Source: an uncultured Acidimicrobiales bacterium (GTDB lineage: Bacteria; Actinomycetota; Acidimicrobiia; Acidimicrobiales; SZUA-35). Taken from it: DNA of 40,231 nucleotides. Both the position numbers and the translations under genes were made by a program. This document shows positions 1-40,231 of this stretch, one piece after another. The notes under the pieces were generated by a model. It searched no databases. It was not told where the DNA came from and saw only the letters and a list, made by a program, of their open reading frames with translations. Every line of letters begins with the position of its first letter. The stretch's first letter is position 1. Location: the NCBI GenBank assembly GCA_937958015.1, contig CALGOA010000144.1:1-40231 (forward strand), given 5' to 3'.

Positions 1-63
1 GGTTTGACCCCGACGGGAACTGGTTTTCGGCGCCGATGCTCGCCGAGGTAGACCTTGGCCTCG

Positions 64-1221
64 TTAGGAGGCGGCCATTGTGAGGGTGCGCAGGGCGGCC
101 GTGTCAGTGACGGTCGAGTCCGAGCGAACGATGCACCGGTAGGTGACGATGTCGTTTCCGAACTTGTAGGCGTCGGAGCTTTCGAGTCGGGGGTTACCGA
201 CGTAGCGGATCACGCTTCCCGCTTCGAAATCGCCGAACACGACCGAGGAGTTACCAGCGGCCATGAGAGCGATATCGGGACCGGTCACAACGGGGCGGCC
301 AAGGAGAGTGTCGGGGACACCCGGGATTAGGCCGGGGTTCCACAGGTAGGCGCCGTCGTTGTCTTTGAGCTTGCGAATCTCGGCAAGGGTTGCGTCGTTC
401 ATCAGCCACGTACCGTTTGCGCGGTACTGGGCGATAACCGAGTGCTGGAGGTCGATGAGTTCGTTACCGGTAACCGCGTCGGTCGCCGAGGCCGTCTTGC
501 CCGATGGGGCGGCCGCCACGGCGGTGGCGTAATCGGCGCCGATGCTGCGGTAGCACGCTTCGAGCATTTGGCCCATGAGAACATCGCGAAGGACGGCGAC
601 GCCGTCGGTTCCGGCCTCGTTGGTCACGTCCATGAGAACTGAGTGCTTGAAACTCGCGAGGGTGACCGAGTCAAAAACCGGGTCACTTTCGGGGATGGGG
701 TCGCCCTCGGCGGTCTTGGTGGCCGTCGACTGACCCACGATCCGAGGGATTCGTAAATCGGCGCCGGTCTCGGTGACGAGAACCTTGGCACCGACAAGGG
801 CGGGGGTGGTCTTTGCCAACGCCGAGACAACGACCTCGGGCCAAATCAGCTCGGGCACCGTTTCGGCGCCCTCGGACACCGTGGCGGTGTTCACGGCGCG
901 AAGTTCAATGGAGTTTGTGTCTCCACCAACGAGGGCTCGCAGTTCAGAGTCGAGACCGACAGCGGCGCCAAACGCGGGGGTTGGCTGCACCGACGACAGG
1001 CCCGAGGCCCGATAGGCCGCGTCCGAGCGCGTCTCGTGGTCGGCGAGGTTAATCAGGTTGGTCTCACGCTCGGTGAGACCCCGAATCTCGTCGATGAGTC
1101 GGGCCTCGGTTTGACGGGCTTCGCCCGAGAGGGGGCCGCTACTGAGGTCATAAAGGTTACGGAGTTCGGTTTGTGCGGTAAGGCGCGCCGAATGGACGGC
1201 CTTGAGAGAAATGAGGCTCAT
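64..1221 (-). CDS. HK97-family phage major capsid protein
   Basis: 385 aa ORF. N-terminal helical/delta-like region (RLTAQTELRNLYD...ETNLINLADHETR), then capsid-like core (VPELIWPEVVVSALAKTTPALVGAKVLVTETGADLRIPRIVGQSTATKTAEGDPIPESDPVFDSVTLASFKHSVLMDVTNEA...). RBS-like AAAGGA upstream of the ATG. Confidence 0.85.
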   Translation of the reverse strand: MSLISLKAVHSARLTAQTELRNLYDLSSGPLSGEARQTEARLIDEIRGLTERETNLINLADHETRSDAAYRASGLSSVQPTPAFGAAVGLDSELRALVGGDTNSIELRAVNTATVSEGAETVPELIWPEVVVSALAKTTPALVGAKVLVTETGADLRIPRIVGQSTATKTAEGDPIPESDPVFDSVTLASFKHSVLMDVTNEAGTDGVAVLRDVLMGQMLEACYRSIGADYATAVAAAPSGKTASATDAVTGNELIDLQHSVIAQYRANGTWLMNDATLAEIRKLKDNDGAYLWNPGLIPGVPDTLLGRPVVTGPDIALMAAGNSSVVFGDFEAGSVIRYVGNPRLESSDAYKFGNDIVTYRCIVRSDSTVTDTAALRTLTMAAS

Positions 1222-1476
1222 TGTTGAGTCCTTTGGGGGGTCTAAAGAAGGTTGATGGACTCATCCCCGGCGGGTGACGCCCGACCGTTCGTGGTTGCCG
1301 CCAACGCCCCCGCCGGTGTCGCCGAACGAGGAGCAAGAGGAGGAGCGCCGACCACCCAAACCGGGGGTCAGTCGCTTGGGCTCTACCGGGCCGTCACAGT
1401 GGAGGGCACACAAAGCAGACCGCGAGAAAAGCACCCCGGTCGCAAAGAGCACCGGGATATTCGCAAACGCGACAAA

Positions 1477-1690
1477 GAGCCCACACGGGCTCCCAACGCT
1501 GGCGAAAGCAGGAACCTGGTGAGAACTGAACGCGTCAGCGATAGAGGGGGACCTAGAGGCAAATGCCCGACTAGGCCGAGAAACGCCCTCTACTTAGGTG
1601 TAGATCGGCAACCGCCCATACGAACAAACAAGTGCCCGAACCGGGCACCATCGCTCAACACGAGCGTGTCTCTGTAGGCCGTCGGGCCTA
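1477..1690. repeat. Hairpin-rich non-coding boundary region of the phage-like element (three perfect short stem-loops)
   Basis: GAGCCC-ACAC-GGGCTC (1477-1492), GTGCCCG-AAC-CGGGCAC (1632-1648), TAGGCC-GTCG-GGCCTA (1675-1690). No convincing protein-coding ORF here. Confidence 0.5.
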
Positions 1691-1821
1691 ACGAGGCGTC
1701 GCCTTAATACGCTTCTCACGCACTTTCTGGCAACCAAACGTTTGAACGAGGTACCGCTTCGACATCTGGACCAGTGTAGATGGGCGGGTCGTTTCCGCGC
1801 CCGCCCGTCAGGACGTGCTGC

Positions 1822-4557
1822 TCAGCCGGTGTTGCGCATGCCGGCGGCGACGCCGTTCACGGTAAGCAGCAGGGCCCGCCGGACACCGGGGTCCATTTCG
1901 TCGGCGTCGCCCGCCGCCAACGCATTGGTGGTGGCCTGTTCGCGTGAGCGAGCCAGCAGATCAACCTGCAGGACGTGGAGAGGGTCGAGGTAGAACGCCC
2001 TGGTCTGAAGGGTCCTGGCCAGCACCGGAAGGTCTCCCAGAATCTCGCGCCCGGTGAGCTCGCGGACCTGATCGACGGTGCGGGCGTGTTCGGCCTTCAC
2101 CACATCGAAGAGGTGGCGATGGTCGTCTGAGACCAGCGAGTCCACATACCTCTGGGCGATCCCCAGGTCGGTCTTGGCCAGCGTCATCTCTACGTTTCCG
2201 ATGAACGTTTGGAGGAACCTCCATTGCGTGAACATCTCGGCCAGCGTGTCACTGTGGCCGGCGGCCCGAACGGCCTCGAGTCCGGAACCGACACCGAACC
2301 AGCCAGGGATGATCTGGCGGCTCTGAGTCCATCCGAAGACCCACGGAATGGCGCGTAGGTCATCAATGCTGGTGCCCCCGCCGGACCGGCGAGCTGGGCG
2401 CGACCCGATGTTGAGAGCTCCGAGCTCCTCGACGGGCGTGGATGTCTGGAAGTAGATCGGCAGTGATGGGTCTTCCACGAAGGTGCGGTAGGCACCAAAC
2501 GCAGCATCGCTCATGGCCTCCATCACCTGCGACCACGATGCGAGGCTGTCCGGATTGTGGCGGGACTCGCGTTGGGCAACCGTCGCTTCGAGCACTGCCG
2601 CCAAGGCCAGGTCGATGTTGCGATGGGCGATTTCTGGCTGTCCGTACTTGTCGGCGATCACCTCGCCCTGTTCGGTGATCTTCAGTTCGCCATCCACAAC
2701 GCCCGAGGGTTGGCTGAGGATCGCCTCGTTGGTCGGTCCGCCACCACGCCCCACCGAGCCACCGCGTCCGTGGAAGACCCGCATCCGCACGTTGTGTTTC
2801 TGCGACACGTTACGAATGGCCCGCAGCGCCTTGTGGATCTCCCACTGGCTGGTGGTGATGCCACCGTCCTTGTTCGAATCGGAGTATCCGACCATGACCT
2901 CCTGCGTGCCGCCCCGCAATTCAACGATGCGTCGGTAGGACGGAATCGTGAGCAGCTGATCGAGGGTCGACTCGATGTTGCGGAGATCGCCGATGGTTTC
3001 AAAGAGTGGGACGAACCCGAGCCGAGCCACGCCCGCCGACAGGTCGACCAGTCCGACCTCCCGAGCCAGAAGCACCGGAGCGAGAATGTCGTCGACCCCT
3101 TCGGTCATCGAGACGATGTAGCTGCGGATCAGCTCATCGCCGTACTCGTCCATGAGGTCCCGGAGCGTGCGGAAGAGGGAAAGGGCATCCCGTTCCTCCA
3201 GCGGTGTTCCCGGAGGCGAGAGCGGTCGCCGAGAGTTGAGTTCGGCCGTCAGCAGCGCGATGCGGCCTGGACGCTCCGGTGGATAGGACGTGCCGGCCGA
3301 GACGAACAGGCGCGACAGACTCTCGTGATGGCGGACCGTGTGTTCGCGAACATCCAAGATCGCAAGGTGGAAACCAATCGTCGCCACCTGCCGGCGCACC
3401 CGGGCCAGCCGTCCGTCGGCGAGTAACGCACCATCGTTTTCTCGCAGGGACCGGTCGAGGAGCTGAAGATCGGCCTCCAACTCGGCGGGTCGGTGATATC
3501 GACGGTCACCCATCGGGAGCCGCGCGGCCTCGTTCAGCCGCTGGATCATCACTGCGAGGCGAAGCCGGTACCACTCGCCCTCGTTGATCCGGTCCACTCG
3601 CTCGTGTACGTCGGCGAAACGTTTTCGATCGTCCTCGACCGCAGCGATCAATTCGTCACTGGCTGGCCGGATCAGTTCGGTGGGGGAGAGTTCTGCCCGG
3701 AGGCCCTCGAGCTCATCGGTCAGAATGCGCAACGCCCGTGACCGCTGCAGCAGCACGACCTCGCGAGTTGTATCGGGGGTGACGTTCGGATTGCCGTCTC
3801 GGTCGCCACCGACCCAGCTGCCGAATACCACCGGGGCCACGGTGGGGTCGAGCGTGGCCCCCACCTCGTCCAGTGCAACGTCGAGGTCCTCCCAGATGTG
3901 GGGGAGGCTGCTCCGCACCACCTGTTCCACGTAGTAGAGCAGCGTGCGAGCTTCGTCGAGGGGCTGAGGCTTTTCCCGCCGAATTTCATCGGTTTGCCAC
4001 ATGCCGTCGATCAGTTCGTTGACCCGACGATCGATGCGGCGCTGTTCCCAACTGGTACATCGCTCGTGGCCCCGCTCCTCTACCAGGCGAGCAATCTCGC
4101 GCAACTTGTCCAGCATTGATCGACGCGAGGCTTCGGTTGGGTGGGCAGTGAAAACCGGCTGGAGTGCTGATCGGTGCAGGCCTTCGAGGATGTTGTCTCC
4201 GCTGAAACCCAGCTCGGCCAGGCGTGGAACCGTGTCGGACAGGCGACCGGCATTGGCCTTCTTGAGGTTGAGGTCTTCGATGCGATGGACCTGCTCGACC
4301 ACGTTGGCGAGATGGAAGTAGGTGGTGAACGCCCGGACCAACTTCATCGAATCCTGGAGGTCGGCGCCGGCCAGCTCCTTGGAGAGTTGTTCCCCGGCCC
4401 CTTCGTCGCCGTCGCGCCGGAGCGAGCGGGACAACGTGCGGACCCGTTCGACCAATTCGAAGAACGATCCACCTTCCTGTCGGGTGATCGACTGGCCCAA
4501 TTGGCGGCCCAATCGTCGGATGTCGTCGCGAAGCGCTTGGTCGGGGGCGTGACTCAC
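1822..4557 (-). CDS. ppc: Phosphoenolpyruvate carboxylase
   Basis: Hallmark segments: FTAHPTEASRRSMLDKLREIARL, GSWVGGDRDGNPNVTPDTTREVVLL, MVGYSDSNKDGGITTSQWEIHKA, VFHGRGGSVGRGGGPTNEAILSQP, C-terminal MRNTG. Start set to GTG 4557 (VSHAPDQALRDD) because the longer ORF overlaps the divergent methyltransferase. Confidence 0.97.
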   Translation of the reverse strand: MSHAPDQALRDDIRRLGRQLGQSITRQEGGSFFELVERVRTLSRSLRRDGDEGAGEQLSKELAGADLQDSMKLVRAFTTYFHLANVVEQVHRIEDLNLKKANAGRLSDTVPRLAELGFSGDNILEGLHRSALQPVFTAHPTEASRRSMLDKLREIARLVEERGHERCTSWEQRRIDRRVNELIDGMWQTDEIRREKPQPLDEARTLLYYVEQVVRSSLPHIWEDLDVALDEVGATLDPTVAPVVFGSWVGGDRDGNPNVTPDTTREVVLLQRSRALRILTDELEGLRAELSPTELIRPASDELIAAVEDDRKRFADVHERVDRINEGEWYRLRLAVMIQRLNEAARLPMGDRRYHRPAELEADLQLLDRSLRENDGALLADGRLARVRRQVATIGFHLAILDVREHTVRHHESLSRLFVSAGTSYPPERPGRIALLTAELNSRRPLSPPGTPLEERDALSLFRTLRDLMDEYGDELIRSYIVSMTEGVDDILAPVLLAREVGLVDLSAGVARLGFVPLFETIGDLRNIESTLDQLLTIPSYRRIVELRGGTQEVMVGYSDSNKDGGITTSQWEIHKALRAIRNVSQKHNVRMRVFHGRGGSVGRGGGPTNEAILSQPSGVVDGELKITEQGEVIADKYGQPEIAHRNIDLALAAVLEATVAQRESRHNPDSLASWSQVMEAMSDAAFGAYRTFVEDPSLPIYFQTSTPVEELGALNIGSRPARRSGGGTSIDDLRAIPWVFGWTQSRQIIPGWFGVGSGLEAVRAAGHSDTLAEMFTQWRFLQTFIGNVEMTLAKTDLGIAQRYVDSLVSDDHRHLFDVVKAEHARTVDQVRELTGREILGDLPVLARTLQTRAFYLDPLHVLQVDLLARSREQATTNALAAGDADEMDPGVRRALLLTVNGVAAGMRNTG

Positions 4558-4579
4558 CACTCGGTTATATCGTCGGTCT

Positions 4580-5380
4580 ATGAACGACACGTACACCCAT
4601 GGACACCACGCCAGCGTGCTCCGGTCCCACACGTGGCGAACGGCCAAAAACTCCGCCGGGTACCTACTGAGCCACCTGACCAGTTCAATGACGATCCTCG
4701 ACGTGGGTTGTGGGCCCGCCACCATCACCTGCGATCTTGCGACCCGGGTGGCGTCGGTCATCGGGATCGAACAGGCCGCCGGAATTCTCGACCGGGCCGA
4801 AGCCACCAAGATCGAATGGGGTGCAGACAACGTCGAGTTCCAAAACGGCGATGTGTATTCGCTGGATTTTCCTGACGGCACGTTTGATGTGGCCCATGCC
4901 CATCAGGTGCTGCAGCATCTCACCGACCCCGTCGCAGCACTACGGGAGATGATGAGGGTGACGAAGAAGGGCGGGCTCGTCGCAGTGCGCGACGCCGACT
5001 ACCACGCGATGAGTTGGTACCCCGAGACCCCGGCCCTACATCGCTGGATGGAGGTGTACCAGGCCGTCGCTCGTCGTAACGATGCCGAACCGGACGCAGC
5101 CCGCCATCTGCTTCGGTGGGCCCGCGAGGCGGGGGTCGAACGTGATCGAATCGAGGCATCGGTCGATTCCTGGTTGTTCTCCACCCCTGAAGAGCGGGCG
5201 TGGTGGGGAGATCTGTGGGCTGACCGTTCGGTCGATTCAGCCTTTGGCGAACAGGCTCGTGACTACGGGATCGCCACCGAGGAGGATCAGGCCGTGATCG
5301 CAGCCGGGTGGTCCTCTTGGGCGAGCGATCCTGATGCGTGGTTTGTCGTCCCCAACGGTGAACTCCTCATTCGTGTGTGA
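4580..5380 (+). CDS. Class I SAM-dependent methyltransferase
   Basis: TILDVGCGPATITCDLA (motif I) and VAHAHQVLQHLTDPVAALREMMRVTKKGG. Confidence 0.92.
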   Translation: MNDTYTHGHHASVLRSHTWRTAKNSAGYLLSHLTSSMTILDVGCGPATITCDLATRVASVIGIEQAAGILDRAEATKIEWGADNVEFQNGDVYSLDFPDGTFDVAHAHQVLQHLTDPVAALREMMRVTKKGGLVAVRDADYHAMSWYPETPALHRWMEVYQAVARRNDAEPDAARHLLRWAREAGVERDRIEASVDSWLFSTPEERAWWGDLWADRSVDSAFGEQARDYGIATEEDQAVIAAGWSSWASDPDAWFVVPNGELLIRV

Positions 5381-5462
5381 TCGTGACCGCCTGACCTCGA
5401 CCGCTACCCCGTTGCGTACGCACCTTTTGGTGGGTTGTGACCGACTTCACTAGCTTGGTTAG

Positions 5463-6236
5463 ATGGTATTGCAGGGAGCAGACGGGTCCGCCGGGGGCCT
5501 GTCGGAGCGTCGATGGCTCCTCATTCCCAGCATGTTCCTCGGTCCCGAATCCTGGACCGGTGTCTCCACGGTGCTCGAGGATCTGCAGCAGCGTCCCTTC
5601 ATCGCCGATCCCAAACCGGTGTCCTGCAAGGTCGAGGACTTTCTGACCCCGTGGTTGGAGGACGTCCTCGGCGCCCTGCCCGACCCTCCCAATCCTCAGG
5701 ATGGTCTCGACACCCCCGCTCCGCCTCTGGTGATCGCGGGCCACTCGGCCGCCTGCCCTCGGCTGCTGTTGGTGGCCGAAGGTGCGATGCTGCGGGGCCA
5801 CAACGTCTCCACCGTCATTCTGGTCAACGGGCGGGTTCCGATCGACGGTTCGTCAGCCACCGATCTCGATCCGCCGCTCGGTCGACTGCTCGACAACCTC
5901 ACGCGGCCCGATGATCATGTTCCGCCTTGGCACCGATGGTGGGGTTCGCTCATGGAGGACATGCTCCCCGACGAGGCCGATCGTCAACGAGTCTTCTCCG
6001 AAGCGCGCCCGGTTCCCCGAGCCATGTTCGACCAGAAGATTCCTGCACCTCGACTGCCCGACGATGTCGGCTTGGCCTTCCTGGCGATGGGTGACATGTA
6101 TGCACCCAGCATGGACGAGGCGCGGGAGCAGGGGTGGGCCGTGGCCAGACTCGAAGGCGAACACCTTCACCAGGTCGTCAACCCGGTTGCGGTTGCGTGC
6201 ACCATGATGGCGCTCGCTTCGCAGGCGACCGGTTGA
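5463..6236 (+). CDS. Alpha/beta-hydrolase-like protein
   Basis: 257 aa; LLIPSMFLGPESW oxyanion-like start, nucleophile-elbow-like GHSAA, C-terminal EGEHLHQVVNP histidine region. Confidence 0.6.
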   Translation: MVLQGADGSAGGLSERRWLLIPSMFLGPESWTGVSTVLEDLQQRPFIADPKPVSCKVEDFLTPWLEDVLGALPDPPNPQDGLDTPAPPLVIAGHSAACPRLLLVAEGAMLRGHNVSTVILVNGRVPIDGSSATDLDPPLGRLLDNLTRPDDHVPPWHRWWGSLMEDMLPDEADRQRVFSEARPVPRAMFDQKIPAPRLPDDVGLAFLAMGDMYAPSMDEAREQGWAVARLEGEHLHQVVNPVAVACTMMALASQATG

Positions 6237-6241
6237 GTTTT

Positions 6242-7138
6242 CTAGCGGTCAGCGACGAGGGCTTCGGCGTCGTCGAGCAGACTTGGTGAAACGGCGTCCA
6301 GCCAGTGGATGCGGGGATCTCGTCGGAACCATCGTTGTTGACGGCGGGCGAATCGGCGCGTTCTGGTCTTCGCCGTTTCCACGGCTTCCTCGAGTGAAAC
6401 GTCGCCTTCGAGATGTTGTAAGAGTTCCCGGTACCCGAGCGCCTGCCCGGCGGTTCGGGAGAGCGGTGCCGGAAGGCTCTCGACCTCGGCCAGAAATCCC
6501 TCGCTCATTTGATCGTCGTACCGCTGGTTGATTCGGCTGTCCATCACGTCCCGATCGATCTTGAGACCGATCTGGAGGAAACGCGTTGGCGGATAGGCGT
6601 CGACGCCGGGTCCGAATGATGAGAAGGGTTGGCCGGATCCGATCGTCACCTCTAGCGCCCTCACTATCCTTCGGCGGTTCGACGGTTCCATCTTCCCTGC
6701 TGCCGTGGGATCGAGGATGCGCAGCCGTTCGTGGAGGGCATGCGTATTGGGCTCGGCCTCGAGCGTCGCAACAACCTCGGGGAATCTACCTGGCGTGTCG
6801 AAGTCGTCAACGATCGAGCGAACGTAGAGCCCGGTGCCGCCTGCCACGATGGCCCGATCGCCAGCCGCCTCGACCTCTCTCAGGACCGAGCGGGCGAGAT
6901 CCTGAAACTGCGCCATGCCGAAGTCGTCGGTGGGGTCGGCAACGTCGATGAGGTGATGAGGTACCCCCGCTCGTTCGGACTTCGTCGGCTTGGCCGTTCC
7001 AATGTCCATGTTGCGATAGACCGACATTGCATCTGCACTTATGATTTGGCACGACCCGAGGCGAGTTGCGAGCTGTACCGCCAGCGCCGACTTGCCGGAT
7101 GCGGTTGGACCGACCACGACGATCGGCTGAGGGCTCAT
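6242..7138 (-). CDS. miaA: tRNA dimethylallyltransferase
   Basis: VVGPTASGKSALAVQLA P-loop, ISADAMSVYRNMDIGTAKPT, GVPHHLIDV, VAGGTGLYVRSIVDDF, KTRTRRFARRQQRWFRRD. Start at MSPQP gives ATGA overlap with the upstream gene. Confidence 0.97.
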   Translation of the reverse strand: MSPQPIVVVGPTASGKSALAVQLATRLGSCQIISADAMSVYRNMDIGTAKPTKSERAGVPHHLIDVADPTDDFGMAQFQDLARSVLREVEAAGDRAIVAGGTGLYVRSIVDDFDTPGRFPEVVATLEAEPNTHALHERLRILDPTAAGKMEPSNRRRIVRALEVTIGSGQPFSSFGPGVDAYPPTRFLQIGLKIDRDVMDSRINQRYDDQMSEGFLAEVESLPAPLSRTAGQALGYRELLQHLEGDVSLEEAVETAKTRTRRFARRQQRWFRRDPRIHWLDAVSPSLLDDAEALVADR

Positions 7139-7722
7139 GTGATCCAACCGCACAGGAGGCCGGCGAGAACGAACTGGTCGAGAACCACAATGTTCGGGTC
7201 TCGTCCGTAGGCCTCGTAGAACCCGAACACCGCTTCGGGCCCGAGCGAGTGATGGATGCTGTGCTGTAACGCCGCCAGGTCCGCATGGCGATCACCGATG
7301 AGGCCGAAGGAACCACTCACCCCGGACACCTCGCCGTCGGTGAGAAGCAGCCGTTCAACCGTCGGGCCTCCGATCAGTGGGACCGGCTGGTGTTCGTAGC
7401 TGGCCGGTGCCGATGTGGACTTCCAAATCGACACCAGTCGGGACGCTTCGTAACGGTCGTATGGTTCAGGGAGCGTGGCGGTGTCGATCTGGCCCGCATC
7501 CAGGCGTTGTTCGATCTCCGCCCCAAAGTCGGTGAGGTTGGCGACCGAAGGTAGAGGAGTGGCATGAATGCGGGCGAGCCCGCGACCGAGAGCAGCGGGT
7601 AGTCCCGGCAGGTCGCCGTGCAGGTCTGGGCGATTGGCGGGCACACCCCGGTTCTCTGCCCCGGCGGTGCCGCCGAGCGTTTCCAGAATCGCAGTCGCAA
7701 CCGATCGATCGAACTCCACCAA
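7135..7722 (-). CDS. APH/choline-kinase-fold protein, C-lobe only, catalytic residues degenerate (probable pseudokinase)
   Basis: LGRGLARIHATPLP and PLIGGPTVERLLLTDGEVSGVSGSFGLIGDRHADLAALQHSIHHSLGPEAVFGFYEAYGRDP align to the APH C-lobe (vLvHGDltpgNlLvddGrvsGviDfg.agvGDrhaDLA), with HGDxxxxN and the metal-binding Asp replaced. Confidence 0.7.
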   Translation of the reverse strand: MVEFDRSVATAILETLGGTAGAENRGVPANRPDLHGDLPGLPAALGRGLARIHATPLPSVANLTDFGAEIEQRLDAGQIDTATLPEPYDRYEASRLVSIWKSTSAPASYEHQPVPLIGGPTVERLLLTDGEVSGVSGSFGLIGDRHADLAALQHSIHHSLGPEAVFGFYEAYGRDPNIVVLDQFVLAGLLCGWIT

Positions 7723-7825
7723 ACGAGCGTAGGGCCCAAACCTTCAACCTGAGCTGGGAAACGGCTCCGCTCGGGAGTCCCCAGCGTCGACAAGACAGTC
7801 GCCAGCAGCCGTACACTGAGCACGA

Positions 7826-8626
7826 ATGACCATGCTCACCAAACACCACGGTCTGGGTAACGACTTTCTCGTCGCCGTCGAGCCTCAGCGTTCGTTATCG
7901 CCGACCGATGCGTTGAAGTGGTGCGATCGTCGTCGAGGGCTTGGGGCCGATGGTCTGATTTCGGCCGAATCGCTGGCGTCGGATGGATCGTTGTGGTCGA
8001 TGACACTCTGGAATGCCGATGGCAGCCGGGCGGAGATCTCCGGCAACGGGATTCGCTGTATGGCACAGGCCATCGCACTCGCCGACGGTGGCGCTCAGGA
8101 GCGCAGCCTCAGTATCCGCACCGACGGTGGCATGCGGCAGCTGGAGATTTGGCCGGACCGTCGCAGTGGTGTTCATCACGCCAAGGTGTCGATGGGCGCG
8201 GCTACAGAGGGTCCCGAACCGTACGACAAGTGGGAGGTCTTCGGTCTCGACCCACTGCGCCAACAAACCGTCGATATCGGCAACCCACACCTCGTGGTCG
8301 AGATCGACGAACCGGAACGAATCGACTTGGCAGCGATCGGGCCCGAGATCGAAACCAGCTACGACGCAGGAATCAACCTGCACCTCATTCGGGTAGACGA
8401 CCCCCAGAACATCACGTTGCACGTTTGGGAACGTGGGGCGGGCATCACCCAGGCCTGCGGGTCGGGTGCCTCTGCGGCTGCGTGGGCCACAAATCGCTGG
8501 GGCCTCACCGACGCGTCCGTTACTGTCAGGCAGCCCGGTGGCGATGCGCAAGTAGACGTCACCGCCGATGAGGTCTTCCTCACCGGCCCAACCACCTACG
8601 TCGCATCCATCGACGTGCCCGACTGA
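7826..8626 (+). CDS. dapF: Diaminopimelate epimerase
   Basis: KHHGLGNDFLV, RRGLGADGLI, EISGNGIRCMAQ and WERGAGITQACGSGASAAA (both catalytic Cys present). Confidence 0.97.
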   Translation: MTMLTKHHGLGNDFLVAVEPQRSLSPTDALKWCDRRRGLGADGLISAESLASDGSLWSMTLWNADGSRAEISGNGIRCMAQAIALADGGAQERSLSIRTDGGMRQLEIWPDRRSGVHHAKVSMGAATEGPEPYDKWEVFGLDPLRQQTVDIGNPHLVVEIDEPERIDLAAIGPEIETSYDAGINLHLIRVDDPQNITLHVWERGAGITQACGSGASAAAWATNRWGLTDASVTVRQPGGDAQVDVTADEVFLTGPTTYVASIDVPD

Positions 8627-8627
8627 C

Positions 8628-10085
8628 GTGACCCAGGACGAACCCATCTCAACTCCATCACCCGAAAACGAAGAAGCGTTGGAGACGACGAACCTCATCG
8701 AGTATCCACCGGTCGAAGGTTCGTGGTGGGACAGTCCCGATACTGCTGACTCCGACGAATGGGACGAGTCCGACGAACCCGAGACCCATCGTGGCGCCTT
8801 CGGTGAATTCGGTGGCGAGATCCGGGGCGGGTTCCTCGATCGGGCGTTCCGCGAACGTATCGTCATCGTCGGCATGGCCCACGGAGGTATGGACGTCGCA
8901 ACCGCCGAGGCCAGCCTGGACGAACTGGCACTCCTCGTCGACACCGCCGGCGCCGACGTTGCGGCTCGCATCATGCAGCGGCGAGACCGTCCCGATCGCG
9001 CCACCTTCGTTGGTAAGGGCAAGGTGCAGGAGATCCTCGAAGCCGCCTTGGAGTTCGATGCCGACACCGTCGTCTTCGACGAGGAACTGACGCCCGCTCA
9101 GGGTTTCAACCTCGAAAAGATCCTCGGGCGAACTGCGCTGGACCGCACGGCGGTCATTCTCGACATCTTCGCTCAGCACGCAACCTCGACCGAAGGTAAG
9201 ACCCAGGTTGAGCTGGCGCAGCTGCGTTACAACCTGCCCCGACTCAGGGGCAAGAAGTCGTTCAGCCAGCAGGGCGGCGGTATCGGAACCCGCGGGCCCG
9301 GCGAAACCCAGCTCGAGGTCGATCGTCGTCGCCTCGTTCGGCGGATCCACAAGTTGGAACGCGATCTCAAGGGCATCACCAGTCGCAGGCAGAACCAACG
9401 CAAGGCTCGCCATCGTTCGCCGTATTCGGTCGTCTCGATCGTGGGCTACACGAACGCCGGCAAGTCCACTCTCCTGCGCGCGCTCACCGGGGCCGAGGTG
9501 AAGGTGGAAGATCAGTTGTTCGCCACCGTCGATCCCACCACGCGCAAACACCGTTTGCCGGGTGGTGAGCAGATCCTGCTGACCGACACGGTGGGGTTCA
9601 TCAAAAAGTTGCCCCATACCCTCGTCGAAGCATTCAAGTCCACGCTCGAAGTTGCGGGCAGCGCCGATCTACTCGTGCATGTTGTCGACGGTGCCGGCCC
9701 GGACCCGGATGGTCACATCATGGCGGTGCGCGAGGTGCTCAGCAGCATTAACGCAGGCGAAGTCGAACAGCTCCTCGTTTTCAACAAGCTGGATGCGTCG
9801 CCCGAGGTCAAACGTCTGGTGGATCTCAATCCGGGATCGGTTGGCATCTCGGCCCAAACCGGGGCTGGCATAGATGACCTGCTGCTCGCCATCGGTGACC
9901 GGCTCCGATCCAACTCCGAGCTCTACGACCTGCAGATTCCGTTCGGCCGGGGCGACGTGATCGCCTCTATCCATCGCGAAGGAGAGGTCCTGATGGAGAC
10001 GACCGAAGACACCGGCATGCGGTACACCGCTCGCCTCGACGCCGCGTCGGCGTCCCGCCTTGAAGAATGGATCGTTCGTGTCTGA
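8628..10085 (+). CDS. hflX: GTPase HflX
   Basis: HflX N-domain (FVGKGKVQEILEAALEFDADTVVFDEELTPAQGFNLEKILGRTALDRTAVILDIFAQHATSTEGKTQVELAQLRYNLPRLRG) plus GYTNAGKSTLLRALTG, DTVGFIKKLPHTLVEAF, FNKLD. GTG start at 8628. Confidence 0.97.
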   Translation: MTQDEPISTPSPENEEALETTNLIEYPPVEGSWWDSPDTADSDEWDESDEPETHRGAFGEFGGEIRGGFLDRAFRERIVIVGMAHGGMDVATAEASLDELALLVDTAGADVAARIMQRRDRPDRATFVGKGKVQEILEAALEFDADTVVFDEELTPAQGFNLEKILGRTALDRTAVILDIFAQHATSTEGKTQVELAQLRYNLPRLRGKKSFSQQGGGIGTRGPGETQLEVDRRRLVRRIHKLERDLKGITSRRQNQRKARHRSPYSVVSIVGYTNAGKSTLLRALTGAEVKVEDQLFATVDPTTRKHRLPGGEQILLTDTVGFIKKLPHTLVEAFKSTLEVAGSADLLVHVVDGAGPDPDGHIMAVREVLSSINAGEVEQLLVFNKLDASPEVKRLVDLNPGSVGISAQTGAGIDDLLLAIGDRLRSNSELYDLQIPFGRGDVIASIHREGEVLMETTEDTGMRYTARLDAASASRLEEWIVRV

Positions 10086-11154
10086 GCCCTATGTTCCTCC
10101 GCCCTATCCCTACGATCGCCTCGACGGGATCAAGGCGATCGCTGCGGCCCACAGCAGCGGAGGCATCGATCTCAGCATCGGTGCTCCCAGTGATCCACCA
10201 CCGGCATCGGTGGTGGCTGCGATGTCGTCGTCGAACGCCGAGCGCGGGTATCCGCCGTCGGCGGGCTCGATGGCCATGCGGGAAGCGGGGGCTGAGTGGC
10301 TTAGTGCGCTCATCGGTGCCGACGTGCCGGCTCAACATCTCTATGCCACGGTGGGTTCCAAAGAGTTTGTGGCCGGGCTTCCTCACTGGTTGCATCTGCG
10401 ACGTCCCGATCTGGACACCGTGTTGTATCCGGCCGTCAGTTATCCCTCCTATCAAATGGGCTCACGCCTTGGGAACTGCCGGGCGGTGCCGGTTCCGGTC
10501 GATGAAAAGTGGCGATTGCGGCTGGATGCGATCGACCCCGAAGATGCCGCCCGAGCGTTGTGTCTGTGGATCAACTCGCCCGGCAATCCCACCGGTGCGG
10601 TCGAAGACCTCGCCGCGGCGGCGCAATGGGGTCGAGCCAACGGGGTGCCGGTGTTCTCCGACGAGTGTTACATCGAGTTCTGCTGGGACAGCCCTCCGGC
10701 CTCGATCCTTCAGCACGGGATCGAAGGGGTCGTGGCGGTCCACAGCCTCTCGAAACGTTCCAATCTCGCGGGGGCACGCGCCGGCTTCTATGCCGGGGAT
10801 GCTGAGCTGGTCCACTACCTCAGCGAGGTTCGCAAACACAGCGGATTCATCGTCCCCGGACCTATGCAACACGCTGCGGTCGCGGCCTTCTCAGATTCTG
10901 CCCACGTGGAGCAGCAGCGCGAGGTCTATCGAGCACGCATGGAGAAGATGATCGCCACGTTGGCCACCCGGCTCGGAATCGATGTTCCGATGCCCGAAGG
11001 TGGTTTCTACCTCTGGGCCCAGGCCCCCGATGGTGATGCGTGGACGTTCGCCGAATCCCTTGCCCGTGAGCTTGGCGTGATCACCAGCCCGGGCGAATTC
11101 TATGGCGACGCCTCACCGGGATACGTCCGAATCGCGATGGTTCACGACGTCTAA
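10078..11154 (+). CDS. dapC: PLP-dependent aminotransferase, probable succinyldiaminopimelate transaminase (DapC-like)
   Basis: Class I/II aminotransferase: SPGNPTGAV, FSDECYIEFCW, SLSKRSNLAGARAGFYAGD (PLP Lys), GYVRIAMV. GTG start overlaps the hflX stop. Confidence 0.82.
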   Translation: MSEPYVPPPYPYDRLDGIKAIAAAHSSGGIDLSIGAPSDPPPASVVAAMSSSNAERGYPPSAGSMAMREAGAEWLSALIGADVPAQHLYATVGSKEFVAGLPHWLHLRRPDLDTVLYPAVSYPSYQMGSRLGNCRAVPVPVDEKWRLRLDAIDPEDAARALCLWINSPGNPTGAVEDLAAAAQWGRANGVPVFSDECYIEFCWDSPPASILQHGIEGVVAVHSLSKRSNLAGARAGFYAGDAELVHYLSEVRKHSGFIVPGPMQHAAVAAFSDSAHVEQQREVYRARMEKMIATLATRLGIDVPMPEGGFYLWAQAPDGDAWTFAESLARELGVITSPGEFYGDASPGYVRIAMVHDV

Positions 11155-11207
11155 CTCAGTGTCAGCGTCGAGGATTCAAGAATCTGAGCCTCGCGATCCG
11201 AATTCGA

Positions 11208-12950
11208 TCAGGAACTGCCAGGGGCACAGGCGCTGGGGTCGTAGGCCCACAGCTGGCTCTGAACGCCCGAGCTGTCATCGCGGAATCCGAAGTAGATTCG
11301 ACCGTCGTTTCCTTCGGTAGCCGACAGCTCTACCAGACCCAGACCTTCATCGACACCGATCTCGAGGACGCGCTGGCCAACATTGGTTGATGGGTCGAAG
11401 GACCAGAGGCCTCGGTACCGGGCGTCGGTCACGTAGTTTCCGAAGTAGATCAATCCGCTCGATGCCTCGACGAAGGATCGCGGGACATCGAATCCCGGTG
11501 ATGGATCGAACACCGAAAACGAATCCGATGCGACGTCCCAGATCTCGATCACCTGGTTTCGACCCCCGAAGTCGAGAACGCGTTCTCCACGGACGTCGGC
11601 GAAGATCGCTGTGGAACCGATTGGTACGGGCCCGGTCACCTCCGTTAGCAGGCCTGAGTTCGGCTCGTAGACGACATCGCCATTCAGAAAAGCTCGTCCG
11701 TCTGGAGCGACGACGGGGTTACCTGTAGCGAGTGCTCTTCCTCGATCGAGTTCGGAAACCGAATTCCTCGCCGCGTTGTAGAGGTACGTCTGATGCTCGT
11801 TATCAGAGATCGTTCCGATGATGAGCTCGTCGCCAGCTAAGGGGACCAAGCTCACAAAGGATGTGTCAAGCGCTTCGACGATCTGGACTGCCGAGTTGGT
11901 GGTCGGGTCGTAGGCTGCGATCCCCGTGACGTTGTTCTGGCTGCCGAGACGGCCTACGAGGTACACGAGACCGTTGGGGCCAATCGCCACCTGGGAGAGC
12001 CCCCAGAGGCCGGCAGGTCGAAGATCGGTCCGCCGAACTCGATCCTGGATCGGATCGTAGAAGAAGAGCGGAGATCCCGGGCTTGGGACCGCACTGGACG
12101 AGAAGTAGATGTTTCCCTCGGGCCCGATTCCGTGAACTGCCGGACGGACGGCGACCCCTTCGTAACGGAGTGCCTCGGTCTGGCCCGACGCTGGGTCGTA
12201 TGCGTTCAGGTCCCCGTTGGCGCGATCGGTGAAAAAGATTCGACCGTCGGACCCGCGGAGAACCGTCCCTCGGAATCCGTCGGTGCTGATCCGCTCCAAC
12301 GGATCGCACTGTGGTGCGTCGTGCTCACTGCATGCCCCAGCAGCGAGTGGGGCCGTGGTGTTGGTGTCGAGCACCACGACGTACTCGGCAAAACCCGTGG
12401 GCGAGCCTGAATCGGTGTACACGCCGTTCTGTGCGGATGCAGTTCGCTGCCAGAGCGTTCCGTTGGCCTCGACCCGCCGGAAGACGCGTACAAAGCTCTG
12501 CAGCGGGGCGATTCGCTCGAGATCGAAGCGGATCTCGAACCCGTCCGAGGTTCGCTCGAGTTCACAGCTCAGTCCCGGGGAAGAGGCGATCGCACAACCG
12601 GTCGTAGTCGTTTGACCGTTCGCCATTTGTGCGGTCACCCGGTATCGGGGGAGGATCGCGAAACTGGGTAGGGGTCGGTCGATAAACGATGAAATCGCTG
12701 CGGAGCCGACCTCGACGCGGCCCCGCCAATGCCATTCGGTATAGGCCCGACGCTCAACGACTATGCGGGTGGTGTCGGGTGGCGTTCCCGTCCATTCGAC
12801 CGTTATTGAGTCGGAGACAACAAGAACCTCACAGGAGAAGCTGACGTCTTGGGCTGACGCAGGGTTGGCGGAGCTAAGTACCGCCAGAAGGATGACCACT
12901 CCGAGACAGACCCGTCGAAGCATGGCCCGGAACTCTGAATTTGCGCCCAC
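11208..12950 (-). CDS. Secreted protein with N-terminal FN3-like segment and beta-propeller-like repeats
   Basis: Signal peptide (LRRVCLGVVILLAVLSSANPASAQ); repeated motifs such as GPEGNIYFSSS, GPNGLVYLVGRL, GNDGRIYFGFRDD, GLWSFDPSTN. Confidence 0.7.
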   Translation of the reverse strand: MGANSEFRAMLRRVCLGVVILLAVLSSANPASAQDVSFSCEVLVVSDSITVEWTGTPPDTTRIVVERRAYTEWHWRGRVEVGSAAISSFIDRPLPSFAILPRYRVTAQMANGQTTTTGCAIASSPGLSCELERTSDGFEIRFDLERIAPLQSFVRVFRRVEANGTLWQRTASAQNGVYTDSGSPTGFAEYVVVLDTNTTAPLAAGACSEHDAPQCDPLERISTDGFRGTVLRGSDGRIFFTDRANGDLNAYDPASGQTEALRYEGVAVRPAVHGIGPEGNIYFSSSAVPSPGSPLFFYDPIQDRVRRTDLRPAGLWGLSQVAIGPNGLVYLVGRLGSQNNVTGIAAYDPTTNSAVQIVEALDTSFVSLVPLAGDELIIGTISDNEHQTYLYNAARNSVSELDRGRALATGNPVVAPDGRAFLNGDVVYEPNSGLLTEVTGPVPIGSTAIFADVRGERVLDFGGRNQVIEIWDVASDSFSVFDPSPGFDVPRSFVEASSGLIYFGNYVTDARYRGLWSFDPSTNVGQRVLEIGVDEGLGLVELSATEGNDGRIYFGFRDDSSGVQSQLWAYDPSACAPGSS

Positions 12951-13026
12951 GGCGGCAAGACTACACCGAGGGTGGGCACTCTGCGACCACTGCTAAATGC
13001 GTGTCGTGGGAGTATGGCATGAGGGT

Positions 13027-14832
13027 TTAGGGGGAAACCCGCAGGATCCGATCCTGCCCACCGCCGTTGCTCGTCGTCACATAGAGCGCCCCATCGGGAC
13101 CTTCGGCCACGCCTCGTAGTCGTCCGTACTCACCGTTGATGACAACCTGCCGACCCCGGTAAGAGCCGTCATCGGAGAAGAACATCACCCGAAGGCTTCG
13201 ATTCTTCAGAGCGGTCACGGCCAGGCCGGTGCGCCAGGAACCCCAGGCGTCGTCGCTGAGGAAGGCTGCGTCCGCGAGCGCCAGAGTGGGTGCTCCGGTC
13301 GACCACGCGGCACCAATCGCCGAGGGGAACTCGGCGAGGTCGGTCATTGGCACCGACTCGTTGTACCCGGGCACCGGATTCCAGCCGTAGTTGCCGCCGG
13401 ACCGGATGCGGTTCACTTCGTCATCCCGGTTGGGTCCGTGTTCGACGGTCCACACCTCGCCCGAGTCCGGGTGGATCGCCACCCCCTGGATGTTTCGGTG
13501 ACCAAAAGAAAGGACTCGCCGGGTGTTCCCGTCGCTCGAGCTGGCGAATGGGTTCGTCGCCAGCCCCTCGCCGGTGAGTCGGTCCACCCGAAGGGTCTTG
13601 CCCCCAAGGCTGGTGAGGTTCTGGGGGAGTGAGCCGTTGGCGGAGTCTCCGGTTCCCACGATCAGGGCCCCGTCGGAGTCCACCTCCAACTGACAACCTC
13701 CATGGCGGCCTGAACTTATGGGCAGGCCGCCGACGAGGGGATCATTCACTCGGGTGGCGGTGGTGCCCGAAAGGGTCCAGGCCACGACCTGAATCTCTCG
13801 TGGGCTGGCGTGGCCCTGACAGGAATAGAAGCGGCCATTCGCACCGAAGTCGGGATCCAGCGCAAGCCCCATCAGCCCTGTCTCACCGTTGGCAAACAGG
13901 TCACTGAGGTTGGCGGAGACAGCGGTCCGGGTGCCGTTGGACTCGACCAACCAGAAGCCGCCGCCCCGTTCGGTGACCAGCAGTTGACCATTCGGCAGAG
14001 GGGCAACGTCCCACGGAATGGTGAAGCCGTTCGCCACCACACTCACCGACGGCGCCGGCGGAGGAGCGAAACGAGCCCGGTACTCCGGGCTGGCCATGAT
14101 CGGGAAGATCAGCTGCACCAGCGAGGCGCCATTGCGAACCTGGTCACTCCAGTAGGCGGCCCCCTCGGGCTCGGGGACCCGCTGTAGAAGTCCTAGATAC
14201 ACGGTGGTCACAAGCACATCAGGGTTTCGTCGGGCGCGGTGTTCGGCCGACTCACTTACGGCCACCACGAAACCTGGTACATCGAGGCGTCCGGCTGCGA
14301 TCTCACCCGTCCAGAAGGCGAGACCCTCGGCATCGGGGGTTCGGCCGAGCACCCGGCCGTAGACGGCTTCGACGATCTCTTCCTCGGTCTCGGCATCGGA
14401 CAGGGCGGCGAACTCGTTGCTGGCGAGAAAGGCGCTCGCCAGAGCGGTCAGACTGGCGCCCCGCTGTCGTTGTCCAACCCAGAAGCGGAGGCCGCCCAGG
14501 TCGGGATCCCGATCGAACACGCTGTAGTACAGACGTGCGACAGGGGCGACCGTGCCGCCGAACTCCGGCGAACCAACGAAGGCGTTGTACATCTGTGCCG
14601 GTCCCAGGCCGGCGTTCAGTTGGCCGGTCCAGAATGCGAGCCCGCCGGCGTCGGGCGCGCGGCCGAAGACATCGGCGTAGACCTGCTCGACCAACAACTC
14701 GTTGGTCGGGAACAGCCCCGCTACCGGTCCAGTCTGAGCTGCCGCAGTGCCGGTGGGGCTGGCGAGCACGGTGCCCACCAGCAGCACCAGCACGACGAGG
14801 ACACGATTTCGCTTCTGCGCCATCCCGCTCAA
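13027..14832 (-). CDS. Secreted DUF4214-repeat + PQQ-dependent (soluble glucose dehydrogenase-like) sugar dehydrogenase fusion
   Basis: Signal peptide; four approx. 50-aa repeats (VYADVFGRAPDAGGLAFWTGQL..., LYYSVFDRDPDLGGLRFWVGQR..., VYGRVLGRTPDAEGLAFWTGEI..., VYLGLLQRVPEPEGAAYWSDQV...). C-terminal sGDH features IPWDVAPLPNGQLLVTERGG, GLALDPDFGANGRFYSC, GHRNIQGVAIHPDSGEVWTVEHGPNRDDEVNRIRSGGNYGWNP. Confidence 0.88.
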   Translation of the reverse strand: MSGMAQKRNRVLVVLVLLVGTVLASPTGTAAAQTGPVAGLFPTNELLVEQVYADVFGRAPDAGGLAFWTGQLNAGLGPAQMYNAFVGSPEFGGTVAPVARLYYSVFDRDPDLGGLRFWVGQRQRGASLTALASAFLASNEFAALSDAETEEEIVEAVYGRVLGRTPDAEGLAFWTGEIAAGRLDVPGFVVAVSESAEHRARRNPDVLVTTVYLGLLQRVPEPEGAAYWSDQVRNGASLVQLIFPIMASPEYRARFAPPPAPSVSVVANGFTIPWDVAPLPNGQLLVTERGGGFWLVESNGTRTAVSANLSDLFANGETGLMGLALDPDFGANGRFYSCQGHASPREIQVVAWTLSGTTATRVNDPLVGGLPISSGRHGGCQLEVDSDGALIVGTGDSANGSLPQNLTSLGGKTLRVDRLTGEGLATNPFASSSDGNTRRVLSFGHRNIQGVAIHPDSGEVWTVEHGPNRDDEVNRIRSGGNYGWNPVPGYNESVPMTDLAEFPSAIGAAWSTGAPTLALADAAFLSDDAWGSWRTGLAVTALKNRSLRVMFFSDDGSYRGRQVVINGEYGRLRGVAEGPDGALYVTTSNGGGQDRILRVSP

Positions 14833-14898
14833 GATAGTGTCGGTTCCTCGCCCGGTTTCGTCAGCGGTACCGGCGGCGCCCTGGACCGGCTCGGCGGC

Positions 14899-15954
14899 CT
14901 ACTGGCCGGTTACCAGTGCAAACACACCTTCGTAGGTTCGTTCGATGCTGTCCCGGTGAAGGTGTTCGTTCTGGGTGTGGGCGATCGTCGGGTCACCAGA
15001 GCCGAAGTTGGTGGCCGGTATTCCCAGTTCAGCGAAGCGAGCGACGTCGGTCCAACCCAGCTTGGCCGAAACCTGACGGCCATGGGCGAGAGCCGCCAGC
15101 AGCGGATGCTCCAGCGATGGGGGACACGCCAGGGATCGGTCGATTCGTTCCACGGTGTCGCCGTCGTCAAGGTGAGGAGCGATCAGCGAACGGAACCACT
15201 GCTCGGCCTCGTCGGCGGTGCGGTCGGGAGCGAATCGATGGTGAACCGTGATCGTGACTCCGTCGGGTACGACGTTGCCGGCATTACCTCCCTCGATCCC
15301 CACCGTCTGAACCGACTCGATGAACTCACACCCGTCGAGTAGCGGACGGCGCGCCTTGTAGTTGGCCAACTCGGCCAGCAACGGTGCTGCTCGGTGGATG
15401 GCGTTACGGCCCATCCATGGACGGGCCGTGTGGGCTCTGGCCCCCTTCAGGTGGATCGTGAAACGCAGCGACCCCTGACAACCCGCTTCGATCTGACCGT
15501 CGGTGGGTTCGCCCAGGATCGCACAATCGCCAGCCAGCAACTCCGGAGCCTGTTCGATCAGTTCGCGAAGACCGCTGTGCTCACCGGCTACCTCTTCGCG
15601 GGCGTAGAAGACGAAGGTGAGATCGACGACGGGCGCTGTCACCCGGTGTGCGATCTCATGGAAGACGGCGAGGCCACCCTTCATGTCGGCCGACCCCACG
15701 CCGTACAAGGTGTCGCCTTCGATGCGAGCCGTCCCGTTGTTGTTTACCGGGACCGTGTCGGTATGACCGGCCAGGATCAGGCGTTGCGACCGCCCAAGGT
15801 TGGTCCGGGCCACCAGGTTGTCACCCACCCGCGTGACCTCGAGGCCGGCGATGGCGTTGAGGTCCTCTTCGAGCCACGCCACGAAGTTCTGCTCCTGGAA
15901 ACTGACCGATTCGATATTGACGAAGTCGGCGGTTTTGGCGAGGAGGTCGGTCAC
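14899..15954 (-). CDS. dapE: Succinyl-diaminopimelate desuccinylase
   Basis: M20 peptidase family: LILAGHTDTVPVNNNGTARIEGDTLYGVGSADMKGGLAVFHEIA, FYAREEVAGEHSGLRELIE, VTITVHHRFAPDRTADEAE. Start at GTG (VTDLLAKTADFVNIESVS). Confidence 0.93.
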   Translation of the reverse strand: MTDLLAKTADFVNIESVSFQEQNFVAWLEEDLNAIAGLEVTRVGDNLVARTNLGRSQRLILAGHTDTVPVNNNGTARIEGDTLYGVGSADMKGGLAVFHEIAHRVTAPVVDLTFVFYAREEVAGEHSGLRELIEQAPELLAGDCAILGEPTDGQIEAGCQGSLRFTIHLKGARAHTARPWMGRNAIHRAAPLLAELANYKARRPLLDGCEFIESVQTVGIEGGNAGNVVPDGVTITVHHRFAPDRTADEAEQWFRSLIAPHLDDGDTVERIDRSLACPPSLEHPLLAALAHGRQVSAKLGWTDVARFAELGIPATNFGSGDPTIAHTQNEHLHRDSIERTYEGVFALVTGQ

Positions 15955-16168
15955 CCCGCAAAGGATACGAGGACGTCGTGTCTCAGGCTGCTCCGGGGCA
16001 CGGTGAAAACGAACGAACCGAGGCTCGAAAGCCTCGGTTCGTGAGTCGGACATCCCCCTCCCGACTGGAGTGAAGAATAGCAACTTGTGCCGTTCGACAC
16101 AATCCCGGCTCGGAAGCGAGCACAAAACTGTGGGAATGTCCATCCCCCGCATGGGGATGATTTCAGGG

Positions 16169-16816
16169 CTACAAACGGCGCATCACGGTGACGACGCGGC
16201 CAAAGATCGATACTTCTTCGGGGTCGAACGGCATCGGGGACAGATCGGGGTTGGAGGGCAGGAGGACGATCTGTTTGCTGGCCGGATCGACGCTGTAGGT
16301 CTTGATCGTGGCTTCATCGCCCGGGATCCCCGCCACCACCACATCACCGGCCTGTGCGGTGTTCTGCACGTTGGCGATCACGAAGTCACCGTCGAGGATG
16401 CCGGCGTCGATCATGGAATCGCCCTTTACCCGCAGCATGAACAGGTCACCTTCGCCGGTGAAGTCGGCGGGGACCGGCAGACTCTCTTCAATATTCTGAG
16501 CCGCCAGCACATCGGTGCCGGCCGCAACATCACCCACCAGGGGGACGTGCCGCATGGGTCGTCGCTCGACATCGACCGCGCCGGTGGCGGAGTCCCAGTT
16601 GACCCGCAGGCCCCGTGGGGTGGAGGGGTCCCGGGTGAGGAAACCCTTTTCCTGAAGGTTGTTCAGGTGGGTGTGGACGGTTGAGGACGACCGCATGCCG
16701 ACATATTTGCCAATCTCACGCACCGAGGGTGGGTATCCGTTGTCCTCCATGAAGGCCTCGATGAACTCGAGGATCGCCCGTTGGCGATTGGTGAGCTGGT
16801 GTTCTGATGCCGACAT
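16169..16816 (-). CDS. lexA: LexA repressor
   Basis: LTNRQRAILEFIEAFMEDNGYPPSVREIGKYVGMRSSSTVHTHLNNLQEKGFLTRDPSTPRGLRV; cleavage/peptidase domain VPLVGDVAAGTDVLAAQNIEESLPVPADF, LRVKGDSMIDAGILDGDFVI, DEATIKTY. Confidence 0.98.
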   Translation of the reverse strand: MSASEHQLTNRQRAILEFIEAFMEDNGYPPSVREIGKYVGMRSSSTVHTHLNNLQEKGFLTRDPSTPRGLRVNWDSATGAVDVERRPMRHVPLVGDVAAGTDVLAAQNIEESLPVPADFTGEGDLFMLRVKGDSMIDAGILDGDFVIANVQNTAQAGDVVVAGIPGDEATIKTYSVDPASKQIVLLPSNPDLSPMPFDPEEVSIFGRVVTVMRRL

Positions 16817-16879
16817 ATGTCCAGTATGACACGAAAAAGCACACGTTTGTTCGTTTTTGTTTCGTGACAGGGGTTGTGC

Positions 16880-16893
16880 GGAACAGATGTTCG
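16880..16893. promoter_or_regulatory. Candidate SOS/LexA box
   Basis: GGAACAGATGTTCG: matches actinobacterial SOS consensus CGAACRNRYGTTYG at 13/14 positions, between lexA and the divergent LysM gene. Confidence 0.8.
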
Positions 16894-16920
16894 GTCTAGG
16901 TTCACCAACCCAACGAACGG

Positions 16921-16934
16921 CAAACGGTTGTTCG
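16921..16934. promoter_or_regulatory. Second candidate LexA box
   Basis: CAAACGGTTGTTCG: 12/14 to CGAACRNRYGTTYG. Confidence 0.5.
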
Positions 16935-16992
16935 TCTCTCGAAGACACCTCGTCTCCGAACTCTGTCACACCCCTCAGGGAGGATGAATCCC

Positions 16993-17496
16993 ATGGTTGC
17001 CCTTCTTACCGCAGATCCCATCTACACCTTCCCCGAACGTCTCGCTCCCGAGACCGTCCCCCTCGCCCGTCGGTCCCGGCCGCGTCATCTCACTGCTGTC
17101 CCAGCCCCCCATGAGTTGTCGCCCGGGACCGATGCTGGTTCATCCCCCGATGTCGATGTGTCACACCGCCATATCGCTGTCGCAGACGCCGTCGCCATAG
17201 CTGCGGTGGTCGTCGTCGGCCTGCTGCTCCTGGTCTCGTTCCGGTCGGTGCAAGGTGGACCTGCGGCCACCTCATGGTCCCAACTGAACACACCCGCCGC
17301 AGCGGTCGGTCCTGCGGTGCAGGGCGAGATCGTGGTCTCGGTCGCTCCGGGGGACACCCTGTGGGCGATTGCAGGAGCCCTCGCCCCCGACGCTGATCGT
17401 CGTGAAGTGGTGCAGCGACTGGCCGAACGTAACGGTGGATCCACCATCTGGGCCGGTCAGGAACTCATCGTGCCCGTCTCGGTGGCAAATCTCTAG
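16993..17496 (+). CDS. Membrane-anchored LysM protein, positional analogue of SOS cell-division inhibitors (Rv2719c/ChiZ, YneA)
   Basis: TM segment (AVADAVAIAAVVVVGLLLLVSF) then LysM (IVVSVAPGDTLWAIAGALAPDADRREVVQRLAERNGGSTIWAGQELIVP); divergent from lexA, followed by nrdR. ATG 16993 has GGGAGG about 9 nt upstream. Confidence 0.88.
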   Translation: MVALLTADPIYTFPERLAPETVPLARRSRPRHLTAVPAPHELSPGTDAGSSPDVDVSHRHIAVADAVAIAAVVVVGLLLLVSFRSVQGGPAATSWSQLNTPAAAVGPAVQGEIVVSVAPGDTLWAIAGALAPDADRREVVQRLAERNGGSTIWAGQELIVPVSVANL

Positions 17497-17497
17497 A

Positions 17498-17516
17498 ACG
17501 CCCCGTGGCGGGGCGT
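17498..17516 (+). other. Perfect 7-bp stem-loop just after the LysM stop codon and before nrdR
   Basis: ACGCCCC-GTGGC-GGGGCGT; no U-tract follows. Confidence 0.5.
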
Positions 17517-17538
17517 GCGGCCCGCCTACGCTGACTAT

Positions 17539-17988
17539 GTGAAGTGCCGCCAGTGTGATGCGCCCGATACGCGTGTCATCGACTCGAGAAACAGCGAAAA
17601 TGGTGCGTCGATTCGTCGTCGGCGTTCCTGTGCCGCCTGTGGTGCTCGTTTCACAACCTTCGAGCGGGTCGAGGAAGTCCCCTTGGAGGTCCGCAAGCGG
17701 AGCGGCGATCGGGAACCGTTCGTGGCCGGCAAGGTTCGCGGCGGTATCGAACTTGCGGTCAAGGGTCGGCCCGTCACCTCTGAACAGGTCACCCGCATGG
17801 TGACATCGGTCGAGGACGCCGTGCGGGCATCATCGACACCGCTGGAGACCAGTTCGATCGGAGAACTTGTGCTCACCGGGCTCAAGGTTCTCGATCCAGT
17901 GTCGGCTATGAGATTCGCCTCGGTCTACAAACACTTCGAAGAGTTGTCGGACTTCGAGCGGGCGGCGTCGGAGCTCTCCGGACCCTAA
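17539..17988 (+). CDS. nrdR: Transcriptional regulator NrdR
   Basis: Zinc ribbon VKCRQCDAPDTRVIDSRNSENGASIRRRRSCAACGARFTTFERVEEVPLEVRKRSG plus ATP-cone. GTG start. Confidence 0.97.
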   Translation: MKCRQCDAPDTRVIDSRNSENGASIRRRRSCAACGARFTTFERVEEVPLEVRKRSGDREPFVAGKVRGGIELAVKGRPVTSEQVTRMVTSVEDAVRASSTPLETSSIGELVLTGLKVLDPVSAMRFASVYKHFEELSDFERAASELSGP

Positions 17989-18002
17989 GACGCTCGTTGA
18001 AC

Positions 18003-19319
18003 TCAGCCGGTGAATTCCCAGGGTGGCGGGATGTTGGCCAGTTCTCGGTACTGCGAGGCGAATCGTTGGACATCGGCGCCGTAACGAACGCTGCGGTTGT
18101 AACCCAACAGGGCTCGTCGAAACTGACCCGGGTCGCCGAGATTTGACCCGCACAGGTGATCGGCCGCCGCTAGCGCCGCGTCATACAGATTGTGGGGGTC
18201 CTCGGTGCCATCGCCGTTTCCGTCGGCGGCGAAGATTTGCCAACTCGATGGGATGAACTGCATCGGCCCAACGGCCCGGTCCCATTCGAGATCGCCATCG
18301 AGAAGCCCACCGTCGGTATCGGGGATGGCGAGGAACGGATCCCCGTTCAGCTGAGGCCCCAGGATGTGGGGTGCGGTTTGGCCGCGTCGGTCGATCGAAC
18401 TCGAGCCGAAGTTCCCGTGGAAGCTCTCGACCCGGCCGACCCCGGCGAGCTGATGCCATTCGATCCCGCAGCCCGGCCATCGTTCGTACGCCCGCCGGCT
18501 GGCAACGGTGTAGGCGTCGACCGCAACGATCGACAGGTACTGGTCACCCGGCAGCGTTTTCGCCAGCAGTGACTCCTCAAAGCGCCGTTCGGCGGGAACC
18601 ACCTGCGGTTCCAACTCAGCCAGCTGTTCGGATGCGTCGGCTCTGATTTCGATGGCGATGCGTTCGAGGTCACGCTCACGTGCGACGCGTTCGACCGCAG
18701 AGTCGACGTCGCGTTGTTCTGCGTCTCGCACGGCCGTTGCGACGTCTCGACGATTCAGCAGCTGATCGGAGGCCGATTCGACCAGGTGGTCATCCCGCAG
18801 GATCTGCGTCGCCTGGGCCGTGGCGTTGTCGGTAGATGCCTGGAGCAGGCTCGAGAGGTCGGGCTCGTCGGTGCCGTTGACGAAGGCGTCGACGCTCATC
18901 GTGAGGAGCTCTGACCGTCTCGACTCAAGTTCGATAGTCGCCGCCTTCAGCTGGGACCGTTCCCGGTCCTCATCGCGCTCGGCGGATCTGACGGTTGAGG
19001 CTCGCAACGTCTGCTCCGACTCGGCCCAGCTGAGCCGGGAGCGTTGCTCCTCTACCGCATCTCGGAGTTCGAGCAGTGCGGTGCCGGCCGATCCCAGCAG
19101 TTCTCCGTCGAGCGGAAGGCCAGCGAGCACGCTGGGGTCGAGCCATCGGGGATCACGGATCAGCTGGTCTGCGGTGGTTGGGGTGTCCGAACTGGCCCGT
19201 TCCGGCTGTGGTGCGAGCTCTGAGCCGGGTGCGGGCGCGGCCCCGTTTGCATCGGCGGGCGAGGTGGACATGAGGGCGCCAGCGGTCAAGCCGAGGGCGA
19301 TAAGAGCGCGCCGAATCAC
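18003..19319 (-). CDS. Lytic transglycosylase with N-terminal coiled-coil
   Basis: Signal peptide, coiled-coil region, then GIEWHQLAGVGRVESFHGNFG...DRAVGPMQFIPSSWQIFAADGNGDGTEDPHNLYDAALAAADHLCG...ALLGYNRS. Confidence 0.92.
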   Translation of the reverse strand: MIRRALIALGLTAGALMSTSPADANGAAPAPGSELAPQPERASSDTPTTADQLIRDPRWLDPSVLAGLPLDGELLGSAGTALLELRDAVEEQRSRLSWAESEQTLRASTVRSAERDEDRERSQLKAATIELESRRSELLTMSVDAFVNGTDEPDLSSLLQASTDNATAQATQILRDDHLVESASDQLLNRRDVATAVRDAEQRDVDSAVERVARERDLERIAIEIRADASEQLAELEPQVVPAERRFEESLLAKTLPGDQYLSIVAVDAYTVASRRAYERWPGCGIEWHQLAGVGRVESFHGNFGSSSIDRRGQTAPHILGPQLNGDPFLAIPDTDGGLLDGDLEWDRAVGPMQFIPSSWQIFAADGNGDGTEDPHNLYDAALAAADHLCGSNLGDPGQFRRALLGYNRSVRYGADVQRFASQYRELANIPPPWEFTG

Positions 19320-19358
19320 CGACTCCTATCGGCCTTCCCAGGTTCGGACTGAGCTGGA

Positions 19359-20126
19359 TCAAGTGGTTCGTTTCGCGCGTTTCCACTGCACGAACAACAT
19401 CCCGTCCTCCGCCATCCACACCCGTGAGACCGTGAACCGATGGGAGCGCCCCACGTCCCCTTTTGCCGCCCGGCCGCTCGAGCCACCCACGAGCATCGAG
19501 GAGAGGCTGAGGTTCCATTCGTCGATCAGATCGGCCTCGATGAACGCGCCGTTCAGGGTGGGGCCGCCCTCAAGGAGGGCAACGCGGTGGCCCAAACCGT
19601 GCAGTAACGAGAGCGCCTGGGTCGGATCGACCGAGGCGGTGGGGAGTCGATGCACGTCCGCTACCGACTCGAGATGTTTCATCGCATGCGGGTCGGCGTC
19701 GGCACCGGTGATGATGTGGGGCCGGTTATCCGGGTCGCCGAACATCGGCAGATTGGGATCCAGCCGGGCGCTGGCCGTGATCACCGCCAGCGCCGGACGG
19801 GGTGCCTGGCCCCTGGCCTGTCGTTGCTCTTTTGCCTCCGCCGATGCCGAGGGCGCTTTGTACTGTTCGGCCCGAGCGGTCCCGGCGCCGACCACGATGA
19901 CGTCGGCTACCGATCGAAGGGCCATGAAGACCGCAAAGTCCGCATCGCCACCCAGAGCACCGGACACGCCGTCGACCGCTATGGCCCCGTCCATGCTGTT
20001 GACCATGTTCGTGAGAACGTACGGGCGGTTGTGGTGGTGCGGATCACGCATCTCGTTGCCGATGGCATCGAGCGGGTTGACGGGTTGATCGCTGGGCTCG
20101 GGCGTCAGGACGTTGATCACAATCAA
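19359..20126 (-). CDS. RibD C-terminal-like pyrimidine reductase (dihydrofolate reductase-like fold)
   Basis: RPYVLTNMVNSMDGAIAVDGVSGALGGDADFAVFMALRSVADVIVVGAGTARAE...VALLEGGPTLNGAFIEADLIDEWNLSLSSMLVGG. Confidence 0.9.
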   Translation of the reverse strand: MIVINVLTPEPSDQPVNPLDAIGNEMRDPHHHNRPYVLTNMVNSMDGAIAVDGVSGALGGDADFAVFMALRSVADVIVVGAGTARAEQYKAPSASAEAKEQRQARGQAPRPALAVITASARLDPNLPMFGDPDNRPHIITGADADPHAMKHLESVADVHRLPTASVDPTQALSLLHGLGHRVALLEGGPTLNGAFIEADLIDEWNLSLSSMLVGGSSGRAAKGDVGRSHRFTVSRVWMAEDGMLFVQWKRAKRTT

Positions 20127-20568
20127 AAACTATCTCCGGACCTCCCCCAAACAAGCCAACGGCACGGCGCAGAAACAACGCGCTGCGGTTGACGGGGGCT
20201 TCGCGTGGCCCATGAACAACCGGAAAAACTGCGACCTGTCGAAGTCTGCTCACGCTCGGTGTCTTTCCACCGGCGCTGTGGATAAGTGCGACGAATTCCC
20301 ACGACCGTCCACTTTTGATTCACCGCCTTCGGTGCCTACGTTGTTGCCAAGCCGGTACGGCCGGTTCGTAGAAAGCGGAGGACGGGGGCAGAATTGGGGG
20401 CCTCCTGGGCGAGTCAGGCAGCGTGTTCACGTTGGGCGCGACGAAACCTGGACCTGTTGACTGCGAATCGGCCGTATCCACACCCTCAACCCTTCCAAAG
20501 AAGGAATGTGAGCCCACGTTCGGGCGTTGTACCCGATGGGAACTCTGTCCCACCCCTCGGTCAAACTT

Positions 20569-23451
20569 ATGGGGACAGAACAGGAGCACCTCCACGTGGC
20601 ACTTGCACCCGAGCACAATTCACTCGAACACAATTCACTCGAACAAACTGCACTCGAACACAGTTCTGTCGAACACAGTGCAGTCGAACGCAGCGCACTC
20701 GAACACACCGGGATCGGCCTTCATCGGCACTTCACCACCCAAGGCATCCACCCGTACGACACGGTTGAATGGGAAACCAGGGATGCCCGCATCAGCAACT
20801 GGAAAACCGGCGAGGTCGCATTCGAACAGCTCGGTGTCGAGGTTCCGAGCTCGTGGTCGGTCAACGCCACCAACATCTTGGCGCAGAAGTACTTCCGGGG
20901 CGCCATGGGTACACCCGAGCGGGAGCGGTCGCTCAAACAGGTCGCCGACCGTGTGGTCGACACGATCACTCGATGGGGCCGAGAGGGTGGCTACTTCGTC
21001 GACGACGATGAAGCGTCGGCCTTCAGCGACGAACTGAAGTACCTCATCGTGCACCAGCGGGCTGCGTTCAACAGTCCGGTGTGGTTCAACATCGGGGTGC
21101 AGGGTGTGCCCCAGCAGGCGTCCGCCTGTTTCATTCTTTCGGTCGACGACCAGATGGACTCGATCCTCAACTGGTACACCGAAGAAGGCATTATCTTCAA
21201 GGGAGGGTCGGGCGCAGGCGTCAACCTTTCCCGGATTCGAGCCTCGACCGAACCACTGCGCGGTGGCGGTACCGCCTCGGGCCCGGTCAGCTTCATGCGC
21301 GGCGCCGATGCGTCCGCTGGCACCATCAAGAGCGGTGGCAAAACCCGGCGCGCCGCCAAGATGGTCGTACTCGATGCCGATCACCCCGATATCGAAGAGT
21401 TCATTTGGTGCAAAGCCACCGAGGAACGCAAGGCCCGAGCCCTTCGCGACGCCGGATTCGACATGGATCTGGACGGCAAGGACATCCACAGCATCCAGTA
21501 TCAGAATGCGAACAACTCGATCCGGGTCACCGACGAGTTCATGCAGGCGGTCGTCGACGACGGCGACTGGGACCTCGTCGCTCGAACCGACGGGTCGGTG
21601 CAGCGCACCATCAAGGCCCGAGACCTCATGCGGCAGTTCGCCACCGCGGCGTGGGAATGTGCGGATCCGGGTATGCAGTTCGACACCACGATCAACCGAT
21701 GGCACACCGCCGCCAACACCGGTCCGATCACGGCCAGTAACCCGTGTTCGGAATACCTGAGCCTCGATGACTCCGCCTGCAATCTGGCCAGCCTGAACCT
21801 GCTCAGTTACCTGAACGACGACGACAGCTTCGACGTTGCCGGTTTCGCCACTTCGGTCGAACATCTCTTCACCGCTCAGGAAATCCTGGTCGGCCGGGCC
21901 GACTATCCCACCGAGAAGATCGGCGAGACCTCGCGCAACTTCCGTCAGTTGGGACTTGGATTCGCCAACCTCGGTGGACTCCTCATGAACATGGGTCTGC
22001 CCTACGACAGTGACGCCGGACGGGCCACCGCCGGTGCCATCAGTGCCCTCATGACCGGACAGGCTTACCTCACCTCGGCCCGGACCGCAGCCCGAATGGG
22101 CCCCTTCGCCGGTTTCGCCGAGAACCGCGAACACATGCTCCGGGTACTCGACATGCATCAGGCTGCGGTCGGCGCGATCGACGCTGATCTCGCTCCGTCA
22201 TCGGTTCTTGCAGCCAGCCAGCAGGCATGGGCCGACGCCACCGATCTTGCACAGGATGTCGGTGTTCGCAATTCCCAGGCCAGCGTGCTGGCCCCCACCG
22301 GCACGATCAGTTTCCTGCTCGATGCCGACACCACCGGGGTCGAGCCCGATCTTGGCCTGGTCAAGGTCAAGAAGTTGGTCGGCGGTGGAACGATGATGAT
22401 CGTGAATCAATCGGTGCCGCGGGCGCTTCGCCGGCTCGGCTACGACGAGGCTCAGATCGAGGGCATCACCCGATACATCGACGAGAACTCGTCGATCCTC
22501 GGCGCTCCCGGACTTCAGCCCCAGCACGAGGCCGTGTTCGCCTGTTCGATGGGTGACAACACCATTCACTACAGCGGTCACGTGAAGATGATGGGGGCCA
22601 TTCAGCCCTTCATATCGGGTGCGATCTCCAAGACGGTCAACATGCCCGAAGAAGCCACGATCGAAGAGATCGAGCAGCTCCACATCGATGCCTGGAAGAT
22701 GGGCGTGAAAGCGGTGGCGATCTACCGGGACAACTGCAAGGTTGCCCAGCCACTGAGCACCAAGAAGACCGATGACACCCCGTTGACCGAAGTTGTAGAG
22801 AAAGTGGTCTTCAAGCCGGTCCGGGAACGTCTGCCCCGCAACCGTCGCAGCCGGACCTTCGAGTTCCGCGTGTCGGACTGCAAGGGATTCGTCACCGTTG
22901 GTGAATACGACGACGGTCGACCGGGCGAGATCTTCGTTCGGGTCTCCAAGCAGGGTTCCACCATGGCCGGAATCATGGACGCCTTTGCAATCTCGGTGAG
23001 CCACGGACTCCAGTACGGCGTCCCGCTCCGCAACTTCGTCGACACCTTCACCGGCATGCGGTTCGAACCGGCAGGAATGACCGACGATCCCGACGTACGA
23101 ATCGCGTCGTCGATCATGGACTACCTGTTCCGTAAGCTCGCGGTCCTGTACCTCACCTATGACGAGCGTGCGAGCCTGGGAATCTTCACCACCGGTGAAC
23201 GAACCCAGCAGACGCTGCCCGGTGTCGATGAGGCGCCGAACACCCTCGGAATCGATCTGCCATCGGATCCGCCGTCGATCGAATCAGCCAGTGAGCTGGT
23301 GGATCTGATCGAGGCCAACGGCATCCCGCAGACCGCCGAGCAGATGAGCGACCCGAATGCGCCGATGTGTATGCAGTGCGGGATCACGATGTACCGCAAC
23401 GGCAGCTGTCACGCCTGCCCCAGCTGCGGCAACACCAGCGGCTGCAGCTAA
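20569..23451 (+). CDS. nrdJ: Vitamin B12-dependent (class II) ribonucleotide reductase; exact start uncertain (ORF opens at 20527)
   Basis: NATNILAQKYFRG, FNSPVWFNIGV, KGGSGAGVNLSRIRAS, NPCSEYLSLDDSACNLASLNL, VLAPTGTISFLLDADTTGVEPDL, C-terminal CMQCGITMYRNGSCHACPSCGNTSGCS. Confidence 0.96.
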   Translation: MGTEQEHLHVALAPEHNSLEHNSLEQTALEHSSVEHSAVERSALEHTGIGLHRHFTTQGIHPYDTVEWETRDARISNWKTGEVAFEQLGVEVPSSWSVNATNILAQKYFRGAMGTPERERSLKQVADRVVDTITRWGREGGYFVDDDEASAFSDELKYLIVHQRAAFNSPVWFNIGVQGVPQQASACFILSVDDQMDSILNWYTEEGIIFKGGSGAGVNLSRIRASTEPLRGGGTASGPVSFMRGADASAGTIKSGGKTRRAAKMVVLDADHPDIEEFIWCKATEERKARALRDAGFDMDLDGKDIHSIQYQNANNSIRVTDEFMQAVVDDGDWDLVARTDGSVQRTIKARDLMRQFATAAWECADPGMQFDTTINRWHTAANTGPITASNPCSEYLSLDDSACNLASLNLLSYLNDDDSFDVAGFATSVEHLFTAQEILVGRADYPTEKIGETSRNFRQLGLGFANLGGLLMNMGLPYDSDAGRATAGAISALMTGQAYLTSARTAARMGPFAGFAENREHMLRVLDMHQAAVGAIDADLAPSSVLAASQQAWADATDLAQDVGVRNSQASVLAPTGTISFLLDADTTGVEPDLGLVKVKKLVGGGTMMIVNQSVPRALRRLGYDEAQIEGITRYIDENSSILGAPGLQPQHEAVFACSMGDNTIHYSGHVKMMGAIQPFISGAISKTVNMPEEATIEEIEQLHIDAWKMGVKAVAIYRDNCKVAQPLSTKKTDDTPLTEVVEKVVFKPVRERLPRNRRSRTFEFRVSDCKGFVTVGEYDDGRPGEIFVRVSKQGSTMAGIMDAFAISVSHGLQYGVPLRNFVDTFTGMRFEPAGMTDDPDVRIASSIMDYLFRKLAVLYLTYDERASLGIFTTGERTQQTLPGVDEAPNTLGIDLPSDPPSIESASELVDLIEANGIPQTAEQMSDPNAPMCMQCGITMYRNGSCHACPSCGNTSGCS
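20611..20715 (+). repeat. Seven tandem 15-bp units inside the nrdJ N-terminal extension
   Basis: Units gagcacaattcactc / gaacacaattcactc / gaacaaactgcactc / gaacacagttctgtc / gaacacagtgcagtc / gaacgcagcgcactc / gaacacaccgggatc, encoding EHNSL EHNSL EQTAL EHSSV EHSAV ERSAL EHTGI. Confidence 0.93.
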
Positions 23452-23460
23452 CCCACCTAA

Positions 23461-23534
23461 ATTCCTGATGGGCACTACATCCCACGGTACTTGCGAGGGG
23501 TAGAACGCCTCCGATGTAGCTGCCATCAGGAAGA
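23461..23534. repeat. Inverted-repeat intergenic element, copy 1 (74 bp)
   Basis: ATTCCTGATGG...CCATCAGGAAGA with inner arms CTACATC/GATGTAG. Starts 9 nt after the nrdJ TAA; related to 29901-29974. Confidence 0.8.
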
Positions 23535-23654
23535 ACAGCTTCCGATCTTGCGCTGGTTTGGCCAGACTCGTCCGCACGAAACGCCACGACCCACTGACGA
23601 CGACTCGCTCATGGCGCTGAGGCGGCGCGTTCGCCGACAACTTCGGCGGTGGCG

Positions 23655-24620
23655 TCAGCCGGTGGTTGTGGTGGAGCGTTCGACCGAAACCGGACCGGTC
23701 AGGATGGTGGTGTCGGTGGAATCGGGCCCCGTGGTCGACGTGGTGTCGTCGCCCGGTTCGGTGGTGTCTACCGGTGGGATGGTGTCGTCGGGAGTGGACG
23801 GATCGGTCGGTGCCGTGGTGTCGGTGGGGCCGGTTGACTCGGTGGGCACGGTCGTATCGACGGGCACGGTGGTGTCGATCGGATCCAGCGGTTCAGTGAT
23901 CACCGGATCGGTCGGTTCGGTCGTGGTGGTGTCGATCGGTTCCAGAGGTTCGGCGATCGTGGTGTCGGGAACCTCGGGGCCAACCGTGGTGGAGGAGTTC
24001 GAGGTGGAGGGTTCGGTGGTTGGCGCTGCCACCGACGAGTCGGGTTCGGTGGAATCCACCGGTGCGGTGGTGGCGGGCAGACTGTCCTCGTCTCCCGGTT
24101 CACCGTCGGCGGGCGGCGCCGTAACCCAGGTGGGAGACCCGACCGGCGAGCTCGGAATCTGAATGGTCTCGCCTTCGGCTGGCGGTGCGTCGGGATCGCG
24201 CTCGGTGCTGACGGACACACCCAGCGATGGTTCTGGCTGGGTCGATTCCGTTGACTGTGGTGGCTGCGTGGTGGAAGGGGCTGGGGTCTGGGCTGGTGCC
24301 TGGGTGCCTATGGAGGGGGCCGAGGTAGAAGCCGGCTCTTCCTCGACCGACGATTCGGGCGGCTCGGTCTCGTCGGGAACGACAACGTCGACCTCGGTTG
24401 GATCGGGTTCCACGACCGAGGTGCTGGTGTTGAGCGTTGTGCTGCCATCGACGGTCGGTTGGATGCCCTGCGTCACGACAGGACCGATCAGCTGCCCACC
24501 CCGCGCCTCGATGGCTTGGTACGCCAAGGGCCCTGCGATCGCGGCAACCGAAAGCGTCGAGAGAACGACAGCTAGGGCGAGCCGTGAAGGGCGAGCGTCA
24601 GTGAGGTCAGTAGAGGGCAT
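23655..24620 (-). CDS. Membrane-anchored or secreted Thr/Pro/Ser/Asp-rich low-complexity protein
   Basis: One N-terminal hydrophobic segment (LALAVVLSTLSVAAIAGPLAY), then about 270 residues of TTxP/DTT-rich sequence (EPIDTTTTEPTDPVITEPLDPIDTTVPVDTTVPTESTGPTDTTAP). Confidence 0.65.
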   Translation of the reverse strand: MPSTDLTDARPSRLALAVVLSTLSVAAIAGPLAYQAIEARGGQLIGPVVTQGIQPTVDGSTTLNTSTSVVEPDPTEVDVVVPDETEPPESSVEEEPASTSAPSIGTQAPAQTPAPSTTQPPQSTESTQPEPSLGVSVSTERDPDAPPAEGETIQIPSSPVGSPTWVTAPPADGEPGDEDSLPATTAPVDSTEPDSSVAAPTTEPSTSNSSTTVGPEVPDTTIAEPLEPIDTTTTEPTDPVITEPLDPIDTTVPVDTTVPTESTGPTDTTAPTDPSTPDDTIPPVDTTEPGDDTTSTTGPDSTDTTILTGPVSVERSTTTTG

Positions 24621-24773
24621 GTGGTCCCGGGCGTTGGAGGGATTCGACGGCGTTCGGATCGCAACCGAACACCGTGTTTCTAGTCAAGAAAAGGGGCTTC
24701 GTGTGCAACTGAGGGATGAATAGCCCACAAGATCTGCGCCCTTTTTCTCCGCAATTGACACAAGGCGTGGGCA

Positions 24774-24792
24774 TGGCCACTGCCAGTGGCCA
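24774..24792. promoter_or_regulatory. 19-bp perfect palindrome in the divergent intergenic region (candidate operator)
   Basis: TGGCCACTG-C-CAGTGGCCA. Confidence 0.45.
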
Positions 24793-24843
24793 CTGTGGGA
24801 TCTGAGTGTGAGCGACCGAAGAATCTGTCAGGCTCTCTGGGTG

Positions 24844-25410
24844 ATGGGTGACAAGACCGCCTGGCGGGTGAAGGCAAAGGCTCGGCGCCAGCAGCATGAC
24901 GGCGTCGCGACGGCTCGGTCCGAGTCGATCGTGACGCACCTGCACGACTGGCTGTCCGAGAACGTGGCAGCGACTGTCGTGGTGGTCTTTGACCCGCTTC
25001 CCGGGGAGGTGGATCTTGCGCCCCTCCATCGATCATCGGAACTTCTTAACTGCAACATCGAGTTTGCACTCACCCGAACGCCGACCGCTGGGTTCGATCT
25101 CACCGTGCACCCGCTCGACTCCGAGTTGGAGCACCACCGTTTCGGATATCGACAACCGGTCGCCGGTGCGCGAAGGATTGCAGACTCGGAGATCGGTGTC
25201 GTTCTGGTTCCTGCTCTCGCGTTCGACGTCAGCGGGAATCGACTGGGATTCGGAGCTGGATACTACGACCGGTTCCTGGCCCGTCTACCCCGCGCAAACA
25301 AGATCGGCATCGCCGACTACGTGGTTGACGGCACGCTTCCGAACGACGACTTCGATGTTCCAATGTCGCATCTTGCAACCGCAGAAGGGGTCCGCGCGGT
25401 TGTGCGGTGA
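24844..25410 (+). CDS. 5-formyltetrahydrofolate cyclo-ligase
   Basis: WRVKAKARRQQ, LVPALAFDVSGNRLGFGAGYYDRFLARLP. Confidence 0.93.
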   Translation: MGDKTAWRVKAKARRQQHDGVATARSESIVTHLHDWLSENVAATVVVVFDPLPGEVDLAPLHRSSELLNCNIEFALTRTPTAGFDLTVHPLDSELEHHRFGYRQPVAGARRIADSEIGVVLVPALAFDVSGNRLGFGAGYYDRFLARLPRANKIGIADYVVDGTLPNDDFDVPMSHLATAEGVRAVVR

Positions 25411-25415
25411 GGTCG

Positions 25416-25586
25416 TCAGATGAACAGGAACGTGATGAACGACCCGATGGTTGTGAGCAGCATCGCAAACACGCCCAGGATTACGATCCAGAACACCACC
25501 GGACGACGCCGACGCATCGGCTCCAGTGAACTGGTGAAACTCTCGGGTTCGGGCTCGGACGACTTTGGCGGTGTGTAACGGCTCAT
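25416..25586 (-). CDS. Small single-TM protein (56 aa), translationally coupled to the RDD gene
   Basis: MSRYTPPKSSEPEPESFTSSLEPMRRRRPVVFWIVILGVFAMLLTTIGSFITFLFI; its ATG overlaps the RDD gene stop (ATGA). Confidence 0.6.
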   Translation of the reverse strand: MSRYTPPKSSEPEPESFTSSLEPMRRRRPVVFWIVILGVFAMLLTTIGSFITFLFI

Positions 25587-26188
25587 AGCGGTCGATCGGT
25601 GACCACGGTCTTGGCCACTTTGTCCCAGAGCGTCTGGTGGCTGCTGTCGACGAACATGAGAACCAGCGACACGAATGCCAGAAGCATGATGGCCCAGCTG
25701 CCGAACGAGCCGAGCACGATCAGGGCGAGCGGGGCGATCCGCAGAGCCGCCTGACGAAAGCTCGGGATGTTGCCGTCGGCGTCGGTGACTCGAAGATCCA
25801 GTGCCAGCTTGCCGAGGGAAGTGCCTTGGGTGGCGACCATCCCGATCTCGAGGGTGGCAACCGCGGCCAGCCAGATCAGATTCTGTTGGAAGCTGGCGTT
25901 CATACCGATGTCGGCTCGCAGCGTTTCGCCCACGTCGACGCCGACGAGGAGTGCGACCAGAACGGCGATCGCCAACCACACGAGGTAGTCGAGCACTCGG
26001 GCACCAATACGGCGGCCGGGGCTGGCCAGACGAATCTCGGGGGAGAGGTGGGCGGGCTGAGGTTTGTGATTCGGCGGTGTAGTGGGGCCGCCCTGCCACT
26101 GCTGGCCGTCCCAGAAGCGCACGGTTCCGGGCGGATCACCCTTGGCGTGGTAGTAGCCGGATGCGGGGGATGAGGTGGTGCTGCTCAT
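25583..26188 (-). CDS. RDD family membrane protein with N-terminal DUF2510-like segment
   Basis: GYYHAKGDPPGTVRFWDGQQW; ASPGRRIGARVLDYLVWLAIAVLVALLVG; GTSLGKLALDLRVTDADG. Confidence 0.88.
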   Translation of the reverse strand: MSSTTSSPASGYYHAKGDPPGTVRFWDGQQWQGGPTTPPNHKPQPAHLSPEIRLASPGRRIGARVLDYLVWLAIAVLVALLVGVDVGETLRADIGMNASFQQNLIWLAAVATLEIGMVATQGTSLGKLALDLRVTDADGNIPSFRQAALRIAPLALIVLGSFGSWAIMLLAFVSLVLMFVDSSHQTLWDKVAKTVVTDRPL

Positions 26189-26310
26189 AGTTCGCTCGGG
26201 GTAGAAAGATGGGACCAGTACGACACGGCTATAAAAGCATGCCAGTTCGGCCGATGGTAGTGCGGTCGCCCAGTTTGCTCTGGGATGGCTCTGGGACACG
26301 AGGAGTGGTC

Positions 26311-27330
26311 ATGGACAGGACAATTCTGGTTACTGGCGGTGCCGGATATATCGGCAGTCACACCGCGTTGGCCCTTATCGAGGCCGGTGACCACGTGGTG
26401 GTCGCCGACAATCTGGTCAACAGTTCGAAGGCATCGGTGGCAGCGGTCGAGCGTCTTACCGGCGCCACGATCGAGTTCGTTCAAGCGGATCTCACCGATC
26501 GTGCGGAGACCGCAGCGATCTTCGATGCACACCCGATCGAGGCGGTTATTCACTTCGCCGGTCTGAAGGCTGTCGGCGAGTCGGCCGAGAAGCCACTGCT
26601 GTACTACCGAAACAATTTGTTGTCGACCATCAATCTGTTGGACGAGATGGCTGCCCACCAGGTCTTCAAGCTCGTGTTCTCATCGTCGGCCACCGTGTAC
26701 GGGGATCCCGAGGTGTTGCCCATCCCCGAAGGTGCCCCGACCGGTCCCACCAATGCGTATGGCCGGACCAAGTTGATGATCGAGGACATTTGCCGTGACG
26801 TCGCAGCTGCGGATTCACGATGGCAGATCAGCCTGCTGCGGTACTTCAATCCTGTCGGCGCTCACCAGAGCGGCGACATCGGTGAGGATCCGAACGGAAT
26901 TCCCAACAACCTCGTACCTTTCGTTATGCAGGTAGCGGTCGGGCGACGCGAGAAACTCAGCGTCTTCGGTGGCGATTACGACACGCCCGACGGCACGGGT
27001 GTCCGGGACTACATCCATGTGATCGATCTGGCTGCCGGTCATCTCGCTGCGCTCGATCACCTGCCTGACGGCTGCCGCGAATACAACCTTGGAACCGGTT
27101 CGGGGGCATCGGTGCTCGATGTGGTCAAGGCGACCGAACAGGTAAGCGGACGGGAGATTCCCTACGAGATCGTGCCTCGCCGGACGGGTGATATCGCCAC
27201 GTCGCTTGCCGATCCCCAGCGAGCCAACACCGAACTCGAGTGGCGGGCGGACCGAAACATGGAAGCGATGCTCACCGATGCATGGCGCTGGCAGTCAAAA
27301 AACCCCGATGGGTTTCCCCGGGAGGACTAG
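26311..27330 (+). CDS. galE: UDP-glucose 4-epimerase
   Basis: ILVTGGAGYIGSHTALALIEAGDHVVVADNLVNSS, VIHFAGLKAVGES, SSSATVYGDP, YGRTKLMIEDI, LRYFNPVGAHQSGDIGEDPNGIPNNLVPFV. Confidence 0.96.
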   Translation: MDRTILVTGGAGYIGSHTALALIEAGDHVVVADNLVNSSKASVAAVERLTGATIEFVQADLTDRAETAAIFDAHPIEAVIHFAGLKAVGESAEKPLLYYRNNLLSTINLLDEMAAHQVFKLVFSSSATVYGDPEVLPIPEGAPTGPTNAYGRTKLMIEDICRDVAAADSRWQISLLRYFNPVGAHQSGDIGEDPNGIPNNLVPFVMQVAVGRREKLSVFGGDYDTPDGTGVRDYIHVIDLAAGHLAALDHLPDGCREYNLGTGSGASVLDVVKATEQVSGREIPYEIVPRRTGDIATSLADPQRANTELEWRADRNMEAMLTDAWRWQSKNPDGFPRED

Positions 27331-27354
27331 GACTCCGACGGCTACCGGGGTCGT

Positions 27355-27600
27355 CTAAGAGTCGGAATCCCCGTCGGGCACGAGACCCTCGAAGATCTCT
27401 TTGCAGGTCGGGCAGACGCCGAAGTTCTTCGGATCGCGGCTGGGGATCCACACCTTGCCACAGAGCGCCTTTACCGGCGTCCCCTCGACCGTGCTGGGAA
27501 GGATCTCGTCCTTCTTTACATAGTGCGCGAATCGATCGTGATCGCCGTCACCGGTTCTTGGCCGGACGATGGTCTCGGTGTCGGTGCTGAACGATGTCAT
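27355..27600 (-). CDS. DUF3039-family small protein with putative metal-binding Cys pair
   Basis: DHDRFAHYVKKDEILPSTVEGTPVKALCGKVWIPSRDPKNFGVCPTCKEIFEGL. Confidence 0.85.
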   Translation of the reverse strand: MTSFSTDTETIVRPRTGDGDHDRFAHYVKKDEILPSTVEGTPVKALCGKVWIPSRDPKNFGVCPTCKEIFEGLVPDGDSDS

Positions 27601-27689
27601 GGGCCTATTGTCTCCCAAATCGGGCGATTCGCCACGCTGGTTTTCCGAATCGAGCCCATTTGGGGTCGATGACGTGGGAAAACGAGTTG

Positions 27690-28364
27690 TCAGGCACCGC
27701 TGGCGACGACGTTCCACAGGTTCAAAACCTGGTCTTTTTCGAGACTTCCGACCGACCGTGCAATCAGATTGTTCTCACCGTCGAGGTAAAGCGTGTAGGG
27801 GATGCCGCTGATCCCGGACGCCAGACCGGCCTCGTTCTCCGCGCTGTCCCGCATCACCGTGCCGGGGAAATTCTCAAGCCATTCCGACGGCGGATAGTTG
27901 GGCCGCGTCTCGTCGACGGCGATGGTCACCGCGTACAGGTCGATCTCGGACGGCTGCACTCCATCGGCGACCAACTCGTTGATCAGATTGACCTCATCCT
28001 GACAGTGCGGACACCAATGGGCGAGGAAGTACACCACCTTGGCCCGGCCGTCGGGTCCGATCGACACCTCGGAACCGTTGAAGTTGGTTCCCGTCAGCGT
28101 GGGTGCCACCGAACCGATCGCTGGATCGTCGGCTTCGTCGCTGAAGACTCCGCCGCCTTCGAGTTGCGGGAGCGCCGCGCCGGAGACCGTTACGGGCGCG
28201 GTCTCGGCACCGTCAGAGGTCTGAACCGCGGTTGTGGTAGTGGTCTCGCCCGGTTCGGTCGTCGTGGTCTCCTCGGCCGACTCGGATGCGGACGAGGACG
28301 ATCCGCAGGCGGCCGTCAGCGTTAGTGCGGCAAGGATGAGAAAGAGGGTTCGAAGTCGGAACAC
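27690..28364 (-). CDS. TlpA/ResA-like thioredoxin-fold lipoprotein
   Basis: Lipobox LTAAC; Thr-rich linker; VVYFLAHWCPHCQDEVNLINEL active site CPHC; GIPYTLYLDGEN cis-Pro loop. Confidence 0.9.
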   Translation of the reverse strand: MFRLRTLFLILAALTLTAACGSSSSASESAEETTTTEPGETTTTTAVQTSDGAETAPVTVSGAALPQLEGGGVFSDEADDPAIGSVAPTLTGTNFNGSEVSIGPDGRAKVVYFLAHWCPHCQDEVNLINELVADGVQPSEIDLYAVTIAVDETRPNYPPSEWLENFPGTVMRDSAENEAGLASGISGIPYTLYLDGENNLIARSVGSLEKDQVLNLWNVVASGA

Positions 28365-28465
28365 CGCTTCAGCCTAGGCAGAACCGCGGTCTGCGGAGGG
28401 TCGTGGATCCTCCCTACACCACGCCTAAGTCTTCGGCCCCGCACTTCAGGCACTACATTCTCGGC

Positions 28466-28927
28466 ATGCTTACTGAAGACACGACTGCGCCCGACTTCAC
28501 GGCGCTCGATCAGGACCGCAAGGCCGTTTCGCTCAGCGACCTGCGGGGCTCCTGGGTCTTGATGTGGTGGTATCCGAAAGCCAGCACGCCCGGTTGAACG
28601 GCTCAAGGATTGGGCTTGCGTGACAAGTCCGAAGAGTTCGCCGCCGCTTCCTGCGAGGTTGTGGGGATCTCGTTCGACACCCCCGAGGACAACTCGGAAT
28701 TTCGCACGAAGCAGGAGTTCCCGTTCACTCTGCTGAGCGATGAGGACAAGTCGATCGGGGCGACCTATCACGCAGTTCGTGATCCCGACGACAACTACGC
28801 CAACTTCCCAAAACGCATCAGTTACCTGATCGATCCAGAAGGCACGATTCAAAAGGCGTACGAAGTGAGCGACCCGGCCGGTCACGCTGCGGCGGTTCTT
28901 GCCGACCTGGCCGCTTTCCAGCGCTAA
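28466..28927 (+). CDS. BCP/AhpC-type peroxiredoxin, candidate selenoprotein (in-frame TGA at 28595-28597 read as Sec)
   Basis: MLTEDTTAPDFTALDQDRKAVSLSDLRGSWVLMWWYPKASTPG-[TGA]-TAQGLGLRDKSEEFAAASCEVVGISFDTPEDNSEFRTKQEFPFTLLSDEDKSIGATYHAVRD...FPKRISYLIDPEGTIQKAYEV. Both halves share one frame; the TGA replaces the peroxidatic Cys of TPGCT; SECIS-like hairpin downstream. Confidence 0.9.
28610..28632 (+). promoter_or_regulatory. Candidate bacterial SECIS hairpin
   Basis: UUGGGCUUG-CGUGA-CAAGUCCGA: 9-bp stem (two G-U pairs), 5-nt apical loop with GU. Loop G is 22 nt after the UGA. Confidence 0.82.
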
Positions 28928-28933
28928 CGCCCT

Positions 28934-29536
28934 GTGAAGAGCCGTCTCGCAAAATGGGTTCTCCGACGGTGGGGGTTCGAACTTGTCGGCTCACGCCCCG
29001 ACGCCGAACACTCGGTGATGATCGCCTCTCCACACACCTCCAATTGGGACTTCCCCCTGGCGCTTCTGATCGGTTGGGCGCTTGAGTTCAACATGCGTTG
29101 GGTAGGGAAGAAGGAGATGTTTCCTCCCGTCATCGGATGGATCTGGAAACGCATGGGCGGTATTCCGGTCGATAGAGCCTCGGCCTCGACCATGGTCGAG
29201 TCGCTCACGAATATGTTCGAACCCGGCGAACGAATAACGATCGTCATCCCGGTGGCCGGCACTCGTGGGCACACCGACCATTGGAAGTCTGGCTTCTACC
29301 GGGTGGCCCGAGGCGCCAACGTGCCGGTCGTTCCCGCGTTTGTCGACTTCGGCAACAAGCGTTGTGGGGCCGGGGAGGCGATCATGTTGACCGGCGACGT
29401 CACCGCCGACATGGACCGCTTTCGCGAGTTTTACGCCGGTATCGAAGGCAAGTACCCCGAGAACGACGGTCCGATCCTTCTGCGGGAAGAGTTGAAGTCC
29501 CAGCTGGAGGACGGGCCGGAGTCAGCGGCGGACTGA
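28934..29536 (+). CDS. PlsC-like 1-acylglycerol-3-phosphate acyltransferase family protein
   Basis: IASPHTSNWDFPLAL (HX4D), KKEMFPPVIGWIWKRMGGIPVDR, IPVAGTRGHTDHWKSGFYRVARGANVPVVPAFVD. Confidence 0.85.
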   Translation: MKSRLAKWVLRRWGFELVGSRPDAEHSVMIASPHTSNWDFPLALLIGWALEFNMRWVGKKEMFPPVIGWIWKRMGGIPVDRASASTMVESLTNMFEPGERITIVIPVAGTRGHTDHWKSGFYRVARGANVPVVPAFVDFGNKRCGAGEAIMLTGDVTADMDRFREFYAGIEGKYPENDGPILLREELKSQLEDGPESAAD

Positions 29537-29569
29537 GTCGCTTCTCCGTGGACCCAATAGGGTCGACGT

Positions 29570-29890
29570 ATGGCTGAACTCCTCGATCTCAACGCCGCCA
29601 GGACACTGGTGGACGCTCCTCCCGCTGACCTGGTCGTGCTCGACGTGCGGACCGAAGATGAATTCGCGGCCGGGCATGTGGCCGGGGCCCAAAACATCGA
29701 CATCTACGACGAGAACTTCGCCGAAAAGGTAGGAGCGCTCGACCGTTCGGTGCCCTACCTGGTCTATTGCAAGGCCGGCGGCCGGAGCGCCAAGGCGTGT
29801 GAACTGATGGGGGCTCTCGGGTTCTCCACCGTTTCGGATATGACGAACGGATGGGACGGCTGGGCCGACGCCGGTTTCCCCGCCGAATAA
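29570..29890 (+). CDS. Rhodanese-domain protein (single domain)
   Basis: LVVLDVRTEDEFAAGHVAGAQNIDIYDENF...PYLVYCKAGGRSAKACELMGALGF; active-site Cys retained. Confidence 0.93.
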   Translation: MAELLDLNAARTLVDAPPADLVVLDVRTEDEFAAGHVAGAQNIDIYDENFAEKVGALDRSVPYLVYCKAGGRSAKACELMGALGFSTVSDMTNGWDGWADAGFPAE

Positions 29891-29900
29891 CCCACCCCAA

Positions 29901-29974
29901 ATTCCTGATGGCAGCTACACCTGACGGTGTTTTCGCTGGTGAGACTGGTGTGGATGGAGTCCCCATCAGGAAGA
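29901..29974. repeat. Inverted-repeat intergenic element, copy 2 (74 bp)
   Basis: ATTCCTGATGGCAGCTACACC...GGTGTGG...CCATCAGGAAGA. Starts 10 nt after the rhodanese TAA; related to 23461-23534. Confidence 0.8.
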
Positions 29975-30195
29975 TGCCGGATGGGGTGACGTCGGCCCCT
30001 ACCAGCTCTAACGAGAATCTCGTTCATCGAAGTGCTGCCACATGGAGGTCTGTGCGTCGCGTCGCATGCGCCGCACATCTTTTCTGACCCGTAGGTCCTG
30101 TTGAGGCGGCCCATAGGTTGTACGGCCTAGGAAATCGGGGTTGAAACACACGCTGTCAAGTGGGGAATTGGGCCTTGTTGTGCCATCCTGAGGGC

Positions 30196-30675
30196 ATGAC
30201 GTTCAAGACCGGCGATCGGGTTGTCTATCCGCACCATGGTGCGGCCATCATTCAAAAGACAGAGGTTGTCGAGTTCAACGGTGAGAAGAAGAAGTATTTC
30301 GTGCTGCACACCGCCCACGATGAGCTGACGGTTCGAGTGCCCGTCGACAAGGTCGAAGAAGTGGGTATGCGCCCTCCGATCAGCATGACCGACGTCGAAG
30401 ACCTCTTCGAACTGCTCGCGAAGAAGGACGTTCGTGAGCCGGCCAACTGGAGTCGTCGGTTCAAGAATCACCAGGAAAAGCTGAAGTCCGGCGACGTGTA
30501 TCAGGTCGCCGAAGTTGTTCGGAACCTTGCACTGCGAGACAAGAGCAAGGGATTGTCCGCGGGTGAAAAGACCATGTACTCCAAAGCTCGCAAGGTGCTC
30601 GTCAGCGAGCTGTCCTTCGCCATGGATCTGTCCGAAGACGACGCCATGGACAAGGTCGACGAACAGCTGGTGTAG
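30196..30675 (+). CDS. CarD family transcriptional regulator
   Basis: MTFKTGDRVVYPHHGAAIIQKTEVVEFNGEKKKYFVLHTAHDELTVRVPVDKVEEVGMRPPIS...NWSRRFKNHQEKLKSGDVYQVAEVVRNLALRDKSKGLSAGEKTMYSKARKVLVSEL. Confidence 0.97.
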   Translation: MTFKTGDRVVYPHHGAAIIQKTEVVEFNGEKKKYFVLHTAHDELTVRVPVDKVEEVGMRPPISMTDVEDLFELLAKKDVREPANWSRRFKNHQEKLKSGDVYQVAEVVRNLALRDKSKGLSAGEKTMYSKARKVLVSELSFAMDLSEDDAMDKVDEQLV

Positions 30676-30722
30676 GACTCTCCGCCTGGGCCTTGCGCCC
30701 GTCTGAGGGCCCGTCGTATCTA

Positions 30723-31373
30723 ATGGCTGCGGCCGACGTGGTAATCGAACTGCTGGAATGGCGCCGTCTCGAGACGATGCGATTCGAGATGGGCAGCGAT
30801 CGACGGCTTGGTGACCCCGACGACGATGAGGGTCCCGTTCGGCAGGTCTCGGTCGGGTCAATGATCGTGTCGACCACACCGGTGACCCGAGCCGCTTTCA
30901 ACGCCTTCGTAGTCGCAACCGATTTCGTCACGACGGCCGAACGTGAAGGGTCCGGATTCCAGATCGTCGATGGCGAACCGGTGTTGTGTGACGGACTGAC
31001 GTGGCGGGACTACAACGGGGCCATCCAGCAGCCCGATCGCGGCGCCGATCTGGAGCCGGTCACGCAGGTCTCATGGGCCGATGCTCGGGAGTTCTGCCGA
31101 TGGTCGGGCACCAGGCTGCTCACCGAAGCCGAATGGGAGCGAGTAGCGAAACACGAACCGTCTGCGGTCACGGTTCCGCTGCTCGAGTGGGTCGCGGACT
31201 ACTACGACCCATCGTTCTTCCGAACCGAGCAGCGAGTCAACCCCACGGGACCGATCGGCGGTACTCACCGGGTCGCTCGTGGGGCGGGATCAACAACCGC
31301 CCGCACGCCCTACCTTCCCGACATGTCGAGCAACCGGTTGACGTTTCGCGTCGCCCGGTCTGCTCACGGCTGA
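30723..31373 (+). CDS. Formylglycine-generating enzyme/SUMF1-fold protein
   Basis: MRFEMGSDRRLGDPDDDEGPVRQVSVGSMIVSTTPVTRAAFNAFV, PVTQVSWADAREFCRWSGTRLLTEAEWERVA, LLEWVADYY, NRLTFRVARS. Confidence 0.88.
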   Translation: MAAADVVIELLEWRRLETMRFEMGSDRRLGDPDDDEGPVRQVSVGSMIVSTTPVTRAAFNAFVVATDFVTTAEREGSGFQIVDGEPVLCDGLTWRDYNGAIQQPDRGADLEPVTQVSWADAREFCRWSGTRLLTEAEWERVAKHEPSAVTVPLLEWVADYYDPSFFRTEQRVNPTGPIGGTHRVARGAGSTTARTPYLPDMSSNRLTFRVARSAHG

Positions 31374-31390
31374 TTGGTACGCTGCTCGCC

Positions 31391-32221
31391 ATGTTGACGG
31401 TCGAGGTAGCGCCCGGCGCCTACGCGCTGTGCGCGTCCGAGGCTCGGTTTGGAAACGCAAACCTCGGCCTGGTGATCGATGGCGACGGTCTCACGATCAT
31501 CGATTCGCTCTGCACACCAAAGCTTGCGGTCGAAGCCGACGATGAGATCAAACAGCTCACCGACAACCTCGGCCTGCGGCTGAAGCGAGTGGTCCTCACC
31601 AGCTCGCGAATTCCGTTCACCGGCGGGTCGACGGTCTTCTGGCGGTCCGCTTTCTATGGCAGCGAACCCGTAAGTGACCAGCTGGACCAGCCGGTCAACA
31701 CCATGGTCCTGAAACGACTGATCCCTCAGCATGCGACCGCATTCCATGGCGAGTTCGTGACGCGCCCGATCACCCACACCATCGGTGAGGCGGCGTTACT
31801 GACCGACGCTGCGGTCGTTCACCTCGTCCCGGGGGAGGGGCCACTTACTACGGTCGTACAACTGCCCGGCGCCGAGGTTGTGTTTCTGGGCGCACTGGGA
31901 AGTTTTGGTGTGACCCCGCTCGCATTCGATGGTGATCCTGCCGCCTGGGCTGACTCCCTCGACGCCGTCGCCGCTCTGGGCACCACGTTCGTGCCGGGCC
32001 ATGGAATGCCCGGTGGAGTTGAGTCACTCGGGGAGCAGGCTGCCTACCTGCGACACTGTGTTGCCGCGGATGGCGACGTGTCTGCGATTCCCTCGGGGCC
32101 CTGGGATCGATGGACCGATCGTCGTTTCGACGAGGTGAATGTGGAGCGTGCGGCCCGCCTCGCCCGCGGCGACGCCGACACACCCCAGGCGATGTACCGC
32201 CTGCTGGGTTTGTCCGGGTAG
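31391..32221 (+). CDS. Metallo-beta-lactamase-fold protein with degenerate metal-binding motifs
   Basis: NLGLVIDGDGLTIIDSLCTPK...RLKRVVLTSSRIPFTGGSTVFW (HxHxDH motif absent), LPGAEVVFLGALGS, TTFVPGHGMPGG. Confidence 0.75.
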   Translation: MLTVEVAPGAYALCASEARFGNANLGLVIDGDGLTIIDSLCTPKLAVEADDEIKQLTDNLGLRLKRVVLTSSRIPFTGGSTVFWRSAFYGSEPVSDQLDQPVNTMVLKRLIPQHATAFHGEFVTRPITHTIGEAALLTDAAVVHLVPGEGPLTTVVQLPGAEVVFLGALGSFGVTPLAFDGDPAAWADSLDAVAALGTTFVPGHGMPGGVESLGEQAAYLRHCVAADGDVSAIPSGPWDRWTDRRFDEVNVERAARLARGDADTPQAMYRLLGLSG

Positions 32222-32229
32222 TCCGCTCT

Positions 32230-34632
32230 TCAGTCGAGGGCCAGCGCCTCGCCGATCGGGATGCGGGCCGTTTGCCACGCCGGCAACAAGCCGCCAACGG
32301 CAATCGCCACTACGGCAGAGACGAGAGCCTGGAGCACGCTGGGCATCGAGAACGAATAGACCTCGGGAAACGGTGAGGCGTTGTTGGTGATGTATACGGC
32401 TAGCCGGTGAAGGGCGCTGCCAAAGATCAGCCCGAGGATGGTGCCTACCGCACCTGCTGCAGCGACTTCGATCATCACGATCTTCCGAACCTGGCCTGGC
32501 GTTGCGCCGATCGAGCGCAGCACCCCCAGAATCCGGCGACGTTCAACGACCGACGATGCCGTCGCGTTCAGGGTTGCGAGTCCGGCCAGTGCCACCACGA
32601 GCGACGAGACGACGACAAAAACCCGGACCGCTTCGGCCGTTTCGCCGATGATGCCGTCGTACCACTCCGTTCCCGTGAATACCAGGACGGGTGCGCCGTC
32701 GGATTCCAGCGCAGAGGCGATCTCGGACCGGACGCCAGGATTGTCGTCGCCGACGTCGATTTCGATCGTGTTCACCCCTGGATCTCCGAATGCGGAAACG
32801 AAGGTGGAGCGGCCGATGTGTACGGCGCCCGATACCGAGACCGTCGTGGCGGTGGTAACGGCGGCGATCGGAAGTTGAATCGGTCCGTCGATCCCGTCGA
32901 GTTCGAGCAGATCGCCCGCTTCCAGACCGAATGTCCTTGCGTGCTGGATGGTCACGATCGCGGCCTTGCCCGCGGCGACGCGAGCTTGCGCGTCAGGCGG
33001 TGCAAGCGCCATCGACGGTACGACCATGGGGTGGTCCGATGCCAGCACGATGAAGCGTTCCCCCTCCCGACTCGCATACGCAGTGACATTGCCCCGGACC
33101 TGTTGCACCCCGTCGATTGCTGCGAGTCGCGCCAGGGAGTCGTTGGAGTAGTGGAACCCCAACGGTAGGTCGCCGGGGCTGGTGGTCGACACGATGAGAT
33201 CCACCTCGCTAACGGGGGCGAATTGAGTGACGAGCGTGTCGGTTTGGTTGCGGGCCGCTCCACCGACGGTCAGCGACATTCCCACCGCAGTGAACACTGC
33301 GGCGGCGATCGACCAGACCCGACGATGCGAGCCGGCCAGGTCAACCGCAACGAGGGTTCCGAGCGAGCCGAGCCCGTTGGCGATTCTGGACGCTACCCGA
33401 GCGATCGTGCGAGCCAGGCCAAGTCCGATCACGATCAGTCCCAGCAGGACGCCGGCGATACCGTTCTGTGCAATTCGGATGTCAGGTGACAAACACGCCA
33501 GGAGACCCAGACCGAGCAGCCCGGTGCCGATAACGACTGCGATCGGTCGAGTCTGGGCGGGTTTCGACTTCGCGGGTCGGCGCGAGAGCACAGCATCCGG
33601 ACTCGACCGGAGCACGGATCGAATCGGCAGAATCGCCGACAAAAACGCCACCACAAGTCCAGCGACCAGAGCGCCCGGTAGAGCGGCCCAGTCCCAGTGA
33701 AATGTCACCTCGGTGCCCGCAACGGTGTCGACAAGATCGGGGAGCACCGACACGATTCCCCGTCCGAGCAGAGCGCCGAGAAACACACCTGCTACCGACC
33801 CCGCCAGCCCGAGAACCGCAGCTTCGGTGAGGAGCCCGCCAGCAATGTGGCGCCGGCTGGCGCCGATCGCCCGAAGCACCGCAAGGTCGCGCTGTTGAAT
33901 CCGGGCGGAACTCTGCACAGTGTTGAAGATGAGAAACCCGCCGGCGACGAGCGCGATCGTGGCCATCAGGAACAATGGTTGTTGAACCTGTGCCAACTGT
34001 TTGAGTGCGATTTGTTGGGGTGCGTCGGCCGGTCCGAGGTAGACCGCCGGGCCGAGTTCGGCCTCCAATTCGGCAAGGACCGATGTGGTGTTGGCACCGT
34101 CGACGAGTTCGATCGTTGCGGAGTCGATCGTCCCCGTGGGCCGGCCCGTGATCTGCCATGCATCTTCCAGCGGTACCAGGACCACCCGGCCACCGTTGAT
34201 CTCACCCGGGCCCGGCGGGGCGGGAGCAGCGTTCACTTCGGACGTTCGGTTGGCAGTGGTGATGGTCAGGGGCGACGTCATGCCCGCTCCCGCGAGCGGC
34301 GCTGGGATGTCGTCGCGACCGATCAGGAGGGCTGGCTCGCCATCGATCAGGACGGCGGAGCTGAGTTGGGGCTGGACGTCGGCGACGTTCGGGTGTCTCG
34401 CGGCTTCTGCGGCCCGATCGATGGGAATCCCCAGGGTTGATCGTGAGTTGATGAGGATCTCAGCCGACTGGTGAAGGTCGGAGATCTTCTCGATCGAGCG
34501 GCCGACGGACCCGAGCACGACCCCGACTGATATCACCAGGGCGATGCCGGCGGCGATTCCCGTCATCGCCAGTATTGCGGACAGCGGACGGGTGAACAGA
34601 CGTCGCACGCCGAGGAGGTACACAGCGAACAT
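32230..34632 (-). CDS. ABC transporter permease, FtsX/MacB-like
   Basis: 800 aa; N-terminal LFTRPLSAILAMTGIAAGIALVISVGVVLGSV, two FtsX-type blocks (NTVQSSARIQQRDLAVLRAIGASRRHI; NATASSVVERRRILGVLRSIGATPGQVRKIVMIEVA). Confidence 0.93.
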   Translation of the reverse strand: MFAVYLLGVRRLFTRPLSAILAMTGIAAGIALVISVGVVLGSVGRSIEKISDLHQSAEILINSRSTLGIPIDRAAEAARHPNVADVQPQLSSAVLIDGEPALLIGRDDIPAPLAGAGMTSPLTITTANRTSEVNAAPAPPGPGEINGGRVVLVPLEDAWQITGRPTGTIDSATIELVDGANTTSVLAELEAELGPAVYLGPADAPQQIALKQLAQVQQPLFLMATIALVAGGFLIFNTVQSSARIQQRDLAVLRAIGASRRHIAGGLLTEAAVLGLAGSVAGVFLGALLGRGIVSVLPDLVDTVAGTEVTFHWDWAALPGALVAGLVVAFLSAILPIRSVLRSSPDAVLSRRPAKSKPAQTRPIAVVIGTGLLGLGLLACLSPDIRIAQNGIAGVLLGLIVIGLGLARTIARVASRIANGLGSLGTLVAVDLAGSHRRVWSIAAAVFTAVGMSLTVGGAARNQTDTLVTQFAPVSEVDLIVSTTSPGDLPLGFHYSNDSLARLAAIDGVQQVRGNVTAYASREGERFIVLASDHPMVVPSMALAPPDAQARVAAGKAAIVTIQHARTFGLEAGDLLELDGIDGPIQLPIAAVTTATTVSVSGAVHIGRSTFVSAFGDPGVNTIEIDVGDDNPGVRSEIASALESDGAPVLVFTGTEWYDGIIGETAEAVRVFVVVSSLVVALAGLATLNATASSVVERRRILGVLRSIGATPGQVRKIVMIEVAAAGAVGTILGLIFGSALHRLAVYITNNASPFPEVYSFSMPSVLQALVSAVVAIAVGGLLPAWQTARIPIGEALALD

Positions 34633-34640
34633 GTCGTGAC

Positions 34641-34657
34641 TATACCATCGTGTTATA
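34641..34657. promoter_or_regulatory. Candidate PadR operator/promoter overlap
   Basis: TATACCA-TCG-TGTTATA imperfect inverted repeat between the divergent FtsX permease and PadR genes. Confidence 0.4.
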
Positions 34658-34708
34658 CTCTCATGGAATAGTCGATCGAAAGGTTGTTAGATTCATGCGA
34701 GGAACGCC

Positions 34709-35236
34709 ATGAGTGCACAACAAATCCTGCTGGGGCTGCTGGAGTCCGGACCCCGTCACGGTTACGACCTCAAACGTGAGTACGAGGCCAGATTTCCCGA
34801 GTTGCGCCCGCTTCGATTCTCGCAGATCTATGCCACCCTGGCTCGCCTCGACCGCGACGGACTGGTAACCCTCATCGGGGAGAGTGGTGGACAGGGGCCA
34901 GACCGGAAGGAATACGCCATCACCGACTCCGGTGTGTCGGATCTGGAAACCTGGCTTGCCACCCCTCTCCCGGCCGACGAACCCCCTCGGGGTGAACTCT
35001 TTCTGAAGGTTGCGCTCGCCTTGCTGTCGGGCCGCGATGCGGCACCGTTGCTAGCTGCGCAACGGGCACTGCACATGGAACAGATGCGGGCGCTCACCCG
35101 ACGCAAGGCCGCGGCTACGTCCGAGGCGGAGATCGTGGTCAGCGACTTTGGCCTCTTTCACCTCGAGGCTGACCTGCAGTGGATCGAGCACACCTCGAAG
35201 CGCCTCTCCGGCCTTGCGGCGGAGTTGCGACGATGA
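34709..35236 (+). CDS. PadR family transcriptional regulator
   Basis: ILLGLLESGPRHGYDLKREYEARFPELRPLRFSQIYATLARLDRDGLVTLIGESGGQGPDRKEYAITDSG. Confidence 0.95.
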   Translation: MSAQQILLGLLESGPRHGYDLKREYEARFPELRPLRFSQIYATLARLDRDGLVTLIGESGGQGPDRKEYAITDSGVSDLETWLATPLPADEPPRGELFLKVALALLSGRDAAPLLAAQRALHMEQMRALTRRKAAATSEAEIVVSDFGLFHLEADLQWIEHTSKRLSGLAAELRR

Positions 35237-35904
35237 CCGCGGTAGTCGCAAACGAGTTGTCGTGCCACTTCGGTGACATTCCGGCCGTGGATCTGGCCTC
35301 CTTTCGGGTCGATCAAGGTGAGTTCGTAGCGGTGGAGGGGCCGTCGGGTTCGGGCAAGTCGACACTCCTGAATTTGATCGGCGGGCTTGAGGCTCCGACC
35401 TCCGGATCGGTGCTGGTTGACGGAGTCGAAATCGCCGCGCTGGGCGAGTCCGATCGAGCTGCCTTCCGGCGTACTCATGTCGGAATGGTGTTCCAGCTGT
35501 ACGACCTGCTCCCGACTCTCAACGCGTGGCAGAACGTCGCAGTGCCAGCGTTAATCCAGGGAAACAGGCTTCGGACTCAGCGCTCTCGCGCCCAGGAGCT
35601 CCTGGCTCGGGTGGGGCTGTCCGAACGTGCGGAGCATCGTCCGGCCGAACTCTCCGGCGGTGAGCAGCAGCGGGTGGCGATCGCTCGGGCGCTGATGAAC
35701 GACCCGAAGCTGATCCTCGCAGATGAACCCACGGGAGCACTCGACTCGGTCACCGGGGACGAGATTCTTGAGCTGATGAGATCGTTGTGCGCCGATGGTC
35801 AGACGGTCATCATGGTGACCCACGCCGCCCGCGCCGCAGCTCATGCGGACAGGTCGCTACAGATGGTCGATGGCTCGGTCGTGGTTCCGGAGCTGATCGA
35901 CTAG
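35233..35904 (+). CDS. ABC transporter ATP-binding protein (MacB/LolD-like)
   Basis: [85 protein letters not shown] overlap with padR. Confidence 0.97.
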
Positions 35905-35924
35905 CTCGCCGATTGAATGGACCG

Positions 35925-36926
35925 ATGGAACATGTGCGGTTCGGCTCGACAGGCCTCAAGGTTTCGAAGTTGTGTTTGGGCACGATGACGTTCGGTTTGC
36001 AGGTTGATGAGCAGAAGAGCCACCAGATCCTGGATACGGCGGCCGAGGCCGGAATCACGTTCCTGGATACCGCCGACGTGTACCCGCTTGGAGCGCCCAG
36101 CCATGCCGAAAAGGGTCGGACCGAGGAGATCATCGGGCGGTGGATCTACCGAAAGCGGGACGACTTCGTGCTTGCCACGAAGGGCAATGCGGCCATGAGT
36201 GACAAACCCTGGGATCGCGGCAACGGTCGTAAACACCTGATCGAAGCATGTGAGAACAGCCTTCGTCGCCTTCAGACCGACTACATCGATCTCTATCAGC
36301 TTCATGGCACCGACTGGGACACTCCGCTCGAGGAGACCATGAGCGCGCTGCATGACCTTGTGACCTCGGGCAAAGTCCGCCACATCGGTGTGAGCAATTG
36401 GCCAGCCTGGCTGCTGGCTCGCAGCATCGGAGTTGCCGAGACCAATGGCTGGACCCGGTTCGCGTCGGTCCAGCCCCGGCACAGCCTTCTGTACCGGCAG
36501 ATCGAGCAGGAGCTCCTACCGCTTTGTGAGTACGAAGGGATCGCGGTGATTCCTTACAACCCTCTGGCCGGCGGAATGCTGAGCGGCAAACACCGCCGGG
36601 ACGAACCGGCCGAGGCCAACACCAGGTTCGGCCTGATCGTTGCGGGGAAGTACTACAGCGAGCGGTACTGGAAAGATGCCGAGTTCGACGCGGTCGAACA
36701 GATCCGCCCGATCGCCGAAGCCGCTGGCATTCCAATGGTCACTCTGGCGGTCGCATGGCAGTTGGCAAACCCGGCGGTTACGTCGTCGATTATCGGCGCC
36801 AGTCGACCCGAACAATTGGCTGATGTGATCGCAGCAGCCACAACCGAGTTGGACCCCGACGTGATCGCGGCCCTCGACCAAACCACCGACCACTTCCGGC
36901 TCACCGAACCGGTCAAGTGGGGTTGA
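35925..36926 (+). CDS. Aldo/keto reductase
   Basis: GSTGLKVSKLCLGTMTFG, FLDTADVYPLG, VLATKGN, LYQLHGTDWDTPLEETMSALHDLVTSGKVRHIGVSNW. Confidence 0.95.
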   Translation: MEHVRFGSTGLKVSKLCLGTMTFGLQVDEQKSHQILDTAAEAGITFLDTADVYPLGAPSHAEKGRTEEIIGRWIYRKRDDFVLATKGNAAMSDKPWDRGNGRKHLIEACENSLRRLQTDYIDLYQLHGTDWDTPLEETMSALHDLVTSGKVRHIGVSNWPAWLLARSIGVAETNGWTRFASVQPRHSLLYRQIEQELLPLCEYEGIAVIPYNPLAGGMLSGKHRRDEPAEANTRFGLIVAGKYYSERYWKDAEFDAVEQIRPIAEAAGIPMVTLAVAWQLANPAVTSSIIGASRPEQLADVIAAATTELDPDVIAALDQTTDHFRLTEPVKWG

Positions 36927-37002
36927 GGACGAGGCGGTGGAAAGCATGAATGGGCCGTTCGCGATATAGACCGCTTGGTAACCGCTGGGTATCGTTGGAC
37001 TC

Positions 37003-38781
37003 GTGAGCGACTACACCCCACCCCTCAAAGACATCTTCTTCGTTCTGGAGCACATCGCAGAGGTGGGTGGCCTCGCTGACCTCGACCGATTCAGTGAGAC
37101 GTTCGACGCCTCGATGACCGAGCCGGTCCTTGAAGAGGTCGCTCGGTTCATGGCCGAAGTGGTCGCCCCGACCAACGTCGATGGCGACACGATCATGACC
37201 AAATGGGTAGATGGCGACGTCATTACCCCCGACAGCTTCAAGGCTGCCTACGAGCAATACGTCGCCACCGAGTTCGGATCGATCCCGTTCGATCCCACCT
37301 ATGGCGGTGGCGGATTCCCATGGGTGGTGGGCGTAGCCATTCAGGAGCTGATGACAAGCGCCAACATGGCGTTCAGTCTTTGCCCGTTGCTCACCCAGGG
37401 CGCCATCGACGCCGTCGAACATCACGCCGACGATGACATGAAGGCCGCCTACCTGCCCAAGATGCTCACCGGGCAGTGGAGCGGCACCATGAATCTCTCC
37501 GAGCCTCAGGCCGGAAGTGACGTCGGCGCGGTGGCTACCAAGGCCGAACCCGTCGGCGATGGGAGCTACAAGATCACAGGTCAGAAGATCTGGATCACCT
37601 ACGGCGAACACGACATGGCCGAGAACATCATCCACCTCGTGCTGGCCCGCACGCCCGGCGCCCCTCCCGGGACCAAGGGGATCACGATGTTTATCGTGCC
37701 CAAGTTCCTGCTCGACGGTGACGGGAATCCCGGCGAGCGCAACGATGTGAGCTGCGTGTCGATCGAACACAAACTCGGCATTCACGGCAGTCCCACCTGC
37801 GTCCTTAGCTTCGGCGACGACGGCGGTGCGATCGGATGGCCCGTCGGTGACGAATTCACGGGCATGCGAAACATGTTCACGATGATGAACAACGCCCGAT
37901 TGTCGGTGGGGCTACAGGGTTTGGCGATCTCGGAACGTGCCTATCAACTGGGCCTTACCTACGCCCAGGAACGCAAGCAGGGCACCGCAATCGGTGCCGA
38001 GCGGGGTGTGCAGAGTCCGATCATCGAACATCCTGATGTGCGCCGTCTCCTGATGACCCAGCGGTCCTGGATCGACGCCATGCGCTGCCTGATCTACACG
38101 AATGCGGCGACGATCGACCGAAGCAAGAGCCTCGAAGGCGACGAAGCCCAGGCCGCTCGCGAATTCGCCGATCTGCTGATCCCGCTGTCGAAATCGCTGT
38201 GCACCGATCTCGGAAACGAGTTGACCAGCATGGTGCTGCAGATCTTTGGTGGCATGGGCTACGTCGAAGAGACGGGTGCTGCACAGCACTACCGCGACAT
38301 CCGCATCGGCGCCATCTATGAAGGCACCAACGGGATTCAGGCGGCTGACCTCGTCGGTCGCAAGCTGCCGATGCGAGGTGGGGGAGTAGTTCTCGATCAC
38401 CTGGCTGAGCTCGATGTGAAGGCGAAGGAACTGGCCGGCATGGAGGGCATGCAGCGTTTCGCCGAGAATCTCGAGTCCGCTGCGGCGGCCGCTCGTGCCG
38501 CCACCAGTTGGCTGCTGGAAAACGGCTCCAGCGACATCAACGCCGCCCTCGCCGGCTCCTCGCCCTATCTGCGGATGTTGGGAACCGTCGTCTGTGGCGG
38601 GCTGATGGCCGATCTGGCCATGGTCGCCGACAAGGCCACCGACCCGGACTTCGCAGCTGCCAAGAAGGTCTCGGCCAAATTCTTCGGCGAGCAGATCCTT
38701 CCCACCGCCGCTGGGCTTCTGGGCGCGGTCACCGCCGGAGCCGACGACCTGTTCGCCCTCACTCCGGCACAGCTGGCCTAA
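37003..38781 (+). CDS. Acyl-CoA dehydrogenase
   Basis: GQWSGTMNLSEPQAGSDVGAVATKAEPVGDGSYKITGQKIWITYGEH, MNNARLSVGLQGLAISERAYQ, QIFGGMGYVEETGAAQHYRDIRIGAIYEGTNGIQAADLVGRKL. GTG start. Confidence 0.97.
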   Translation: MSDYTPPLKDIFFVLEHIAEVGGLADLDRFSETFDASMTEPVLEEVARFMAEVVAPTNVDGDTIMTKWVDGDVITPDSFKAAYEQYVATEFGSIPFDPTYGGGGFPWVVGVAIQELMTSANMAFSLCPLLTQGAIDAVEHHADDDMKAAYLPKMLTGQWSGTMNLSEPQAGSDVGAVATKAEPVGDGSYKITGQKIWITYGEHDMAENIIHLVLARTPGAPPGTKGITMFIVPKFLLDGDGNPGERNDVSCVSIEHKLGIHGSPTCVLSFGDDGGAIGWPVGDEFTGMRNMFTMMNNARLSVGLQGLAISERAYQLGLTYAQERKQGTAIGAERGVQSPIIEHPDVRRLLMTQRSWIDAMRCLIYTNAATIDRSKSLEGDEAQAAREFADLLIPLSKSLCTDLGNELTSMVLQIFGGMGYVEETGAAQHYRDIRIGAIYEGTNGIQAADLVGRKLPMRGGGVVLDHLAELDVKAKELAGMEGMQRFAENLESAAAAARAATSWLLENGSSDINAALAGSSPYLRMLGTVVCGGLMADLAMVADKATDPDFAAAKKVSAKFFGEQILPTAAGLLGAVTAGADDLFALTPAQLA

Positions 38782-38826
38782 ACCAGAGCGGCCCGCGCGT
38801 CGCTGGGGCGAGCGGTGGAGGTGCCC

Positions 38827-40152
38827 CTAGGAAGCAATCGGGGTCGTGACGGTCACGCTGACCGGCGTACTCTCGCCGATCGCTCCCTCGGCGATTTGTC
38901 GAATCGTGTAGGTGTAGGTAGTCCCCGGGGTCACATCGGTGTCGAAGAACGGAACGACATCAGCCTGGGTCACGATGGCGAGTGGTTCGCCGTCGCGTAG
39001 TACCTCGAAGTTCACAAACGCCGACTTGCGCCAGTTCAACTTGATCGAGGTGGCGGAGGTAGCTGTTGCAGTGAAGTTTCGTACGTCGAAGAGTTGAACG
39101 GTGCGAGTGGTAATCGGGTAGTCGATCGACTCGCTGGCTGCGCCATTCACGAACGAACGCACGACGACGTCATACTCGGCGTTGTAGGGAAGGTCGCTGA
39201 TCGTGATCCAGCCGTCTTTGCCTAGCCCGACCTCTTCCCCATTGAAGAAGACCTTCTCCCATTTGGTGCGGTTTCGCCAGTTCAGAACCACTGTTCCAGG
39301 CCAACTGGCGTGGACCCGGAGTCCGATCTGGCGGGGGTCGGTCGGTCCGGACTCGATCGTAACCGGGGCGCTCAACGGGCCTCCGCCGCCGTTGTAGGCC
39401 GCTACCTGAACCGTCGAGGTGACGCCTGCGGGCACGGGAACCCGGGCCGAGGTGGCATCGCCCCTCGCGGTGCCGGACTGCAGTTCGCCGTTCACATAAA
39501 AGCGATATCGGGTGATCGAGGGCTCATCGAGAGGTTCCCACGTGACCGACACAATGCCGGGCTCGAGCAGCGTCGCCTCAACACCCTGAACGGCCGACAG
39601 CAGCGGTCGAGTTGTGATGACCTGGGTCGAGGCCGGGCCAAGGTTGCCCGCCGCCCCGATCGGGAAGATCTCATAGTTATAGGTCGTGTTGGGCGTGAGC
39701 CCTACGTCCCGCAACACTCGGCCGTTTCGGTCGGCGATCACTACGCCGTCGCGTCGGACTTCAAACTCTCCGAACCCGAAGGCAAGCGTGACGCCCTTGG
39801 GACCGATCCACCAGATATCGATCGAGGTCGCCGGGGGAGTGACCGCAGCGGTTGTGGCGACCAGTGGCGCACTCTCTGCACCGGTGTTCGATCGAATGAC
39901 AAAGCTGTAGTCCGTTTGTGGAGTCAGGCCCGACGCGACGAACCAGTTGTCATCGGAGGTGCCGACAACGCCGCCGTCGCGCAGGATGTCGTAGGCCTCT
40001 ACGTCATTGTCGGGCGTCCACGTGAGGACGATCTTGCGGGCCTCGGTTCTTGTGACCCGAACATCGTCGATCGTGCCCTCGGCTGCCACCGGAGCGACCG
40101 AACCGACAACCAAAAGAAGACTTGCGAAAATTCCCACCACTACGCCGCGCAT
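38827..40152 (-). CDS. Secreted fibronectin type III repeat protein
   Basis: Signal peptide (MRGVVVGIFASLLLVVGSVAPVAAE); repeated FN3-like units (VRVTRTEARKIVLTWTPDNDVEAYDILRDG..., VRNFTATATSATSIKLNWRKSAFVNFEVLRDGEPLAIV...TPGTTYTYTIRQ). Confidence 0.85.
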   Translation of the reverse strand: MRGVVVGIFASLLLVVGSVAPVAAEGTIDDVRVTRTEARKIVLTWTPDNDVEAYDILRDGGVVGTSDDNWFVASGLTPQTDYSFVIRSNTGAESAPLVATTAAVTPPATSIDIWWIGPKGVTLAFGFGEFEVRRDGVVIADRNGRVLRDVGLTPNTTYNYEIFPIGAAGNLGPASTQVITTRPLLSAVQGVEATLLEPGIVSVTWEPLDEPSITRYRFYVNGELQSGTARGDATSARVPVPAGVTSTVQVAAYNGGGGPLSAPVTIESGPTDPRQIGLRVHASWPGTVVLNWRNRTKWEKVFFNGEEVGLGKDGWITISDLPYNAEYDVVVRSFVNGAASESIDYPITTRTVQLFDVRNFTATATSATSIKLNWRKSAFVNFEVLRDGEPLAIVTQADVVPFFDTDVTPGTTYTYTIRQIAEGAIGESTPVSVTVTTPIAS

Positions 40153-40231
40153 GTGGGCAATCGTAGCGGTGGTTGCCGCCCACATTCCGTGGGCGGATCA
40201 CCATATGAGCTGGTAGCGGTCTGGCAGCCCG

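Follow-up and report, generated by a model that had tools for sequence, protein, structure and literature searches.

The general chemistry of peroxiredoxins is well established. In PrxQ enzymes, the resolving Cys lies five residues past the peroxidatic residue, and AhpE is reduced through mycothiol/mycoredoxin. A 2005 study described, from 43 Sargasso Sea sequences, a COG1225 peroxiredoxin that contains selenocysteine (Sec) in a TxxU motif (PMC1088965); this protein appeared again in a later selenoproteome survey (PMC1794560) and is also listed in a 2026 review (PMC13188914). PrxU of Eubacterium acidaminophilum, likewise a Sec-containing peroxiredoxin, has been studied biochemically (Sohling 2001, as cited in PMC13188914).

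Here, we analyzed a 40,231-nucleotide stretch of DNA from an uncultured Acidimicrobiales bacterium (contig CALGOA010000144.1; the window). From sequence and predicted structure, we are highly confident that it carries a Sec-containing BCP/PrxQ-type peroxiredoxin gene whose UGA codon 44 would be read as Sec. A preliminary description of this DNA had noted that the family is known for Cys-to-Sec variants, which the published COG1225 proteins bear out (PMC1088965). The window protein shares with these the COG (Bcp), Sec in PxxxTxxU, and a bacterial SECIS directly after the UGA, but belongs to an Acidimicrobiia-centred branch, for which the absence of the PrxQ resolving Cys is now known. The kind of enzyme has thus been known since 2005, and the locus adds the Acidimicrobiia branch. 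Literature searches combining Acidimicrobiia with selenocysteine, or with selenoprotein and peroxiredoxin, returned no description of this branch, a weak negative given that most subscription journals were outside their scope.

The window protein resembles BCP/PrxQ structures (PDB 5enu, 3drn, and Xanthomonas PrxQ 5iiz) in fold (TMq 0.87-0.91), length, and the TPG[C/U]T motif, whereas it has Sec for Cys and lacks the resolving Cys at +5. Its best NCBIfam match, the BCP-type thiol peroxidase model NF006960, scores 113 bits against a 140-bit cut-off, and no NCBIfam equivalog searched matches above cut-off; best matches by both sequence and fold nevertheless place the protein in BCP/PrxQ. Mycobacterium tuberculosis AhpE (Rv2238c; PDB 1xxu, 4x0x, and 5id2) is also close (profile match E=9.8e-21; TMq 0.88), and both are actinobacterial peroxiredoxins with one active residue; however, AhpE has Cys rather than Sec, and BCP structures match the window protein better. 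NF040737, which we take from the model name to be PrxU, shares the Sec-containing peroxiredoxin character but is longer (233 positions), and at 53.6 bits against a cut-off of 270 the window protein falls outside PrxU.

A peroxiredoxin reading frame interrupted by one TGA

Two open reading frame fragments on the plus strand (28403-28597 and 28610-28927) share one frame, and their sole interruption is a TGA at 28595-28597. The features of the locus are as follows.

28466..28927, plus strand: gene predicted to encode a 153-residue Sec-containing peroxiredoxin of the BCP/PrxQ type, starting with ATG and ending with TAA at 28925-28927 (read-through translation, PF00578, 40-member family, AlphaFold).
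28595..28597, plus strand: in-frame TGA, codon 44, at the peroxidatic position, predicted Sec (sequence; TGA shared by all 40 relatives in the alignment, TGC used by the two nearest Cys homologues).
28610..28632, plus strand: SECIS-like hairpin with a 9-bp stem (28610-28618 with 28624-28632) and a 5-nt loop, CGUGA (28619-28623) (minimum free energy [MFE] fold, synonymous-codon test, covariation, held-out model).
27690..28364, minus strand: neighboring gene for a divergent thioredoxin/TlpA-like lipoprotein with a WCPHC motif (weak PF00578, PF13098, and PF00085 matches, all below the gathering score).
28934..29536, plus strand: acyltransferase gene starting 6 nt past the peroxiredoxin stop (PF01553, E=2.8e-12).

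The PF00578 (AhpC-TSA) match spans the TGA with an E value of 3.9e-33 (residues 28-151 of a 174-residue reading), and the motif at this point, PKASTPG-U-T, places the TGA on the peroxidatic Cys codon of PxxxTxxC. The preliminary description had joined the two fragments into one frame split by a single TGA, yielding on read-through a complete peroxiredoxin of about 153 residues with the interrupted codon on the catalytic Cys, and the present analysis confirms each of these points. Its first fragment is correct as to frame, but the gene does not include the stretch 28403-28465. The GTG at 28403 was ruled out as a start, the family beginning at ATG 28466, and what precedes this ATG is a spurious extension; we regard ATG 28466 as the real start because M1-L2 is nearly invariant in the alignment of 40 relatives.

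The acyltransferase gene is possibly cotranscribed with the peroxiredoxin gene. A search among the peroxiredoxin relatives revealed no conserved operon partner, nor is the adjoining acyltransferase gene conserved there. The thioredoxin/TlpA-like lipoprotein gene also adjoins the peroxiredoxin in one relative (L035), and rhodanese, TlpA-like, and DUF3039 neighbors recur in a few close relatives only. Elsewhere in the window, a phage capsid family protein is encoded at the contig edge beside housekeeping genes (64-1221, minus strand; PF05065, E=1.8e-43), possibly a prophage remnant or a gene-transfer-agent-like gene, and a protein encoded at 13027-14832 (minus strand) has several DUF4214 repeats fused to a glucose/sorbosone dehydrogenase domain.

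Conservation of the TGA and the Sec-decoding machinery

One alternative is a pseudogene, in which a peroxiredoxin that once had Cys acquired the TGA by nonsense mutation; TGC and TGA are one base apart, and the ORF would be split by standard gene callers. In the alignment, however, every one of the 40 family members (38-65% identical to the window protein) has its TGA at this same codon, with downstream sequence intact. Four named Acidimicrobiia metagenome-assembled genomes (L022-L025; 51-64% identity) all carry TGA here. Within the class, 38/396 genomes searched encode a relative whose frame is interrupted by exactly one TGA, and this TGA is seen again across dozens of independent assemblies; beyond Acidimicrobiia, the phylum sample adds seven genomes with the TGA form. 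The sampled genomes are mostly metagenome assemblies. Furthermore, the TGA-containing gene co-occurs with the Sec machinery, and an RNA hairpin is kept beyond protein needs, as detailed below. We therefore consider a pseudogene to be extremely improbable.

The source assembly (4.17 Mb, 88.7% complete) contains the whole decoding apparatus on contigs other than that of the window. A tRNA-Sec on contig C210 scores 66.8 bits, above the Rfam cut-off, and has the anticodon tca/UCA according to ARAGORN. SelA (402.9 bits) and the adjoining SelB (272.6 bits) are encoded on C98, and SelD (374.7 bits, with one TGA) on C18, all over cut-off. This SelD (L019, C18:6083-7000) would also contain Sec, its frame having a TGA (C18:6113) in the active-site motif GAG-U-SCK, and the genome therefore has at least two predicted selenoproteins. 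Two genomes of the same family (G223 and G315) also combine a Sec-type peroxiredoxin with tRNA-Sec and SelA, which makes a binning error unlikely.

Across the class, tRNA-Sec was found in 37/38 genomes with the TGA-containing peroxiredoxin versus 248/396 overall (hypergeometric P=1.6e-7), and SelA in 36/38 versus 263/396 (P=1.8e-5); these P values ignore the shared ancestry of the relatives and overstate significance. The three exceptions, G252, G365, and G188, each have the other component, tRNA-Sec or SelA. G365 has tRNA-Sec and the TGA-containing gene, but a profile search of its genome gave no SelA match, and a SelB-like match below cut-off (C23:16080-17246) contains two TAG and one TAA; its Sec system is possibly decaying or poorly assembled. 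The 248 genomes with tRNA-Sec over the Rfam cut-off include small genomes of about 1 Mb in genus g89, and the Sec trait appears widespread in Acidimicrobiia.

Homologues L026-L033, L072, and L073 have Cys at the aligned position, and the in-frame TGA thus aligns with a redox-active Cys. The closest of them, L072 and L073, use TGC, and their genomes (G190 and G299) gave no SelA match and no SelB over cut-off; the tRNA-Sec match in G190 is marginal (47.5 versus 47 bits), within the near-threshold range of all four genomes searched. A same-family relative, L060 (G265 C39:13936-14391), is a fast-evolving copy with Ser (TCA) in an altered active site, EPG-S-RDEG, and with no hairpin. G265 keeps SelA and SelB and has no tRNA-Sec over cut-off. 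Judging from these sequences, Sec is not retained everywhere in the family, because L060 has Ser despite the SelA and SelB of its genome.

Reading of the TGA as Trp, Cys, or Gly, through a changed genetic code or a suppressor tRNA, was also considered. The frame by itself indicates UGA read-through alone, to which such decoding would be equal. Against it, UGA in the family is confined to one redox-active, Cys-equivalent codon, a dedicated tRNA-Sec(UCA) with SelA, SelB, and SelD is present, and downstream of the UGA lies a SECIS-like hairpin, leaving this alternative very improbable. Collectively, the Sec reading of the TGA advanced in the preliminary description is strongly supported by the machinery, the conserved TGA, the SECIS-like hairpin, and the Cys forms without SelA. 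Its argument that a chance nonsense mutation was unlikely is upheld by the 40 aligned members, and the orthologues carry TGA, rather than TGC or TGT, with no downstream erosion. The Sec-decoding trait that it expected of the organism is matched by selA, selB, selD, and tRNA-Sec(UCA) in the same assembly.

A SECIS-like hairpin downstream of the UGA

The hairpin starts 12 nt 3' of the UGA. As a stem-loop immediately 3' of the UGA, with a small apical loop containing a conserved G, it corresponds to the bacterial SECIS as defined previously (PMC1088965). Its MFE z-score against shuffled sequences is only -1.56, and the case for a SECIS rests on covariation and a synonymous-codon test instead. Nearly all relatives have a 6- to 9-bp stem on the same loop, which reads CGUGA in 36/41 sequences, CGUGC in 3/41, and CGGGA in 2/41; the stem is interrupted in L040 and L062 and reduced to 0-1 bp in the Ser and Cys forms L060, L072, and L073. 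Loop lengths of 5, 6, or 7 nt make an ungapped alignment unfit for the hairpin, and registers were treated separately.

Double-sided compensatory changes were found at 6/8 stem positions among the 41 sequences, such as G-C/C-G in the closing pair, with C-G/U-A and C-G/G-C/A-U at pairs further along. Stem pairing was 87%. Swapping 3' arms within a register lowered it to 83% on average, with no value exceeding 86%, and swapping them among all sequences lowered it to 69%; the observed value is somewhat inflated by the choice of registers by best stem. Synonymous recoding attained the observed window stem in 0.2% of trials (P=0.002). For most relatives not in the GGGCCTG/CAGGCCC group, fewer than 5% of trials attained the stem; within that group, the protein sequence alone yields it in 13-20% of trials.

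A covariance model built from 13 members of one register found 26/28 held-out Sec genes, missing L080 and L081, and scored the window at 33.5 bits (E=2.3e-6), part of this signal being coding similarity. In the Cys and Ser homologues, the same model detected no active-site hairpin. The SECIS model search that the preliminary description had suggested thus yielded a covarying, SECIS-like hairpin after the UGA. A general inverted-repeat search did not pick up the short stem, probably due to its G-U pairs.

Active site and predicted catalytic cycle

In the alignment, T41 and U44 are present in 40/40 members, R117 is invariant, and P37 is present in 37/40. The AlphaFold model, in which Cys stood in for Sec, has a mean pLDDT of 97.3 and a pTM of 0.91, and its best PDB matches are Bcp/PrxQ proteins followed by the 1-Cys AhpE of M. 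tuberculosis. The thioredoxin-like peroxiredoxin fold, the PxxxTxx(C/U) motif (P37, T41, and U44), the catalytic Arg (R117), and the PF00578 match together identify the protein as a peroxiredoxin.

The PrxQ resolving Cys at +5, a point that the preliminary description did not raise, is absent in 40/40 members and also in the two Cys homologues. Position 49 varies (Q, K, G, R, L, T, and other residues) and is never Cys (40/40), which sets the protein apart from the 2-Cys form of BCP/PrxQ. No invariant second Cys was found across the 40 aligned members.

Building on the gene, conserved TGA, decoding machinery, hairpin, and fold established here by computation, we propose the following pathway. 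SelA would make Sec-tRNA(UCA) from Ser-tRNA and selenophosphate supplied by SelD, and SelB, bound to the hairpin 12 nt downstream, would deliver it at UGA codon 44. Sec in the P37-x-x-x-T41-x-x-U44 and R117 site would then attack H2O2 or organic hydroperoxides, forming a selenenic acid, which an external thiol may reduce, tentatively mycothiol/mycoredoxin (as for AhpE) or thioredoxin.

An internal resolver is conceivable, with Cys63 forming a selenylsulfide with Sec44 that thioredoxin recycles as in 2-Cys PrxQ. The window protein is among the 13/40 members that have Cys63; however, the remaining 27 have Ala, Val, Thr, or Gly at this position, the +5 Cys of PrxQ is never present, and residue 63 opens strand 63-69 in the AlphaFold model. 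This route seems unlikely to us. A 1-Sec peroxiredoxin recycled by an external thiol is most likely from the sequences, because the +5 Cys is absent in 40/40 members and no second Cys is invariant. Mycothiol as the reductant is a suggestion only, because an MshC-like ligase of the genome (423.7 as MshC versus 347.4 as CysS) lies below the MshC cut-off (424 versus 485), and mycoredoxin-type matches also score below cut-off. It is doubtful whether the branch represents a distinct 1-Sec subfamily of PrxQ in Actinomycetota, acting as a selenium-dependent peroxidase reduced by mycothiol/mycoredoxin; if true, such a subfamily would be the functional counterpart of selenium glutathione peroxidases on the peroxiredoxin fold.

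The Sec-containing peroxiredoxin branch is widespread and probably overlooked in Acidimicrobiia. In about one-tenth of sampled Acidimicrobiia, annotation would present this gene as two ORFs or as a pseudogene, an error that its recognition corrects. Protein and SECIS vary together (LRDQ, LRDS, LRDK, and FRDR), providing a clean natural experiment, whose other side is the loss of the hairpin where Cys or Ser stands for Sec. The missing resolving Cys raises the question of how the selenenic acid would be reduced, possibly by mycothiol, and the predicted enzyme would tie the antioxidant defense of Acidimicrobiia to selenium supply.
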